Positions 1 to 64,000 of a stretch of DNA of 64,000 bases are shown piece by piece. The notes beneath the pieces are model-generated. The model made no database searches, was not told the DNA's origin, and saw only the letters and a list, made by a program, of their open reading frames with translations. The position numbers and the translations under genes are program-made. The stretch is from a bacterium (GTDB lineage Bacteria; Electryoneota; RPQS01), in NCBI GenBank assembly GCA_036504735.1, contig DASXUQ010000019.1, forward strand, positions 372,001 through 436,000, in the 5' to 3' direction. Numbering within the stretch: the first letter of the stretch is position 1; every line of letters begins with the position of its first letter.

Positions 1-760
1 GCGCGGAAAAACCGGTCATCTGCACCGGCAGATCGCGATCCGAACGCCAGATGCACACGCACCCCGTATCCGCGCCGCAATAGGCCATCGTCAGATAGAT
101 GCGGCAGTTGGTGCGCGAGCGAATGTGCGAGGAAAACAGCGGCCAGTCAATCGGGTTGCAGGCCACGGTGCAGTGATTGGGATCGGCGCAGCCGTTCATC
201 ACATACACTTCCACCGAATTGGGATCGACAATCCCCGGCACGCGGTTCTCGCAGACCACCGGAATCACATAAGTGCCGTGCGCGATGTGCGCGCAGAAGC
301 TGCTGTTCATGCGGATTGAATCCGGCAGCAGAATATCGCGCTCCGAGCCGTAGGTATAGCCGCCCGCCCCGTCGCGCTCCACACTCGCAAACAGGGTATC
401 GGTGGCGCTGAGGGTATTCAGCAATTCGTGATGGGCATTGTAAAGCTGCGCCACGGCGGTAATCACGTTCATCTCGCCGTTGCCGATGCCCGGCGTGCGG
501 CCCGGATCGGCGGGACTCAGCGACGCTTCGGCCCACAGCTCATTCGCTTCCACCGGATCGACCAGAATATCCCCGATGTAGCCGCTGGGATTGGATTGCG
601 AGTACGTCACCACCGCCTGAATCGCGGTGTTGCTGCGAACCACCGCCTGCATCTTCTGCGAAGCCACATCGAAAGCCATGAACATGTTGTCGCTCGCAAA
701 TCCTCGAGCCGCGAGCAGAATCAGAATCGCCAGCACACATAGTTTTCGAACCTTGGTCAT
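1..760 (-). CDS. Secreted protein of unknown function, C-terminus beyond the window
   Basis: The frame is open from the ATG at 760 to base 1, giving 253 codons without a stop, so the C-terminus is missing. The N-terminus (MTKVRKLCVLAILILLAARG) is a clear Sec signal peptide with likely cleavage after FAS. The mature part is rich in Cys, Asn and Asp and includes the segments ADPNHCTVACNPIDWPLF and CGADTGCVCIWRSDRD, which suggest disulfides in an exported protein. GGAGA lies 6 bases before the ATG and a promoter lies at 811-840. The long intact frame, signal peptide and upstream signals support a real gene. I recognise no family. A sorting domain could lie in the missing C-terminus, as in other large secreted genes here. 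Confidence 0.75.
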   Translation of the reverse strand, partial: MTKVRKLCVLAILILLAARGFASDNMFMAFDVASQKMQAVVRSNTAIQAVVTYSQSNPSGYIGDILVDPVEANELWAEASLSPADPGRTPGIGNGEMNVITAVAQLYNAHHELLNTLSATDTLFASVERDGAGGYTYGSERDILLPDSIRMNSSFCAHIAHGTYVIPVVCENRVPGIVDPNSVEVYVMNGCADPNHCTVACNPIDWPLFSSHIRSRTNCRIYLTMAYCGADTGCVCIWRSDRDLPVQMTGFSA

Positions 761-810
761 CGGGTCTCCTGCGTAATATCTGCGGCCACCATCCTTTTTT
801 GCATAGGGCC

Positions 811-840
811 AATATACATCGGCGCACTATGGCAAGTCAA
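811..840 (-). promoter_or_regulatory. Sigma-70 promoter of the 1-760 gene
   Basis: On the minus strand TTGACT (840-835) is followed after 18 bases by TATATT (816-811). This predicts a start near 804 and a leader of about 45 bases. The same -10 hexamer recurs at other promoters in the window. Confidence 0.65.
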
Positions 841-1060
841 GCTTCCGGACTTGAAATGGACTTTGATGCCCCACAGCACACTCGCTGCTTCCCGCTATAG
901 GCACGCGGCCCTTTTGCGGGTACGTGCCGCACGGGTCCGTTCATACGGCGGAACGGTGGACGGATGTCATAGCGACTTCAAGTGGATTTGCTGGGAAGAA
1001 GGGCCGGTGGCGAAATGTAGAGACCCGCAGGTCAGGAGCATTGTGCCTCCTCGCAAGGGC

Positions 1061-1093
1061 AAAAAAAGTGGACGTCCCCGGTGGGCGTCCACT
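1061..1093 (-). terminator. Rho-independent terminator of tatD
   Basis: Inverted arms AGTGGACG (1067-1074) and CGTCCACT (1086-1093) have extra CCC/GGG pairing inside. Seven A residues at 1061-1067 become a U-run on the minus-strand transcript. It lies about 27 bases past the tatD stop. Confidence 0.8.
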
Positions 1094-1119
1094 ATGAAAA
1101 TAGCGATAGAAGGTCGGGC

Positions 1120-1884
1120 TCAGGCGTCGTGCGGGAAGAAGAGCTGCAGGGCGGCGGCGGTAGTTTGACGGTCGATCTCTTCGAGGGGAAGATTGAAAAG
1201 CTGCGCGTGTTTGGCGGCCACCTCGCGCACGTGCATCGGCTCGCAGCGTTTGCCGCGATACGGCATGGGAGCCATGAACGGCGCGTCGGTCTCCAGCATG
1301 ATGCGACTCAGCGGCAACTGCTGCACGAGCTGCGGCAGGGGAGAATTCTTATAGGTGATATTGCCGGTGAAGGAGAGACTGAGCCCTTGCTCGAGCACCT
1401 GTCGCGCATAGGGTTCATCTTCGGAGAAGCAATGGAATACGCCGCGTTTCAGGCCGCTGCGTTTGACAATCTCGATGGTCCTCTGCCCTGCCGAGCGGTG
1501 ATGGATGATGGCGGGAAGTCCGGCATGAATGGCAAGCTGCAGCATGCGCTCGAAGAGCGCTTCCTGCTTTGCAAGATTGGTTTCCCCGCGATAGATGTCG
1601 AGTCCGATTTCGCCGATGGCCACCACGGACGGATCACCCGCCACAGCTTCGATCCAGAGCAAATCCTCTTCGCTGACCTTGTCCACTTCGGAAGGATGCA
1701 CTCCCACCGCGGCAAACACCACACCCGGAAACCGCGCCGCAATGGTCAAGCACGCCTCCGCCGTCTCCTTGTCCACCGCAATCGTGATAATCCGCGTCAC
1801 CCCCGCCCCCTGTGCCCGCGCAATCACCTCATTGAGGTCACTCTCGAACTCGGGATAGTAAAGATGTGAATGGGTATCGATCAT
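1120..1884 (-). CDS. tatD: TatD family metal-dependent DNase
   Basis: This 254-residue protein has the usual TatD length and reads as a full TIM-barrel amidohydrolase. The N-terminal DTHSHLYY supplies the H-x-H metal ligands (H5, H7). GEIGLDIYR carries the bridging Glu, IIHHRSA and VFHCFS carry further His ligands, and LETDAPF has the final Asp (D200). Family members are cytoplasmic 3'-5' exonucleases or metal-dependent hydrolases acting on DNA; the exact substrate cannot be told from sequence. The gene is a single unit with its own terminator at 1061-1093. Its upstream neighbour on the same strand is a GIY-YIG gene, about 140 bp away across an interspersed repeat, so co-transcription is doubtful. 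Confidence 0.93.
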   Translation of the reverse strand: MIDTHSHLYYPEFESDLNEVIARAQGAGVTRIITIAVDKETAEACLTIAARFPGVVFAAVGVHPSEVDKVSEEDLLWIEAVAGDPSVVAIGEIGLDIYRGETNLAKQEALFERMLQLAIHAGLPAIIHHRSAGQRTIEIVKRSGLKRGVFHCFSEDEPYARQVLEQGLSLSFTGNITYKNSPLPQLVQQLPLSRIMLETDAPFMAPMPYRGKRCEPMHVREVAAKHAQLFNLPLEEIDRQTTAAALQLFFPHDA

Positions 1885-1940
1885 AAAAATACTTTGAACT
1901 ATTATTGTTTCGAAAATCGCATCGCCCGCGCCACTCCCTG

Positions 1941-2023
1941 ACCCTTGTCATCTCGTTAGAGTCCGTGGACTCCACCGGAGTCTTCGACCTGACGGTACAC
2001 CGGAAGGACCTCGGGTTCACTCA
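1941..2023. repeat. Interspersed repeat copy 1, 3' of the GIY-YIG gene
   Basis: Read on the minus strand, this stretch has GAACCCGAGGTCCTTCC and GATGACAAGG, the ends of the compact copy at 2497-2541. About 35 bp with their own inverted repeat (GGAGTC and GACTCC arms) interrupt it. It begins within 8 bp of the GIY-YIG stop codon. Confidence 0.6.
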
Positions 2024-2329
2024 CTATAGTGCGTCCTCCAACGGCCAGTCAGCGGCCAAATCCTTCCATAAAGGATTTGACGCCGTGATGAGATCAACCT
2101 TCTTGGATCGCCGCCACCCCTTCAACTGCTTTTCGCGGGCAATCGCGTTACCGACATACAGGAACGCTTCACGGTAGACGAGGCGGGTGACGTCATACTG
2201 CTTGGTAAAACCCTCAATCTCTTTGCGCTTGTGCTCAGCGATCCGGCGAGTGAGATTGTTGGTCATGCCAATGTAGAGTGTCCGTGTCTCACTGGAAAGT
2301 ATGTAAACGAAGAACTGCCGCTCATGCAT
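2024..2329 (-). CDS. Single-domain GIY-YIG nuclease family protein
   Basis: This 101-residue protein is one GIY-YIG domain of the YhbQ/UPF0213 type. VYILSSETRTLYIGMTNNL carries the GIY and YIG halves (VYI at 8-10, YIG near 20) and is followed by the conserved Arg and His of RRIAEHK. The catalytic Glu candidate lies in YREAF and the terminal Asn-equivalent in AIAREKQLKGWRR. GGAGG lies 6 bases before the ATG. Such stand-alone domains are common and often multi-copy in FCB-group genomes. Their role is unproven; structure-specific nicking of DNA or RNA is plausible. Copies of one interspersed repeat lie on both sides (1941-2023 and 2385-2541), which is unusual for a housekeeping gene. Confidence 0.88.
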   Translation of the reverse strand: MHERQFFVYILSSETRTLYIGMTNNLTRRIAEHKRKEIEGFTKQYDVTRLVYREAFLYVGNAIAREKQLKGWRRSKKVDLITASNPLWKDLAADWPLEDAL

Positions 2330-2384
2330 AATTCCCTCCCCAGCTCAAACGCGCGTTGTTCATTTGCTCCTGCGCGTCACTTCT

Positions 2385-2468
2385 CCCTAATCGTTCTCAA
2401 GCCCGCACCTAACCCTTATCATTTTGAAGCCCGCACACTTCCCTTGTCATTCTGAAGCCCGCTTCGGG
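2385..2468 (+). repeat. 28-bp tandem repeat, three units
   Basis: Units start at 2385, 2413 and 2441. The shared core AAGCCCGC begins at 2399, 2427 and 2455, exactly 28 bp apart. The units diverge progressively. The third runs into the palindrome AAGCCCGCTTCGGGCT. Confidence 0.75.
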
Positions 2469-2496
2469 CTGAAGAACCTCGGGCTCATCCGCATTC

Positions 2497-2541
2497 CCAA
2501 CCGAACCCGAGGTCCTTCCCGAAGACGGTCAGGATGACAAG
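2497..2541 (-). repeat. Interspersed repeat, compact inverted copy
   Basis: The sequence CCGAACCCGAGGTCCTTCCC continuing to GGATGACAAGG is the reverse of the neighbouring copy around 2441-2485, which starts CCTTGTCATTCTGA and ends AACCTCGGG. The pair therefore faces each other. The same ends are found at 1941-2023. Confidence 0.65.
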
Positions 2542-2836
2542 GTTTAGGGATCGCGCAATATAGAGTAAAGAGCGTCATGCGGGAGAACGCCCCCCAGAGT
2601 GCGTTTTGGCGTCGGCTGCAAACAGCCAACACCGCAACGCAACGCGAGGAATCCCAATCTACCTCAATTCCCGCCAACATGCAAGCTGGAGGCGGCCTCC
2701 ATTTTTCGCTTGCACCCAAGTTCCATGCACCCGCAGGTACGAACTCCCAACTCAAGCCGGGCCGCCCACTTCGCTGAACATCACAATTCCATATCCGCTT
2801 AAATATCTATTATATACCACTAAAATCATCATCCTC

Positions 2837-2866
2837 TTGACAATCGGCCTTGAACAAATGTATATT
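2837..2866 (+). promoter_or_regulatory. Near-consensus promoter with no protein gene downstream
   Basis: TTGACA (2837-2842) and TATATT (2861-2866) are separated by 18 bases. The hexamers are identical to those of the promoters before the MarR gene, ispG and tolQ. Transcription would start near 2873 and read into hairpins, then meet the convergent glycosyltransferase gene. Confidence 0.7.
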
Positions 2867-2872
2867 AAGAGT

Positions 2873-2990
2873 GGCGTCTTCCGGTCTTTCCATCTAACAA
2901 AAATGGACACAGCAAACCATGTCCACTTGGCCAAAGCAACACGCAGGAGCGTGTTGCCTAATCACTTTTTCGGCGTTTTTCGGCCTTTTT
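2873..2990 (+). ncRNA. Candidate small RNA with two hairpins
   Basis: The predicted transcript contains a hairpin with arms TGGACA and TGTCCA and a 10-base loop, then a perfect 9-bp hairpin (GCAACACGC 2936-2944, loop AGGA, GCGTGTTGC 2949-2957). U-rich runs follow at 2966-2970, 2975-2979 and 2986-2991. There is no ribosome binding site plus start. The promoter is strong, but the U-run begins 8 bases past the stem, so termination is uncertain, and hairpins of this look also occur as repeats elsewhere. No known RNA family could be assigned. Confidence 0.35.
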
Positions 2991-3120
2991 TACAACGTTC
3001 AGACCGTCGGATGTTCAGTATTTTCTAAGAGCAAAGCAGTTCGTTTGGTATAAAATATTTTTTCTGTTAAGAGAACGGCCCGACACCCCGTTAAACACTT
3101 CAATTTTGGTTTCTTGGCTT

Positions 3121-4326
3121 CTATAGCTCTTGGCTTCTGAACCCCGGAATTCTTAATTCCAGCGCATCCAAAATGCGTTTGGTGCGGGCGGTCCAAGTGT
3201 AGGATGAGGCGACTTTGGCGCGGGCGGCGGCGGGGATCGCAGAGTCGGTCAGCTTGGTTTGGGCGTCGCGCAGAGAAGAGACCAGAGCCGACAGATTGTC
3301 GGGCTCGAAGAGCAGAGAGTCCTTGCCGCTCTCCAGCACCTCGCAGACGGTGGGAAAGGCGGGGCCGACAATCAGGCGGTCGGCGGCCATGTATTCGAAC
3401 ATCTTCATGGGCGAGCAGCCGCGAATGGTGGGGACTTTCCATGTCCACATCATCAGCAGAATATCCGCCGCCGCCAGCCAGAGGGGAATCTCTTTGTGCG
3501 GCACACGGCCGGGGAAATGCGCGTTATCGAGCTTGAAGCGCGCGGCTTCGGCTTTCCAATGGGCAATCTCCTCATCCTTGCCGCCGACGAAATAGAAATC
3601 CATCTCCGGCAGTTCTTTTGCCGCCGCGAGCATGAGATCGAGGCCGCGGTCGGGTTTCAGGGAGCCGGTGTAAAGAACAATGGGGCGAGGGCTAAGGGAT
3701 AAGGGATAAGGGATAAGGGATAAGGACAGACGAGAGCGCGCTTCTTGCTTGGTCAGGGTAATGTCGAACATGGAGAGGTCGACGGCGTCGTGGGCGGAGA
3801 GGAGTTTGCTGCGGGGGACGCCGAAGTCTTCCCAGATTTTGGAAAGGGCTTCGGAGATCGAGACGATCAGCGCACAGGAACTCTTGCGGGAGTTGTGAAC
3901 GATGGTCGAACGCAGATAGCGGTCCAGCAGCATGTTCTTGACATGCACATTGACCTCATGGACCTCGAAGACATAAGGCAGCTTGGCACTCGGCAGGAAA
4001 GCTACGGTGTAGGGGTTGCGGGTATAGACCAGATCGAGGGGATGCTGCTTGAGTGCGCTTAAAGTGCTGCGCACCGAGCCGAGCAACTCCATGCGGCCCA
4101 TGATCCGCACGCGGGGCACGAAATGCACCTTGAAAGGCAGCTGCCCGCTGAAGATTTGCGGCGCGGCGGCGAGGGCTTCGGCATCGGTGGCGTACTTTTC
4201 GGCGCGGGGCACAAACAGTGTGACCTCGTGCCCAAAGGACGCAAAGGCGCTGCACATCTGGCTGACCTGCACCACATTGGCATCCACCGTGGGAAAGCCG
4301 TTGCCATGGACGTAGGCGATTCTCAT
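3121..4326 (-). CDS. GT4 family glycosyltransferase
   Basis: This 401-residue protein has the GT-B fold pattern. The N-terminal domain (RIAYVHGNGFPTVDANVVQV) contains a Gly-rich acceptor-side loop. The C-terminal domain has VLYTGSLKPDRGLDLML, FPGRVPHKEIPLWLAAADI and the donor-binding SPMKMFEYMAADRLIVG, equivalent to the E-x7-E region of glycosyl transferases group 1. A nucleotide-sugar-dependent transfer onto a glycan or lipid is expected; donor and acceptor are unknown. I choose the ATG at 4326 because GAGG lies 6 bases before it; a longer frame to 4464 has no such site. A TAAGGGA heptamer repeat lies within the coding region at 3693-3726 and is translated between the two domains. Confidence 0.88.
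   Translation of the reverse strand: MRIAYVHGNGFPTVDANVVQVSQMCSAFASFGHEVTLFVPRAEKYATDAEALAAAPQIFSGQLPFKVHFVPRVRIMGRMELLGSVRSTLSALKQHPLDLVYTRNPYTVAFLPSAKLPYVFEVHEVNVHVKNMLLDRYLRSTIVHNSRKSSCALIVSISEALSKIWEDFGVPRSKLLSAHDAVDLSMFDITLTKQEARSRLSLSLIPYPLSLSPRPIVLYTGSLKPDRGLDLMLAAAKELPEMDFYFVGGKDEEIAHWKAEAARFKLDNAHFPGRVPHKEIPLWLAAADILLMMWTWKVPTIRGCSPMKMFEYMAADRLIVGPAFPTVCEVLESGKDSLLFEPDNLSALVSSLRDAQTKLTDSAIPAAARAKVASSYTWTARTKRILDALELRIPGFRSQEL
3693..3726. repeat. Heptamer tandem repeat inside the glycosyltransferase gene
   Basis: Four perfect TAAGGGA units (3693-3720) and a partial fifth lie in the coding region. On the minus strand they are read as LSLSLIPYPLSLSP, just before the start of the C-terminal domain. 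The same heptamer recurs at 18508-18535. Confidence 0.85.
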
Positions 4327-4491
4327 GGGCATCCTCGCAGTTGGGGCGGGCGCGGAGCGACCGCCACCGCGAACATATGAGGAGAGGCAAGACAATTGAT
4401 CATGCTCAAAGTTAAAGATTTCCTCCGGCTTTCGCAACCATGATTGAGGGACTTGAAAACGCAACTAACGGAATATCAATTTGCCGCGAAC

Positions 4492-4505
4492 TGAACGTGC
4501 GTTCA
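4492..4505. promoter_or_regulatory. Possible operator, palindrome TGAACG-TG-CGTTCA
   Basis: Perfect 6-bp arms with a 2-bp centre end 20 bp before the -35 box of the MarR gene. MarR proteins commonly bind such palindromes near their own promoters. Binding here is inferred from position only. Confidence 0.35.
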
Positions 4506-4525
4506 CTATGCACCACAGTTCGGGC

Positions 4526-4554
4526 TTGACATTGTGTGGTTAAGGCTGTATATT
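4526..4554 (+). promoter_or_regulatory. Sigma-70 promoter of the MarR gene
   Basis: TTGACA (4526-4531), 17 bases, TATATT (4549-4554). The expected start, about 4561, is only a few bases before the ATG at 4564, so the message would be nearly leaderless. Confidence 0.8.
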
Positions 4555-4563
4555 GTTCACACT

Positions 4564-5067
4564 ATGAATCATCAATCCGGACCTATATCCGAGATGTTAC
4601 CGCAAGGGATGGACCAGGCAGGATTGCTGGCCCATTTGACGCGGGATCTGGCGGACTGCTGTGTGAGCAAGGAGACGGAGATCTTTGGCCGCTATGGCTT
4701 ATCGGCAGTGGAAGGACATTTGCTGCTGATGGTGGCCGAGCAGGGTTCCCTCTCCCCTTCTGCGGCGGCAGAGAAGCTGGGTGTGGCCCGCAGCAGATTA
4801 ACTCCGCTGGCGCAGAGTCTGGTGGAGAAAGGGCTTTTAAAGCGGGCGGACTCCAAGAGCGACCGGCGAGCGCACGAACTGAAGCTGACGCCGGCGGGCG
4901 CAGCGGCGGCCAAGGGCGCGGCGGAGTTCCGGCAGAGATTCCATGCGCGGCTGCTGGAGGGATTTTCGCCGGCGGAACGCGAACGGCTGCTGACCGCATT
5001 GGCCGAACTGCATGAGCGCATGCACGCCCTGCGAGAAGAATTGAAAGACGAGTTTCACACCACATAA
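4564..5067 (+). CDS. MarR family transcriptional regulator
   Basis: This 167-residue protein has the MarR layout: an N-terminal dimer helix (residues 10-40), a winged helix-turn-helix (SLSPSAAAEKLGVARSRLTP as the recognition region, then the wing KRADSKSDRRAHELKLTPAG), and a C-terminal dimer helix (ERERLLTALAELHERMHAL). The D-R-R wing signature is present. It should bind DNA as a dimer and repress until a ligand or oxidant binds. The ATG at 4564 is chosen because the promoter at 4526-4554 excludes earlier starts; it lacks a ribosome binding site, which fits a nearly leaderless message. The next gene, an FmdB zinc ribbon, follows after 24 bp and is probably co-transcribed. The regulated target is not evident. 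Confidence 0.9.
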   Translation: MNHQSGPISEMLPQGMDQAGLLAHLTRDLADCCVSKETEIFGRYGLSAVEGHLLLMVAEQGSLSPSAAAEKLGVARSRLTPLAQSLVEKGLLKRADSKSDRRAHELKLTPAGAAAAKGAAEFRQRFHARLLEGFSPAERERLLTALAELHERMHALREELKDEFHTT

Positions 5068-5091
5068 AAACACCAACCTTAACAGACACCT

Positions 5092-5292
5092 ATGCCCCTC
5101 TACGATTACCAGTGTCGAAACTGCGGAGCCGAGTTCGAAGCTCTGCGAGCCCTGAGCGATGACGACCATGAGCTGGAATGCCCCTATTGCCATGAGAAAG
5201 ACTGCGAGAAGAAGGTCTCGCTGACCGCCTCCGATTTCCTGTCGGCGGGACGAGTCGGCGGTGGCGGCAAAAGCAACTTCCGCTGTGGTTGA
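5092..5292 (+). CDS. FmdB family zinc ribbon protein
   Basis: This 66-residue protein starts MPLYDYQCRNCGAEFE, the standard FmdB/CxxC-CxxC regulatory protein start. It has paired zinc-knuckle motifs CRNC (residues 8-11) and CPYC (near 31-34), then a Gly-rich tail with a last Cys. Such proteins bind one zinc; their function is poorly defined and a regulatory role has been suggested. It lies 24 bp after the MarR gene and is followed by terminators at 5304-5322 and 5337-5370, so the pair forms a short unit. There is only a weak ribosome binding site. Confidence 0.88.
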   Translation: MPLYDYQCRNCGAEFEALRALSDDDHELECPYCHEKDCEKKVSLTASDFLSAGRVGGGGKSNFRCG

Positions 5293-5303
5293 GGATGAGA
5301 TCT

Positions 5304-5322
5304 AAAGGGCCGGGCGCCCTTT
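5304..5322 (+). terminator. Hairpin after the FmdB gene
   Basis: Arms AAAGGGC (5304-5310) and GCCCTTT (5316-5322) around a 5-base loop lie 12 bases past the stop. The T tract is short. Confidence 0.5.
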
Positions 5323-5336
5323 CTGAACGGTGAACA

Positions 5337-5370
5337 AAAAACCCCGACGGGATGAACCGCCGGGGTTTTT
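5337..5370. terminator. Bidirectional terminator between convergent genes
   Basis: Arms AAAAACCCCG (5337-5346) and CGGGGTTTTT (5361-5370) have an inner CGG/CCG extension. There is an A-run on one side and a T-run on the other. It serves the FmdB gene (+) and the C25 peptidase gene (-). Confidence 0.88.
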
Positions 5371-5389
5371 GTTTGCCCAATGGATGGGG

Positions 5390-8300
5390 TTATTTCATGA
5401 GAATCATCTTTGCCGACTGGGTGAAGTTGCCGCTTGTAAGGCGGTAGAAGTAGACACCCGAGGGCAGAGCCGAAGCGTCGAAGGAGATGTCGTAGAAGCC
5501 GGCGGGCTGTTTGGCATTGACCAGATCGGCGACCTTCTCGCCCAGCACGTTGAACACAGACAGGCGCGTCAGACCTTCGGTCTTCAGCTCATAACGGATG
5601 TTGGTGGTGGGGTTGAAGGGATTGGGATAGTTCTGGTGCAAGGCATACTGCGCGGGCATCACGGTCACGTGGGGCTGGGCGCTGTTGGGGCCACGGTAGA
5701 CCGTCAGGCGCACCGGCAGGATCTGTGTGGTGTCATAAACTGCGCTGGAGATATGCAGGTCCACGCGATAGGAACCATCACGCAGCGACGCGGGATCGAA
5801 ATGCACCGTGACTTCGCCGCTGCCGCCGCCGGGAACGTTCCAGGGAGCAGGCGTGGCGCTGATCCACGAAGTGTTGAAGGTCATCTCATAGATCTCGAGG
5901 TGATCGGCGCCGGACGCGCCACGCATGATAGCCGCAAAGACCATCAGTGTGCTGTTCCAGGCGGGAGTGATCGTGCAGCCGCCGGAGCGGTCGCCCGCCT
6001 GACCGGGCAGATCAAGCACCGTTTCTTTTGTGTACGGCGCGGAGGTCATCATGCGCGTCAGACGGGTTTGCGATGCGCCGTCCTGACTGAAGATGTAGAG
6101 CTTGTAGCCGTTGGCATCCAGCGCGTTCCACGCCAGACCGGTGATAGTCAACTGGCTGGTGTTGGGAACCTGATTGATAATGGCGCCGTTGCGGTCGATC
6201 TCGTAGATGTCCGAGGTGTAGTCGGCAATCCAGAAATGATGAGTCAGAGAATCGTAGGCAATGGCACGAGTCGGATTGAGCGGACTGGGAATGGTATCCT
6301 GCACCTGACCGTTCTCGTCGATGCCGTAGATCACATGGCCGTCCGAACCGTAGATCAGGTGACCGTCGGTGGCCATATCGAACCAGCCGAAGAGACTGGA
6401 GGAGGGCTGCGGGATGGTAGCGGCCAGAGCGCCGTCGAGACCGAACTTGTAGATGACACTGTGACCGATGCCGGGATCGGCGCCGGTGACATACCAGTAG
6501 TCACCCATGAATTCACAACCCCAGAGCTGGAAGTTGTTCGTCAGTTGAGTCGCCTGGATATTGCCCACCGAATCCCACGGGGTCGGATTATTGTCACCGG
6601 GGAAAAGCGTACGGATACTGTAATCCAGCGGACCGTTGCCGTTGTTGACAATATTGAACGTCATCTGAGCGGGCGAGCCGCTGATGCTGTCGACCAGCGA
6701 ATCGGTGGACAACGTCATCTCGGGATGATGCACGCTGAAGTCGGCGGTAGCCGTGCTGTCGAGCTGCACCAGCACGTTGGCGACGGAGTCATTGTTAAAG
6801 CGGTGGAACGACGTATGCATACCATAGGTGCCGATGAGCACGTCGGGAATCAGGTAATGGCCAGCAGCATCCGTGGTGGCATGATAGGCATAGCCGTTGA
6901 CGCCTACAGTGACGCCCGCCATAGGCAGATTGTCGGCGGCATTGCGCACGGTACCCTGAATCTGGCCGAACATCATACGCGCGTCGGTGGTAAACAGGAT
7001 CGCCCGTCCGTCGGACACGGTGGCTGCGCCGGGGGAGTACGAGTTCTGATACGCGTACTGGAGGCCGACGAGATTGCCGGGCATCTGGATGCCGATGGTG
7101 CAGCCGGGAGCATCGTCACCGAACTGCGGATTGATGTTCATCACCACATGATTGTACTGCACCACGACGTTGCCGTTGCCGGTGAAGGTCGGCTGATAGG
7201 TGGTGTCGTAGAGCAGGACTTCGAAGTCAAGGTTGGGCGCGCCCTGATTGGCGGTGGCCTTCCATTGGATGATGTAGCGATGGTTAGTGGTATCGCTCTT
7301 CACCCATACGCCATGCCCCGTGCCGGTGGTTTGCAAATCGTCCCAGTAGGGGGCGATCATGGCATCGGCAGCACGCATGGCGGGAATCTGGAAGTTGCGG
7401 AAGCCGTCGTACCAGCTTTGATTGCCGAAGGCGCACCAGCCGTTGGAACAGACGGTCAGGGAATCGTAGACCCGACCGTAGAACTTGAAGCCGAAAGGCA
7501 GGCGTACGACATTCGACATGATCGGCGTGAGGTTCTGCTTATCGCCCGGATCCTGCGAGGCGGCGCTCAGCAACGTTCCTGAGCTGCTGATATCCACGTA
7601 GGCGAAGGTCGGATGAATGTCATAGGCTGCATCGGTGTTATCATACGCGTAGTAGCCGTAGGCATCGGGACCCGTGGGATCGGTCGCTTGAGCCGTGCCC
7701 ACACTGACGTTGAACTGGACCGTGTCCGCAAAACCCGCTGCCGAGGTCAGAATCAGGCGCATGGGAGCCTGCAAGCCGCGGAAGGTCATCGTATTAGCGG
7801 TCAGGGTAAACGGACTGGCGGAGTTGGAATCCAAGGCACCGGCGGCAATGTCGCCGAAAGACGCCGTACCGACGTCGGCCTGGACAAACGGAGTCAATGG
7901 AGTCAGGTGGCCGGTGACGCCGAGCATCGGGACCGTACCCGTGTTGCGCACCACAACCGTCAGATTGGCCGTTGAGCCGGGATTGAGCACCGTGCTGAGA
8001 TTGTGGCGCTGGTAAAGCGCCTCGCCCGCGACGCAGGTTAAGGGAATGGCACCCACCGCCAGCGGAGCCGAGGAGTTGATGGTCAGAGTCAGCAGGACCG
8101 TTTCGTGGTTCTGCATATCCGGGGCGACAACGATACGGAACGGGGTTGAGCCCAGCGTAGAATCGCCGGGGGCGATATTGGCATAGGAGGCACTGTCGGT
8201 GGAAACCGTGACCCGAGGATTATTGCTGGTCAGGACGGCCCTGATACCCGTCACCGTCACCGCATTGCCGAAATTCCGGATGTAAACCGGCAGGTCGATG

Positions 8301-10441
8301 GTCTCACCTGCGTTCATGACATGATCGCCGTTACCATGAGTGCCGCTGCTGTTGTCGTCATCGAGCACGACGGAACTGTACATCGGCATAGCATCCACCT
8401 GGCCGCAGGGAATCGTAAAGAGGAACGGCTTGTGGTTGCGCTTGGTGACGGTGAGGTACATATCGCCGGCGGCATTGACGTTGACCGGCAGAGTGATATG
8501 CCCCTGCTCATCGGTCATGCCCGTCGCCCACGTGGAGTCGGAGCCACGCTTCCAGAGACAGACGACCGCGTCCTGCACGGGGATGGCATCGGCGGCCCGG
8601 GTGACGGTGATGTCCACCGAACGGGCACCCACGTTGAGTGCATTGGGGTGGGTGACGTCGAGGACTTTCGGCACGTCGGTCCACATGGACAGGCTGGGAT
8701 CGCCGAGCAGGTTAAACAGGCGGCTGAACTTGGCGGCAATGCCGCCGGGGTAACCTTCCGGATCCGGCCACGTGGGACCAAACGAGTAGTAGAGTTGGGC
8801 CTTGGCTCCGGCGACGGCCGTGCCAAGATGCTCAACGGTCAGATCGGTGATGTTGTAGAGCAGACCGCTGGCCAGAATAATGTTGGCTCCATTTTCGGTG
8901 CCGGACGTAGATGTTCCGATACCGCACACCGCGCCTTTGGGATTGGCAGCCGTGCCTTCGCAGAGGAAGTCTTCGGCAGGGCCGTTGATTCCGCTGCTGT
9001 TGTAGTCGCCCGCATCACAGGTTACCGTCATGCAGACGGGAAGGCGCCACGTGCTGTTCAGGCGGCTGGCGATGCTGGAGGACATGCCGCCGATCCAACT
9101 GCCGCGCCAGATGAAGAAGCTTACGCCCGCATTGAGGCGGGGAAGCACATCGCTTTCCACGACCGCATCGGTGGGGTGAGTCGCCAAATCGACGCTGTCC
9201 ACGCCGGTATTGTTGATGAACTGCTGCCGGCCCCAGCGCATGGCTAACGCGTTGTCGACACAGTTGCGGCCCACACTGGCATAGAGGAAGGCTTTGTGGA
9301 ACCACATGGTATCGGCCACGCCGGGGGAGCTTTCCATGTGCGGATTGCGCTCGTAGCCCATGATCTTGGCGTTGATGGTGGCCAGCGTGGCAGCGTCACC
9401 GCCGGAAAGGCGGCCTACGGCGATGTCTTCGATATCGTCGCCGGTATTGGCCCGGGCATAGTTGTGATCAAAGCTGTTATCGGTATTGTCGATGGGAATC
9501 GCCCAAGCTGCGCCGGGGTCTCCCATCAGGACCACGAATTCAAGAGGAGCATCGACCGGCGCAGCCGCATAGGCATTGCGGATGGCCGTAATAGCCGCGG
9601 CGGACGTCCAGGACGCGCGAGCATCAACGGACACCTTGAAGCCCTGGCGGGTCTTCCAGACGAACAGGCTGTCGGCGAAGGGCCGGGGGATCGCGTTGGT
9701 CGAGGTCAGAATCAACATGCTGCCGGGGCCAGTAGTCACGTCATCGAGGGCGGAGTCATCGAGATTGGGAATCATGGCGCGGTACATCGACGCCCATTCG
9801 CGGGATGGTCGATGGGGATTCAGCAGTTCGTTGACGCCGGGACGATTATTGGCGACCACATCGACGCTGAGGTTGCGGTAGATGCGGGCCTGATGGGTGA
9901 CCGGATTGACCTGCACGGGGTAAAGCGTGACCGTGACCACGCGGAAGTCGCGCATGATCATGGGATCGCTCATCACCGCCACGTTCTCCGGATACCAGCC
10001 ATCCTTGCTGTAGACTGCTTCATTGCGGGTGACGGTACCGAAGGCCGGTTCCTGAGGCTGGACGGGGAGAGAATTGACGTTCTCTACCAGATCATAGTCG
10101 GCATCGGAAATGACCATCTCCGCACTGCCCGTATTGGGGATGCGGTAGAAGCGAGTAACTTGCGGCACGGTGGGGCTGCCGATATCCTTGACGAAGGATT
10201 CGCCCGCGATACCGAAGGCTTGGTACGATTGATAATTCACCATCTGATCTTGCATCACCACAACCGGGGCGGCGAGGGAAATTCTCGTCAATTCCGGGGA
10301 GGTCCGCGACACATTCAGGTGCGCTTGCGACTGTGTAAAGTCACGCATCCCAAGGGACAGGTCGCTGATTTCAGACGCAAAGGTGGACGTTACTGTGAGC
10401 AGTAAGAAGGCACAAAGTAGCAGTCCGAGCAAACGGCCCAT
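5390..10441 (-). CDS. C25 (gingipain-like) peptidase homologue with type IX sorting domain
   Basis: This 1683-residue secreted protein starts at ATG 10441, with GGAGG 6 bases upstream. In order: a signal peptide (MGRLLGLLLCAFLLLTVTST); a propeptide-like region; a C25 domain at about 220-600 (GSMLILTSTNAI, PLEFVVLMGDPGAAW, GDDIEDIAVGRLSGGDAATL, LLGDPSLSMW); Ig-like and CARDB-like repeats; a propeller-like stretch; a carboxypeptidase-regulatory-like domain (GTVRNAADNLPMAGVTVGVN); and a C-terminal NYPNPFNPTT sorting domain ending SAKMILMK. The likely nucleophile Cys is in VTCDAGDY (C475). The place of the catalytic His reads FIWRGSWIGG, with Arg at 446 instead of the usual G-H-G His, so activity is doubtful. 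It is probably exported and attached to the surface. Confidence 0.85.
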   Translation of the reverse strand: MGRLLGLLLCAFLLLTVTSTFASEISDLSLGMRDFTQSQAHLNVSRTSPELTRISLAAPVVVMQDQMVNYQSYQAFGIAGESFVKDIGSPTVPQVTRFYRIPNTGSAEMVISDADYDLVENVNSLPVQPQEPAFGTVTRNEAVYSKDGWYPENVAVMSDPMIMRDFRVVTVTLYPVQVNPVTHQARIYRNLSVDVVANNRPGVNELLNPHRPSREWASMYRAMIPNLDDSALDDVTTGPGSMLILTSTNAIPRPFADSLFVWKTRQGFKVSVDARASWTSAAAITAIRNAYAAAPVDAPLEFVVLMGDPGAAWAIPIDNTDNSFDHNYARANTGDDIEDIAVGRLSGGDAATLATINAKIMGYERNPHMESSPGVADTMWFHKAFLYASVGRNCVDNALAMRWGRQQFINNTGVDSVDLATHPTDAVVESDVLPRLNAGVSFFIWRGSWIGGMSSSIASRLNSTWRLPVCMTVTCDAGDYNSSGINGPAEDFLCEGTAANPKGAVCGIGTSTSGTENGANIILASGLLYNITDLTVEHLGTAVAGAKAQLYYSFGPTWPDPEGYPGGIAAKFSRLFNLLGDPSLSMWTDVPKVLDVTHPNALNVGARSVDITVTRAADAIPVQDAVVCLWKRGSDSTWATGMTDEQGHITLPVNVNAAGDMYLTVTKRNHKPFLFTIPCGQVDAMPMYSSVVLDDDNSSGTHGNGDHVMNAGETIDLPVYIRNFGNAVTVTGIRAVLTSNNPRVTVSTDSASYANIAPGDSTLGSTPFRIVVAPDMQNHETVLLTLTINSSAPLAVGAIPLTCVAGEALYQRHNLSTVLNPGSTANLTVVVRNTGTVPMLGVTGHLTPLTPFVQADVGTASFGDIAAGALDSNSASPFTLTANTMTFRGLQAPMRLILTSAAGFADTVQFNVSVGTAQATDPTGPDAYGYYAYDNTDAAYDIHPTFAYVDISSSGTLLSAASQDPGDKQNLTPIMSNVVRLPFGFKFYGRVYDSLTVCSNGWCAFGNQSWYDGFRNFQIPAMRAADAMIAPYWDDLQTTGTGHGVWVKSDTTNHRYIIQWKATANQGAPNLDFEVLLYDTTYQPTFTGNGNVVVQYNHVVMNINPQFGDDAPGCTIGIQMPGNLVGLQYAYQNSYSPGAATVSDGRAILFTTDARMMFGQIQGTVRNAADNLPMAGVTVGVNGYAYHATTDAAGHYLIPDVLIGTYGMHTSFHRFNNDSVANVLVQLDSTATADFSVHHPEMTLSTDSLVDSISGSPAQMTFNIVNNGNGPLDYSIRTLFPGDNNPTPWDSVGNIQATQLTNNFQLWGCEFMGDYWYVTGADPGIGHSVIYKFGLDGALAATIPQPSSSLFGWFDMATDGHLIYGSDGHVIYGIDENGQVQDTIPSPLNPTRAIAYDSLTHHFWIADYTSDIYEIDRNGAIINQVPNTSQLTITGLAWNALDANGYKLYIFSQDGASQTRLTRMMTSAPYTKETVLDLPGQAGDRSGGCTITPAWNSTLMVFAAIMRGASGADHLEIYEMTFNTSWISATPAPWNVPGGGSGEVTVHFDPASLRDGSYRVDLHISSAVYDTTQILPVRLTVYRGPNSAQPHVTVMPAQYALHQNYPNPFNPTTNIRYELKTEGLTRLSVFNVLGEKVADLVNAKQPAGFYDISFDASALPSGVYFYRLTSGNFTQSAKMILMK

Positions 10442-11137
10442 GAAATCCTCCGAGTTCGTCATTCAACTGTTGAAAAACAGGTACATTCTTTCCGACAATT
10501 GGCACCAAAGGTACGGATTGTTCGCGGGGTATGCAATACTGTGCCTGCACATAATTCACATGGTTTGCCAACCAAAACGGGCTTCCGGTCAGTCGAACTG
10601 GTCCACGCTCGGAGGTTTCAGTTGCAATAAATACAACCTGATACGGTGACGGCATCTGCGCCTGCTGAACATCGATATTTATTAAGGATTTGTTTATTAA
10701 TAAAGTGCAGAGTATGACCAGGGTGTAAGTGGACAAGGTCCAGATGTTCGATGCCTCTTACAAAGCCATGCGGAGTCTATCGAATTTGCTCCGGATAGTT
10801 GAAGCGCAACAAAAGGAATCTGTCCATCATATTGCCAGATTTTGCTATGATCTGCGAGGTTGATTCGAGTGAATTCGGCCTGCTCCGGCAGGCAAAAGCG
10901 GGCATCCGCTGTGGTCCCTGAGCAGTGAAGGGACCAATGTTTTGATATACAGGATCTTGAAAAGGCAATTGATGACCAAAGAGTAGTGTTTTTGGCCGCA
11001 TACAAGCCGCGACATGCCGCAATGTGAACGAAGGGGAAAAATGGCGGGAGAGAGCGGCTCTTCCTTGACTTGTACAGAAAAAGTATGTTAATTCGAGGGT
11101 ACACAAACCCTTTGTGACCATATTTCAGGAGTCAGCC
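10442..11137. other. Intergenic gap of 696 bp between divergent giant genes
   Basis: The stretch is AT-richer than the genes and must hold the promoters of both divergent genes. A possible plus-strand -35 TTGACT lies at 11065-11070, with TTAATT 17 bases on, but the match is weak. Open frames here (for example 10697-11104 on the minus strand) lack ribosome sites and protein-like composition. I see no other feature. Confidence 0.5.
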
Positions 11138-14100
11138 ATGAGTAACGGGAAACGGTCCAGGCTCTGGACCACGGCATTGCTGCTGCTGCTGGCCTTAACC
11201 GCGCTGAGTGCAGCGGTCGTCAGACCATCGGATATCGCCCGGTTGAAGGCGAAGGTGGAAGCACGCGACATGCTGTCGGCGCAGGACATCAAGTTGGCTG
11301 GGCGGATCAACGCCACCACGGGAAGTTATATTAACGTCCCTTCGGCCATAGCGCGGGCTAAAGAGCACGTGGCAGGTGTGGCGGGGCATCCCCGGCGGCC
11401 ACAAAATCCGCTGGATGATTATGCGGCGCGCGACACGACCTATGCCTGGGTGGACATCTCTACCTCCGGCACAGCGGTCCCCTCCTCTGACGACGGGAAT
11501 ACGGGACCTTATGATATCGGGTTTTCCTTTCCGTTTTACGGCAACACCTACGGTACGGTGCGGGTTTGCATGAACGGCTTTCTGACGTTCGGCGGCACGA
11601 GCATGGACTGGACGGAGACGTCTCTTCCCACCACGTGGGTGCCGAACAACGCGATTTATGCGTTCTGGGATGATCTGGATACGCGGACAACCGGCCAGGT
11701 CAAGTACTATGCGGATGCGGTCCATCAGCGGTTTATCGTAAGCTGGATTGCGGTTCCGCACCGGGACACTAACGAAGCCCATACCTTCGAAGTGATTCTC
11801 TTTCCCAACGGCAATATTCTGTTCCAGTATCAGACGGTGCCGCAAAATGTGAGCTGTACGGCGGGCATCGAAAATGCGTCCGGCACGCAGGCGTTGCAAA
11901 TCTGCTATGACGGCACCGGCGAGCTGCCAGCGAACGGCCTTGCGATTCTGGTGGGCCAGCCGGATGGGATTCCGGAACGGGTGACACAGCTTACCGCGAC
12001 CTACTCGGCACCCAATGTCGTGTTGACGTGGGCAGACCCGACGCACGACACCAACGGAAATCCGTTGACGCCGGACAGCATTCTGATTTACCTCGGAGGG
12101 TTGGCTCCTGAGCAACGCCTTGCCCAGATCGCTCCCGGCGTGCAGGCCTTTACACATGCAAACGCGCCGCAGGGCAGTCTCATTTACTATGTGCAGGCCA
12201 AGCATGACACGGCACACAGCGCGCCGAGCATCGTCCCGGTGCTGGCGGGCAATCCAGTCTACCATGAAGATCTGGACGTCACCGACGGGATGTGGGTGGC
12301 GGATAACGATGTCTGGCAGTGGGGAACGCCGACCAATCCCGGGGGACCCGAGCCTCACAGCGGCACGGGCGTGTGGGCGGTGGGATTGCATGACAATTAC
12401 GGCACCTCGGTGTGCGGCCACCTGGATTTGGCTATCGGGTTGCCTGTGGTGGACGCTGGAGCGACTCTGGAATTCTGGTACTGGTACCAGATTGAGAGTC
12501 CGTGGGACGGGTGCAATGTGAAAGCCAGCGTAGACGGCGGCAACACCTGGCAACCGGTGACTCCGCAGGATGGTTATACCGGCACAACGAACGGCGAGTG
12601 GATGTGTGGCGGGAATGAATCGTGCTGGAGCGGTTCGCTGGATCCGGCCTGGCGCTATGCGGTTATCCCCATCGGACAGTTTATCGGTCAGACACCGATC
12701 TTCCGTTTGACCTTCGGTTCGGACGGAGTGATGGAGTATGCGGGATATTACATGGACGACGTTGTGGTGTGGGGCCTGCAGCCGGTGGTGGGGGTGACGG
12801 TTTCAGGAACGCTGACATTGGATGGCGGCAACGGCAACGTGACCCTGGCGACGGTGCGGGCGGACGGCCTGAACAGCCCTTCGGCGCACCCGAACGCGTC
12901 GGGCGCCTATACTCTGGCCAATGTGCAGACCGGCAACCGTGTGCTCTCCGCTCACTTGGCAGGGTACCAGACTATCACCTCTCCGGTGGTGGTACCTGCG
13001 GGCGGATTGACCGGCCAGAATTTGACCCTTCGCCGCGGCCCCGTGCCTGTCCCTACGGGGCTCACGGTGTCGGTCAGCAACGCCACGGGCGAAGCGACGC
13101 TGGCTTGGGACGTGTCGCCCGATCCGCTGGTGGATGACTACCGGGTGTACCGCAAGTTGCGGGAAGACACCGCGTACACGCTGGCGGGAACATATACGGG
13201 CACCGGCGGGATGGATCTTTTGACGGTGCCGGGAATTTACGATTATGTGATGACCGCGCGGGATGTTGACGTCACGCCGCCGGCATTAGAATCCGCGCAC
13301 TCCGCGGCGGTACAGGTGTTGTATGGCGCACTTCCGCCACAGAGGCTGCATGCCAACGGCAACTATGACGATCACATTCGCCTGTCGTGGTTTGCGCCGG
13401 GTGTTCCGCCGGAGCAGGAAGTCTTTTACGATGACGGCACCAACGAAGTAGATGGCCTTGGCTGGTGGGGCTCGCAGCCGCCGTTCGGCTGGATTGTTTC
13501 GCACTTTGCCGGAAACGGGCCGGTTACGGTGACGCGGGTAAAGATCTATTCCACCAATTCCGCGATAGCCGGCAACAGCATTCAGATCGGGACGTTTGCC
13601 GATGACGGCATGGGACAGCCGACGCTGGAGGCGCTGGGAGTGATGGACGTTACGCAGGACGCACCGCTCGACCAGTACCAGGAATGGGTCCTCGATCCGC
13701 CGGTGACGTTCGACAACGGCTCCTTTTTTGTCGGCATCCGGCAGGTCAACACGACATCGATCAATATCGGCGCCGACATAACCTCGCCGTTCGTGAATAA
13801 CGCCTTCTTTTATAACTATGATGGCCAGTTCTGGACGGCGTTCGAGCCGAACATCGAGATGATTCCCATGGAGCGCGCGGTGGTGGTCGGTGACATGGGC
13901 AACGCCGTGGAGTTGCTGCCCTCGCCGGTTTGTACGCGTGGTGCGGCGGCACTGGCTTCGACGGTGGAAAAGAGCGCGTGGCGCGGCGCGGTGGCACGGA
14001 CGGCGAAGCACTCCAAGACTCCGGTGGTGATGAATCCGGCTCCGAGCGGGCGTCACCCATCGGCAAAGGCGGCGCATTATCTGGCGGAGCGGGCCATGGC

Positions 14101-17100
14101 ACCGAATGCCACAGGGCCACGGGCACCGCACGTGAATCCGGCATCGAGTCCGCGGCGCAGGCCGGGAGCGTTGGATGACGTGGTACGCTACCACATTATT
14201 CGCGACAACGTGCTGCACGACAGCGTGGACGCCACACGGACGCTCTACGACGATGTGGTGGCGGAAGGCACGGCTCACACGTATCAGGTGTCGGCCTTCT
14301 ATGATGATGGCACCGAATCGGGCCGGACCAATTCCGTAACCACGATGGCCGCCATGGCGCCGGGCGCGCCCGCTGCGCTCACTCCGGAACCGGACGGAAT
14401 TCACCGCATGAGACTGACGTGGAGGGATCCGGTGGTAAACCGCGACGGGACTCCCTGCATCGACCACACGAACTGCCGCATTTACCGTGACGGAACCTTG
14501 CTGGGAACGGCAGCGCACGGTGTACAGGAATACCTCGACACGCCGCCAAGCGCGGACTCGATGTACACATGGACCGTGTCGGCCCTGGATGAAGCGGGCA
14601 ATGAAGGACCGGCGGCAATCTGTATCGGGAGCGTGCTCGGGCCGTGGATGCAGACTCCTTACGAGTGGACCGACATTTCGACGATTGGCGCCAATACGGG
14701 ATTAACCGGCGACGACGAGACGACCGGACCGTTTGCCCTCGGTTTTCCGTTTGAGTTCTACGGCACCGATTACAGTGACATCTATGTCTGCTCCAACGGT
14801 TTCGCCTCGTTTGACGGCGGCTCTTCCGCCGGATGGAGTATGCCGATTCCCAACCGGGAGGAACCGAATTGCGCCCTGTACCCCTATTGGGACAACCTCT
14901 ATCTGCCGGCGGGCGGACAGGTGATGTATTATTCCGATGCCGCCGCGGGACGGTTTATCATCAGTTGGCTGGACGTGTCCCACCTATGGAACGGAACGCA
15001 TTTCAGTTTCCAGATAGTATTGAAGGACGACGGTTCGGTCACGTACAATTACCTGAGCATTCCCGCTGAGAACCAAGGGGGTCTGGTGGGCGTGGAGAAT
15101 TGCGACGGCACTGCCGCCTATCAGGTTTTTTACGAAAACACCGGCCTGTTTGTGCCGCATGATTCGAGTTCGGTTGTCTTCTGGCGCGGCGCGTCCACCT
15201 TTGCGCCGGTGACCGGCCATGTTTCACTGGATGGCGGCACGGGTTCCGTGCCTGCGGTGACCATTCGCGCGAATGGCGCGCATCATCCCTCTGTGCATCC
15301 GGCCACTAACGGCGACTTTGTGCTGGATAGCGTGCAGATCGGCGACCGCCGCATCCGGGCTTCACTGACCGGCTATGATGAGGACACGCTGAGTATCGCT
15401 CTGGACACCAACGGATACACCGGAGCCAATTTTGTCATCCTGCGTTCTCCGCCCCCCGCCCCAACGAACGTGACGGGCACGGTGCGGACGATAGCGCGCA
15501 AAGACAGTCTGCACTGGGATGTCTGTCCGGACTTGCTGGTAGACGGGTACCGGGTGTACCGCAAATTGCTGGACGGCGGAGACTGGACTGTGCGCCAGAC
15601 CGTGACGGGCCGCACGCAGAACTGGATGCTCGACACGCTGGAAGCCAACGGGGTTTACCAGTATTCGGTGCGGGCCATCGACAACAATGTTCTGAACCCA
15701 CCGCTCGAGTCGGGGCCATCGAATGTGGTCACCAATCCGTTCGGGCCAATTCCGCCGCAAATGCTTTCGGCGAACGGCCATTTCGACAACAGGATCCGCC
15801 TGAGTTGGATTGCGCCGGGAGTGCCGCCGGAAGTGGAAGCATTCTACGATGACGGAACGGACGATACCGGCGGACTGGGCTGGGGTTCAGCGCCGCCGTT
15901 CGGCTGGCTTGTGGCCCATTACCAAGGAGTCGGCGCGATTACCGTGACGCGGATCAAGACCTACTTCACGCAGATGGCGACGCCGGGAGCCCCGATTCAG
16001 ATTGGCGTATTTGCCGACGACGGAGCGGGGCATCCGACGTTCGAGCCGCTGGGAGTCAACGATACGGTTCAGACCGACCAGACCGAGGCTTTTCAGGAGT
16101 GGTCGCTGTCCGCGCCGGTGACCTTCGATAACGGATCCTTTTATGTGGGCATCCGGCAACTCACGGATACACCGCTGTACGTGGGCGGTGACGCCACCAC
16201 GCCGTTTATCAACAACACCTTCTTCTACAGTTGGGACGGGACAGTATGGAATCCCTATGAACCGGGCATCACCTACATTCCGATGCAACGCTGTTTTGTG
16301 ATCGGGGACATGGGCGGCGGCCTGCGGGGCAACTATGAATTGGCTCCGGCTGTCGTGCGCCGCACAAGCGTGGCCAAAGGTTTCGGGGCTCATCCGTCAA
16401 AGGTAAGCATGGCGTTGCAGTCCGCACCGGATACCCAAGCCCTTTCCTTACGCGCCGATAGCCGCACGGACAAAAAGCAGTGGGGGCCGATGACGGTGAG
16501 CCCGCTGTTCGGGGCAGGCGGACCTACGATGCCGGCCTGGCAGATGGCAGAGCGCCTGCGCACGTGCGTGGCACCGCACGCGCCGCACGTGCTGGCGGCA
16601 TCTTCCGCATCCCGTGGACGCGGAGGCCGAAGCCTTGATGATATTATCCGCTATGTGATCTTCCGGGATGATGCCCCGCGCGATTCTGTTGCACCGACGA
16701 TCACACGCTACGATGACACGCCGTTGCCGGAAAACCAACCCCACAGCTATGTGGTGCGGGCCCGGTATGACGACAATGGCCTGTCCCTGCCGTCGAACAC
16801 CGCGACGGCGGTCTGCGCTATGGCTCCGGCGGCTCCGACCAATCTGGCGCTGACATCGGTGGGGGAGTCGCAGATGCGACTGACGTGGACCGACCCGATG
16901 CTCAATGCCGACGGTTCGACCCTGGTTGATCTGGCCGGCATTCGCGTCTACAGGGACGACGTGCTGGTCACGCCGACGCCGATTGGTCCGGGGGTGGGGC
17001 AATTTATGAGCACGCCGCCCGATCCGGCGATTGTCTATACGTGGACGGTCAAGGCTGTGGATGAGGTGCCCAATGAAAGCGCCGGAGCCAGCGCCACCGG

Positions 17101-18502
17101 CTCCGTCATCAGCCCGTGGCACACCATCGAGTACCAATGGGTGGATATTTCCGCGACGGGAACGCCGATTGTAGCCTGCGATGATTGCAGCGAAGGACCG
17201 TATGATCTGGGCTTCAACTTCAGCTATTACGGACAGACCTTCACCACGGTGAACGTGACCTCCAATGGCTTTGTGCAGTTCAGCGGCATGACAAGCTGGA
17301 CCAGCGGATGCCCTCCCACTCAGGGAGTTCCCGATAATGCCATCTACCTGTTTGGCGCGGATCTGAATCCCGGGCCGTCGGGACATGGCCAGGTGTTGTA
17401 CTATGCAGACGCCGCCAACCAGCGATGCATCATCAGTTGGAATGATGTGCCGCGTTATATGAACAGCGGATCGTTCAGCATGCAGGTTATTCTCGATTCC
17501 CGTGGGGGCATCACCCTGAACTATCAGGCTTTGTCTGACAACTTCGGGATTGTCGGCGTGGAGAATGCGGATGGCACCGACGGCGTGTCGTTGTGGTGCC
17601 AGAGTAGCGGCGACTTCATGCCCGTCAATAATAGCTCGGTGAAGTTCTGGGGCGGACCGCAACAGGCGCTGACAGGCACGATGGGGCACCTTGGCGGAAC
17701 CAACCCACCCCTCGAAGATGGCCACGTATGGGTGACAGGTTTACCGGATACGGCCTACACCGATGCCGCCGGGCATTGGATTTTGCCCGTTGATCCGGGA
17801 GTCTACACGGTGCATTTCGGGCACAGTACGCATTGTGATTCCGCCCGGGCTAACGTGGCGGTGGAAGCGAATGTCAATACAACCGTCAATGTGTTGTTGC
17901 GTTCACCCGCGGCGGCGCTCTCGGTCAGTTCACTGACGTTTGTGGTCCATCGCTTCCAGACTCAACCGCAAGCGTTCACCATCTCCAACAGCGGCGGCAA
18001 TTGTCCGCTGACGTTCCAGATCGTGGACAGCGTGAATTGGCTCAGCAGCAATCCGTCCAGCGGCACGGTGAACCCGAACGGAAGCACAACGGTGACCGTG
18101 ACGGCGGCCCCCGGGCAGTTGCAACCCAATGAATACGCGACCATGCTGCGGGTGTACTGCAATGCGCCGGGAAGTCCGTTCCTGATTCAGGCGGATATGA
18201 ACGTGCTGTCGGTGGACCAGATCCCCGGCGCTGTACCGACAGAGTATGCGCTGCACGCCAACTATCCGAATCCCTTCAACCCGACCACTCTGCTGCCGTT
18301 TGATGTGCCACAGAACAGTCAGGTGGCCATCATCGTCTACAATGTGATGGGGCAGGAAGTGGCGACGCTGGTCAACGGCAAGTACGCCGCGGGCCGGTAT
18401 CAGGTGGCATTCGATGGAGAGGGATTGCCGTCCGGGCTTTATCTGGTGAAGATGACCGCCGGAAGCTATGCGGCGATGAATAAGATGATGCTGCTGAAGT
18501 AG
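11138..18502 (+). CDS. Giant 2454-residue secreted repeat protein with sorting domain
   Basis: The ATG at 11138 has AGGAG 6 bases before it and starts a signal peptide (LWTTALLLLLALTALSAAVV). Three copies of a beta-sandwich module (for example WVDISTSGTAVPSSDDG, then FPFYGNTYGTVRVCMNGFLT) begin near 11442, 14664 and 17136. Between them lie carboxypeptidase-regulatory-like and fibronectin III-like domains, each present twice in the same order, about 2.4 kb apart. A BACON-like domain (SSLTFVVHRFQTQPQAFTIS) and a C-terminal NYPNPFNPTT sorting domain ending MNKMMLLK follow. It has no catalytic motif I recognise; an adhesin, matrix or binding role is inferred. It is likely exported by type IX secretion. 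Confidence 0.87.
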   Translation: MSNGKRSRLWTTALLLLLALTALSAAVVRPSDIARLKAKVEARDMLSAQDIKLAGRINATTGSYINVPSAIARAKEHVAGVAGHPRRPQNPLDDYAARDTTYAWVDISTSGTAVPSSDDGNTGPYDIGFSFPFYGNTYGTVRVCMNGFLTFGGTSMDWTETSLPTTWVPNNAIYAFWDDLDTRTTGQVKYYADAVHQRFIVSWIAVPHRDTNEAHTFEVILFPNGNILFQYQTVPQNVSCTAGIENASGTQALQICYDGTGELPANGLAILVGQPDGIPERVTQLTATYSAPNVVLTWADPTHDTNGNPLTPDSILIYLGGLAPEQRLAQIAPGVQAFTHANAPQGSLIYYVQAKHDTAHSAPSIVPVLAGNPVYHEDLDVTDGMWVADNDVWQWGTPTNPGGPEPHSGTGVWAVGLHDNYGTSVCGHLDLAIGLPVVDAGATLEFWYWYQIESPWDGCNVKASVDGGNTWQPVTPQDGYTGTTNGEWMCGGNESCWSGSLDPAWRYAVIPIGQFIGQTPIFRLTFGSDGVMEYAGYYMDDVVVWGLQPVVGVTVSGTLTLDGGNGNVTLATVRADGLNSPSAHPNASGAYTLANVQTGNRVLSAHLAGYQTITSPVVVPAGGLTGQNLTLRRGPVPVPTGLTVSVSNATGEATLAWDVSPDPLVDDYRVYRKLREDTAYTLAGTYTGTGGMDLLTVPGIYDYVMTARDVDVTPPALESAHSAAVQVLYGALPPQRLHANGNYDDHIRLSWFAPGVPPEQEVFYDDGTNEVDGLGWWGSQPPFGWIVSHFAGNGPVTVTRVKIYSTNSAIAGNSIQIGTFADDGMGQPTLEALGVMDVTQDAPLDQYQEWVLDPPVTFDNGSFFVGIRQVNTTSINIGADITSPFVNNAFFYNYDGQFWTAFEPNIEMIPMERAVVVGDMGNAVELLPSPVCTRGAAALASTVEKSAWRGAVARTAKHSKTPVVMNPAPSGRHPSAKAAHYLAERAMAPNATGPRAPHVNPASSPRRRPGALDDVVRYHIIRDNVLHDSVDATRTLYDDVVAEGTAHTYQVSAFYDDGTESGRTNSVTTMAAMAPGAPAALTPEPDGIHRMRLTWRDPVVNRDGTPCIDHTNCRIYRDGTLLGTAAHGVQEYLDTPPSADSMYTWTVSALDEAGNEGPAAICIGSVLGPWMQTPYEWTDISTIGANTGLTGDDETTGPFALGFPFEFYGTDYSDIYVCSNGFASFDGGSSAGWSMPIPNREEPNCALYPYWDNLYLPAGGQVMYYSDAAAGRFIISWLDVSHLWNGTHFSFQIVLKDDGSVTYNYLSIPAENQGGLVGVENCDGTAAYQVFYENTGLFVPHDSSSVVFWRGASTFAPVTGHVSLDGGTGSVPAVTIRANGAHHPSVHPATNGDFVLDSVQIGDRRIRASLTGYDEDTLSIALDTNGYTGANFVILRSPPPAPTNVTGTVRTIARKDSLHWDVCPDLLVDGYRVYRKLLDGGDWTVRQTVTGRTQNWMLDTLEANGVYQYSVRAIDNNVLNPPLESGPSNVVTNPFGPIPPQMLSANGHFDNRIRLSWIAPGVPPEVEAFYDDGTDDTGGLGWGSAPPFGWLVAHYQGVGAITVTRIKTYFTQMATPGAPIQIGVFADDGAGHPTFEPLGVNDTVQTDQTEAFQEWSLSAPVTFDNGSFYVGIRQLTDTPLYVGGDATTPFINNTFFYSWDGTVWNPYEPGITYIPMQRCFVIGDMGGGLRGNYELAPAVVRRTSVAKGFGAHPSKVSMALQSAPDTQALSLRADSRTDKKQWGPMTVSPLFGAGGPTMPAWQMAERLRTCVAPHAPHVLAASSASRGRGGRSLDDIIRYVIFRDDAPRDSVAPTITRYDDTPLPENQPHSYVVRARYDDNGLSLPSNTATAVCAMAPAAPTNLALTSVGESQMRLTWTDPMLNADGSTLVDLAGIRVYRDDVLVTPTPIGPGVGQFMSTPPDPAIVYTWTVKAVDEVPNESAGASATGSVISPWHTIEYQWVDISATGTPIVACDDCSEGPYDLGFNFSYYGQTFTTVNVTSNGFVQFSGMTSWTSGCPPTQGVPDNAIYLFGADLNPGPSGHGQVLYYADAANQRCIISWNDVPRYMNSGSFSMQVILDSRGGITLNYQALSDNFGIVGVENADGTDGVSLWCQSSGDFMPVNNSSVKFWGGPQQALTGTMGHLGGTNPPLEDGHVWVTGLPDTAYTDAAGHWILPVDPGVYTVHFGHSTHCDSARANVAVEANVNTTVNVLLRSPAAALSVSSLTFVVHRFQTQPQAFTISNSGGNCPLTFQIVDSVNWLSSNPSSGTVNPNGSTTVTVTAAPGQLQPNEYATMLRVYCNAPGSPFLIQADMNVLSVDQIPGAVPTEYALHANYPNPFNPTTLLPFDVPQNSQVAIIVYNVMGQEVATLVNGKYAAGRYQVAFDGEGLPSGLYLVKMTAGSYAAMNKMMLLK

Positions 18503-18507
18503 AAGGC

Positions 18508-18535
18508 TAAGGGATAAGGGCTAAGGGATAAGGGG
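18508..18535. repeat. Heptamer repeat after the giant gene
   Basis: Four TAAGGGN units in a row (TAAGGGA, TAAGGGC, TAAGGGA, TAAGGGG) start 6 bp past the stop. It is the same heptamer as inside the glycosyltransferase gene at 3693-3726. Confidence 0.8.
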
Positions 18536-18594
18536 CAAACAAGCCCTGACGCTGAATTCGCTGTGCAATTGCCCAGAAGATGATGAATGTTAAG

Positions 18595-18627
18595 AAAAGG
18601 GCGGCCCGGTGCGGGTCGCCCTTTTTT
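18595..18627. terminator. Strong bidirectional terminator
   Basis: A 14-bp stem (AAAAGGGCGGCCCG paired with CGGGTCGCCCTTTT, one G-T wobble) with a 3-base loop is followed by further T. It lies between the convergent giant gene (+) and S9 peptidase gene (-). Confidence 0.9.
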
Positions 18628-18638
18628 GTGGTGAAGAC

Positions 18639-18658
18639 GGACACGGCGAGCCGTGTCC
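18639..18658. repeat. Palindrome abutting the S9 peptidase stop codon
   Basis: GGACACGGC (18639-18647) and GCCGTGTCC (18650-18658) surround a 2-base centre and are followed by CTAC. The bases CTA at 18659-18661 are the stop codon TAG of the minus-strand peptidase gene. A relative with the same trailing CCCTAC is at 24767-24790. Confidence 0.7.
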
Positions 18659-21244
18659 CTACTTTGCGGGGGCGAATTTGTCTTTGACATTATCCCAAGC
18701 GGCAGGCTCGTGTTTCAGGTATTTGTCGAACCAGGCGAGCATCATTTCGCGGTAGGTGACGTAATCGGAGAATTTGATGGCGATGGAATGGTCTTCGTCG
18801 GGGAAGCGGGCGAAGGCGACGTCGCGCCCGAGGACTTTCAGGGCGGTGAACATTTCGGCGGATTCGAGGGGCGGGACGTTGTCATCGGCCAGACCGTGGA
18901 TGAGCAGCAGCGGAGTGTGGATTTTGTCGGCATGATAGAACGGTGATTTGCCGGCGAAGATGTCGGGGCGGTTCCAGGGGAAACTGTTGGGCAGGGCGAT
19001 ATCCCCATAGGTGAAGCCCCATGTGCCGCCGCCGAAATAGCTGGCGATGTCACTGATGCCAGCATCGGAGACCAGCGCGGCAAACATGGAGGTTTTGGTG
19101 GCGAGGTCCATGGTGATGAAGCCGCCGTAACTGCCGCCGTAGGCCGCCATTTTGGTGGAATCGATGAAGGGTTTTGCCGCGCAGAGCTTGCAAGTGCCTT
19201 CGATGATGTCGCGGGTGGCAAGGGTGCCCCAATCATTAGCGTGCAGTCCGGCGAATTTTTCACTGTAGCCCATAGCGCCGGCGGGGTTCAGTACATAGAC
19301 GACGTAGCCGTTGGCGGCCCACCAGTGGTAGGTGAAAGAGAAGCGTTCATCGCGCGGATAGGTGCCACCATAGTAGTAGACGACGAGCGGCCATTTCTTG
19401 TCGGGCGAGAAATTGGGCGGGTAGTAGAGCCAGCCATCGATGGCATAGCCTAAGGAGTCGGTGAAGTTCCAGCGGTCGAAGGCCGCCATGTCCAGCGTGG
19501 GCAAAACATTCTTGGCGGGACTCGAAATGAGGCGGGGGGTGTGCTTGTTCGAATCGGACAGGTAGAGCGCAACGGGGCTCACGGGATCGGAGGCGATAAG
19601 AGCGCAGGTGCCGTCACGGGAGAGATCGAAGTCACCGATGAAGGGGAGCTTGAAAGAAATTTCGGTGAACTTGGGAGCGGCGGCGAAGGGGTCACATCTT
19701 ACGAGCGGGACTCTGCCGCCCGCACGAACCTGCAGCCAGAGGGATTTCTCTTTCTCGTTGTAGAGCATGCCGCTGCGGCCTTCATCTTCGGCGACGCTGA
19801 AGTTCTCTTTGGAAGAGAGATTGACGGTTTTGCCGGTGCGGACGTCCAGACGCCAGAGCGCGCCTTCGATAAGGTCACGCGGGATGGTGTCGCCGGGCGC
19901 GACGGTGTAACGCGACGCACTGAAGACCAATTGCTCGCCACCGGGAAGCCAGGTAAGATTGAGCGGGCGGCGCTCCCAGGGGAACGGCGCAGCGAGGGTG
20001 CGGGTGGCTTTGCCGGAGGGAATGTCATAGAGCCAGAATTCGGTGCTGTAGTAGGGGCGGCCTACTTGCGAGAGACGGCGGGTGAAGAGCAGTTTGTCAC
20101 CTTCGCGGGAGAGGGCGAATTCATCCACGGCAAAGTCGCCGGTGGCGGTGATCTCGTGGGTCAAGCCACTGGAGAGGGATGCCATGTAGAGCTTGCGGGT
20201 GTTGGTCCAATCGGACATGCGGTCTTCGAGCGCGGTCCAGAGACTGGGAGCGGACTCATCGGTTTTCTTGTCGGCCTCGGCGGTGTAATAGACGAATTGA
20301 CCATCGGGGGAACGGACCAGCTTTTGCAGACCGACGATGTGTTTGAGGGCGGCTGTGATGTCGCCGGTGGAAAGATTCAGCACCCAAAGTGTGGTGCCGC
20401 TGTCACCATTGGCCGTGAAGCCGAGCTTATCCGAATTGGGAAAGAAGAAGGGATTGTCGGGACTCTTCAGCGGGCGGAGGCTGCGGATGAGTTTGCCGGA
20501 TTTCGAATCGTAGAGTTCGATCCAGGATTCTTTGACGAGCTTCAGGTCGCGGTGAGAATGCACAATGGCGAGCCATTTGCCATCGGGAGAGATAGTGGGA
20601 GCGGAAAGGTTGTCGAAAAGAGCGTTGTCCGAGAAGTTGGAGGGGGCGCGGCGGGGATCGGTGGAAAGGGTGATGCTGTTTTCTGCGGTGGGTGTAATGT
20701 CCGCCTTGACCGACCACGAGGCCGCACGGGGGGAGCGCACGGATTTGATAAGCAGCAGGTGTTTGCCGGTGTGGAGGACGCGCTTGATGGTCATCTGCGG
20801 AGCGTCCGCTTCCTGCTGGGGTTTCTCATCTACGGGTTTGCCGTCGAGGTAAACTGCAAAGGTGGATGCTGTGCTGGCGCTGATCTTAAGCTGCACGTTT
20901 TGTGTGGTGGCGGTGGAGACCCATGCGGCAAGATAGGCTGCTTCATAATGGGGCGACGCGCCCGGAGAGCGGGCGAACTCCGCACCCAAACGCGACCATT
21001 TCAGGGTTTGGCCGGGATAGGAGGTGAATTCACTGCCTTCGCGGGGCTGGAGATTGCTCAGGTCTGTGACATCAGCGGCGAGCAGGGACTCGAATTGACC
21101 TTGCGCGGTGTCGGCAAAGACAGGGGCACGGAGTTCGAAGGGCCCGGCCAGCAGCCAATGATTGATAGTCACTTCAGGCGCTGGAGCGGCCAGCAGATTG
21201 GTGCCGAGCAGGCTGAGCAGAAGCATCAAAATTGCGACATACAT
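18659..21244 (-). CDS. Secreted S9 family (prolyl oligopeptidase-like) serine peptidase
   Basis: This 861-residue protein has an N-terminal signal peptide (MYVAILMLLLSLLGTNLLAA), an extra N-terminal beta domain, a WD40-like propeller at about 200-600 (for example TISPDGKWLAIVHSHRD), and a C-terminal alpha/beta-hydrolase domain. The catalytic triad is visible: Ser705 in GGSYGG, Asp787 in HGLADDNVPP and His819 in DEDHSIA. The arrangement matches S9C acylaminoacyl-peptidase or dipeptidyl-peptidase types that release short peptides in the periplasm or outside the cell. It faces the M3 oligoendopeptidase gene at 21395 across a 150-bp divergent promoter region, so both may serve peptide use. Its stop codon coincides with a palindromic repeat. 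Confidence 0.92.
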   Translation of the reverse strand: MYVAILMLLLSLLGTNLLAAPAPEVTINHWLLAGPFELRAPVFADTAQGQFESLLAADVTDLSNLQPREGSEFTSYPGQTLKWSRLGAEFARSPGASPHYEAAYLAAWVSTATTQNVQLKISASTASTFAVYLDGKPVDEKPQQEADAPQMTIKRVLHTGKHLLLIKSVRSPRAASWSVKADITPTAENSITLSTDPRRAPSNFSDNALFDNLSAPTISPDGKWLAIVHSHRDLKLVKESWIELYDSKSGKLIRSLRPLKSPDNPFFFPNSDKLGFTANGDSGTTLWVLNLSTGDITAALKHIVGLQKLVRSPDGQFVYYTAEADKKTDESAPSLWTALEDRMSDWTNTRKLYMASLSSGLTHEITATGDFAVDEFALSREGDKLLFTRRLSQVGRPYYSTEFWLYDIPSGKATRTLAAPFPWERRPLNLTWLPGGEQLVFSASRYTVAPGDTIPRDLIEGALWRLDVRTGKTVNLSSKENFSVAEDEGRSGMLYNEKEKSLWLQVRAGGRVPLVRCDPFAAAPKFTEISFKLPFIGDFDLSRDGTCALIASDPVSPVALYLSDSNKHTPRLISSPAKNVLPTLDMAAFDRWNFTDSLGYAIDGWLYYPPNFSPDKKWPLVVYYYGGTYPRDERFSFTYHWWAANGYVVYVLNPAGAMGYSEKFAGLHANDWGTLATRDIIEGTCKLCAAKPFIDSTKMAAYGGSYGGFITMDLATKTSMFAALVSDAGISDIASYFGGGTWGFTYGDIALPNSFPWNRPDIFAGKSPFYHADKIHTPLLLIHGLADDNVPPLESAEMFTALKVLGRDVAFARFPDEDHSIAIKFSDYVTYREMMLAWFDKYLKHEPAAWDNVKDKFAPAK

Positions 21245-21320
21245 GGGTGGAACATCCTATGAAACAAAAAGCAGAAAGGTGATTCTAAATCAGGGAAGAG
21301 TTGCCGGAGTGCGGGGCCTC

Positions 21321-21349
21321 TTGATTTCGACGCCAAAATGCACTATACT
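21321..21349 (+). promoter_or_regulatory. Sigma-70 promoter of the first M3 peptidase
   Basis: TTGATT (21321-21326), 17 bases, TATACT (21344-21349), giving a leader of about 40 bases before the ATG at 21395. Confidence 0.7.
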
Positions 21350-21394
21350 TTGTCTTCTTGTCGCGTTTACCGAACTACCATAAAAAGGATTCTC

Positions 21395-23350
21395 ATGCAT
21401 CATCGTCGCACGCGCATCATCGCGCTGACGTTCGCACTGGCGGCGGCTTCTCTTTCAGCCGGAGCGCAGGAACGCGCCGCCATGGACAAAAACTATCAGT
21501 GGAAGCCGGAGCATATTTATCCCAACGTCGCCGCGTGGGAAGCCGATATGCAGGCGATTCAGGCCGATCTCGACAAGCTGGCGGCTTTCAAGGGCAAATT
21601 TGCGGGCAAGGACGCGACGAATCCGGCGCAGAGCCTGATCGAGTACAACAAGCTCGATGAGGCGATGGAAATCAAATACGATCACGTCGGCAACTATGTA
21701 TCCTACCACTTCGACGTGGACATGGGAAATTCGGAGTGGACGGGACGCGAGCAGCGGGTGGAAGATCTGGGAGTGCAGATCAATCAGCGGCTGTCGTGGT
21801 TTGAGCCTGAGATGCTGCTGATTCCGCGGGAGACGGTGATGGGCTGGGTAAGCCAGCACAAGGAGTTGGAACCGTACCGCAAGAGCTTTGATGACATGTA
21901 CCTGCTGGCCAAGCACACGCTGTCGCAGGAAGAAGAAGAGATCATGGCGCTGGCGGGAAATATCACCGGGACGCCGTCGGACGTGTACAATAAGTTCACC
22001 GACGTGGACATGAACTTCGGCACGATCAAGGATGAGAAGGGCGACACGGTCCGTGTGAGCTATGAAGGCTGGGTGAGCTACCGCACGAGCAAGGACCGCG
22101 CACTGCGGGAAAAATATTTCAAAGCGGTGTGGGGCCAGTTCAAGGCCTACGAAACCACGCTGGCGGCGCTGATGACGGGCAATCTGAAGAAGGACATCTT
22201 TGCAACCAAGGCCCGCAAATATAGCAACACGCTGGAGCGCGCGCTGACGCCGACCTTTGTGCCGGTGGATGTGTATGCAAACCTGGTGAAGACCACGCGC
22301 GAGAACACTGCGCCGCTGCACAAGTACGACGAGATCCGCAAGCGGATTTTAAACGTCGATCACTACCGCCACTGGGATTACTATGTGAGCTTTTCCGAAG
22401 GCGAAGAGCAGCGGTACACGTGGGACCAGGGACTGGCCATGGTGCAGGATGCCTTGAAGCCGCTGGGCAAGCAGTACATTGCGGACATCACCACGGCACT
22501 AACGCCGAAGAACGGCTGGGTGGACGTGTATGCGAGCAAGGGCAAACGCGGCGGCGCGTATTCGAGCAGCACTTACGGCGTGCATCCCTATATGCTTTAC
22601 AATTTCGATTACAAGAAGGGCTTGACGCTGGACGACGTGAGCACGGTGGCGCACGAAGTCGGGCATTCGATGCACACGCTGTATTCAGAGAAGAACCAGC
22701 CGTTCCCGAACCGGGATTATGTGATCTTCAACGCGGAAGTGGCCTCGACGACCAACGAGACACTGCTGGCGATGAAGCTGCTGGATGAAGCGCGCGCGGC
22801 CTATAAAAACGCGAAGGGCGCGGCCAAGGAAACGGCGCGCAAGCATCTGCTGTTTTTGCTGGAGCAGAATGTCAATTCGGGGCGCGACACGTTTTACCGG
22901 CAGGTGATGTTTGCCACGTGGGAATGGGAAGCGCACCAGATGGCGGAGAAGGGCGAGCCGCTGACGGCGGAGAGTTTCGACAAGCTGTACAGCGACCTGC
23001 TGAAGGAATGGCACGGTCCGGCGGCGGAATATGAAGAGCTGTCGGGTGTGTCCTGGTCCACGATTCCGCATTTCTACCGCGGCTACTATGTCTACACCTA
23101 TGCAACGAGCTACGCGGCGGCGGTGGCACTGGCGCAGAATATCCGCGCGGAATATTTAGGCGACAAGTCGAAGAAGGGTTCGACGGACCGCTATCTGGCT
23201 TACTTGAAGAGCGGCAGCAGCAAGCATCCGGTGGAATTGCTGAAGGATGCCGGCGTGGACATGACGACGCCTGCGCCGATTGTAGCCTTTATCAAGTACT
23301 GGTCGGGATTGGTGGACGAGCTGGACGCATTGACAAAAGCGAAAAGCTAA
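21395..23350 (+). CDS. pepF: Secreted M3 family oligoendopeptidase F
   Basis: This 651-residue protein has a signal peptide (RIIALTFALAAASLSAGAQ), unusual for cytoplasmic PepF but common in secreted FCB relatives. The zinc motif HEVGHSMHT supplies H420, E421 and H424, and the third ligand Glu lies downstream in the FNAEVASTTNE region. The N-terminal oligopeptidase domain and the C-terminal FYRGYYVYTYATSY segment match oligoendopeptidase F. It should cleave short peptides of about 7-17 residues, probably in the periplasm. AAGGA lies 6 bases before the chosen ATG, and the promoter at 21321-21349 excludes the earlier in-frame start. A homologue begins at 62972. A hairpin terminator follows. Confidence 0.93.
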   Translation: MHHRRTRIIALTFALAAASLSAGAQERAAMDKNYQWKPEHIYPNVAAWEADMQAIQADLDKLAAFKGKFAGKDATNPAQSLIEYNKLDEAMEIKYDHVGNYVSYHFDVDMGNSEWTGREQRVEDLGVQINQRLSWFEPEMLLIPRETVMGWVSQHKELEPYRKSFDDMYLLAKHTLSQEEEEIMALAGNITGTPSDVYNKFTDVDMNFGTIKDEKGDTVRVSYEGWVSYRTSKDRALREKYFKAVWGQFKAYETTLAALMTGNLKKDIFATKARKYSNTLERALTPTFVPVDVYANLVKTTRENTAPLHKYDEIRKRILNVDHYRHWDYYVSFSEGEEQRYTWDQGLAMVQDALKPLGKQYIADITTALTPKNGWVDVYASKGKRGGAYSSSTYGVHPYMLYNFDYKKGLTLDDVSTVAHEVGHSMHTLYSEKNQPFPNRDYVIFNAEVASTTNETLLAMKLLDEARAAYKNAKGAAKETARKHLLFLLEQNVNSGRDTFYRQVMFATWEWEAHQMAEKGEPLTAESFDKLYSDLLKEWHGPAAEYEELSGVSWSTIPHFYRGYYVYTYATSYAAAVALAQNIRAEYLGDKSKKGSTDRYLAYLKSGSSKHPVELLKDAGVDMTTPAPIVAFIKYWSGLVDELDALTKAKS

Positions 23351-23379
23351 AAAGCGAAAATCAAGTCCGGATGAATGTG

Positions 23380-23412
23380 AAGGGCGTGCCGTAAGGGTGC
23401 GCCCTTTTGTTT
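23380..23412 (+). terminator. Rho-independent terminator of the M3 peptidase gene
   Basis: Arms AAGGGCG (23380-23386) and CGCCCTT (23400-23406) are followed by TTGTTTT, 30 bases past the stop. Confidence 0.75.
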
Positions 23413-23432
23413 TCCAGAGGGCGGAGTTTGGC

Positions 23433-23453
23433 GGGCGGATCTTAGATCCGCCC
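23433..23453. repeat. Palindrome GGGCGGATC-TTA-GATCCGCCC
   Basis: Perfect 9-bp arms around TTA are followed by CCTCCG. It lies between the convergent peptidase and spmB genes and has the look of a short repetitive extragenic palindrome. Confidence 0.65.
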
Positions 23454-23512
23454 CTCCGACCGCGTCTGACGGCGCGATGAATTGGAGATATTCCAGAGGG
23501 GAAGGGAATTCA

Positions 23513-24058
23513 TTACCCGAACATGAGGTTGCAGATGAAGACGGCCATGGTGAGGCCGGCGAGGTCACCGAGGAGGCAGGCGAGCACAGCGTGGCGGGTG
23601 CGGTGGACGGCGACGCTGCCGAAGTAGACGGCGAGGACGTAGAAGGTGGTTTCGGTGGAGCCCATCATGGTGGAAAGGGTGTTGCCGATGAGGCTGTCGG
23701 GGCCGTAGGTTTTGAGGCCTTCGGTCATCACACCCAATGCGCCGCTGCCGGAAAGCGGTTTGATGATGGCCATGGGCAGGATTTCGGGCGGCACACCGAG
23801 GGGACGGAGAATGGGTGTGAGGCCGGCGATGATCCAGTCCATAGCGCCGGAACCACGGAAGATGCCGATGGCGACCAGAATGGCGACGAGATAAGGGATG
23901 ATGCGCACGGCGACATTGAAGCCTTCCTTGGCGCCTTCGATGAAGACCTCATAGACGCGCACCTTGCGCAGGGCGCCGAAACCGAGGATCAGGACGAAGA
24001 TGACAGGGATAGCCCAGCTTGAAACCTCCTGCACGACCTGTCCGAAGGAATCGTTCAT
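23513..24058 (-). CDS. spmB: Spore maturation protein B-like membrane protein
   Basis: This 181-residue polytopic protein of the nucleoside-recognition (Gate) family aligns with SpmB. It has several hydrophobic helices, the family stretch IKPLSGSGALGVMTEGLK, and MGSTETTFYVLAVYFGSV near the C-terminus. The start overlaps the spmA stop as ATGA (24055-24058), so the two are translationally coupled. In Bacillus, SpmA and SpmB affect spore core dehydration. In non-sporulating bacteria the pair is common and its role is unknown; small-solute transport is a fair guess. No sporulation gene is present in the window. Confidence 0.9.
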   Translation of the reverse strand: MNDSFGQVVQEVSSWAIPVIFVLILGFGALRKVRVYEVFIEGAKEGFNVAVRIIPYLVAILVAIGIFRGSGAMDWIIAGLTPILRPLGVPPEILPMAIIKPLSGSGALGVMTEGLKTYGPDSLIGNTLSTMMGSTETTFYVLAVYFGSVAVHRTRHAVLACLLGDLAGLTMAVFICNLMFG

Positions 24059-24654
24059 GCCTTCTTCTCCTTCCGGTACGGGCCGATATTCTGAAGAATT
24101 TTGGCCGAGGTGACCGCGACAATGCTGGCGGTGGTGCAGGAGATGAGGGTGGTGCCGATGATGGAGGTGGGGTTAGCCGCTCCCGCCGAGGCGCGCAGGC
24201 CAATGACAGTGGCGGGGATCACCGTGATGGCCGTAGCATTGATGGCCATGAAGATGATCATGGCATTGCTGGCGGTTTCCTTATCGGGATTCAGGCTTTG
24301 CAGGTCCTGCATGGCCTTCAGACCGAGGGCGGTGGCGCTGTTGCCAAGGCCGAGCATGTTGGCGGCGATGTTGGAGATCATCGAGCCCATAGCAGGATGG
24401 TCGGCAGGAACATCGGGGAAGAGCCGTTTCATGATGGGACGTACCAGCCGCGAGAGGGCTTTGACCAGTCCCGCCTCTTCGGCCACGCGCATCATGCCCA
24501 GCCAGAGAGCCATGATGCCGATGAGGCCGATGGCCAGTTCCACCGCGCTTTTGGCGGCATCGAAGGTGGATTTGGTGAGCGTGTCCATTTTGCCGTTGAA
24601 GGCCGCCGCCACCACACCGAAGATCACCAGCCCTAAGAAAATCCAATTCATCAT
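24055..24654 (-). CDS. spmA: Spore maturation protein A-like membrane protein
   Basis: This 199-residue polytopic protein has the SpmA/nucleoside-recognition pattern: MNWIFLGLVIFGVVAAAFNG at the start, GIMALWLGMMRVAEEAGLV, and the conserved SNIAANMLGLGNSATALGLK with ANAxxLGNxATP-like spacing. AAGGAG lies 9 bases before the ATG. It precedes spmB with a 4-base overlap. A 9-bp hairpin (24678-24701) lies just upstream in the probable leader and may be either a repeat or an expression element. Membrane location is clear; the substrate is unknown. Confidence 0.9.
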   Translation of the reverse strand: MMNWIFLGLVIFGVVAAAFNGKMDTLTKSTFDAAKSAVELAIGLIGIMALWLGMMRVAEEAGLVKALSRLVRPIMKRLFPDVPADHPAMGSMISNIAANMLGLGNSATALGLKAMQDLQSLNPDKETASNAMIIFMAINATAITVIPATVIGLRASAGAANPTSIIGTTLISCTTASIVAVTSAKILQNIGPYRKEKKA

Positions 24655-24677
24655 CGCGAAAGACTCCTTATGCCATC

Positions 24678-24701
24678 GGTAAGACCGCAGAAGGTCTTAC
24701 C
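24678..24701. repeat. Hairpin GGTAAGACC / GGTCTTACC
   Basis: Perfect 9-bp arms and a 6-base loop lie 24 bp upstream of the spmA ATG, so it would fall in the spmA leader. It may be a repeat or a leader structure. Confidence 0.55.
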
Positions 24702-24720
24702 GTTTTGCAGATTGGTCGAA

Positions 24721-24790
24721 GACGGGCACGACATGGCCCTTCGGCCACCCCTCGTTCAGGGAAGACGGGCACGACATGTCGTGCCCCTAC
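24721..24790. repeat. Palindromic repeat with a half copy
   Basis: GACGGGCACGACATG occurs at 24721-24735 and again at 24764-24778. The second is part of a perfect 20-bp palindrome (24767-24786) followed by CTAC. The layout GACGG-palindrome-CTAC matches 18636-18662. Confidence 0.7.
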
Positions 24791-24888
24791 GGCGGATGCC
24801 TATCCTTCTTTATTTTTGCCCGCAGACCCCCATCTCCCCGGCCCCCCGCCTTCGTCGAGGTCTAAGGACTTTCCCCACCCCCCTTGTA

Positions 24889-25007
24889 TTCCCCCCACTG
24901 AAGTAGGGGGAAAAGAAGGAAAAGGGGAGCAGAAGAGCCGGGCAGCATTTTGCTGTAGCCGGGCATGCACCCCCATCCCAGCCTTCCCCCACTAAAGTAG
25001 GGGAAGG
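24889..25007. repeat. Two copies of a C-run/G-run palindrome
   Basis: At 24889-24912 and 24982-25007 a run of Cs ending ACT is followed after 2 bases by AGTA and a run of Gs. Each copy has the same single C/A mismatch within otherwise matched arms. Confidence 0.65.
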
Positions 25008-25378
25008 AGAAAGACTATGATGCAGGCCGCGGCAACGGTTTGAGCGCGGCGAAGCGTGGGTGCGCGGCGACGCTCAGGGGCGGCGGGGTGGGTGCTCCTC
25101 CTGTGCTGCGATGGATCGAGGACCTGCGCAAGGGCTGGGAGTGCCTCAGAAAGGGTAAGCTCGGCACAAGATACTCTTCGGCAGAGAGAAATGCAATGGG
25201 AGAATTGCGGCACGGGGCTTGCCAAAACAGATCTGTAGTTCCCGTTGCCAGCAAGGAGCGGTACCGTGCAAGAGCCTGAAAACGCACACGTTTAGGTTTT
25301 CGGGGCGACGCGCGGGGATGCCGCTGTTTGGCAACACCGCACCTGTCGGTTTGAAGTCGACGACCCTTTGATGATGAC

Positions 25379-27379
25379 ATGACCATGCGAAAGCGCGAGA
25401 TGAAACCACGTCTTTTTCTGCTGCTGCTCACGGAATTGTGTGCCGTGATGATGCTCCTCTGGAGCTGCGCGATCCCCAAAGTACCCAGCGCGGCCTCCTG
25501 GGATACCGAGTTCAGCCTTCCTATTTCCGCACGCGTCTACCGCCTGTCGGATGTGGCGGACGGGGACTCGGTGCTGCAGGCCGAGGGTTCCGGCATCGGG
25601 ATGACCTTGCCGGATTCGGCGCTGTTCTTTACGTACACGAAGGAACTGGAGGCGATCCATCCGGGAGATCATCTGAAGCTGGACGCGATGAGCCACGAGA
25701 TCGATCGGCCTTTGCAGGCGCTGCGGATTCCGGTGGATTTCACGCAGACCCATGACGCCTCTCTGGCTTCTCTGAACCCTGCGGTGGCGGCGCAGAATGG
25801 GGCCGTGAGTGATGTGCCGTCCTTCCCCTTTACGGTGCTGATGGATGCGCCGCTTAACGGCGACTTCAGTTTAGCGTGCGCCGATTCGGGGCAGCTCGAT
25901 ATTCATATTCACAGTTCTTTGCCTTATCCGGTGAGCGGCGCGGACATTGTCTGGATGGCGGACCGCGACACTCCCGTGCAGCTCTATTCGGGTGTGATCG
26001 AATCCGGGCGCGACACGTTCTATTCGACGCCACTACAGGGAAAGTGTCTGACCAATGCCATGTTCCTGCAGGTGAGTGGCATGGCGGCGGGAGGCTCGCA
26101 GGTGCTGATTGACTCGTCGCAGGGAGTAACCATCACCATGTCCTGCGGAGAGATTCTGGCAACAACCTACACGGGCAGGCTTCCCCGGCAGGAGACGGTT
26201 ACGGACTCGCTCTATGAATTGAATCAGCAGCACGAAGTGACGCAAGGGTTGATTTCCACGGGGCATTTGACGATCTCGGCGACGAACCTGACGCCGTTTG
26301 CGGATTCGGTGCTGCTGGTGTTTCCGAACCTGGTCAGCCCTGCGGGTGATCCCGCGACGATGCTGCGGTTCATGAATCCGGGAGAGTCCATCGAAGAGGT
26401 GATGGACCTGACAGACTATGTCTTCCGTCCCAATGACGGGACGCAACAGGTGCGCAGCCGCCTGAAGAGTATCAGTCTGGCAACGGCGGACGATATTACG
26501 TATGTGGCCGGTGATCAGAAGGTCCTCGCCACGTTCAACACGGATGAGCTGCGGTTCCACCGGTTCGATGGGGTGCTGCACAATCTGCAGGCGGATATCA
26601 CGCGGGACTCGACGGAGCTGGATCAGCCGCCGGAAGGCTGGGAGAATATTCATCCGGCCTCGATGGACATGCGATTGACGGTGAACAGCGCCGTGCCGAC
26701 GACGGGAACTTTACAGATGTCGATGTTCTCCACGCGGGACGGGAGTGTGATCGGCTCGGCGGACCGCTCGGCGGATGTCTGGCTGGGACGGGATACCACG
26801 GTGGTGTTCAGCGGGCTGGAGGCACTGATCCCAAGGCTGCCGCAACTCATCGGCTACTCGGGGGCAATCCATCTGGAAGGGCCGGTGACGGTCTATGATA
26901 CGTCAATGATTCACAGCCGGATTGAACTGACGGCGCCGCTGCAGTTCACGCTGGACAACACGCATATTCCGGGCAAAGCCAACAAGGTGGAATCCGATGG
27001 GATCGAAGACATTCAGGAACTCGGGCTGACCTTGTATTTGTGGAATGCGCTGCCGTTTTCGGGAACGCTACGGTTGATTGCGGCGGCAGATTCGAATGCC
27101 GTGCTGCACAACTCGGGCATGCCCGCCGAGACGCTGTGCGTGGTGACGCTGCCGCCGGCACAGGTGGCGCATGGCCGCGTGGTCGCCGCGGGGGATGGCA
27201 CCGCCGAGGTGCAGCCGCCGGCGAGTTGCTATGATCTGTTCAAGCAGAAGGTCTTCTACATCCGTCCAGACCTGACTCTGAACGGCTCGGCGGGCGATAC
27301 GCTTGCCGCTTACGGAAGTGATTATGTGAAGTTTTCAGCCACGGCCCGCGTTCGCTACCGCGTGTCCACGGAGAAATGA
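25379..27379 (+). CDS. Large lipoprotein of unknown function
   Basis: This 666-residue protein has a lipoprotein signal (PRLFLLLLTELCAVMMLLWS before Cys30), so it should be anchored in a membrane, probably the outer one. The rest is beta-rich, with repeated motifs such as TLQMSMFSTRDGS, LTINATN-like strands and LTLYLWNALPFSGTLRLIAA. I recognise no enzyme motif. The start is uncertain: ATGs at 25379, 25385 and 25400 are all possible and none has a good ribosome site; the last gives the most typical lipoprotein signal length. One base after its stop comes a beta-barrel gene, so the pair is surely one unit and the lipoprotein may work with the barrel. Confidence 0.8.
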   Translation: MTMRKREMKPRLFLLLLTELCAVMMLLWSCAIPKVPSAASWDTEFSLPISARVYRLSDVADGDSVLQAEGSGIGMTLPDSALFFTYTKELEAIHPGDHLKLDAMSHEIDRPLQALRIPVDFTQTHDASLASLNPAVAAQNGAVSDVPSFPFTVLMDAPLNGDFSLACADSGQLDIHIHSSLPYPVSGADIVWMADRDTPVQLYSGVIESGRDTFYSTPLQGKCLTNAMFLQVSGMAAGGSQVLIDSSQGVTITMSCGEILATTYTGRLPRQETVTDSLYELNQQHEVTQGLISTGHLTISATNLTPFADSVLLVFPNLVSPAGDPATMLRFMNPGESIEEVMDLTDYVFRPNDGTQQVRSRLKSISLATADDITYVAGDQKVLATFNTDELRFHRFDGVLHNLQADITRDSTELDQPPEGWENIHPASMDMRLTVNSAVPTTGTLQMSMFSTRDGSVIGSADRSADVWLGRDTTVVFSGLEALIPRLPQLIGYSGAIHLEGPVTVYDTSMIHSRIELTAPLQFTLDNTHIPGKANKVESDGIEDIQELGLTLYLWNALPFSGTLRLIAAADSNAVLHNSGMPAETLCVVTLPPAQVAHGRVVAAGDGTAEVQPPASCYDLFKQKVFYIRPDLTLNGSAGDTLAAYGSDYVKFSATARVRYRVSTEK

Positions 27380-27380
27380 T

Positions 27381-28628
27381 ATGAAGCGCCTTTTCCTTCT
27401 GATGCTGATTCTGCCCGCGGCCCTGTATGCGTCGGGGACCGACTGGGCGACGCACGTCTTCGATCATCGCGGTCCGGGCAGCGCGCTCTCCAATCCGGCC
27501 TTTCTGGCCGAAGAGACCCGCACAGCGATGGGGATTCAACTGGCGGGCATTGCGGGGTTCGGGCTCACCGCATCGAACAACAGTTTTTCGGTGGGGTTCT
27601 GGAATTCACATATTGCAGGCGATAAGTTCTGGGACAGGTCCGACACGCGGGCCATTCTGGCGCGGATTCCGAGCAGCGGGCTCTCGCTGCAAGCCGACTT
27701 CGGCCTGCCGGTACTCGGAGTTCGCTACCGCAATTTTGCCTTCAATGCGGAGGCTCTGGCGACGGTGCACGCCAATGTTCCCAAGTGCGTGGCGGAGATC
27801 GCGCTGGTGGGAAGTAAACTGGGAAAGAACTACTCGCTGAATGATCTGATCGGCGAGTCTCTGGCCCTGAGTGATGTCTCGCTCAGCTATGGGCGGATCA
27901 TTCCGCAGGATTATCTGCCACAGTTGTCGGCGGGATTGGCCTTCCATTACTATCAGGGATTTGCCTACACAGACACACGGCAGTCGACGGCGGGCTTTGT
28001 AGTCACTGACCATCTGATTCAGGGCAACGGCAGTTTCCAGAATGTGCTGGCAACCGATGGACGGGGCTTCGGCGCAGATTTGGGTGTGGCGGCGAAGCTC
28101 TCCGAAGACGGGCGGTGGAAAGCCGCGCTGGCGGTGCAGCGGATCGGCGCCACGATGAGCTGGAATGTGAAGGAAACCGAAACGGCGCACATGCGGACCA
28201 GCATGGCGGGGCTCGATTTCGATTCACTGGATAACAAGGAGTATACGGACCGGGCCTTTGCCAGCGAAGATACAACGATCAAGGGTGGCACGGCAAAACT
28301 GCATCTGCCGCTGACGCTCCGGGCTTCGGGTTCCTACCAGCTTTTCCCGAACCTGAGTGTAGCGGGAATTGTGAACGCGCTGACGACAAGCAGTCCATTA
28401 GGTCCAGCGGGTATTGAAGCGGGCGCGGCGACCTCCTACTCCCCACTCCGCTGGGCGGCGATTGAAGGCGGCATGTTGTTCGGTGGGCCGCACAGCAGTC
28501 TGTTTTCATTCGGTACAGGATTGCGGTTCCGCTATTACGAGCTGGATTTGAACTTCTCTTCGGCGGGCGGGATGTTCACGTCGGCGCACGGCGTGGGAGC
28601 ATCATTCTCGCAGAGGTTCTATTTCTGA
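27381..28628 (+). CDS. Outer-membrane beta-barrel protein, DUF5723-like
   Basis: This 415-residue protein has a signal peptide (MKRLFLLMLILPAALYASG). An opening common in FCB barrels follows: HRGPGSALSNPAFLAEETRT, where Asn-Pro-Ala recalls FadL/PorV-like starts. Many alternating amphipathic strands follow, ending in Phe (FSQRFYF), the usual recognition signal for outer-membrane insertion. It resembles DUF5723-type proteins from Bacteroidetes; this match is from pattern and is not certain. It starts one base after the lipoprotein stop and is followed by a terminator at 28697-28743. A transport or structural role in the outer membrane is inferred. Confidence 0.78.
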   Translation: MKRLFLLMLILPAALYASGTDWATHVFDHRGPGSALSNPAFLAEETRTAMGIQLAGIAGFGLTASNNSFSVGFWNSHIAGDKFWDRSDTRAILARIPSSGLSLQADFGLPVLGVRYRNFAFNAEALATVHANVPKCVAEIALVGSKLGKNYSLNDLIGESLALSDVSLSYGRIIPQDYLPQLSAGLAFHYYQGFAYTDTRQSTAGFVVTDHLIQGNGSFQNVLATDGRGFGADLGVAAKLSEDGRWKAALAVQRIGATMSWNVKETETAHMRTSMAGLDFDSLDNKEYTDRAFASEDTTIKGGTAKLHLPLTLRASGSYQLFPNLSVAGIVNALTTSSPLGPAGIEAGAATSYSPLRWAAIEGGMLFGGPHSSLFSFGTGLRFRYYELDLNFSSAGGMFTSAHGVGASFSQRFYF

Positions 28629-28696
28629 GAGCGGTTTGAAGCGTGCGAGGCTAAGGATACCCGGCGCGACGACCGGAAAACACATTGACGGCAAAG

Positions 28697-28743
28697 CGCC
28701 GCCGCAGACACCATTATGGTTGTTTGCGGCGGCGTCTGTTTTT
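28697..28743 (+). terminator. Rho-independent terminator of the lipoprotein-barrel unit
   Basis: Arms CGCCGCCGCA (28697-28706) and TGCGGCGGCG (28725-28734) are followed by TCTGTTTTT. Confidence 0.8.
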
Positions 28744-28773
28744 CGGGGACGGAATAGGGGGACTGTTTTTCGT

Positions 28774-28792
28774 CCACACCCGGAGGGTGTGG
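28774..28792. repeat. Palindrome CCACACCC-GGA-GGGTGTGG
   Basis: Perfect 8-bp arms around GGA, about 40 bp after the terminator. It looks like another short extragenic palindrome. Confidence 0.6.
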
Positions 28793-28959
28793 GGTAGGAG
28801 TTTTTGTTCGGGCTGCTCCACCCAACATCCCGCTTGGATCTCGACAGATGAGACTCGCGTATACTCACTGTATCCTCTGACCGGCACAGTGCGTCCTTGT
28901 GCAGATATTCACAATATCTCAGAGTCAACAAAAACACCTTTGAGACCACTGGAAGGCGG

Positions 28960-28988
28960 TTGACAATTCAGAGGTTTCTTAGTATATT
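28960..28988 (+). promoter_or_regulatory. Sigma-70 promoter of ispG
   Basis: TTGACA (28960-28965), 17 bases, TATATT (28983-28988). The start would be near 28995, with a leader of about 70 bases. Confidence 0.85.
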
Positions 28989-29066
28989 ATCCGAGCAATC
29001 CTGACAACCTCTGTCAGATTATAAAGTTTTAACCCATCAGAAATTAGCGGTTTGAAAGTAGAGCCT

Positions 29067-30167
29067 ATGCCTTCCGGGAAGCGGGTGCGGGAAGTCCGCA
29101 TTGGGTCTGTGACGATTGGCGGCGATCATCCGGTAGCGGTGCAGTCGATGACGCTGACCGACACGCGGGATGTTCAGGCCACTGTGGCGCAGATTCTCCG
29201 GCTGGAAGAGGCGGGCTGCGAGATCGCGCGGGTGGCCGTTCCCGATGACGAAGCCGCCGCTGCGCTGGGGGCGATTAAGAAGCAGATTCACATTCCGCTT
29301 GTTGCCGATATTCACTTCCATTACAAGCTGGCCTTGAAGGCGATTGACGCCGGTGTGGACAAGATCCGCATCAATCCGGGCAACCTGGGCGGTGAGGACC
29401 GCGCCAAAGTGGTGACGCGCGCTGCGCGGGAAGCGGGGATTCCCATGCGGGTGGGCGTGAACAGCGGCTCTTTAGAACGGGATCTGATCGACAAGTACGG
29501 CGGGCCGACACCGCAGGGGATGGTGGAATCGGCGCTGCGGCATATTCGTTTTCTGGAAGATGAAGGCTTTTTCAATATTGTGCTGTCGCTGAAGGCGTCG
29601 AATGTGCCGCGCATGATTGAAGCCTACACGCTGATGCGCGCGGCCTGCGATTATCCGCTGCATCTGGGTGTAACCGAAGCGGGGCCGCCGTCGGTGGGGA
29701 CGATCAAGTCGGCCATCGGCATCGGGTATCTTTTGCAGAACGGCATCGGCGAAACATTGCGGGTATCGTTGACCGCCGATCCGGTGGAAGAGGTGCGCGT
29801 GGGCTGGGAGATTTTGAAATCGCTGGGGCTGCGGACACGCGGACCGATGCTGGTGAGCTGTCCGATGTGCGGGCGCTGCGAAGTGGACCTGGTGGAACTG
29901 GCGACCAAGGTGGAGAAGGCGATTGCCCATCTGAAGAAGCCGCTGCACATTGCGGTGATGGGCTGTGTGGTCAACGGTCCCGGCGAAGCGCGCGAAGCGG
30001 ACCTGGCGGTGGTGGGCGGCAAGCACAAGGGGATGCTGCTGAAGAGCGGCAAGATTATCGCCACGCTGCCGGAAGATGAATTGATTGCCGCGCTGCTGCT
30101 TGAGGCGGATAAGTTTGATGTGAGCGACCGTCCGGCGGGGACGGCGCGGATTGTCGCGGGGGCATAA
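29067..30167 (+). CDS. ispG: 4-hydroxy-3-methylbut-2-en-1-yl diphosphate synthase
   Basis: This 366-residue protein is the bacterial two-domain IspG (GcpE), which reduces MEcPP to HMBPP in the penultimate MEP pathway step using a [4Fe-4S] cluster. The N-terminal TIM barrel starts VREVRIGSVTIGGDHPVAVQ with VQSMT. The cluster ligands are in SCPMCGRCEVD (C265, C268) and GCVVNGPGEA (C300), and the Glu of NGPGE is present. I start at ATG 29067; a TTG at 29052 in frame is an alternative. It is well separated from the next gene, has its own promoter, and two other MEP genes, dxs and ispH, lie 5.4 kb downstream on the same strand. Confidence 0.97.
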   Translation: MPSGKRVREVRIGSVTIGGDHPVAVQSMTLTDTRDVQATVAQILRLEEAGCEIARVAVPDDEAAAALGAIKKQIHIPLVADIHFHYKLALKAIDAGVDKIRINPGNLGGEDRAKVVTRAAREAGIPMRVGVNSGSLERDLIDKYGGPTPQGMVESALRHIRFLEDEGFFNIVLSLKASNVPRMIEAYTLMRAACDYPLHLGVTEAGPPSVGTIKSAIGIGYLLQNGIGETLRVSLTADPVEEVRVGWEILKSLGLRTRGPMLVSCPMCGRCEVDLVELATKVEKAIAHLKKPLHIAVMGCVVNGPGEAREADLAVVGGKHKGMLLKSGKIIATLPEDELIAALLLEADKFDVSDRPAGTARIVAGA

Positions 30168-30318
30168 GGCGCACTCTGCATCCGGCCTTTAACGGCCTGC
30201 GTTTATCGGATCCTTACTACACTGCAACACTACCTGCGGCGTGTGCCCGAAGCACACGGTACCTGTTTCTTCACAGACTGCAAACAGAAACGCGGTGTTA
30301 TCACGAGGAGGCTGATTT

Positions 30319-30768
30319 ATGGCAGGGAACGAGAAGGACAATCTCAAGCAGTTGAAGGACGTGTATGACGGCTTCAACAAGGGCGACCTGGAACGCATGC
30401 GCATGACGCTGACGGACAACGCAACGCTGTATTTGGCCGCCATGGACCAGACGTTGAAGGGACCCAGCACGATTATCGACTATTTCCGCCAGTACAAGCA
30501 GGCCTTTGATGCTACGATCTCTCCCACGCGGCAGGTTGCGTGTGCGGATCTTGTGCTGAGCGAGTTCGTCGGCAAGGGCATCCACCAGGGGGTGTTCCAC
30601 AGCCCGAGTGGCGATATTCCGCCGACAGGCAAGACGATTACGATCCCGGTGTGCCACATTTTGCAGTGGAAGGATGGCAAGATTGTGGACATCCACGAGT
30701 ATTTCGACGCCGCCACGCTGATGTCCCAGTTGGGGATCGGCCTGACGCAAGAGCATCACACCTACTGA
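30319..30768 (+). CDS. SnoaL-like/NTF2-fold protein, first of three
   Basis: This 149-residue protein has the cone-shaped NTF2 fold pattern of the SnoaL-like polyketide cyclase family: helix start LKQLKDVYDGFNKGDLERM, ADLVLSEFVGKGIHQGVF, SGDIPPTGKTITIPVCHILQ and WKDGKIVDIHEYFD. The substrate is unknown; family members are cyclases, isomerases or ligand-binding proteins. There is no signal peptide, so it is probably cytoplasmic. A strong GAGGAGG precedes the ATG. Two paralogues follow at 30875 and 31435, each with its own ribosome site. No polyketide gene is nearby, so a cyclase role is not supported by context. Confidence 0.88.
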   Translation: MAGNEKDNLKQLKDVYDGFNKGDLERMRMTLTDNATLYLAAMDQTLKGPSTIIDYFRQYKQAFDATISPTRQVACADLVLSEFVGKGIHQGVFHSPSGDIPPTGKTITIPVCHILQWKDGKIVDIHEYFDAATLMSQLGIGLTQEHHTY

Positions 30769-30781
30769 TTTTCAGGCGCGT

Positions 30782-30801
30782 CCCGCGGCAGTTACCGCGG
30801 G
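30782..30801. repeat. Hairpin CCCGCGG / CCGCGGG between SnoaL-like genes
   Basis: Perfect 7-bp arms and a 6-base loop, with no T-run after it. It could mark RNA processing or stability between the first two SnoaL-like genes. Confidence 0.45.
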
Positions 30802-30874
30802 CGCGCGGCACCTTATTTACCGGCGATATGCCTATCCGGCCTGAGTGCACACTGTAATCATGAGGAGATGGATG

Positions 30875-31333
30875 ATGGCAACGGCAGAGAACAAAGACAA
30901 TGCCAAGCTGGCAAAAGAAGGCTACGACCTCTTTACCAAGGGCGACCTGAACAAGCTGGCACAGCACTTCTCGGACAACGCGACGATGACCTCCATGTCC
31001 ACGGGAGAGGTGATGAAGGGCCGCAACAATGTGATCGGCTTCATCGGCAACTTCCGCACGGCTTTTCCCGACATGACGCTCGACGTGAAGCGGCAGATAG
31101 CCTGCGCCGACGAGGTGGTGACGGAATTCGTCGCCAAGGGAACCCACAAGGGCGTGTTCATGACTCCCAACGGCGACATCCCGCCGACGGGCCGCAAAGT
31201 GGAAGTGCCGCTGTGCGAAATTCTCAAGGTCAAGGATGGATTGTTCACGGATTCGCATCTCTATTTCGACACCCTGTCGCTGATGACACAACTGGGTGTG
31301 ATCAACCTGTCCGAAGAGCGCCACGCGCTCTGA
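30875..31333 (+). CDS. SnoaL-like/NTF2-fold protein, second of three
   Basis: This 152-residue protein is closely related to its neighbours, with the same block order: LAKEGYDLFTKGDLNKLAQH, VVTEFVAKGTHKGVF, NGDIPPTGRKVEVPLCEIL, KVKDGLFTDSHLYFD. The shared G(T/I)H(K/Q)GVF and GDIPPTG motifs define this subfamily. AGGAG lies 7 bases before the chosen ATG at 30875; the upstream in-frame ATGs are less well placed. The ligand and reaction are unknown. The genes are separated by about 100 bp each, more than in a tight operon, but no terminator with a T-run separates them. Confidence 0.87.
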   Translation: MATAENKDNAKLAKEGYDLFTKGDLNKLAQHFSDNATMTSMSTGEVMKGRNNVIGFIGNFRTAFPDMTLDVKRQIACADEVVTEFVAKGTHKGVFMTPNGDIPPTGRKVEVPLCEILKVKDGLFTDSHLYFDTLSLMTQLGVINLSEERHAL

Positions 31334-31434
31334 AGGGGCATGACCGGCCTGAAGCGCCGACTGACCGCGCTCCATGCCAGCACATCCTTCGCTCGCGATC
31401 AGGCTGATTAACCGAAATATGAGGATATCTATTC

Positions 31435-31869
31435 ATGCCAGCTCACGTCGAAACCGATAACGTCGCCATTTCGAAGGACATTTATGCCATCATCAGCAAG
31501 GGCGACCTGAATCAACTGACGAATCTATATGCGCAGAACAGTGTGATGGTGAATATGCCGTGGAATACGACCTTCCGCGGGCGCGACAATGTTTTGAATT
31601 ACATCCGGATCCTGCGGACCGCTTTTCCGGACATGAAGGTGACCTTAACCCATCAGACGGCGCAGGATGACACGGTGGTGAATGAGTGGCTGCTTAAGGG
31701 CACGCATAAGGGCGTGCTCAAGTCCCCGACCGGCGATATCGCGCCGACCAACCGTTCTGTCGAGATCCCCGGCGTGTCCATCTTCGAGATGGAGGATGGG
31801 CAGGTGGTGAATATCCGCCAGTACTGGGACATCAACAGTCTGCTGAGGCAGATCGGGCTGGTGTCCTGA
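31435..31869 (+). CDS. SnoaL-like/NTF2-fold protein, third of three
   Basis: This 144-residue protein is the most diverged of the three tandem paralogues: ISKDIYAIISKGDLNQLTNL, VVNEWLLKGTHKGVLKSPTG, GDIAPTNRSVEIPGVSIFEM, DGQVVNIRQYWD. Family folding and ligand pocket are inferred from these motifs. GAGG lies 12 bases before the ATG. A hairpin (31946-31964) and then a secreted DUF1579 protein follow. Tandem divergence suggests that the copies bind different ligands. Confidence 0.87.
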   Translation: MPAHVETDNVAISKDIYAIISKGDLNQLTNLYAQNSVMVNMPWNTTFRGRDNVLNYIRILRTAFPDMKVTLTHQTAQDDTVVNEWLLKGTHKGVLKSPTGDIAPTNRSVEIPGVSIFEMEDGQVVNIRQYWDINSLLRQIGLVS

Positions 31870-31945
31870 GAGGCCGCAGGGCTGCTTAGCAAAACGGCGG
31901 CCGCCGCGACTGGATATCGCCTGGTATGGCCGCTTAGGAAGAATC

Positions 31946-31964
31946 CAACGGGCTTTGCCCGTTG
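31946..31964. repeat. Hairpin CAACGGGC-TTT-GCCCGTTG
   Basis: Perfect 8-bp arms around TTT lie upstream of the DUF1579 gene. There is no T-run, so it is a weak terminator candidate; an extragenic palindrome is equally likely. Confidence 0.5.
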
Positions 31965-32022
31965 ACGATAGTCGAAGAATCGTTCCACCCGCAAATCTCA
32001 TTTCCGAGAAGGAGAAGTCTCC

Positions 32023-32634
32023 ATGCGTTCTTTCAATCGAATGTTCACCGTCCTGAGCCTCGTACTCGCCCTTGCCGTGTTCGCCGGCGCGCAGACCAAG
32101 GAAAAGGCCAAGACTCCGCCCGCCGGCCAGCCCGATATGGCGGCGATGATGGCCGCGATGAAGCCCGGTCCGCAGCATGACGTGCTGAAAATGATGGCAG
32201 GCGACTGGGCGATCACCGGTCAATTCTGGATGGATCCGAAGGGCGATCCGATGACGATGAAACCCGGCACGGCGCACAACGAGATGATACTGGACGGACG
32301 CTATCTGCAATTCGTGCATCACGGCGAGATGATGGGCATGCCTTATGAAGGCCGCGGCCTGATGGGCTATGACAATTTCAAGAAGGTCTATCAGATGACG
32401 TGGATAGACAACATGGGCACGACCATCAGCACGGCCGCCGGGACGGCGGACGCCTCGGGCAAGGTCATTAGTCTGCTGGGCAAGATGGACGATCCTTCTA
32501 CGGGAAAGAAGGACGAGGACGTGAAGTACGTTTACACGATCAAGGACGACAAGAGCGTGGAGTTCGCCATGTTCCTTGTCACCGGTCCCAAGGACGCCAC
32601 TAAGATCATGGAAATGATGTACTCCAAGAAGTAG
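32023..32634 (+). CDS. Secreted DUF1579 family protein
   Basis: This 203-residue protein has a signal peptide (MFTVLSLVLALAVFAGAQ) and a low-complexity Met/Ala linker, then a DUF1579 domain: LKMMAGDWAITGQFWMDPKG, HNEMILDGRYLQFVHHGEMM, EGRGLMGYDNFKKVYQMTWI. The H-D/E-rich openings and the 'G-D-W' and 'YD' motifs match this lipocalin-like family, which is found with SnoaL-like proteins in several soil bacteria. GAGAAGGAGAAG lies before the ATG. The function is unknown; small-molecule binding in the periplasm is a guess from fold. A 12-bp hairpin follows at 32647-32677. Confidence 0.88.
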   Translation: MRSFNRMFTVLSLVLALAVFAGAQTKEKAKTPPAGQPDMAAMMAAMKPGPQHDVLKMMAGDWAITGQFWMDPKGDPMTMKPGTAHNEMILDGRYLQFVHHGEMMGMPYEGRGLMGYDNFKKVYQMTWIDNMGTTISTAAGTADASGKVISLLGKMDDPSTGKKDEDVKYVYTIKDDKSVEFAMFLVTGPKDATKIMEMMYSKK

Positions 32635-32646
32635 AAATTATCCCGA

Positions 32647-32677
32647 CGCAGCGGGAGGAATAACGCCTCCCGCTGCG
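32647..32677. repeat. Hairpin with perfect 12-bp stem
   Basis: Arms CGCAGCGGGAGG (32647-32658) and CCTCCCGCTGCG (32666-32677) with a 7-base loop. It follows the DUF1579 gene, but without a T-run it may be a terminator of another type or a processing site. Confidence 0.6.
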
Positions 32678-32718
32678 CGCGGCAGCTTACAGAACCGGAC
32701 ACGAATCCTAAGGACGGC

Positions 32719-33000
32719 ATGAGTATTAATCCTATCAACCTTCCCGGCGCGGATGCGATCACCGATACCGACCGGACCATGGCGGAAAACGTGAGTAAGA
32801 TGCTGGCCTCTTTGCAGCCGATTTTTCAGCGCGAAGGCGGCACGGTGAGACTGATTTCCGTGCGCGGCGGTGTGGCACACGTGGAGTTTTCCAGCGAGTC
32901 CTGCGACGGCTGCGGCGGCGGAATGGCAGGAATGGAAGGCGGCCTGCGGCTAATGTTGATCGAGCGCGTACCGGGCCTTTCGGAAGTGGTGTTCGAGTAA
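32719..33000 (+). CDS. NifU C-terminal-like iron-sulfur carrier domain
   Basis: This 93-residue protein resembles the NifU C-terminal (Nfu) domain: MLASLQPIFQREGGTVRLIS, then VAHVEFSSESCDGCGGGMAG with the C-x2-C pair, and MLIERVPGLSEVVFE. Nfu domains carry a [4Fe-4S] cluster between two monomers to client enzymes. Here the segment after the Cys pair is GGGMAGM instead of the usual P-S-S-x-T, so it is diverged. Four bases separate it from resB. Likely clients encoded nearby are LipA, IspG and IspH, which is inference from context only. Confidence 0.75.
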   Translation: MSINPINLPGADAITDTDRTMAENVSKMLASLQPIFQREGGTVRLISVRGGVAHVEFSSESCDGCGGGMAGMEGGLRLMLIERVPGLSEVVFE

Positions 33001-33004
33001 CCGG

Positions 33005-33826
33005 ATGCCCACCTCCCGTACCCTGGACCGGATCTGGCTGTTTTTCGCGTCGGTGAAGGTGACGATTGTGCTGCTGGTGCTGCTGGCGATTGTGATGTCC
33101 GTGGGCACCTACGTGGAGACGGCTTATTCCAATGGCGCGGCGCGGGTGCTGGTGTACCGTACGTGGTGGTTCGACGGGCTGGTGGCGTTGCTGGCGCTGA
33201 ACCTGATTGGCTGCACGCTGCGGCGAGCGCCGTACAAGCCGCACCAGGCGGGATGGATCACAACGCACATTGCGCTGCTGCTGATCATGGCGGCCTCGGT
33301 GATTACGCACCGCTTCGGACTGCATGGACAGATGATGATTCCCGAAGGGGACGCGGCCAATGTATATGCCCTCGAGCAGATCGACCGGAAGACGCTGGAG
33401 ATCGTCAACGGCGAGACACGGCAGTTGCCGTTTTCGCTGCAACTGAAGAAGTTCGACCAGCTCAAATATCCGGGAACGGAGATGACGCGGATGTTCCGCT
33501 CGCGGGTGGATGTGTGGGATCCGGCACGCACTGACACGGTGCATTATGACATCGTGCTCAATCATCCGTTAGTGTACGACGGCTACAAGATCAGCCAGGC
33601 GTCGTTTGTGGATCTGCCCGATGGACGCCGGGCGACGGTGCTGGGGATTGCCACCGATCCGGGAATTATTCTGATGTATTTCGGCGGCGGGCTGCTGGTG
33701 CTGGGCATGGCAGGCATTTTCTATTTGAAACCTTATCTGAAGCGCAGATTTCCGCCCAACGCGGCGCGGCCACAGGCACCCCAGCGGGAGACCGCCGCAT
33801 CTTCGCCCGACGCCTCAAACATATGA
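33005..33826 (+). CDS. resB: Cytochrome c biogenesis protein ResB (Ccs1), short form
   Basis: This 273-residue membrane protein starts WLFFASVKVTIVLLVLLAIVM, the ResB first helix. It has two more helices (LVALLALNLIGCTLRR; IALLLIMAASVITHR), a periplasmic region with the conserved DYDI-like YDIVLNHPLVYDGYKISQAS, and a last helix (IILMYFGGGLLVLGMAGI). The YDGYKISQAS motif is typical of ResB. It works with CcsA in System II to hold apocytochrome and deliver heme. It is short compared with ResB of about 450 residues, as in Bacteroidetes-type systems. It overlaps ccsA as ATGA at 33823-33826. Confidence 0.9.
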   Translation: MPTSRTLDRIWLFFASVKVTIVLLVLLAIVMSVGTYVETAYSNGAARVLVYRTWWFDGLVALLALNLIGCTLRRAPYKPHQAGWITTHIALLLIMAASVITHRFGLHGQMMIPEGDAANVYALEQIDRKTLEIVNGETRQLPFSLQLKKFDQLKYPGTEMTRMFRSRVDVWDPARTDTVHYDIVLNHPLVYDGYKISQASFVDLPDGRRATVLGIATDPGIILMYFGGGLLVLGMAGIFYLKPYLKRRFPPNAARPQAPQRETAASSPDASNI

Positions 33827-35595
33827 GCAGTTCCTTGAACCGATATTTTGCGATTATTCTTGGGTTTATTTTTGCGGCAGCCGCCTATGGCGAGTCATCG
33901 ACTCCGGCGGAATTGAAGGGGTTTGACTGGAATCTGGCCGGGCAAATTGCGGTGCAGGCCAATGGCCGCATTAAGCCGCTGGATTCCTTCGCGCGGGAAA
34001 CGGTCAGCGCGATTTGCGGCAAGGCCTCCTATGAGGGACAGCATCCGGTGGAGACGTATTTCCGCTGGATGTCGGACGGGGATTACTGGCACGGCCAGCC
34101 GCTGCTGTATTTGCCCAAGGGCAAGCTGCGCAGCGAACTCAAGCTCGAGGATCATACGGGGAGCCGCTTTTCCTTTGCGGAAATGCAGGACGCGCGCGAG
34201 CTGATGACGCTGGCGATGGCGGGAGAGGACGCGCGAGCGGCGGGCGGAAAGGCGTCGTTTGTGCAGACCAAGGCGGCGGAATTTCTCGATCACATGAACG
34301 TGCTGAGCGGCGTGTTTACGCACGAGGCTCCGCTGTTTGTTCCGGCGGCGGCGTCGGCAGACGGAGAGAACACGTGGCGCTCCATGCCCGGTGTGGTGGC
34401 GATGTTCAGCGATTCGGCGCTGCTGGATTCCAATTCAAAGACGGTATCGGACACGCTGCAAACACTGACCCTGGCGTGGGCGGGACTGTACAACTCGGTG
34501 CGGGAGAACCGTGGGGACATCTTCAACATTTCGGCCAGGATGTTTGCCGAGGTGCAGCAGAAGATGCTGCCGCAGCCGGTGGTGTTCAGCAAGCTGGCGT
34601 GGGAGTATTGGTACAACCGGTTGAAACCGTTCTGGTGGGCGCGGCTGCTGCTGGCGCTGGGTTTTGCGGGTTTCTTGTTCAGTCTGCGGCAGGGGTATGA
34701 GCGCTTCAAGACGGCGGGGCTGATGGGGCTGGCGGCGGGATTTGTGCTGTACACCGCCGGAATGGCGATGCGGGCGTATGTGTCGGGCCGCGCACCGTGG
34801 ACCAACATGTACGAATCGCTGCTGGCCATTGGCTGGGCGGTGGTGCTGATTTCGATGCTTTATGAATTGGCGAAGCGCGAGCGGATCTTCGGCATGGTGG
34901 GTGGGATTCTGGGCGCGGTGATTTTGACGATTGCCCAGGCAGCGGCGCTGGATCGCGGCATTAACGTGCTGGTGCCGGCGCTGCAAAGTTACTGGTTGAA
35001 CTACCATGTGATTATCACACTCTCGGGCTATGCCTGTTTTGCGATTGCGATGGGCATCGGTCATGGCGTGCTGATCAGCGGTGTGAGATCGAAGGGTGAA
35101 GTAACACCGTCGCTGTCCAAGTTGACGAAGGCGAATTTGCGGATTATTCAGGTCGGCACATTGCTTTTGGTGACGGGAATTCTGCTGGGCGCGGTGTGGG
35201 CCAATGTGAGCTGGGGGCGGTTCTGGGGTTGGGATCCGAAGGAGACGTGGGCGCTGATCTGCTGGTTTGTCTACATTGCGCTGCTGCACGGGCGGAGCGC
35301 GGGCTGGCTGGGCTGGCGGGGACTGGCGGCGTATTCGGTGGGCGCGTTTCCGATTGTGATCATGACCTATTACGGCGTGAACTATTATCTTTCCGGACTG
35401 CACAGTTACGGCGCGGGGACGGCTCCCGGCGTGCCGTGGCAGATTCTGGCGTACATGGTTGTGGAAGGAGCGTTTCTGTTCTGGGCGCTCGGCCAACTGC
35501 GCGGCAAAGTACCCGTTCGCGCCAAGAAGACCCGGCCCGTTGTGGCGGACGAGGTCACGGGGCTGAATACCAAGTCAACTGAGGTTTCATCGTGA
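33823..35595 (+). CDS. ccsA: Cytochrome c biogenesis protein CcsA (ResC) with periplasmic N-terminal domain
   Basis: This 590-residue protein has a signal-like start, a periplasmic N-terminal part to about residue 265 (IAVQANGRIKPLDSFARETV), then many transmembrane helices. The heme-handling WWD motif reads WGRFWGWDPKETWALICWF, and flanking His residues lie in YHVIITL and LHSYG. It exports heme and attaches it to apocytochromes c with ResB. The large N-terminal domain fused to CcsA is the form usual in FCB bacteria. It overlaps both resB and dxs by four bases, so translation is probably coupled through the three genes. Confidence 0.93.
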   Translation: MSSSLNRYFAIILGFIFAAAAYGESSTPAELKGFDWNLAGQIAVQANGRIKPLDSFARETVSAICGKASYEGQHPVETYFRWMSDGDYWHGQPLLYLPKGKLRSELKLEDHTGSRFSFAEMQDARELMTLAMAGEDARAAGGKASFVQTKAAEFLDHMNVLSGVFTHEAPLFVPAAASADGENTWRSMPGVVAMFSDSALLDSNSKTVSDTLQTLTLAWAGLYNSVRENRGDIFNISARMFAEVQQKMLPQPVVFSKLAWEYWYNRLKPFWWARLLLALGFAGFLFSLRQGYERFKTAGLMGLAAGFVLYTAGMAMRAYVSGRAPWTNMYESLLAIGWAVVLISMLYELAKRERIFGMVGGILGAVILTIAQAAALDRGINVLVPALQSYWLNYHVIITLSGYACFAIAMGIGHGVLISGVRSKGEVTPSLSKLTKANLRIIQVGTLLLVTGILLGAVWANVSWGRFWGWDPKETWALICWFVYIALLHGRSAGWLGWRGLAAYSVGAFPIVIMTYYGVNYYLSGLHSYGAGTAPGVPWQILAYMVVEGAFLFWALGQLRGKVPVRAKKTRPVVADEVTGLNTKSTEVSS

Positions 35596-37586
35596 ACCCC
35601 ACGAAACCCGTTCCATCGGATTCGACAGTCCTTCTGCCGGTACTGCCCCGGGTATTGTGCCCGGCGGACCTGCGCAGTCTCAGCATGGAAGAGTTGGAAT
35701 TGCTCTGCACGGAACTGCGCAAGGAATTGTGGGATACCATTACGGCGGTGGGCGGCCATCTGGCGGCGTCGCTGGGCGTGGTGGAACTGACCGTGGCGTT
35801 GCATTCGGTGTACAACACTCCGGTGGACAAACTGGTGTGGGACGTGGGGCATCAGGGGTATATTCACAAGATTTTGACGGGTCGCCGCGAGCGGCTGAAT
35901 ACTATTCGCCAGCATCACGGGCTTTCGGGATTTTTGAAGCCGGGCGAAAGCGAATACGATACGTTTGGCGCGGGACATGCGTCGACCTCCATCAGCGCGG
36001 CCTACGGCATGGCGGTGGCGCGCGACATGAAGGGCGAAGATCACAGCGTGGTGGCGATCATCGGCGACGGCGGCATCACCGGCGGTCTGGCCTATGAAGC
36101 CTTGAATAACGCGGGATGTTCGGGACGGGACATTACCGTGGTGCTGAACGACAACGGCATGTCCATCTCGCCGAATGTGGGATCGGTGAAGTATTTTCTG
36201 GCGAAGATGGAAACCAACCCGCGGTTGTCGAAGCTCAAGGATGAGCTGTGGCTGATGATGGGCAACGCACCGATTGGCTCGAGCGCCATGCGGCGGCTGG
36301 CGCACAAGGCGGAGCGCGCACTCAAGCAGGCGGTCGCGCCGGGGATGCTGTTCGAGGAATTCGGATTTCAGTATTTCGGACCGTTCGACGGGCACAATCT
36401 GCGCGAACTGGTGGAGATCTTCTCCAACGTCAAGACCGCGCACAAGCATCCGGCGATTGTGCACGTGCTGACCACCAAGGGCAAGGGCTACGAGGTGGCC
36501 GAAGCGGATCCCGTGAAGTACCACGGAGTGAAGGGCATTCCGGTGCCGGTGAAGGTGGAACCCAAACCCGCGCCATCGGTGCAGGCGCCGACGCTGCCGT
36601 ACACGGACGTGTTCGGGGAAGCGATGATTCAGGAGACCGAGCGGCGCAGCGACGTGGTGGTGATTACCGCCGCGATGAAAGAGGGCACGGGACTGGTCAA
36701 GTACAGCGCGGCATTTCCCGATCATTTCTTTGACGTGGGCATCGCCGAAGGCCATGCCGTGACCTTTGCGGCGGGAATGGCCGCGTCGGGGATGAAACCA
36801 GTGGCGGCGATTTATTCGACATTTTTGCAGCGGGCCTACGATCATATTCTGCATGACTGCGCGATTCAGAATCTGCCGGTGCTGTTCTGCCTGGACCGCG
36901 CGGGACTGGTGGGAGAGGACGGACCGACGCATCACGGGTGCTTTGATCTTTCCTACCTGTCCTCGATTCCCGGGATGGTGGTGAGCGCGCCGCGGTCGGG
37001 ACAGGAATTGCGCAATCTGATCCGCACGGGATTGGAATACAAGGACGGCCCGTTTGCGGTGCGGTATCCGCGCGACAAGGCTCCCGATGTGATCGACTGG
37101 ACGTCTGAGCCGGACGTGTTGCCCATCGGCAAGTGGGAAGTGTTGCGCGAAGGGCGTAAGCTGGCCGTACTGGCGGTAGGAACGATGGTGGAAACGGCGC
37201 GGCGGGCGATTGCGTCCGAAGAGATGGCTGTAACGCTGGTGAACTGCCGCTTTGTCAAACCGATGGATGAAGAGATGCTGCGCACGATCATGGCATCGCA
37301 CGAGCAGATTCTGACCATTGAAGAGGGTACGGTGATCGGCGGATTCGGGTCGAGCGTGGCGCTGTACATGCAGGAGCACGGCTGCACCAACGGTTTTGCG
37401 GCGCTGCATCTGCCGGATGAATTTGTGGAGCACGGTGCGCGGGATACGCTGCTGGAAACCTGCGGGCTGACCGACCGGCAGCTTGCCGAAGCCATCGGCA
37501 CATTGCTGCGCGGCGAGCCGCTGGTCAACACGGCGGCGATTCTGGCGGCGACGGCGCGGAAGATGCATGGCGGGGGAACGAAGTGA
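35592..37586 (+). CDS. dxs: 1-deoxy-D-xylulose-5-phosphate synthase
   Basis: This 664-residue thiamine enzyme makes DXP from pyruvate and glyceraldehyde 3-phosphate, the entry step of the MEP pathway. The order is an N-terminal TPP-binding domain (VGHQGYIHKILTGR; GDGGITGGLAYEALNNAG; NDNGMSISPNVG), a transketolase pyrimidine domain (DVGIAEGHAVTFAAGMAASG; DRAGLVGEDGPTHHG) and a C-terminal domain (EEGTVIGGFGSSV). The length is slightly more than usual because of an N-terminal extension. It starts with GTG overlapping the ccsA stop, and its stop overlaps the GTG of ispH. Confidence 0.97.
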   Translation: MNPTKPVPSDSTVLLPVLPRVLCPADLRSLSMEELELLCTELRKELWDTITAVGGHLAASLGVVELTVALHSVYNTPVDKLVWDVGHQGYIHKILTGRRERLNTIRQHHGLSGFLKPGESEYDTFGAGHASTSISAAYGMAVARDMKGEDHSVVAIIGDGGITGGLAYEALNNAGCSGRDITVVLNDNGMSISPNVGSVKYFLAKMETNPRLSKLKDELWLMMGNAPIGSSAMRRLAHKAERALKQAVAPGMLFEEFGFQYFGPFDGHNLRELVEIFSNVKTAHKHPAIVHVLTTKGKGYEVAEADPVKYHGVKGIPVPVKVEPKPAPSVQAPTLPYTDVFGEAMIQETERRSDVVVITAAMKEGTGLVKYSAAFPDHFFDVGIAEGHAVTFAAGMAASGMKPVAAIYSTFLQRAYDHILHDCAIQNLPVLFCLDRAGLVGEDGPTHHGCFDLSYLSSIPGMVVSAPRSGQELRNLIRTGLEYKDGPFAVRYPRDKAPDVIDWTSEPDVLPIGKWEVLREGRKLAVLAVGTMVETARRAIASEEMAVTLVNCRFVKPMDEEMLRTIMASHEQILTIEEGTVIGGFGSSVALYMQEHGCTNGFAALHLPDEFVEHGARDTLLETCGLTDRQLAEAIGTLLRGEPLVNTAAILAATARKMHGGGTK

Positions 37587-38452
37587 AGGTGTTGATTGAT
37601 CCCCGCGCGGGATTCTGCGGCGGAGTACGCCGCGTGGTAAAGATGGCCGAGCAGCAGATTGCCGAAACGGGCGAGCCGCTGGTGAGCCTCGGCGACGTGA
37701 TCCATAACGAAGTGGAGATCGGGCGGCTGAAGGAACTGGGGCTGTCCGGCACCAGCCACGACGTGCTGGAAGGATCATCCAACGGGACGAAGAAGCTGCT
37801 GATCCGCGCGCATGGCGAGCCGCCGGAGACTTATGACAAGGCGCAGAAGCTGGGGATCGAAATTATCGACGGCACCTGCCCGGTGGTGACACGCTCGCAG
37901 ACGATTGCGCGGACGCATTATCTGGCGGGCGAGCAGGTGGTGATTGTGGGCAAGCCGCATCATCCCGAGACTATCGGCATCATCGGCCACTGCGACCATC
38001 AGGCGCAGGTGGTCTATGCGAAGAGCGACGTCGAGCAGCTTGATCCTTCCCGCAAGACCTTTGTGCTGGCGCAGACCACGGTAGCGCGTCCGTGGTTTCA
38101 GGAGCGGATCGACTGGATCAAGGAACGCTGCGCGAGCGTTGAGGTGCAGGTGGAGAATACACTGTGCCGGTTTGTGGTGGGGCGCGACCGGGACTTGGAG
38201 AAGTTTGCCGCCGAGGTGAATGTGCTGATCATGGTGGGCGGCACCAAGAGTTCGAACACCAAAGTTTTGTATGACGTCTGCCGCAAGGTGAACCCGAGAT
38301 CGTATCTGGTGGTCACCGAGGCGGAGATCGACGTCGGGTGGTTCCGGAGCGAGGATGTGATCGGTGTGACCGGTTCGGCGTCCACCCCGCACTGGCTGTT
38401 GGAACACGTGCGGGATTTCATCGCCGAAAAGACCGGCGCTTTGTTGGGCTGA
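37583..38452 (+). CDS. ispH: 4-hydroxy-3-methylbut-2-enyl diphosphate reductase
   Basis: This 289-residue IspH (LytB) performs the last MEP step, turning HMBPP into IPP and DMAPP with a [4Fe-4S] cluster held by three Cys: C12 in AGFCGGV, C99 in DGTCPVV and C233 in DVCRKVN. The substrate motifs IRAHGEPPE, VGKPHHPE and VGGTKSSNTKVL are present. The GTG start overlaps the dxs stop. Together with ispG at 29 kb, three of the MEP genes, two of them [4Fe-4S] enzymes, sit within 10 kb. Downstream is a repeat and lipA. Confidence 0.97.
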   Translation: MKVLIDPRAGFCGGVRRVVKMAEQQIAETGEPLVSLGDVIHNEVEIGRLKELGLSGTSHDVLEGSSNGTKKLLIRAHGEPPETYDKAQKLGIEIIDGTCPVVTRSQTIARTHYLAGEQVVIVGKPHHPETIGIIGHCDHQAQVVYAKSDVEQLDPSRKTFVLAQTTVARPWFQERIDWIKERCASVEVQVENTLCRFVVGRDRDLEKFAAEVNVLIMVGGTKSSNTKVLYDVCRKVNPRSYLVVTEAEIDVGWFRSEDVIGVTGSASTPHWLLEHVRDFIAEKTGALLG

Positions 38453-38456
38453 CACG

Positions 38457-38506
38457 GATGAATGGAGTAGTTTGCGGCGCGCGGGGTAAGAACACCTTGC
38501 GTGGCG
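38457..38506. repeat. Extragenic repeat, unit X followed by Y
   Basis: X (GATGAATGGAGTAGTTTGCG) is followed by Y (GCGCGGGGTAAGAACACC, then TTGCGTGGCGA). The same two parts occur in reverse order at 48615-48675. Confidence 0.65.
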
Positions 38507-38527
38507 AGGCAGAAAGTAACGAAGAAC

Positions 38528-39448
38528 ATGGCTATTGTTGAGAGGGATTCCGTTCCACAGACGGAACGGAATGACCATACGGAAACGGCGCCGCGCAAGC
38601 CGGAATGGCTGAAGGTGCGGATGTCCTCGGATGCCTCGTATCACGAGGTGCGCACATTGATGGAAGGCTCGCAGCTTAATACGGTCTGCGAGGAGGCCCG
38701 CTGCCCCAACCGGGGGGAATGCTGGAGCCGGGGAACGGCGACGATTATGATTATGGGCGACACCTGCACGCGGTCCTGCGGGTTCTGCAACGTGAAAACG
38801 GGCAGGCCGCTGCCGCTGGATCCGGGTGAGCCGCGACGGGTGGCAGAAGCGATCCGGACTCTCAAGCTGAAGTACGCGGTGATCACATCGGTGGACCGCG
38901 ACGAACTGGCCGATGGCGGCGCGGGGCACTTCGCCGAAACGATTCGCGTTGTTCATGAGTTGAATCCACAGTGCAAAGTGGAAGTGCTGACGCCGGACTT
39001 CAAGGGCAGCGAGTCCAGCTTGAAGCTGGTGTGCGAGGCTAAACCCGAAGTGTTCGCGCATAATATGGAGACGGTGTCACGGCTGCACGTGACGGTCAGG
39101 CCGCAGGCCAAGTACTGGCGCAGCTTGCAGGTTTTGGGGCGCGCGCGGAAGCTGGGCATGACGGTAAAATCCGGCATCATGGTGGGTCTTGGTGAGACCA
39201 AAGACGAAGTGGTGCAGGTGATGCGGGACGTGGCGGACGCGGGGGGCGAACTGTTTACGATTGGACAGTATTTGCAGCCGTCTCCGAAGCATCTGCCGGT
39301 GTTGGAGTTTATTCATCCGGACGTCTATCTTGAATATAAGCATCTGGGGGAATCCGTCGGATTAAGGCACGTGCAGGCGGGCGCGATGGTGCGCAGCTCG
39401 TACCGTGCGGAAACACAGCAAGCGATCTTGAGGAGTAGTAATTTATGA
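38528..39448 (+). CDS. lipA: Lipoyl synthase
   Basis: This 306-residue radical SAM enzyme inserts two sulfurs into octanoyl groups on lipoyl domains. The auxiliary cluster Cys are C54, C59 and C65 (CEEARCPNRGEC) and the radical SAM cluster Cys are C80, C84 and C87 (CTRSCGFC). The C-terminal RSSY motif (VRSSYRAE) that supplies the serine ligand is present. It ends in an ATGA overlap with the IscA-type gene, which may provide its clusters. The ATG at 38528 is preferred over an in-frame start at 38501, which lies in a repeat; neither has a strong ribosome site. Confidence 0.97.
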   Translation: MAIVERDSVPQTERNDHTETAPRKPEWLKVRMSSDASYHEVRTLMEGSQLNTVCEEARCPNRGECWSRGTATIMIMGDTCTRSCGFCNVKTGRPLPLDPGEPRRVAEAIRTLKLKYAVITSVDRDELADGGAGHFAETIRVVHELNPQCKVEVLTPDFKGSESSLKLVCEAKPEVFAHNMETVSRLHVTVRPQAKYWRSLQVLGRARKLGMTVKSGIMVGLGETKDEVVQVMRDVADAGGELFTIGQYLQPSPKHLPVLEFIHPDVYLEYKHLGESVGLRHVQAGAMVRSSYRAETQQAILRSSNL

Positions 39449-39768
39449 TTACATTGACGGCGACCGCGACAGCCAAAGTGCGCGAAATTATGACGAAGGA
39501 ATCGAAATCCGATTGGAAGCTGCGGATGGGTGTGCGCGGCGGCGGCTGCAGCGGCATGAAGTATGTCCTGGGGTTTGATTCGGAGAGCCGCGAGGAAGAC
39601 CAGGAGTTCACGCAGGACGGCATCACGCTGGTGTGCGACACGCGGAGCTATCTCTATCTGAACGGTACGGAGATAGATTTTGAGGATGGGCTGAACGGTT
39701 CGGGATTTGTGTTTCGCAATCCCAACGCCGCGAAGAGCTGCGGCTGCGGCCAGAGTTTCTCCGGCTAA
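39445..39768 (+). CDS. IscA/ErpA-type iron-sulfur carrier
   Basis: This 107-residue A-type carrier has the three conserved Cys: C35 in GGGCSGMKY and C99 and C101 in CGCGQSF. The family blocks WKLRMGVRGGGCSG, FDSESREEDQEF and NGSGFVFRNPNA are clear. It overlaps the lipA stop as ATGA, which fits the known role of A-type carriers in maturing [4Fe-4S] enzymes such as LipA and IspG/IspH. Whether it is IscA, SufA or ErpA by lineage cannot be told from sequence alone. A terminator follows. Confidence 0.93.
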   Translation: MITLTATATAKVREIMTKESKSDWKLRMGVRGGGCSGMKYVLGFDSESREEDQEFTQDGITLVCDTRSYLYLNGTEIDFEDGLNGSGFVFRNPNAAKSCGCGQSFSG

Positions 39769-39805
39769 GCCAACCCGCCTGCCATTGTGATGGTAGATAT
39801 TCCGC

Positions 39806-39840
39806 AAGCGGGTCTCTCTTCGGAGGATCCGCTTTGTTTT
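39806..39840 (+). terminator. Probable terminator after lipA-iscA
   Basis: Arms AAGCGGGTCT (39806-39815) and GGATCCGCTT (39825-39834), with two wobble pairs, are followed by TGTTTT. Confidence 0.6.
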
Positions 39841-39866
39841 ATGCGTAGATACGGAACTCTAACGCC

Positions 39867-40208
39867 ATGACACCAATTAAAAGAATAACGGTTGATGTCA
39901 CACCGGAGAATGTCTGGTTTGTCGAACGGTATCTGAACGTGTTCGACTTTGCGGATATTTTTCCGGAAGATGCCTTCTCCATCGGCAGCGGCAAAGGGAA
40001 TCCGGTCACTTTGCATACTGACCTTGGATTTGACATCGTGACGGATATTGACCAGACCAAGATGCAGATCCGCAATCGCTCGCGGTTTCACGGCTGGATG
40101 CGCTGGACAGGCGAGAAGGCGTTGCGCGTGGGCGACCGGATTGTCATCGAGAAGTTGGGCGAGAGGGACTATTCCCTCCAGTTTGAGAGTAGTAGTAATG
40201 GCAATTAA
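39867..40208 (+). CDS. Hypothetical protein, 113 residues
   Basis: I do not recognise this protein. It has an acidic N-terminal half (VTPENVWFVERYLNVFDFAD, then IFPEDAF) and a mixed beta C-terminal half (QIRNRSRFHGWMRWTGEKAL, RVGDRIVIEKLGERDYSLQF). The last part, with a Gly-Asp turn between strands, recalls small beta-barrels of DNA-binding or PUA-like type, but this is only a resemblance. There is no signal peptide or membrane segment. It lies between the lipA-iscA terminator and a DUF2480-like gene 25 bp further on, with which it may share a transcript. The ribosome site is weak. Confidence 0.6.
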   Translation: MTPIKRITVDVTPENVWFVERYLNVFDFADIFPEDAFSIGSGKGNPVTLHTDLGFDIVTDIDQTKMQIRNRSRFHGWMRWTGEKALRVGDRIVIEKLGERDYSLQFESSSNGN

Positions 40209-40233
40209 TGGCTGAAGACCGGAGATATGAGAC

Positions 40234-40566
40234 GTGAAGATGGAGAATCGACTACAGAGCCGCACAACGGACCTGACCCCAGGGCCTTTGCCCGCAGAGC
40301 ACATTGCCGCCAATCTGCTGCGATTTCCGCTTGAAGACATGCTGGGTCCGGGAATGGTGCGGGAAAAGGATTTCCGCACCAAGCTGAAGGGCATCGATTG
40401 GGAGGCCTACCGTGGCCGCCCGGTGCTGGTGCCGTGGATTCATAACCAGGAAATCCCGGTTTGGGTTTATTTGATGGTGGTGGCGCGGTTGTCGGGAGTG
40501 GCGTCGGTGCTATCCTTCGGAGAGGCATGCAGCCCCACAGTTTTGCTTAAAAACCGTCCCAGTTGA
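40234..40566 (+). CDS. DUF2480-like protein, about half the usual length
   Basis: This 110-residue protein carries the DUF2480 marks LREKDFR-like VREKDFR, IDWEAYRGRPVLVPWIHNQE, IPVWVYLMV and the C-terminal FGEACSPTVLLKN, equivalent to the family's GEPCS motif. Bacteroidetes members are about 165-170 residues with two similar halves; here the first and last motifs are joined and the middle is missing. There is no frameshift scar visible, so it may be a natural single-unit form. The family function is unknown. The GTG at 40234 follows GGAGATATGAGAC; an ATG at 40240 is the alternative. Its last codons lie in the hairpin at 40545-40580. Confidence 0.68.
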   Translation: MKMENRLQSRTTDLTPGPLPAEHIAANLLRFPLEDMLGPGMVREKDFRTKLKGIDWEAYRGRPVLVPWIHNQEIPVWVYLMVVARLSGVASVLSFGEACSPTVLLKNRPS

Positions 40567-40580
40567 AGGGGTTTTTAAGC
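40545..40580 (+). terminator. Hairpin overlapping the end of the DUF2480-like gene
   Basis: Perfect 11-bp arms GCTTAAAAACC (40545-40555) and GGTTTTTAAGC (40570-40580), with a T-run in the second arm. The stem includes the last codons of the gene. Confidence 0.55.
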
Positions 40581-40598
40581 TGGTTAATTTAATGCAAC

Positions 40599-40627
40599 TT
40601 GACAATTTGCGGGTAAACACGTATATT
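40599..40627 (+). promoter_or_regulatory. Sigma-70 promoter of the tol-pal cluster
   Basis: TTGACA (40599-40604), 17 bases, TATATT (40622-40627). The leader to tolQ is about 78 bases. Confidence 0.87.
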
Positions 40628-40711
40628 TCGATTGCTGTACCATATGACGGAAGATGGATAAAGATCCGCCTATAGTGAGTAAGAGCAACATTTCTCTAAG
40701 GATAGATCAAG

Positions 40712-41401
40712 ATGACGCCCGGCGGAGGCAGTTTCTGGGATCTGGTGCAGGTCGCCTCTCCCTTTGCAAAGTTTATTCTGGCCGTTTTGGCCGTGATGTC
40801 GGTGGTTTCCTGGACCATCATCATTGACAAATTCCTGTTGATCGCGCGGGTGCGTTCGGCCAACAAAGGCATGGCGCGTTACCGGTGGTCAACCTTTGAT
40901 CCGCGGGCGCTCAGCAGTGAAGCGCGGCGCTATCCGCAGTCGTTTATGTCGCGCGCGTACATGTTTGTCCACCGGGACATCATCGAGCGCGGCGGCGAGG
41001 GGGCGATGGATGGGGAATTGATCGGCCGGGAGTTTGCCCGCTCGGTGGCGGAAGAACTCAACCGCGCCGAGCGGTTTCTGCCGTTTTTGGCCACATGCAG
41101 TTCGGCGGGTCCGTTTCTGGGGCTGCTGGGCACGGTGTGGGGAATTATCACCGCCTTTCAGCGGATCGGCGTGTGGGGCAGCGCCAACATCGCGGTAGTG
41201 GCACCGGGTATTGCCGAGGCGCTGATTGCCACGGCGGTGGGCCTGTTTTCGGCTATTCCCGCGCTGGTGGCGTACAATTTCTTTTCGAACTGGCTGCGCA
41301 AGGAAGCGGAGCGCGCCGAAGAGTTCGGCAGTGATCTGGCCTTTGCGGTGGATCGCTATGCGAAGGGCAAGCAGTCCGCCGGTTCGCGGGTGATCCCATG
41401 A
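40712..41401 (+). CDS. tolQ: TolQ/ExbB proton channel subunit
   Basis: This 229-residue protein has the MotA/TolQ/ExbB three-helix layout: first helix VASPFAKFILAVLAVMSVVS, then the cytoplasmic loop, then the conserved ATCSSAGPFLGLLGTVWGII and GIAEALIATAVGLFSAIPAL. The Thr/Gly-rich second helix lines the proton path. With TolR it drives TolA using the proton motive force. AAGGA lies 9 bases before the ATG. It overlaps tolR as ATGA, and the gene order Q-R-A-B-pal-cpoB assigns it to Tol rather than Exb. Confidence 0.95.
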   Translation: MTPGGGSFWDLVQVASPFAKFILAVLAVMSVVSWTIIIDKFLLIARVRSANKGMARYRWSTFDPRALSSEARRYPQSFMSRAYMFVHRDIIERGGEGAMDGELIGREFARSVAEELNRAERFLPFLATCSSAGPFLGLLGTVWGIITAFQRIGVWGSANIAVVAPGIAEALIATAVGLFSAIPALVAYNFFSNWLRKEAERAEEFGSDLAFAVDRYAKGKQSAGSRVIP

Positions 41402-41829
41402 TTCCGCGTCCCAAGGTCAAGATTCCTTATCGTCCGATTCCGGACATCAACGTGACGTCCCTCGTGGACATCACGATGGTGCTGCTGATTGTGTTCATGG
41501 TGGCGGCGCCGATCATGAAGAGTTCGCTGGATATCGCCGTGCCGCAGGCGGCCACCGCGCAGTCGACGGACAAGGAAGGCGTGACGATTGTCATCCAGAA
41601 GAACGGGACGATCACCATCGACGATACGCCGGTGGATGAGTCCAGCTTCGACGTGTCCTTCAAGCAGATCTACTCCAGCAATGCCGGGGAACCGGTGTTT
41701 CTGAAGGCGGACGGCGATGTGCCGTACTCCAAGGTGCTGAATGTGATCGACGTGTTGCGGCAGGACAGCGTGTTGAATCTCGGCCTGGTGGCAGAGCCGA
41801 AGCAGTCGCAGCACGGTCGCCGGAGGTAA
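41398..41829 (+). CDS. tolR: TolR/ExbD biopolymer transport protein
   Basis: This 143-residue protein has a short cytoplasmic start (MIPRPKVKIPYRPIPDINVT), the transmembrane helix with its essential Asp (SLVDITMVLLIVFMVAAPIM) and a periplasmic domain ending with the VIDVLRQDSVLNLGLV block. The Asp in LVDITMVL is the protonated residue of the TolQR motor. It overlaps tolQ and is followed after 4 bp by the TonB/TolA-like gene. Confidence 0.95.
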   Translation: MIPRPKVKIPYRPIPDINVTSLVDITMVLLIVFMVAAPIMKSSLDIAVPQAATAQSTDKEGVTIVIQKNGTITIDDTPVDESSFDVSFKQIYSSNAGEPVFLKADGDVPYSKVLNVIDVLRQDSVLNLGLVAEPKQSQHGRRR

Positions 41830-41833
41830 TGCA

Positions 41834-42502
41834 TTGCGCGGGTCGTTTTTCGCCTCGCTCGGCCTGCATGCGCTGGCCGTAGCGGTGATGATTTGGGCCA
41901 GCATGGCCAGCGAGCCCAAAGCCAAGGCGCTTCCATCGGCAACCGTGGTGAAGCTGATCAAGCCGCAGGGACTGCCCTTGCCGCGCGGCAATCCGGTGGC
42001 TCCGCCGCAGGGCGAAGGTTCGCCGGACGAGCGGCCCATGCAGTTTCCCAAGGTCGACAAGACCAAGAAGCCAGTGCCGCCGCCCGAAGAGCCGCCCTCC
42101 AAGACGGTTCCCAAACTGCCGACACAGCCGCAGAATCCTTCCAAGCACCCGGGCATGCCCAACGGCAAAGAAGTTTCGGGGCCGGCGGGGACGATTGTGG
42201 TCGGCAACGGCTTCGACTACGATTACTATCTAGCGGTGATCCAGACCAAGATTTCCCAGAACTTCCGTCCACCTCCGGGCGTTCGTGCCCAGTCGCTGGC
42301 GAGCATGACCTTTACCATTATGAAGGGCGGCGACATTTCCAACGTAAAGTTGGCACAGTCGTCGGGCAACCTGCTCATCGATCAGGCTGCCGAGCGGGCG
42401 ATCCGGGCTGCGGGACACTTCCCTCCTCTTCCATCGCAGTATGATCAGGGCCGGTTGGACATCTATTTTGAATTCGTCATCAATCCGAGTACCGGCAGAT
42501 AA
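41834..42502 (+). CDS. tolA: TolA-like protein with TonB C-terminal domain
   Basis: This 222-residue protein has one N-terminal helix (FASLGLHALAVAVMIWASMA), a Pro- and Lys-rich linker (KPVPPPEEPPSKTVPKLPTQ) and a TonB-like C-terminal domain (YYLAVIQTKISQNFRPPPGV, then FPPLPSQYDQGRLDIYFEF). It starts with TTG, with GGAGG 7 bases upstream; no other in-frame start exists before the helix. By position between tolR and tolB it should be TolA, linking TolQR to TolB-Pal across the periplasm. By sequence it could equally be named TonB. Confidence 0.87.
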   Translation: MRGSFFASLGLHALAVAVMIWASMASEPKAKALPSATVVKLIKPQGLPLPRGNPVAPPQGEGSPDERPMQFPKVDKTKKPVPPPEEPPSKTVPKLPTQPQNPSKHPGMPNGKEVSGPAGTIVVGNGFDYDYYLAVIQTKISQNFRPPPGVRAQSLASMTFTIMKGGDISNVKLAQSSGNLLIDQAAERAIRAAGHFPPLPSQYDQGRLDIYFEFVINPSTGR

Positions 42503-42503
42503 G

Positions 42504-43901
42504 ATGCCGGTGATATTCCGAATGTTCTTTGAAAAAACGTCCCTGCGGCTTTGGTGTGCGCTGACATGTGCAATGTTACTCATGGCAGCGGGAGCATCGG
42601 CCCAGATGGATACCTTGCGGACCCGCGTAAATGCGGTGAGCCGCGCGCCGATTTGTGTGATGCCGTTCCACGCGAGACAGGACAGCGCCTTTGCCGGGCA
42701 GTTGCCGGCTTCCCTGCGGGGAATTATTGACGGGGATCTGGCGTACTCCGGTTACTTCAACGTGATTGAGCCACAGGACCTGCCGCCGGACACGATTCTG
42801 CAAGTGCGGAAGATCGGCTCCAAGTGGGACACGCTGCGCACGTTTTCCGGTTCGACCGCGATACGGGTGCAGGGCACGGTATCGTCGGATTGGAATGGCG
42901 CATCGGCCAGCATTGCGATTTTTCAGCCGCCGATTAACGCGCCGATCCACAGCAAGGATTTTACCTTCAAGTCCGAAGATATGCGCGGCGCCGGGCATCA
43001 GATCGCGGCGTGGATCACGAAGATGATTGCCGGCGAGAACGGCAGCTTCGGGTCCAGGATTGTGTTTGCGGTGCGCGCGGGCGGGGGAAAGAATTTGTGG
43101 ATTATGGACTGGGATGGGGCCAATCCGCATCCGCTGACCAGTGACAATACGGTGAACATGTCTCCGACGTGGACGCCGGACGGGAGCGCACTGATCTTCA
43201 CGTCGTTCCGTGGGGGCAACGCGTGCCTTTACAAGTATGCTCTTGGCTCGGGTCATATTTCGCCGTTTGTGGTGCAGTCCGGGGTTACCAGCGCCGCTTC
43301 GGTTTCGCCCGACGGTGAATGGGTGGCTTATTCGGCATCGACCGGCGGGAATCAGGAAATTTTCCGCTGCCGTCTTGACGGGAGCAGCCGGACGCAGCTT
43401 ACCTTCAGCTACGGCATCGACACGTCGCCGAGCTGGGCACCGACCTCGCGTGAACTGGTTTTTACGTCGGACCGCACCGGCGATCCACAGGTCTACCGGA
43501 TGGACGTGGACGGAGCCAACGTGCAGCGTTTGACGATGGCCGGCAATTACAACGAGACCGGCCGCTGGTCACCGCGCGGCGACTTGATTGCCTTTGCCAG
43601 CCGCGAAATCGGCTTTCAGATTTTTACCCTTGCTCCGGATGGTTCGAACGAGCGGCGGATTACGGGTGACGCGGCCAGCGCGACCGGCGCGTGGGCACTC
43701 GATCCGAGCTGGTCACCGGATGGCATGAAGCTGGCGTTCACCGTGACGCAGAGCGGCAAGTCATCGATCTGGACCTGCAACTGGGACGGCAGCAACCCCA
43801 GGCAGTTGACCTTTGGGATGGACGCGGCTCAGCCGCAGTTTGGTCCGGCGGCGGCGCTCGCCGACAGCGCCTCATCCACCGTAGGAGAGCGCGGCCACTG
43901 A
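42504..43901 (+). CDS. tolB: Tol-Pal system protein TolB
   Basis: This 465-residue protein has a signal peptide (LRLWCALTCAMLLMAAGASA), an N-terminal alpha/beta domain (RGIIDGDLAYSGYFNVIEPQ) and a six-bladed PD40 propeller with repeats such as SPTWTPDGSALIFTSFRGG, SVSPDGEWVAYSASTGGNQE and PSWSPDGMKLAFTV. This is the TolB layout. It acts in the periplasm, binding Pal and TolA. It starts one base after tolA. I use the ATG at 42504, as the longer frame overlaps tolA. Confidence 0.95.
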   Translation: MPVIFRMFFEKTSLRLWCALTCAMLLMAAGASAQMDTLRTRVNAVSRAPICVMPFHARQDSAFAGQLPASLRGIIDGDLAYSGYFNVIEPQDLPPDTILQVRKIGSKWDTLRTFSGSTAIRVQGTVSSDWNGASASIAIFQPPINAPIHSKDFTFKSEDMRGAGHQIAAWITKMIAGENGSFGSRIVFAVRAGGGKNLWIMDWDGANPHPLTSDNTVNMSPTWTPDGSALIFTSFRGGNACLYKYALGSGHISPFVVQSGVTSAASVSPDGEWVAYSASTGGNQEIFRCRLDGSSRTQLTFSYGIDTSPSWAPTSRELVFTSDRTGDPQVYRMDVDGANVQRLTMAGNYNETGRWSPRGDLIAFASREIGFQIFTLAPDGSNERRITGDAASATGAWALDPSWSPDGMKLAFTVTQSGKSSIWTCNWDGSNPRQLTFGMDAAQPQFGPAAALADSASSTVGERGH

Positions 43902-43911
43902 GCGCGGGATC

Positions 43912-44631
43912 ATGACGCAGGAACGCATTTTAGTTTGCACTCCCACGCTCCACCGCTGGGCGGGAGACCATCGCGTGGACAATCTGGAACGCACCATTCA
44001 GGCGGTGCGCAGCCAGACCTACGGCACTATCGAGCACATTGTAGTAAAGGCGCAGTGCAATCAGGGGGCAGATTGTCCACTGTGCGAGGAGACGCGGGAA
44101 CTGGCCGCACGCTATGCGCTGCCGGATGGACGTTTCCGCTTGATCGAACTTTCGGAACCGGGTGACCGGTTCGGGTACGTGGGGCGCAACCTGGCGATTC
44201 AGACATCCGATGCTCCGCTGATTGCTTATCTGGACGATGACAACTGGTGGGAGCCGAATCACCTGGAGTCGCTGGTTGCGGCGATGAAGAAGAGCGGAGC
44301 ATCGTTTGCTTACAGCGCCTCGCGCGTCCGCAGTGCGGAAGGCAAACTGCTGCTGAAACGCATTTCGCCGAAGCCTTATTTCACCGGCATCGACCTCAAT
44401 GAGTATCTGCACAAGCGGGAGCTGATTGAGAAATACGGCTTCTGGAATTTGACCTACAATGCCGACTGGGAAGCCGTGGAGAACTGGCTGAAGCACGGCG
44501 AGAAAATCGTAACGTCCGGCATAATGACCTCCAACTACACGCTGAAGCCGGGCGCTAAGGCCATCAGTCTGTACTTCTATTCCTACTACAAGCACAAGGT
44601 GCTGAAGACGCTGGGAAAGAGGGGAATCTGA
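43912..44631 (+). CDS. GT2 family glycosyltransferase inside the tol-pal cluster
   Basis: This 239-residue protein has the GT-A nucleotide-sugar fold: ILVCTPTLHRWAGDHRVDN at the start with IEHIVVKAQCNQG, and a DxD-type motif in LIAYLDDDNWWEPNHLESLV. It ends with NADWEAVENWLKHGEKIVTS, where the acidic residues may be catalytic. There is no membrane helix. It lies 10 bp after tolB and before pal, so it belongs to the same transcript, which is not usual for tol operons. The donor and acceptor are unknown; a surface glycan or a Tol/Pal-linked lipid is possible. Confidence 0.88.
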   Translation: MTQERILVCTPTLHRWAGDHRVDNLERTIQAVRSQTYGTIEHIVVKAQCNQGADCPLCEETRELAARYALPDGRFRLIELSEPGDRFGYVGRNLAIQTSDAPLIAYLDDDNWWEPNHLESLVAAMKKSGASFAYSASRVRSAEGKLLLKRISPKPYFTGIDLNEYLHKRELIEKYGFWNLTYNADWEAVENWLKHGEKIVTSGIMTSNYTLKPGAKAISLYFYSYYKHKVLKTLGKRGI

Positions 44632-44851
44632 ACCGAAGGATGAAGGCGGAGGGATGAAGGAATACGGATCTCCTTCGCGTTTATCGACACTGGAGGGCAC
44701 GGCACACAGGTTCGCATCGGCGAACAACACGACTTTCCTAAGAGAGGCTTAATACAATCCCCGGCATCGGGCTACCGCGAGGGCTGGGTACACATAGATC
44801 GTGGCGTAAACCATCATTAGCCCTATCCAAACCATATTTCGTGGAGAGAAC

Positions 44852-45397
44852 ATGACAAAGCAATTCCGAAATCGTGCACTGCCCATCGTGGCAGTTCTGA
44901 TCATCGCCCTGGCGTTCGCCGCCACGGGCTGCAAGAAGCATGCGCCGAAGGAAGCCCCGCCTCCTCCCCCGCCGCCGAAGGTTGAGACCGTAACCCCGCC
45001 GCCGCCGCCGCCGGACACGACAGGTCAGGCCGAGCGCGAGATGCGGGCCGCCATGGAAGCTGACAGAGGCCGTATCCAGTCCGTTTATTTCGATTTTGAC
45101 AAGAGCGACATCCGCGCCGACCAGCGTACGTCGGTCTCCACGGATGCAGACATTTTCCGCAAGTGGACGCAGTGGCAGGTTGTCGTTGAAGGCAACTGCG
45201 ATGAGCGTGGCACCGCGGAGTACAACCTTGCGCTGGGCGAGCGTCGTGCGACAGCCGGCAAGAACGCCCTCGTCGCCGCCGGTGTAGATGCAGCTCGCGT
45301 CAGCACCGTCAGCTACGGCAAGGAACGCCCGACCGATCCGGGTCACACTGAAGCGGCATGGTCCAAGAACCGCCGCGACGATTTCAAGGTTAAATAG
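44852..45397 (+). CDS. pal: Peptidoglycan-associated lipoprotein Pal
   Basis: This 181-residue protein has a lipoprotein signal with Cys27 (FAATGC), a Pro-rich linker (residues 36-53) and an OmpA-like domain: IQSVYFDFDKSDIRADQRTS, VVEGNCDERGTAEYNLALGE, RRATAGKNALVAAGVDAARV. The GN-CDERG-x-EYN-x-ALGERRA block binds diaminopimelate in peptidoglycan. It anchors the outer membrane to the wall and binds TolB. GGAGA precedes the ATG. A 220-bp gap before it may hold an internal promoter, with TACAAT at 44753-44758 but no good -35. Confidence 0.95.
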   Translation: MTKQFRNRALPIVAVLIIALAFAATGCKKHAPKEAPPPPPPPKVETVTPPPPPPDTTGQAEREMRAAMEADRGRIQSVYFDFDKSDIRADQRTSVSTDADIFRKWTQWQVVVEGNCDERGTAEYNLALGERRATAGKNALVAAGVDAARVSTVSYGKERPTDPGHTEAAWSKNRRDDFKVK

Positions 45398-45411
45398 TCT
45401 ACACCGATCAC

Positions 45412-46197
45412 ATGGCCTATTTTCTCGATCAGCGGTTCGGCGGAAAGCTCCGGCTTTCCGCCGGCCGCCTGACGGGCCTCTTCCTGCTGGGCGCTCTGGT
45501 CCTTCTGGCCGGTTGCGCCTCCCGCAAGCAAGCACTCCTATTGCAGGAAGATACCGCCTACATCCGCGCCAGCGTGGATTCCGTTAAACAGCAGCAGGCT
45601 CTTCAGCAGCGGACCCTCGATTCCCTGCGGGCACAGATGCTTGCGATGAGCACCAATTCCGAGTATGGTTCCAGCGCTCTGCGGGAGCGGATGGAACGGA
45701 TTACCGCGCAGTTCGATCAACTGGTCACCCGGTTGAACCGGACGCTGGCGCCGTTGGAAGAATATCTGCGGCGGCAAGTGCCGGCGGACACGGGCAAGGC
45801 CGGAGCCGGCGGCGGCATGGGCACGGACTATTTCGATGCGGCGCAGCGCGACCTGACCATGGGCAACTATGATCTGGCGGAAGTGGGATTCCTGCAATTC
45901 CTCGAGAACTATCCGACCAGCGATCTGGCGGACGATGCCCGCTATGGATTGGCTGAGACGTATTATACCCGCAAGCGGTATGATGAAGCGATTCAGGAAT
46001 ACCAGCAGGTGTTGACCAAGGATCCGAAGAGCGCCAAGGCTCCCGCGTCCATGCTCAAGATCGGCCTGTGCTACCGCAATGAGGGCAACAACCGTGAAGC
46101 CCGCAAGGTGTGGCAGAGTCTGATCACCAAATATCCCTTTGCCGACGAAGCCAAGGCGGCACAGCAGCGGCTGGACGAGATCAAAGGTAAGAAGTGA
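45412..46197 (+). CDS. cpoB: Tol-Pal accessory protein CpoB/YbgF, lipoprotein form
   Basis: This 261-residue protein has a lipoprotein signal (LFLLGALVLLAGC, Cys35), a coiled-coil section (DSVKQQQALQQRTLDSLRAQ) and C-terminal TPR repeats (YFDAAQRDLTMGNYDLAEVG; ARYGLAETYYTRKRYDEAIQ; SMLKIGLCYRNEGNNREARK). This is the YbgF layout, but the signal is for lipidation rather than free periplasmic release as in E. coli CpoB. It follows pal by 14 bp and ends the tol cluster. In E. coli it couples peptidoglycan synthesis with Tol constriction. Confidence 0.93.
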   Translation: MAYFLDQRFGGKLRLSAGRLTGLFLLGALVLLAGCASRKQALLLQEDTAYIRASVDSVKQQQALQQRTLDSLRAQMLAMSTNSEYGSSALRERMERITAQFDQLVTRLNRTLAPLEEYLRRQVPADTGKAGAGGGMGTDYFDAAQRDLTMGNYDLAEVGFLQFLENYPTSDLADDARYGLAETYYTRKRYDEAIQEYQQVLTKDPKSAKAPASMLKIGLCYRNEGNNREARKVWQSLITKYPFADEAKAAQQRLDEIKGKK

Positions 46198-46281
46198 GGG
46201 CGTCGATCCCCTTCGGTATGTGTGGCCCTGTCGTTTATTTTTTGGCGATGGGGTTTTTCTTTTGTAACAGGGAGCATCTCC

Positions 46282-47406
46282 ATGGCGATGATTGAAGGCA
46301 TGCCGCCGGTGGTTGAGAACGGCGCCGACGTCCAGAAGCACCAGCGGTCGTTTATCATTTCGCTGACGGTTGTGCTGCTGGTCGTGTTTCTGATCATGGT
46401 GCGCGATCTTCTGATCGGCGTCATCCTTGGCATCATGCTTTGGACTATGACCCGCAAGGGGTATCAGCGGATCCTCAAGCGCGTGCGCAAGCCCGGCGGG
46501 GCAGCAGGCCTGGCGCTGCTCGGCACGCTGCTGGTGATCATCATCCCGATCACGATTCTGCTGGCACTGGCGGCGGCGGATGCGTCGACGATGGCCGACA
46601 CTCTGCAGAAGTGGTTCGAGCCGTCGCGGCAGCTTTTGCAGCAGCAACTGGACATACTGAGCCGGGGAAACAGCCTGGCGATTTTCGGGTATGAATTCTC
46701 CGCGCAGGATATTGCACAGAGAATCGAGGCCTTGTCCGGACAGGTCGGCACATTGCTGATCACAGTTCTGCAGAAGGCGGCTGGAGGAATTTTTCACGGT
46801 GGACTGCTGCTGTTTGTCACGCTGTACACTCTGTATTTCTTTTATGTGGATGGACCCGCGTTTATCGGGTGGCTCAAGCGGATGCTGCCGCTCCATCCGG
46901 ATCAGTCGGAGCGGCTGATTCACGATTTTTTGGCAACGGCGGAGAGTTCGCTGACGACGCTGGTCGTGATTGGCGCAGTGCAGGGGACACTGGGAGGACT
47001 TGGATTCTGGGCGGTGGGAGTTCCTTCGCCCTTTTTCTGGGGTGTGATGATCGCGTTCGCATCGGCGATTCCGGCGGTGGGGGCGCAGATTATTCTGATT
47101 CCCGCGGCGGTGATTGTCATGCTGGTGGGGCATTTGTGGCTGGGGATCGGACTGCTGGCCTGGGGCTGGGGCGTGATTGGCCATGTGGATAATGTGTTGC
47201 GGCCCTATCTGGTGAAGCGGGCGATCAATCTGCATCAATTGCTTGTGCTCATCAGCACGCTGGGGGGTATTGCCATGTTCGGCTTCTGGGGGGTAATCCT
47301 CGGTCCGGTCATCGCGTCGCTGCTCAAGGCAACGCTTGATATGTATGCGGAGATTTACAAGAAAGCCCCACCGGAAGACAAGGCCAATTCTGTGCAGCAG
47401 ATATAG
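46282..47406 (+). CDS. AI-2E family (PerM/TqsA-like) transporter
   Basis: This 374-residue protein has about eight transmembrane helices in the UPF0118/AI-2E pattern: FIISLTVVLLVVFLIMVRDL, the large loop with coiled-coil character, ALFVTLYTLYFFYVDG-like LLLFVTLYTLYFFYVDG, GVPSPFFWGVMIAFASAIPA and FWGVILGPVIASLLKATLD. Families of this type export autoinducer-2 or exchange cations; which applies here is unknown. I start at ATG 46282, with GGGAG 8 bases before. It is 85 bp after cpoB and has a terminator at 47434-47464. Confidence 0.9.
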   Translation: MAMIEGMPPVVENGADVQKHQRSFIISLTVVLLVVFLIMVRDLLIGVILGIMLWTMTRKGYQRILKRVRKPGGAAGLALLGTLLVIIIPITILLALAAADASTMADTLQKWFEPSRQLLQQQLDILSRGNSLAIFGYEFSAQDIAQRIEALSGQVGTLLITVLQKAAGGIFHGGLLLFVTLYTLYFFYVDGPAFIGWLKRMLPLHPDQSERLIHDFLATAESSLTTLVVIGAVQGTLGGLGFWAVGVPSPFFWGVMIAFASAIPAVGAQIILIPAAVIVMLVGHLWLGIGLLAWGWGVIGHVDNVLRPYLVKRAINLHQLLVLISTLGGIAMFGFWGVILGPVIASLLKATLDMYAEIYKKAPPEDKANSVQQI

Positions 47407-47433
47407 TACGGGGCGGTTGCTACCGAAAAATGT

Positions 47434-47464
47434 AAAGCCCGGTCTGATGATCAGACCGGGCTTT
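47434..47464. terminator. Bidirectional terminator between convergent genes
   Basis: Perfect 14-bp arms AAAGCCCGGTCTGA (47434-47447) and TCAGACCGGGCTTT (47451-47464) around TGA. It serves the AI-2E gene (+) and the FtsB-like gene (-). Confidence 0.88.
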
Positions 47465-47486
47465 GCTATTCTTTACACCTGAGCGC

Positions 47487-47804
47487 TTACCGCTTTGTCG
47501 GTTCGACTTGAATGTTGTAGATGGTCTCGTTGGACGCGGCAAGGTTCAGTTCTCGCGCGGCGCGCTCCATCGCGACTTCATCGCCGGCTTTCAGAGCGGC
47601 CAGATATTCGGCAAGCTGTTTCTTGCGGGCTTCAAGCTGCCGGATCTGCTTCATCTGTTGCTCGCGCGTCTGAAACAGCTTATAGCTGGCCCACAGGCCC
47701 TCTTTCCCGGCACTGAACCAGGCCGTCACGCCGATGACCGCGACCATGACCAGAATGGGAATGGGCCGCAAAAACCAGCGGCGCTTAACGACCTTGGCAG
47801 ACAT
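47487..47804 (-). CDS. ftsB: FtsB/DivIC-like septum formation initiator protein
   Basis: This 105-residue bitopic protein has an N-terminal basic stretch, one helix (IPILVMVAVIGVTAWFSAGK), a coiled coil (LFQTREQQMKQIRQLEARKK) and the closing ERAARELNLAASNETIYNI, equivalent to the FtsB/DivIC end (E-x-x-A-R-E-x-L..G-E-x-x-Y). Family proteins join FtsL and FtsQ in the divisome. It lies 5 bp after a secreted unknown and downstream of eno; FtsB-like genes often sit next to eno in bacteria, which supports the call. Confidence 0.85.
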   Translation of the reverse strand: MSAKVVKRRWFLRPIPILVMVAVIGVTAWFSAGKEGLWASYKLFQTREQQMKQIRQLEARKKQLAEYLAALKAGDEVAMERAARELNLAASNETIYNIQVEPTKR

Positions 47805-47809
47805 CTTTG

Positions 47810-48592
47810 CTACTTCTTTTCAAGCGTGTGTACATAGGAATAAACGTCGATGCCGGAGAACGGCCCGAGGGATTGGACGTTGGTGATCTTTACATCCTTG
47901 CGTCCGGTCCACCACAGGGTGTCTTTGTCGGCGACCACACCGAGGGATTGCTCCCAAAGATGGTTGGTGGGCGATGCCGCGCAAAACAGGAGTTGGCTGT
48001 TTTCACGGTAGAGACTGTCCATTGCGGAAGGAATTTGTGATATAAGCCATTTCGGGTCCATGACGAGCGAGATTGCGGCGGCAGGTGACTGTGCCGTATC
48101 TGCCGCGATGTATCGGACCAGCAAATCGGCAGTGCCGATTCCCGTGCTCACTTCGGCGGAGCGCACTTTGCCGCCCACGGTGCGATGCATCATCGGGGCA
48201 ACCGGATGCATCGGATTGCCTTTCATCCGCTTGAACACGGCTACGTCGAAACTGTCGAGTTTGACGGTCGCTTGCGGGAACTGAACGCTCTGTCCTTTGT
48301 GTCGCGACAGTACCGCCGCCTTCACTCCGGGCAATGCACACAGCTTCTTGAGGAACTCTGCCGGGGCCGTCCCTGAATCAAGTTGCTTCTCGGCATCGAG
48401 CAGCGCCATCGCATGGGGATAGTACACCTGACCGAAATAGTTCTTGACCACGAGCGCACTGCTCATCGACCAGGCATCATCCCAGCCTTTTTGGCTCGCG
48501 GCTTTCTCGGTCGCGGTCTTGTCCTGCGCCAGAGCGACGGCCGCCAGCACCATCAAACATACGGCCGTCAGAACGAAGTGTCTTGAGACCAT
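47810..48592 (-). CDS. Secreted protein of unknown function between eno and ftsB
   Basis: This 260-residue protein has a signal peptide (HFVLTAVCLMVLAAVALAQ) and is exported. I recognise no family. It contains KNYFGQVYYPHAMALLDAEK, LKKLCALPGVKAAVLSRHKG and AAISLVMDPKWLISQIPSAM, with no metal or nucleotide motif. ATG 48592 is chosen because GAGG lies 5 bases before it; a longer frame to 48688 would run back into eno and through a repeat. It ends 5 bp before the ftsB-like gene, so the two are co-transcribed. Confidence 0.8.
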   Translation of the reverse strand: MVSRHFVLTAVCLMVLAAVALAQDKTATEKAASQKGWDDAWSMSSALVVKNYFGQVYYPHAMALLDAEKQLDSGTAPAEFLKKLCALPGVKAAVLSRHKGQSVQFPQATVKLDSFDVAVFKRMKGNPMHPVAPMMHRTVGGKVRSAEVSTGIGTADLLVRYIAADTAQSPAAAISLVMDPKWLISQIPSAMDSLYRENSQLLFCAASPTNHLWEQSLGVVADKDTLWWTGRKDVKITNVQSLGPFSGIDVYSYVHTLEKK

Positions 48593-48614
48593 CGATGCCT
48601 CGCTCGAACTATTG

Positions 48615-48675
48615 ATCTTGCTGCGCGCGGGGTAAGGACACCCCGCGCGGCGATGGGTGAAGTAGTCTGCGACGC
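48615..48675. repeat. Extragenic repeat, unit Y followed by X
   Basis: Y' has a perfect 10-bp stem (CGCGCGGGGT 48624-48633, ACCCCGCGCG 48640-48649) and is followed by X' (GATGGGTGAAGTAGTCTGCG). The order is the reverse of the copy at 38457-38506. Confidence 0.7.
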
Positions 48676-48678
48676 GAA

Positions 48679-49995
<1,317 letters not shown>

Positions 49996-49998
49996 TCA

Positions 49999-50027
49999 AA
50001 TATAAGAAATGTTCGGTGGAAAGGCAA
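49999..50027 (-). promoter_or_regulatory. Sigma-70 promoter of eno
   Basis: On the minus strand TTGCCT (50027-50022), 17 bases, TATATT (50004-49999). The leader to the ATG is about 33 bases. Confidence 0.72.
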
Positions 50028-50129
50028 CATCAAAGACGCGGTGACCGATCATAGGACAAACGATACGAGGCGACCGTCGGGCCGCCCCTATCCTGCGTTT
50101 TACTGAATCCAGCCGGAAATAGGGACCGT

Positions 50130-50411
50130 TTATTCAGATGGTTCAGTTTCGGAGCCGCCTTCGTCGCCCATCAGGGAGTTGTAGACTTCGAGGGCGCGGT
50201 CAAAGTCGGACTCGGGGACGAAGATCTTCCACGGGTCGCCGAGGGGTTCGGTGCCCATGATCATGCCAAGGCCGCCGGACTCGAGATCGGTCTTAACCAT
50301 ATTGGGGATGTTCTCTTTGTCGAGAACTTCCGTGACCATCGAAACGAACACGCCACCCTTGAGGGGCGGGAGCGGTTTCCAAGTTTGGGTCGGGTCGTGT
50401 TGCTCTGCCAT
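50130..50411 (-). CDS. DUF2007 family putative signal-transducing protein
   Basis: This 93-residue protein matches the small DUF2007 alpha/beta domain: GVFVSMVTEVLDKENIPNMV, KTDLESGGLGMIMGTEPLGD, WKIFVPESDFDRALEVYNSL, then an acidic tail. Family members resemble small regulatory (PII-like/ferredoxin-fold) proteins; no ligand is known. The start ATG overlaps the stop of the YhaM-like gene by one base (TAATG), so the two are coupled. It is cytoplasmic. Confidence 0.82.
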   Translation of the reverse strand: MAEQHDPTQTWKPLPPLKGGVFVSMVTEVLDKENIPNMVKTDLESGGLGMIMGTEPLGDPWKIFVPESDFDRALEVYNSLMGDEGGSETEPSE

Positions 50412-51427
50412 TATTTGCTTTCCTCGGTTTGAATGTCATCGTCTATGGAACGAAGATAGAAATAGCGGTCCATGAGTTTTACATAATCGGAGAAGGGTTG
50501 GCCTTCGGGAGTCTGCTCGCGGATACGGCGGAAGGCTTCGAGGCGGCTGTCCAGCTCGTCGAAGTAATGCACGGCGAGGGCTTCGGGAGTCATGGGCTTG
50601 ACGGGCGAGCCGTAGTCGAGTTCTCCCTGATGCGAGAGAATCATGTGGATCACATGCAGGCGGATGTCCTCGGGAAAATCGGGAAGGGATGCGATTTTGC
50701 GCTCGATGAATTCCGCGCCCATAAAGACATGCCCGAGCAGCCGTCCCTGCGCGCTGTAATCAATCGCGGCATCCGAGGAGAGTTCGAAGATTTTGCCGAT
50801 GTCATGGAGCAGGCCGCCGGTTACGGCGAGATCCTTGTTGAGGATCGGGTAGAACTGGCACATGCACTCGACGGCGCGCGTGACGCCGATGGTATGCTCG
50901 GCCAAGCCGCCGATGACTGCATGGTGCCAGAGCTTTCCGGCGGGCGCCGTTAAGAAGCGGTGCATAAACGCTTCATCATGGAACACAGCGTCGAGCAGCG
51001 CCTTGATGTGTTCATTTTTGACGGTGCCGATGAGATGCTGAAGCTGTGCGCGGGCGTCTTCTTCCGAGATAGGTGAGCGCGGCAGAAAGACGGTGGGATC
51101 GGGGACTTCTTCTTTGGTGGCAAGGCGCAGGCGTGTGGCTTTGAGATCGGGCACATCACGGTAACGGTCAACGACGGCTTCAAGCTTGATGGCATCACCC
51201 GCCTTGGCCAGCGCGACAAACTCTTCGAAGCTATCCCACATCTTGGCGTGCATGGTGCCGGATGCATCCTGCAGGCGCATTTCGAGATACTGGCCGCCGG
51301 TGCGGGTGGGTTTGACTTCGATTTTCTGAATCAAATAAAAGCCGATGATTTTGTCACCGGCAGGCAACTGGCGGACTTGAGAGAGGGGCGGGGACGTTTG
51401 GGGAGTGACAGGAGTAGCAGAAGGCAT
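50411..51427 (-). CDS. YhaM-like 3'-5' exoribonuclease (OB fold plus HD domain)
   Basis: This 338-residue protein has an N-terminal OB-fold (KIIGFYLIQKIEVKPTRTGG, then QYLEMRLQDASGTMHAKMWD) and an HD domain with LWHHAVIGGLAEHTIGVTRA and GLLHDIGKIFELS, plus a downstream His in MILSHQGELDYGS. This is the layout of YhaM/CBF1-type exoribonucleases. It should degrade RNA or single-stranded DNA with a divalent metal. ATG 51427 is used, with GTGAG in front; a GTG at 51490 would add an implausible 21 residues. A promoter lies at 51532-51560. Confidence 0.9.
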   Translation of the reverse strand: MPSATPVTPQTSPPLSQVRQLPAGDKIIGFYLIQKIEVKPTRTGGQYLEMRLQDASGTMHAKMWDSFEEFVALAKAGDAIKLEAVVDRYRDVPDLKATRLRLATKEEVPDPTVFLPRSPISEEDARAQLQHLIGTVKNEHIKALLDAVFHDEAFMHRFLTAPAGKLWHHAVIGGLAEHTIGVTRAVECMCQFYPILNKDLAVTGGLLHDIGKIFELSSDAAIDYSAQGRLLGHVFMGAEFIERKIASLPDFPEDIRLHVIHMILSHQGELDYGSPVKPMTPEALAVHYFDELDSRLEAFRRIREQTPEGQPFSDYVKLMDRYFYLRSIDDDIQTEESK

Positions 51428-51531
51428 AAGTCTCACCCGGTTTAGGATAAAGAGACAAGAAATATCAACTTGCGTCCCAGCAGGACGCACAGCACAGCGG
51501 CGGCGGGTCCGGCCATCTTGCTTAGATTATC

Positions 51532-51560
51532 AGTGTAACACTCAGCGGCCAAATTGTCAA
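51532..51560 (-). promoter_or_regulatory. Sigma-70 promoter of the YhaM-like gene
   Basis: On the minus strand TTGACA (51560-51555), 17 bases, TACACT (51537-51532). The start near 51525 leaves a leader of about 98 bases to the ATG at 51427. Confidence 0.72.
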
Positions 51561-51580
51561 GTTGATCATCGGGTGATGGC

Positions 51581-51617
51581 AAAAAAAAGTCGGGCACACA
51601 TTACAGTGTGCCCGACT
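51581..51617 (-). terminator. Rho-independent terminator of the envelope gene run
   Basis: Arms AGTCGGGCACAC (51588-51599) and GTGTGCCCGACT (51606-51617) with a 6-base loop; A-run 51581-51588 becomes the U-run on the minus strand. Confidence 0.88.
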
Positions 51618-51636
51618 CTATTCGAAAGGTGTACGC

Positions 51637-52854
51637 TTACATCCGATAGCTGACCGTCAGCAGGGCGTTGTTGGCTTTGATCTTCTCGGTCAGACCGGGG
51701 GTGATGTTTTCCGTGTAGTTGGTGAACTGTACGGCGGCATCGAACATCACGCTCTTGTCGACCAGAATTCCAAGGCCCAACGAGAACAGATTGCGGTCGG
51801 CCTTGCTGCCGGCCTTTTGGTAGGCGGACGGTTCAAAGGCGTAGCCCGCACGGGCACGCAGACCGTAGGCAGGGAACAGATATTCTCCGCCGACGGACAG
51901 GCGGGTGGTACCCTGATAGGTGTCCTTGATCTGCTGGTTGGCTTCGGCCTGAGTGACACCTTCAAAGGGAGTATCACTGCGGAATTCCAGCGAGGTCCAG
52001 TCACGGTACTCGACATCGGCGGCGAGCAGCCAGCGGCCCGGGGCGAAGGATCCGCCGAGGCGGAAGACTGCCGGGTAGTACATCTTGTAATCGAAAGAGC
52101 CGCTGGATGAATCAATCGCGTGATCTTCACTCAGGTTGAAGATCACCGGAGTCTGAATCATCAGGCCCGCGCGGCCATAGCGGCCCAGGCGGAGCAGTGC
52201 GCCGAAGTTGGCGCCCCAGCCGGACAGCGACGTGTTGATCTGCTGCTGGCTGTAATAAGGCGTCCCGCTGACGGTGTAGCTGCCGGTCAAAGAATAGTCA
52301 TCGGAACCGCTGAAGTAGTTCAGGCCGAGTCCCAGCGCCAGATTGGGCGAGACATCCATGGCGCCATCGAAGCTCCACATGCCGAGGCGGCCCCCTTCGA
52401 GTTCATCGAAGTTGTCCCAGTAGGAGCCTGCCGTTTGGGAGACGATGCGGGTGCGGCGGTCGAAGGATGTCAATTGATTGTAACCGAAGGCAAAGCTGAG
52501 CGCTCCCTGATAGACGGGCACAGGAAACACCAGACCGGCATTGTTCAGACGGATACCGCTGGTTGAGCCTGTGCGGGTTCCGCCGAAATAGTTGGTGCTG
52601 TTGCTGTAGCCTGTGCGGGAGAGCGAGCCTTGCAGTTCGATGCGTTTGACCTGCGCCAGGCCGGCCGGATTCCACCAGGCCGCGGTGTAATCATCGGCAA
52701 TGCCGGTGTAGGTGCCACCCATTCCCAACGGGCGCGCGCCCGTTCCCACGTATTGTCCCGTGCTCAGCAGCAGCCGCTCAGGAATGGATCCTTGAGCAAA
52801 GGCCAGCGGCACGATCAGCAGAAGCAGAAGTCCCGCGATGAATGTGCTCTTCAT
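51637..52854 (-). CDS. FadL/PorV-like outer-membrane beta-barrel protein
   Basis: This 405-residue protein has a signal peptide (MKSTFIAGLLLLLIVPLAFA) and the opening seen in FadL/OmpP1 and PorV-type barrels: GARPLGMGGTYTGIADDYTA, then AAWWNPAGLAQV with the Asn-Pro-Ala-Gly motif. Alternating strands follow to the C-terminus, LLTVSYRM. It should be an outer-membrane channel for hydrophobic compounds or, if PorV-like, part of surface attachment of type IX secreted proteins. Sequence cannot separate the two. It starts 5 bp after the Tyr/Trp-rich lipoprotein gene, so they form a unit, with the terminator at 51581-51617. Confidence 0.82.
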   Translation of the reverse strand: MKSTFIAGLLLLLIVPLAFAQGSIPERLLLSTGQYVGTGARPLGMGGTYTGIADDYTAAWWNPAGLAQVKRIELQGSLSRTGYSNSTNYFGGTRTGSTSGIRLNNAGLVFPVPVYQGALSFAFGYNQLTSFDRRTRIVSQTAGSYWDNFDELEGGRLGMWSFDGAMDVSPNLALGLGLNYFSGSDDYSLTGSYTVSGTPYYSQQQINTSLSGWGANFGALLRLGRYGRAGLMIQTPVIFNLSEDHAIDSSSGSFDYKMYYPAVFRLGGSFAPGRWLLAADVEYRDWTSLEFRSDTPFEGVTQAEANQQIKDTYQGTTRLSVGGEYLFPAYGLRARAGYAFEPSAYQKAGSKADRNLFSLGLGILVDKSVMFDAAVQFTNYTENITPGLTEKIKANNALLTVSYRM

Positions 52855-52859
52855 GTGCG

Positions 52860-53441
52860 TCAGTGTCCTCGCTTTCCACCCCGTTTGCCGTCATCCTTTT
52901 TCGCATCTCCGTTATCGGGAGGCGGCGAGCCGGCTGGCGGGTTCGACGGCGGAGGAGTTCCATAGGCTGGGGGCGGACTGGAAGCCGGCGGCGTGGCATA
53001 GGACCCACCTCCGGTATCATGGGAACGGCGTCCTCCGGAACGTTTGTCAGGCGGCTGCGCAGGAGTTCCGGTGCTACCGCCGGGATAGTACGGATAGTAC
53101 CCGTTGTAGTTGTCCCACCATGGACGTCCATAGTAGTTGTCGTACCCGTAGTAGCCCCAGTAGTAGTCCGGCATATAGTTGTCGTAGTTCCAGCCCCAGA
53201 TCGGTTCATGGCGTGGACGGCCCCAGTAGGACCAGCCGTAGTCGGGATACTGCTCATAGTAAACCGTCGAATCCCGCCGCAGTGACGTGTCAATCGCCGT
53301 GGAATCATAGCGATTGTACAGCGATGCCTGCGGATGCGCCCGCGCCGACTCCATGTCCGGCTTGTACAGTTGCGTGTAGCAGCCCGTGATCAAAAAGATG
53401 AACAGGACCGCAGGAATCAGCAGAGAGAATAGACGTTTCAT
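52860..53441 (-). CDS. Tyr/Trp/Gly-rich lipoprotein
   Basis: This 193-residue lipoprotein has a signal ending at Cys21 (LFIFLITGC). Its centre is packed with Tyr, Trp, Asp, Asn and Gly (for example YYGYDNYYGRPWWDNYNGYY) and its tail is Pro/Ser/Gly-rich and then basic (KKDDGKRGGKRG). This is low-complexity and of unknown function; binding to wall or exopolysaccharide is a guess. GAGGAGG precedes the ATG at 53441, and a longer upstream frame is rejected for lack of a site. It sits 5 bp before the FadL/PorV-like gene and 97 bp after argF. Confidence 0.78.
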   Translation of the reverse strand: MKRLFSLLIPAVLFIFLITGCYTQLYKPDMESARAHPQASLYNRYDSTAIDTSLRRDSTVYYEQYPDYGWSYWGRPRHEPIWGWNYDNYMPDYYWGYYGYDNYYGRPWWDNYNGYYPYYPGGSTGTPAQPPDKRSGGRRSHDTGGGSYATPPASSPPPAYGTPPPSNPPAGSPPPDNGDAKKDDGKRGGKRGH

Positions 53442-53538
53442 GTTGGTCCCTCCTCGCGATGAGGGCGCGAAATAGAATGTCAAAAAGCCTAAAAACCAAA
53501 AAGCCAAAAGGTCAAGGTTCAGGAGGTGTAGGGTCTTC

Positions 53539-54450
53539 TCAGGCTTCGAGCAGTCGAAGGATGATGGCCTTCTGCATATGCAGACGGTTTTCCGCTTCAT
53601 CAAAGACGACGCTGTGCGGGCCTTCCATCACCTCATCGGTGATTTCGCGGCCACGTTCAGCCGGCAAGCAGTGCATGACCAGACAATCTTTATCCGCCTT
53701 GGAGACCAGCGCCTGATTCACCTGAAACGCCTGCAGGGCCTTCTCCTTGGCCGCCGCCTGATCCTTCTGCCCCATCGACGCCCAGACATCGGTGTAGATG
53801 ATGTTTGCGCCGCGGACAGCTTCCTGCGGATCATGGGAGATCGAAACCCGCGACCGTCCCGCCTTCTTAGCCGCTTCGAAAATCCGCATATCGGGCAGGG
53901 TGTCAGGGGAAGTCGCTACCACCAATTCGAAACCTAAGAGGGTGGAAAGGTTTAACCAAGAGTTGGTCATGTTGTTTCCATCGCCAATGTACACCAGCTT
54001 AAAGCCTTCGAAGCGGCCCAGCTTTTCGTAAATTGTTAAAATGTCCGACATAATCTGGCAAGGATGCAGCAGATCCGTCAAAGCATTGATGACCGGGACA
54101 TCTGCATACTTGGCCAGTTCTTCAACGTCAGACTGTTTAAAGGTGCGGATGATGATCCCATCGAGGTAGCGGGAGAGTACCCGCGCGGCGTCGGCGATTG
54201 TCTCGCGCTTGCCGAGCTGTATCTCACTGTCTGTCAAGTAGATATGATGGCCGCCCAACTGGTTGACCGCGACTTCGAAAGAGATTCGGGTGCGGAGGCT
54301 GGGCTTGTGGAAGATCAATCCCCACGTCTGGCGGTTCAGCGCATTGGAATCGGGATGATCGTCCGCCTCTTTTAACTCCCGTGCAAGAGAGAGTGTTTCG
54401 ATAACCTCTTCACGATTAAAGTCCAGTTCGGTCAAAAAGTCGCGGTGCAT
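53539..54450 (-). CDS. argF: Ornithine carbamoyltransferase
   Basis: This 303-residue enzyme makes citrulline from ornithine and carbamoyl phosphate. The motifs are SLRTRISFEVAVNQLGGH (carbamoyl phosphate, S-x-R-T-R), LLHPCQIMSDILTIYE with HPCQ, DGNNMTNSW and HCLPAERGREITDEV, whose Cys-Leu-Pro ornithine region favours OTC over acetylornithine forms. I start at ATG 54450, giving the usual length and start (MHRDFLTELDF); an ATG at 54492 is possible. It is the only amino-acid gene in a run of secreted and envelope genes, with no other arg gene nearby. Confidence 0.93.
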   Translation of the reverse strand: MHRDFLTELDFNREEVIETLSLARELKEADDHPDSNALNRQTWGLIFHKPSLRTRISFEVAVNQLGGHHIYLTDSEIQLGKRETIADAARVLSRYLDGIIIRTFKQSDVEELAKYADVPVINALTDLLHPCQIMSDILTIYEKLGRFEGFKLVYIGDGNNMTNSWLNLSTLLGFELVVATSPDTLPDMRIFEAAKKAGRSRVSISHDPQEAVRGANIIYTDVWASMGQKDQAAAKEKALQAFQVNQALVSKADKDCLVMHCLPAERGREITDEVMEGPHSVVFDEAENRLHMQKAIILRLLEA

Positions 54451-54550
54451 TCGCGTTCCATCGGTATTCAGGCGGGAAATTGATGAAGACATTGCGGTAC
54501 TCAAAGGTTGAACTTGAAACAGGATTTGAAGGGTAGATGCGACCGGGGCG

Positions 54551-56920
54551 CTATCGCAACAGAAGCAATTTGTGGGTGGAGATGCTGCCGCAGGCTTGGA
54601 GCTGCACAAAGTAGAGGCCTGAGCCTACAGGCGAACCGGCAGCCGAGAGACCATCCCATGTCAGGCGCTGCGGTCCAGCGGCAGGAGCATTGACTTCGTA
54701 GCGGCGGACTTCCTGACCGAGGGTGTTAAACAGCACCAGCTTCACCAGTCCCGGCGCGGCCACTTCATAGCTGACCGTGGTGGACGGGTTGAAGGGATTG
54801 GGGTAAGAACCGGTAATGCGATAGCTGTAGCTGATCACGGAAGGCCGCACCGGAGCGGCGGCATCCATGCCCGTGGTAATTTGCACATCGTCGATATGCA
54901 GGCCGAGATCGCCCAGAACACCGTCCGTCTTGAAGCGGAAACGGAACTGGATTGTGTGGCCCATGTAGGGTGTCAGGTTTGCCCAGGATTGGGTCCAGGG
55001 AATCTCGAGATCACTATAACCGGCAACGGTGTGCCATGTGGTGTCCGCGTCGGAAAGGACTTCTGCAAAGAAACTGTCGGCGGGCATATCCAGGCGGCCT
55101 CGCCGCCAGAAAGTCAGCGCCGCCACATTGTTGGTGTCCGAACTTAGTGCGATGGGCAGGGCATAGGTCAGCGTGGCATTAAGGTTATTCGCATACTGGG
55201 CGCGATAACCGGTGGGAGCATTGCACAGCGATGCGCCGAACCCCAGCCCGGTGGTGTCGTTCTCGGTGCGCCACGGATTACCTGCGCCACCGGCCGTCCA
55301 TCCATTCAAACCGCTTTCGAACGATTCAGCCATCCGGGTACTGCTGCCCGGCAGATGGAATTCCTGTGTCTCATCACCGCCGAGGTAGAAAGTGCGGAAC
55401 AAGACCATATGGTCGATACCGTCGCCAATGGCTGTCGCCCGGAAGCTGCCTTCGGGCAGGCTGATAGAAGTTCCTTCGGCCGGAACACTCACCCAATGCG
55501 GGAATTCGGCGTCAAGGTACACCCGGCCGGAGATGCGATTGCTTGCGGCATCGTACAGCGCCAGATTCAGCGTATGCCACGGCAGGGGAGTCAAATGCAA
55601 ATTGACGGATTGCGGGTCATTGGGGTAGACGGTAACCGTCTGCGTGTCGGGAAGAAAACCCTCTTTACGGGCCATGAAGCTTGCCGTGCCCGGCGTAGCC
55701 AGCAAAGTCGTGGCGCTGCCGAACTGCTCATTGGTGTACCATGGATTCAGGATGGCTTTCCACGTATTCAAATAGCGCCACTCGGCGGAGATCGGCGTCG
55801 AGTTGTCAGGACCGGAAAAGGTGTGGATGGTGACGGGCGGCTGAGTCAGATGGCCCAGATTCAGCAAGCGCTCCAACAGCCAATTCAGCGCGACGCGGTC
55901 CTGATTGACCAGTACGGCCAGTGTGTCGCAGTGCGGTTGGATATTAACCGGCGGGCCCAATTCGGTGTTGAACTGAATTGTGCCGAGCTCCCGGTAGAAC
56001 CAATCCTGCAACTCGCCGTTGCGCTTTGAGTGGAAAGCCGCATGATAGCGGATTCCGAAATTGGATGCGTCGCAATACAGGTTATTCAGGAAGCCGATGG
56101 CCGTACAGTCGGGAGACGATTTGGCGGGGCCGTCGGTTGTTTCTTCCCAATTCCAGGCGGCGATACTGCGTTCGGCGTTGCCGCCAGCCCGGGAGCTGTG
56201 AAAGACAGCGGAAATGGTCGGCTTGATTTGCACGGACAGATCACGCAGCGCCTGGGCTTCCGGCTCGGAGAACGGTCCGGCACCACGAAAGTAATCGAAG
56301 CGTTCGAGGGCTGTCGGGTACCAGAGGGAATCGCCGTAAATCCAATTGAGGTTCGACTGACGGTTCAGGTCCACACCGCAGGAGTCCTGCCCCATGCCGT
56401 TGACGACAATACAGGTGTCCAGTTGCGGCGGCACGTACCCGTTTTTGCGGTACGTGCAATCCCAGTTACGTGAGATGACCTCAAGACCATCGGGGTTAAT
56501 CGTCGGCACGAAATAGAGCTGCGTGTTGTTGATCAGAGTGCGGTAGAGGCCATACAGGGAGTCCAGCCGCCAGACGTAGTTAATCATGGTTTCGAGACCA
56601 ATGACTTCCTCGGCATGTATATGGCCAACAATCAGCGCCGTGGGTTCGTCCTCGAACTGGTCGGGATGATCGGAAATCTTGATGGCATAGAGCGGATAAC
56701 GCACACCCAGTTGATCACCGCGCGACCAGCCGATCGTGTCCACATGGGCGATATGAAAATGCGCGGCGTCATAGGCCACAAGGTCCGCGATGAAGCTGTC
56801 GACCTTGGCCCTCGTGTGATAGCACACATCGAGACACTGGGCTGAGGCCAGAGATGATACCAGGGCGACCAGCAGAAAAGATAAGAACAGCCTGAAAGGC
56901 AAAGCACGTTGCAATTTCAT
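54551..56920 (-). CDS. Secreted M14 zinc carboxypeptidase with sorting domain
   Basis: This 789-residue protein has a signal peptide (FRLFLSFLLVALVSSLASAQ), an M14 domain, a carboxypeptidase-regulatory or PEGA-like region, a MAM/jelly-roll-like domain (GHTIQFRFRFKTDGVLGDLG) and a C-terminal sorting domain with GSYPNPFNPSTTVSYE. Zinc ligands H102 and E105 are in GHIHAEEVIG, a later His lies in FHSSRAGG, and the catalytic Glu is likely E320 in NTELGPP. FVPTINPDGLEV and CGVDLNRQSN are standard M14 blocks. It should trim C-terminal residues outside the cell. It follows the 1061-residue gene on the minus strand by about 110 bp. Confidence 0.92.
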   Translation of the reverse strand: MKLQRALPFRLFLSFLLVALVSSLASAQCLDVCYHTRAKVDSFIADLVAYDAAHFHIAHVDTIGWSRGDQLGVRYPLYAIKISDHPDQFEDEPTALIVGHIHAEEVIGLETMINYVWRLDSLYGLYRTLINNTQLYFVPTINPDGLEVISRNWDCTYRKNGYVPPQLDTCIVVNGMGQDSCGVDLNRQSNLNWIYGDSLWYPTALERFDYFRGAGPFSEPEAQALRDLSVQIKPTISAVFHSSRAGGNAERSIAAWNWEETTDGPAKSSPDCTAIGFLNNLYCDASNFGIRYHAAFHSKRNGELQDWFYRELGTIQFNTELGPPVNIQPHCDTLAVLVNQDRVALNWLLERLLNLGHLTQPPVTIHTFSGPDNSTPISAEWRYLNTWKAILNPWYTNEQFGSATTLLATPGTASFMARKEGFLPDTQTVTVYPNDPQSVNLHLTPLPWHTLNLALYDAASNRISGRVYLDAEFPHWVSVPAEGTSISLPEGSFRATAIGDGIDHMVLFRTFYLGGDETQEFHLPGSSTRMAESFESGLNGWTAGGAGNPWRTENDTTGLGFGASLCNAPTGYRAQYANNLNATLTYALPIALSSDTNNVAALTFWRRGRLDMPADSFFAEVLSDADTTWHTVAGYSDLEIPWTQSWANLTPYMGHTIQFRFRFKTDGVLGDLGLHIDDVQITTGMDAAAPVRPSVISYSYRITGSYPNPFNPSTTVSYEVAAPGLVKLVLFNTLGQEVRRYEVNAPAAGPQRLTWDGLSAAGSPVGSGLYFVQLQACGSISTHKLLLLR

Positions 56921-57029
56921 GTTGAGAAGTCCCGCGGATAAGGATAAGTCGCAGAAGCGGATGCGGCAGGCTCCATGCGTATCGGGCGGGCCATTACAAC
57001 CCGCCCGATACACCGGAGAACGGAGGCTG

Positions 57030-60000
57030 CTACTTCAGCAGGATCATTTTCTTGACGTCCACGAAGTTGGACGTTTTCAGGCGATAGTAGTACATGCCCG
57101 AGGCCAGGCGCGGCGATTCGTACATGATTTCATACTTGCCGGCAGTCATCACCTTGTCCACCAGCGTGGTTACCTTCTGGCCCAGCGTGTTGAAGATTTC
57201 CACCGACACCCGCTGCGTGGCGGGAATGGCGAAGCTGATACGCGTGGAAGGGTTGAAGGGATTCGGGTAGTTCTGGTAGAGTTCCGGCTTGGTGGGCAGC
57301 AACGAGGTGGGAACCTCCTTGATGCTGGTCACGTGGTCGTTGATCCGGTTCATCCAGATGTTCTTGAGCGGCTCCTTGCCGGAGGCGCGCTGGTCGGTCC
57401 ATGCGGTAAAGATGCCGCCGCCCGCGTCGTCACAGATGGAGGGATTGGTCTGCCACTGGTAATAGTCGCACACCACGCCGCCGCTATCCGGAACCCACCA
57501 GCTTTCCGTGGCGTCGCCGCCGGCCCACCAGTGCATACCGTAGACGTCGGGGAAGGCGACGCGGTTGTCCGTCCAATTGACGTACAGACCGTTGCCCCAT
57601 TCGGCATAGAGCACGACGTCCTGCTGATCACCGCGAGCCAGACAGAGTGGCTTGCCCAGCACCGGCCACTGGCGCGCGCCGGAGGGGCTGAGCTTTTGAG
57701 CCATCAGGTTCAAGCCGGAGACTTCACCGACGAACGATTCCCAGGTGCAGAAGAGCTGCCCGTCCTGCGAGAGCGCGAGGGTCGGCTTGTCCTGCATCAG
57801 AGTGTCAATCACCACCGGGATACCGTTGTGTCCCTGCCACAGCTCTTCACCCGTCGCGCTCAGATGCTGCGCATAGATGTCCTTATCGAAGCCGGGGCGC
57901 ATTTCTTCGTTGCGCTTGTCCGACCAGGCGTAGAATGCGCCGCCCTGACCGTCGGAGACCAGAGTGGGATTGTCCTGCTCGTTGGGAGCGTCGCAGACGT
58001 TGAAGTTGTAAACCACGTTGCCGTTCAGGTCGACTTTGGCGGTGGTGATATTGAACGCGCCGAAAAGACCCGACTTCCACACCATGATGGCGCTATGGTC
58101 TGGGTTGCTGACCAGACCGCGCATCATGTCGTCGTCATCGGTGTTGGTCAGGCGCACCGGCTGCGGCCACGCGGGCGTACAGTCGGAGTTCATACGCATG
58201 ACATACACGTCGATAAGGTACGACAGGTTGTAGTTGGACCACGCCACGTAACAGCCGCCGATGCCGTCGGGGGCGCAAAAGGCGTCGACTTGATCGGTGG
58301 TCTGGGCATCGTGCCAGATTTCGCTGCCGGCGCGGTTGCCGAGCAGTTGGCCGTCGCTGCCGATGTGGGTCAAGCGAATGAGCTTGGCGCCGGTGCGCAG
58401 GTCTTCAAAGGTGACGAAGAATCCGCCGCCATTGTCGGTGCATACCTGATGCTTGTCCTGACTGACCTGAGCGTTGCCGCTGTTGTCGGGAACCAGCGTG
58501 TCGCCATTAACACCTTTTTCGACGTTGCCGGAGGAATCGATGATCTGGTAATAGAGGGCAGTGCCGCCGGCCACCGCGCGGTTATCCAGCCAGACCACGC
58601 CGGCGCGGCCACCCGCCATGGCAACCGTCTTGGGCAGGAAGGCGTCGCCATCCAGACCGGCCACGAGGGTCGAATCCGTGGAGAAGGACGGGGTGCAACT
58701 GGCCAGATCGTAACGCTGATAGCGGATCGCCTGCGAGCCGCGGCGCAGGTCATCATAGAACATCGAGAAGTGTGTGGAGTCGGTCATACGGATCAGCGGC
58801 GCGTTCTGCGCGCGGGGTCCGCCGGCCAGCAGATTGCCGCATTCGCCTCCCCACGTCAGCGTGCCGTTGGCAAGGACGCGCGCGCCGTAGATATCGCAGT
58901 TCTGCAGATCGTTATCCGAGCCGCGGGTGTCTTCCCAGGCACAGATCAAGCCGCCGTGAAAATCGGAGATCAGGCGCACACCGTCGCGGGTTTCGCCGGT
59001 GGGTCCGAGGGAATCCTGACCGGCATTTCCGCAGACGCGGAGACCGTTGGCCTGCCACTGAGCGGCCCCCTGCAGTGACATCTTCTGCGCGAAGACTTCC
59101 TTGCGCTCGCCGTTGACGCGCTGGTCTTCCCATACGGCGAGCAGACCATCCGGCGTCAAACCGTTCGCGCTGGTGGCAACACGCACTTCACCCTGATTGT
59201 GCTCGGCATCGCTGAGAGGGACGCCGTTGGGCGTCCACTGCACGTCACCGGCGCCGTTGATGCGCTGAACGTAGACGTCATCGGTGGTATTGCGCTGGTC
59301 GGTCCAGGCCACATAGGCGCCGCCGAGACCATCCGGGCAGAGCTTCGGGCTGCTTTGCTGACCGTCTGCGTTGCACACGACCATACCGTTCTGGCCGCCC
59401 CAGGGGAGCTGGCCATCGGCCGTAATCTTCGCGGCGTAGACGTTCTGGTTGCTGGCGTCGCGGCCATCTTTCCAGGCCACCAGCATGTTGCCGTTGCCGT
59501 CGGCGTCGGCGGTGATGCCGTTCTGGCCACCGTCAATGTAGGTGACCGCAAGCGGCGGGTAGGGAGTGTTATTCCATGTCCGCACGCCATTGGCATTGAT
59601 GTGCTGAGCATAGATATCACCTGCCGGATCACGACGGGTGTCTTCCCATGCAATGATCGCGCCGCCATTGGCGTCGCCGACCGCACGCAGCGTGGTTTCG
59701 CTGACCGCTGAGCCGCAGCCGGGAGTACTGCAGATGAAGGTATCCACCACAACGCCAGCGGTATCGGCCCACAGGCGGGTACCGCTATCGGTCAGCTTCT
59801 GAGCGTAGACGTCACCGGTGCTGTCAAAGCGGAAATCAATCCAGGCAACAATCCAATTGCCATCGGAAGCCACGGTGACCTCCGGATCTTCCTGCCTGTA
59901 GGGAAACGAGACGATGGCCCGGCCATCATGGGTCCACATTTCGTTGCCGGTGGGGGAAATGAGCTGGCCGTAGATATCACGGTCGCCGTTGCGGCAATCG

Positions 60001-60215
60001 GACCAGACGACGAGCACATATCCGTCTGCACGGCGATAGCTTGCTCTTTGCCATTCGATGTGATGGCCCTGGCGGATGGCTCTCCCATTCCGATCCTGAC
60101 GAACGGCATTGTCCCATAGGCGAGGATCGGAATGAGCAACTCCGGTCCAGCCGAGCACGACGGCACAGATCAGCAGCGCGGCACTCCCAAAACGATTCCA
60201 AAGAAACTTCAACAT
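57030..60215 (-). CDS. 1061-residue secreted propeller-like repeat protein with sorting domain
   Basis: This protein starts at ATG 60215 with GGAGAGGAA just before, and has a signal peptide (LLICAVVLGWTGVAHS). It is made of many repeats around A/V-W-x-D-x-R-x-x-x-x-D-(I/V)-Y (for example VVWSDCRNGDRDIYGQ, IIAWEDTRRDPAGDIYAQ, VAWTDQRNTTDDVYVQ), about 50-60 residues apart, which suggests one or two large beta-propellers. A C-terminal sorting domain has NYPNPFNPSTRI and ends VKKMILLK. No enzyme motif is visible. It is likely displayed on the surface. Confidence 0.86.
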   Translation of the reverse strand: MLKFLWNRFGSAALLICAVVLGWTGVAHSDPRLWDNAVRQDRNGRAIRQGHHIEWQRASYRRADGYVLVVWSDCRNGDRDIYGQLISPTGNEMWTHDGRAIVSFPYRQEDPEVTVASDGNWIVAWIDFRFDSTGDVYAQKLTDSGTRLWADTAGVVVDTFICSTPGCGSAVSETTLRAVGDANGGAIIAWEDTRRDPAGDIYAQHINANGVRTWNNTPYPPLAVTYIDGGQNGITADADGNGNMLVAWKDGRDASNQNVYAAKITADGQLPWGGQNGMVVCNADGQQSSPKLCPDGLGGAYVAWTDQRNTTDDVYVQRINGAGDVQWTPNGVPLSDAEHNQGEVRVATSANGLTPDGLLAVWEDQRVNGERKEVFAQKMSLQGAAQWQANGLRVCGNAGQDSLGPTGETRDGVRLISDFHGGLICAWEDTRGSDNDLQNCDIYGARVLANGTLTWGGECGNLLAGGPRAQNAPLIRMTDSTHFSMFYDDLRRGSQAIRYQRYDLASCTPSFSTDSTLVAGLDGDAFLPKTVAMAGGRAGVVWLDNRAVAGGTALYYQIIDSSGNVEKGVNGDTLVPDNSGNAQVSQDKHQVCTDNGGGFFVTFEDLRTGAKLIRLTHIGSDGQLLGNRAGSEIWHDAQTTDQVDAFCAPDGIGGCYVAWSNYNLSYLIDVYVMRMNSDCTPAWPQPVRLTNTDDDDMMRGLVSNPDHSAIMVWKSGLFGAFNITTAKVDLNGNVVYNFNVCDAPNEQDNPTLVSDGQGGAFYAWSDKRNEEMRPGFDKDIYAQHLSATGEELWQGHNGIPVVIDTLMQDKPTLALSQDGQLFCTWESFVGEVSGLNLMAQKLSPSGARQWPVLGKPLCLARGDQQDVVLYAEWGNGLYVNWTDNRVAFPDVYGMHWWAGGDATESWWVPDSGGVVCDYYQWQTNPSICDDAGGGIFTAWTDQRASGKEPLKNIWMNRINDHVTSIKEVPTSLLPTKPELYQNYPNPFNPSTRISFAIPATQRVSVEIFNTLGQKVTTLVDKVMTAGKYEIMYESPRLASGMYYYRLKTSNFVDVKKMILLK

Positions 60216-60815
60216 GATTTCCTCTCCGTGTAACCCTGAGCGCGCGGTGCATAACTCCACATCCGCATGTCGCTCAACCCTTGTTGTTATTCGGCGGGTG
60301 TAAATTTTCGAAATCGAACGGACAAAGCGGCCTGACTTTACTTAGCTAAAGCCGCACGAAACTTTTCAAATTACAAAAACCTCAAGCGAGAGTCAAGGTG
60401 GCTGTGACACAGGTACGAGAAAAGTTACGCTTGTGTGGACGGGCGCAACTGTCGCCGGAATGGAGTCAGAATTTTCCCAACTAAGCATGATTAGCCTACC
60501 TAAATGCAACAATTGCGCTACAACGCAATCTTTTCACATTGCCCATCCCGAGACTGTGCAAACACGTCGGGATAGTATCATACTATACTCTGTATAAATA
60601 TATTCTTGACTGTTAAGCATCGTGCCCGTGTCACTCTTCTGTTTTGTTAGAATGACAACAATCGGGCCAACCCTCCCAAGTTGGTCCGATATCACCAGTT
60701 AGCCCGGCCTTGTCGCATGCCTCGCGGCTTGGAAAGTGGTCCCGATTTTGCGCCCTGTAGCACTTGCATATTTCTATTAATACTATCCATAGTCATTACT
60801 ATTCAGGACGCCATT
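60216..60815. other. Intergenic gap of 600 bp between divergent genes
   Basis: It is AT-rich and must carry both promoters. For the minus strand TTGACT (60396-60391) with TAATTT 17 bases on (60373-60368) is a weak candidate. For the plus strand TAGAAT at 60648-60653 has no matching -35. I see no gene or repeat. Confidence 0.5.
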
Positions 60816-61592
60816 ATGCGCAACGCGACGACAGCCCGAATTCTCTCAGGAAACGGCCAATTTGCCGTGTCCCTGATCCGGCCAGACGGCGGGGTGGAAT
60901 TCGAAAACCAGGCTGCAAAAGATCTGCTGGGACGCCAGTCCGGGATGTCGTTATCGATTCTCGAATCGCTGACCGTTCCGGGCGGATGGGATGAGATGAT
61001 GGCGCGACTGGCCCTTGAAGGCACACTGGATTCCGTGCCGGTTCTGCTGCAGACATCCCATGGCGACGCCGAATTGTGTTACGTCACGGCCATTCCGCAA
61101 TATTCGCGCGAAGGAACACTGGAAAGCGTTTTGTGCGCCTGGGGTACACGGCGCGACGCCGCCGCGACGGGCAATGCGGAGAACCTTGCCGATTATACCC
61201 GCGACCTCGAAAGCGTGCTGGAACACCGCACCTATCAGAATCTGCTGGCCGCCGAGCAAAATGAATTTGCGCGGGATGCTCTGGATGTGCTGCCCACCGG
61301 AATCCTTGTTGCGTCCGTCGATGGCGAAATTTGCTACCGGAATCGGTCTATGGGCAATGAGTTCGGCCTGCATCCCGCCGACTATCTGCAGCTCGATATA
61401 TCCCATGTGCTGAGTTCCGACGTAGCCCAGGCCTTTGAACAGGTCGTGGAAAACGGGAGCCGGCGGTTTTTGTATGGCGTCGATCCCGGCGGGCTCCCGG
61501 CCGCGGTGGATCTGCTTCCGCTTTTGCGGCTTGGCCGGACGCAGAAGGTTGTCGTGCAGTTCCGTCGCGCAAAACGGGGAGACGTAGCATGA
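60816..61592 (+). CDS. Protein with two PAS-like domains
   Basis: This 258-residue protein starts at ATG 60816, with AGGA 7 bases before. Two PAS-like openings are visible: FAVSLIRPDGGVEFENQAAK near residue 17 and VLPTGILVASVDGEICYRNR near residue 155, each followed by strands typical of the fold. Between them is a helical connector (YTRDLESVLEHRTYQNLLAA). There is no output domain. The stop overlaps the start of the HD-GYP gene (ATGA), so it probably senses a signal and acts on or with that protein. The PAS call is from pattern and is moderately sure. Confidence 0.7.
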   Translation: MRNATTARILSGNGQFAVSLIRPDGGVEFENQAAKDLLGRQSGMSLSILESLTVPGGWDEMMARLALEGTLDSVPVLLQTSHGDAELCYVTAIPQYSREGTLESVLCAWGTRRDAAATGNAENLADYTRDLESVLEHRTYQNLLAAEQNEFARDALDVLPTGILVASVDGEICYRNRSMGNEFGLHPADYLQLDISHVLSSDVAQAFEQVVENGSRRFLYGVDPGGLPAAVDLLPLLRLGRTQKVVVQFRRAKRGDVA

Positions 61593-62767
61593 GACTGTGT
61601 CCCGTGAGAGAACTGCTGCCGGGCATGATGCTCGGCAAATCCATTTTTACGGAAGCAGGCCAGCTCCTGCTGCGAGCCGGCTATACCCTTGATGCCGAAG
61701 TGCTGCACCGTCTGGCGGCGACGGGCCGGAACGCGATCTATGTCTTTGAGGAAGGAACCGAGGATATTATCCCCGAGGATCTCATCTCCGATGAGTCCCG
61801 CGGCCGCGCGGCGGCGGCATACGGCCAGACTCTGGACCGCATGACCGAGACGATGCGCACGCGCAAGGACATTGCGCCCGACCAGCTCCGCTCGATGCTG
61901 CAGCGCGGCGGCGAATTCCGCAATGTGGTGGATGTCGATCGCGTGAGCGCCGACGTGGCGTCGATTGTGGATGAGATTATGGATTCCAGCGCCGAAGTGC
62001 TGAACCAGACCCTGATGAAAAGCCGCACGGGCTACAACACCGAACACGCGGTGGACACGGCCCTGGTGGCGCTGCTTATCGGCCGCCGCCTGCAGTATTC
62101 GCGGCGGGATCTGGTGGAACTGGGAACGGGAGCCTTTCTGCACGACCTGGGCAAGATGGCTCTGCCCGCGCTGATGAACAAGCCCCGGTCCGAGATGAGC
62201 GAGGATGAACACGCGCTGCTGCAGGAGCATCCGGTCTTCGGGCAGCAATTGCTCTTTCACAGCAGCGACCGCTTTTTTATGGCCCAGACCACCATCCTCC
62301 ATCATCACGAGCGGCAGGATGGCATGGGCTACCCGCTGGGCCTGGAGGGAAAGAACACCAAACCGCTGCTTGATCATCAGGACGCGACCAAGTACATCTT
62401 CCCCTTCGCCGAGATCGTGCGTGTCGCCGACAGCTATGACAATCTCATTGCCGGCGGCGGCCCCACCGGTGATCCGGAGCGCGCCATCCGGGACGTCATG
62501 CGGTATTCCCGTTCCGCCTACAATGCGGAAGTGGTGGCTCTGCTGGCCGAAGTGATCTCCATCTTCCCCACCGGCGCCATGGTGTGCATCGCCGAGTGTT
62601 CTTCCAAACTGCTTGAGGGCGCGCAGGGAGCAGTCATGAAGATCAACCGCGAGCGCCCGCATCATCCGCTGGTGGTGCTGCTGCGCAACGCGCGCGGCGG
62701 AAAAGTTACACCCAAGACCATCGACCTTGCCGCTGAAAGCCACGTGCGTCTCGAACTGGTGCACTGA
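61589..62767 (+). CDS. HD-GYP domain protein, probable cyclic di-GMP phosphodiesterase
   Basis: This 392-residue protein has an N-terminal domain (residues 1-60) of the kind often before HD-GYP and then the HD-GYP core. The HD pair is H185-D186 (LHDLGKMALP), HPVFGQQLLF follows, and the second metal block is HHHERQDGMGYP with H239-H240-E241 and GYP at 247-249. All hallmark residues are present, so hydrolysis of cyclic di-GMP is likely. The protein is cytoplasmic. It is translationally coupled to the PAS protein upstream. No cyclase gene is in the window. Confidence 0.9.
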   Translation: MRLCPVRELLPGMMLGKSIFTEAGQLLLRAGYTLDAEVLHRLAATGRNAIYVFEEGTEDIIPEDLISDESRGRAAAAYGQTLDRMTETMRTRKDIAPDQLRSMLQRGGEFRNVVDVDRVSADVASIVDEIMDSSAEVLNQTLMKSRTGYNTEHAVDTALVALLIGRRLQYSRRDLVELGTGAFLHDLGKMALPALMNKPRSEMSEDEHALLQEHPVFGQQLLFHSSDRFFMAQTTILHHHERQDGMGYPLGLEGKNTKPLLDHQDATKYIFPFAEIVRVADSYDNLIAGGGPTGDPERAIRDVMRYSRSAYNAEVVALLAEVISIFPTGAMVCIAECSSKLLEGAQGAVMKINRERPHHPLVVLLRNARGGKVTPKTIDLAAESHVRLELVH

Positions 62768-62822
62768 AACCGGAACCCGCTCTCGCCGCCGGGCGTTTTC
62801 TGGAGGCACAGCGGCCCCGCCC

Positions 62823-62851
62823 TTGCATATTTCCGCGAAAGAATGTATCTT
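62823..62851 (+). promoter_or_regulatory. Possible promoter of the second M3 peptidase
   Basis: TTGCAT (62823-62828), 17 bases, TATCTT (62846-62851). The -10 matches at four positions and the -35 weakly; the leader would be about 115 bases. Confidence 0.4.
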
Positions 62852-62971
62852 AATGAACTGCGACAGGAGATGCCGGAACGTCACACTTTTGTATGATGTA
62901 CCCTGAATCTTCGTGCGCCATCGTCTGACTTGCCCCAAATTTTTCACGGATTTTTGCACAGGAGACCGCAG

Positions 62972-64000
62972 ATGCGGACGTCGTTAGTCAGGAAGTTATC
63001 CCGTATCATCCTCGGAGGATTGCTTGTGCCCGTTCTCATGAGCACCGGCGTGGACGTCTTCGCCCAGACCGAAGAGTTGAAAGAGCGCTCGCAGATTCCC
63101 GAAAAGTACACGTGGAATCTGAAAGACATGTATGCCAGCGACGAAGCATGGGAAGCGGACGTTGCGGCCATCGATGGCATGATCCCGACGTTGAAGAGCT
63201 ACGAGGGCAAGATCAGCCAGTCCCCCGACCAGCTCCTGTCCTTCTTCAAGGTCTACGAAGACCTGAACAAAAAGATGGACAACGCCGGATCATACGCCAG
63301 CATGTCCTATGACCAGGACACGCGCCAGCAGAAGTATACCGGTTTCAAGGACCGCATCATGAGCGTGGGCGTCAAGATCGGCGAGGCCACCGCCTGGTTC
63401 ACGCCCGAACTGGTGTCGATTCCCGACGCCACTTTCGAGAAGTGGTACAAGGAGAAGCCGGAGTTGGCCGTCTATCGCCAGTTCATCAATGACCAGCTTC
63501 GCACACGCGCCCATACGCTGAGCCCCGCCGAAGAGCGCATTCTTGCGCTGTCGGGCAACATGGCCGTAACCCCGGTGAACGCCAGCACGGCGCTGCGCAA
63601 CACGGATATTCAGTTCCCCACGGTCAAGGATGAGAACGGCAAAGAGGTCAAGCTGTCCGAAGGCCGTTACCAGATGCTGCTGGAAAGCCCCAGCCGCGAC
63701 GTGCGCCGCGATGCGATGATGGGCATGCTCGGCACCTATATGAAGTTCCAGAATACCGCGGCGGCGCTGATGTCGGGCAATATCGCCAAGGACATTTTCT
63801 ACTCTACGTCGCGCAAGTATCACAGCGCCCTTGAAGCGTCGCTGGACAATGACAACGTGGACACCACGGTGTATCTGAACCTGATCGAGACCGTGCACAA
63901 GAATATCGCTCCGCTGCGCAAGTACGTGCAGGTGCGCCGTGAGGCCATGAAGCTTCCGGACATCCATCTGTACGACTTCAACGTCGCATTGATTCCCGAG
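62972..64000 (+). CDS. pepF: Secreted M3 family oligoendopeptidase F, second copy, cut by the window edge
   Basis: The frame runs from ATG 62972 for 343 codons to the last base, so the HExxH zinc motif lies beyond the window. GGAG lies 8 bases before the ATG. A signal peptide (SRIILGGLLVPVLMSTGVDV) is followed by oligopeptidase N-terminal blocks like those of the gene at 21395: KYTWNLKDMYASDEAWEADV, LSPAEERILALSGNMAVTPV, AALMSGNIAKDIFYSTSRKY. The two are clear paralogues. It is exported and should cut short peptides if the missing part is intact. Confidence 0.9.
   Translation, partial: MRTSLVRKLSRIILGGLLVPVLMSTGVDVFAQTEELKERSQIPEKYTWNLKDMYASDEAWEADVAAIDGMIPTLKSYEGKISQSPDQLLSFFKVYEDLNKKMDNAGSYASMSYDQDTRQQKYTGFKDRIMSVGVKIGEATAWFTPELVSIPDATFEKWYKEKPELAVYRQFINDQLRTRAHTLSPAEERILALSGNMAVTPVNASTALRNTDIQFPTVKDENGKEVKLSEGRYQMLLESPSRDVRRDAMMGMLGTYMKFQNTAAALMSGNIAKDIFYSTSRKYHSALEASLDNDNVDTTVYLNLIETVHKNIAPLRKYVQVRREAMKLPDIHLYDFNVALIPE

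Follow-up and report, generated by a model that had tools for sequence, protein, structure and literature searches.

A candidate ORF-less copy of a dispersed, promoter-bearing element that shares its end with the ALKHG gene

The main known example in bacteria of a long-lived intragenomic population of sequences with one helper gene is the REPIN–RAYT system, in which each genome has one protein gene or a few that persist vertically, and a non-autonomous extragenic population shares the recognition sequence flanking the gene (PMC8049555, PMC3116915). The element described below resembles it in these respects. Classic REPs are palindromes marked by a GTAG tag (PMC3733652). MITEs and other insertion-sequence derivatives have ORF-less copies whose ends are those of an ORF-bearing element. 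The small terminase subunits of phages bind DNA sites, which in some phages lie within or next to the subunit's own gene.

We analyzed a 64,000-nt stretch of a bacterial contig (the window), in which a promoter reading into a hairpin RNA had been proposed at 2837–2990 (the original prediction). On balance, we favor reading the segment 2837–3072 as one copy, without the ORF, of a dispersed two-part element composed of the ALKHG gene and many non-coding copies that share the end of this gene. Within its unusual family, the window feature is unremarkable. Its parts are the following:

2837–2866, + strand: sigma70-type promoter TTGACA-18-TATATT (11/12), the 5′ part of the candidate element; similar promoters recur upstream of other box copies.
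2904–2925, + strand: 6-bp hairpin, placed by a sequence pattern search as a degenerate relative of REP-like palindromes tagged CTAC (GTAG when read on the opposite strand).
2936–2957, + strand: perfect 9-bp hairpin, which, judged from the family copies, belongs to a dispersed REP-like family, with the one-sided tag CTAAT at 2958–2962.
2987–3020, + strand: (TTTCAGNN)n octamer array in degenerate form, from model R1; in the own-genome copies such an array precedes the box.
3031–3064, + strand: conserved 34-nt box, window copy GCAAAGCAGTTCGTTTGGTATAAAATATTTTTTC, from the dispersed family alignment.
3065–3072, + strand: TGTTAAGA, genome-specific 3′ end of the candidate element, where similarity between copies stops, from pairwise homology.

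The promoter was confirmed at the position originally given. Four sites of at least 11/12 were found in the 64-kb window versus 0.3 expected from first-order Markov resampling, the other three being located at 4526, 28960 and 40599, all with the hexamers TTGACA/TATATT. The first of them precedes the MarR gene; the sites at 28960 and 40599 are presumably those before ispG and tolQ. The window promoter is one of those found upstream of the box copies. No terminator-like site was called after the hairpins in the window.

Both hairpins that had been claimed are present, the 6-bp one (TGGACA..TGTCCA) at 2904–2925 and the perfect 9-bp one (GCAACACGC-AGGA-GCGTGTTGC) at 2936–2957. A family akin to the 6-bp hairpin, xACACAGCAAGCTGTGTx followed by (A/G)CTAC, occurs at several loci of the own and related genomes (22 matches vs. 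3 in the reversed control), and its tag is the complement of the GTAG tag of the classic REPs (PMC3733652). Near-identical copies of the 9-bp hairpin were found at many unrelated loci of seven related genomes, and the own genome contains 16 palindromes within two mismatches of it, most of which differ by paired stem changes. The usual one-sided tag of this family is CTAGT, replaced by CTAAT in the window copy. A short palindrome, many copies, paired stem variation and a one-sided tag are the marks of a REP, and the 9-bp hairpin shows all of them. The likeness of the window hairpins to the GTAG-tagged REP palindromes (PMC3733652) comprises the stems of 6–9 bp, the short loops, the one-sided tag, the paired variation of the stems and the occurrence of Y1 transposase genes in the genome, six of which (Y1_Tnp) were found in the own genome. 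They differ in that CTAGT is not the reverse complement of GTAG, which leaves the 9-bp family outside the GTAG class proper, in that the 6-bp copy is degenerate, and in that the palindromes are lodged in the element and do not define it. Judged from their sequence, both hairpins are best read as REP-like repeats, with no sign of a dedicated RNA. The proposed hairpin non-coding RNA of ~100 bases is not supported, since its stems belong to dispersed REP-like families present at unrelated places in the own and related genomes. The paired changes anticipated in the two stems do exist, but they occur between repeat copies and not between orthologues of an RNA gene. Palindromic repeats (GTAGGGGCACGG..CCGTGCCC; GTCCGCCCTTCGGGCG..) also lie between promoter and box at L152, L158, L161, L155 and L164, as in the window copy, and an extragenic palindrome-like sequence at 2447–2530 of the window (GAACCTCGGGCT..AACCCGAGGTCCTTCC) resembles repeats near other genes of the own genome.

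The conserved part of the locus, 2987–3072, is situated just downstream of the feature originally described, and the conserved partner of the promoter, the 34-nt box at 3031–3064 (consensus GTAACGCAGTTCGTTTGGTCAAAAAACATTTTCC), falls outside that interval. The repeat 2987–3072 belongs to a family with 28 matches in the own genome, some of them to the octamer part only, the box being carried at about 26 places; it was also matched in five relatives. Model R1 matched the window copy at G000:C19:374987-375071 with E 3e-16. The box is rigid, as nearly all aligned copies are free of indels over ~75 nt, in which three or four TTTCAGNN octamers are followed by GTAACGCAGTTCGTTTGGTCAAAAAACATTTTCC. According to the sequence model, octamers and box are not always together, and other genera of the family have the box on its own. 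The pattern AGTTCGTTYGGTCAAAAA, with at most one mismatch allowed, gave 6–17 matches in eight of the 11 family genomes, none in the reversed control and one stray match in 28 other genomes of the phylum. Boxes are present in nine of the 11 family genomes, one of which has a variant box. Separately, dozens of TTTCAGNN octamer arrays without the box were seen in the own genome (e.g., G000:C9:206977-207016 and G000:C8:220528-220568), some of them after gene ends and as inverted pairs.

The box is linked to the promoter and is typically located ~80–190 nt downstream of it. When 86 copies with enough upstream sequence were searched within 260 nt upstream of the box, a sigma70 promoter of at least 9/12 was detected in 52 (vs. 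13% of mononucleotide shuffles) and one of at least 10/12 in 28 (vs. 1.6% in shuffles). Two other roles of the box were considered and rejected. As a promoter, it lacks a conserved −10 at constant spacing, and in several copies it lies 2–60 nt from start codons; as a coding C-terminus, it is read in varying frames, and only the ALKHG ORFs end there consistently.

Each promoter–box unit might be a non-coding RNA gene whose short transcript varies in its 5′ part and is constant in its 3′ part, which ends at the box. The promoter is strong, its distance from the box is fairly constant, and T-runs precede the box. However, the conserved part is devoid of structure (the consensus fold of the box alignment contained no pairs and no predicted secondary structure), the middle is unconserved between orthologous copies, the hairpins are REP-like copies, and no Rfam family matched the window, nothing relevant being returned at either gathering or relaxed thresholds. 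The query 2750–3050 retrieved two separate repeats and nothing else of the supposed RNA from 40 related genomes. Apart from these repeats, the sequence from the promoter to 2965 had no match in the 40 relatives, contrary to its reading as a conserved RNA. The fold of the 120-nt RNA barely exceeded its shuffles (z −1.95). Neither the box fold nor Rfam nor the comparison of orthologous copies revealed a conserved structure with covariation between orthologues. We regard an RNA gene as very unlikely. A search for named relatives via the glycosyltransferase yielded distant homologues only.

In four copies, an ORF ends exactly in the box, and three of these ORFs form one family of ~140 aa with the motif NALKHGLRATDELFL, which was named ALKHG. 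The junction of ORF and box recurs in all 15 family ALKHG ORFs or fragments, each having a recognizable box at or within ~16 nt of the stop. Most ALKHG ORFs have a promoter a short distance before their start. The ALKHG start codon of the own genome is immediately preceded by the octamer array, so that the short copies resemble this module minus the ORF. The gene and the box also co-occur between genomes: ALKHG was found in nine of the 11 family genomes, and the two that lack it, G007 and G010, also lack boxes.

The variants of the box match the ALKHG genes of their own genome. In G005, both ALKHG genes have variant boxes, unlike the common form, and a search with this variant pattern, run as a test of a prediction, detected 17 dispersed copies in G005, none in the control and none in G007 or G010. 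All boxes examined in G008 read TTTTGTC, including that of its ALKHG gene, and this form is kept even at loci shared with the congener G002, whose boxes mostly read TTTGGTC. In G004, the short and the ORF-bearing copies have the last 39–41 nt at the box end in common (92–98%) and nothing upstream. These patterns in G005, G008 and G004 indicate that the dispersed sequence tracks the ALKHG gene. A match of dispersed copies to the gene-adjacent sequence of the same genome is likewise a trait of REPIN–RAYT. An alternative is that the ALKHG gene family expanded and that the copies are its decaying remnants, with no present function, which agrees with the absence of the ORF from most copies, the existence of partial ALKHG ORFs (L345, L348) and the divergence of the middle. 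Neutral decay would not, however, leave the box and promoter conserved and the middle not, and boxes tracking the ALKHG variant of their own genome are not expected from it; this explanation seems to us very unlikely. In another family, a distant ALKHG homologue (G033:C1:24286-24870) is followed after its stop by the box-like GGGTTTGTTTCGCAAAAG, dispersed copies of which were not found in the G033 genome.

Searches of ALKHG against Pfam, NCBIfam and PADLOC, and against the PDB by sequence, returned nothing significant. No transposase signature was seen, plasmid and phage records gave no match, and no paper containing the string ALKHGL was found in the literature searched. The profile phrog_9231 (terminase small subunit) was weakly matched by 10 of 12 ALKHG proteins (best E 6e-6; none in Pfam), and in a viral contig an ALKHG-like ORF lies ~0.5 kb after a terminase-large-subunit-like ORF. 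This viral homologue itself had no phrog match, and its predicted structure is helical, with a pLDDT of 44. At the profile level, ALKHG weakly resembles the phage small terminase subunits, and the recognition-like sequence at the end of its gene recalls a pac or cos site adjacent to a small terminase gene, with the differences that the box sites are scattered through the genome and that the collection of phage records holds no match. Since the small terminase subunits of some phages have sites at their own genes, it is reasonable to suppose that ALKHG may bind the box as its recognition sequence.

Pairwise comparison of the own-genome copies showed that similarity mostly stops at +41 to +45 from the box start, while its upstream extent is variable. 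Neither a defined left end nor terminal inverted repeats were found, nor any target-site duplication (looked for unsystematically), and the arms of the window copy are only weak (71%) or AT-rich, unlike the terminal inverted repeats of a MITE. In just one genome, a copy separates groES from groEL: the gap between these genes measures 60–220 nt in seven family genomes versus 549 nt in G002, where it holds a box ~40 nt before groEL. ORF-less copies sharing the ends of an ORF-bearing element, and one copy inserted in an operon gap, bring MITEs and insertion-sequence derivatives to mind. The family differs from them in lacking terminal inverted repeats, target duplication and a known transposase, and in the unrelated internal sequence of most copies. 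The latter, unlike that of a freshly amplified miniature transposon, counts against the element reading.

The full element would consist of a sigma70 promoter, a short 5′ leader, the ~140-aa ALKHG ORF and, at its stop codon, the 34-nt box. Most copies, the window copy included, keep promoter and box but have no ORF, and REP-like palindromes and other repeats would have settled in the variable middle. The copies may constitute a non-autonomous population of long standing, which ALKHG would help to maintain or spread as RAYT does for REPINs. By analogy, the element would work most like REPIN–RAYT (PMC8049555), yet two defining features of that system, the HUH transposase and the hairpin repeat, are missing: the box flanks ALKHG, which has no Y1/HUH tyrosine transposase domain, and the box is non-palindromic, with no predicted hairpin. 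A further difference is that the copies of the two-part element carry a promoter. It is a bolder and rather doubtful suggestion that a phage-terminase-like DNA-binding protein, with no transposase, maintains and spreads promoter-bearing sequences via the box at its own gene's end, as a new kind of intragenomic population. If true, a second, unrelated helper acting with a non-palindromic, promoter-linked sequence would mean that this lifestyle arose more than once; an uncharacterized protein family would gain a testable function, and a class of lone promoters in these genomes could be explained.

The positions of the copies raise the question of a regulon, in which promoter, leader and box would form a cis-regulatory 5′ module of the downstream gene, with ALKHG or another factor binding the box. 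Of the 86 copies, 58 are directed toward the start of a gene on the same strand, which is the next gene downstream and often lies within 100 nt, although individual box–gene distances may be off because the genes were called with a simple codon-based caller. Copies before the same orthologous gene, on the same side and strand, were found in different genera for a radical-SAM gene, a YchF-like GTPase gene, rpoD, leuS and a cystathionine synthase gene, which suggests a function in place and argues against simple mobility. The genome-wide change of the box sequence in concert also fits a regulon. On the other hand, the remaining 28 of the 86 copies point at the end of a convergent gene, as do 10 of the 17 G005 copies and the window copy itself; the downstream genes have no obvious common function; and the box stands on different sides of PhzF, leuS and a response-regulator gene in different genomes. 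We consider a regulon by itself rather unlikely, but regulation and the dispersed two-part element are mutually compatible, and some copies have probably turned into 5′ leaders of neighbouring genes. In the 5′ intergenic region of leuS, boxes were seen in G000 (L288), G009 (L303), G002 (L321) and G008 (L325), directed toward leuS in two genomes and away from it in two. Genes for related proteins with 'LWTRTYGG'-like repeats were repeatedly noticed upstream of box copies in several genomes (L155, L173, L174, L280 and L300).
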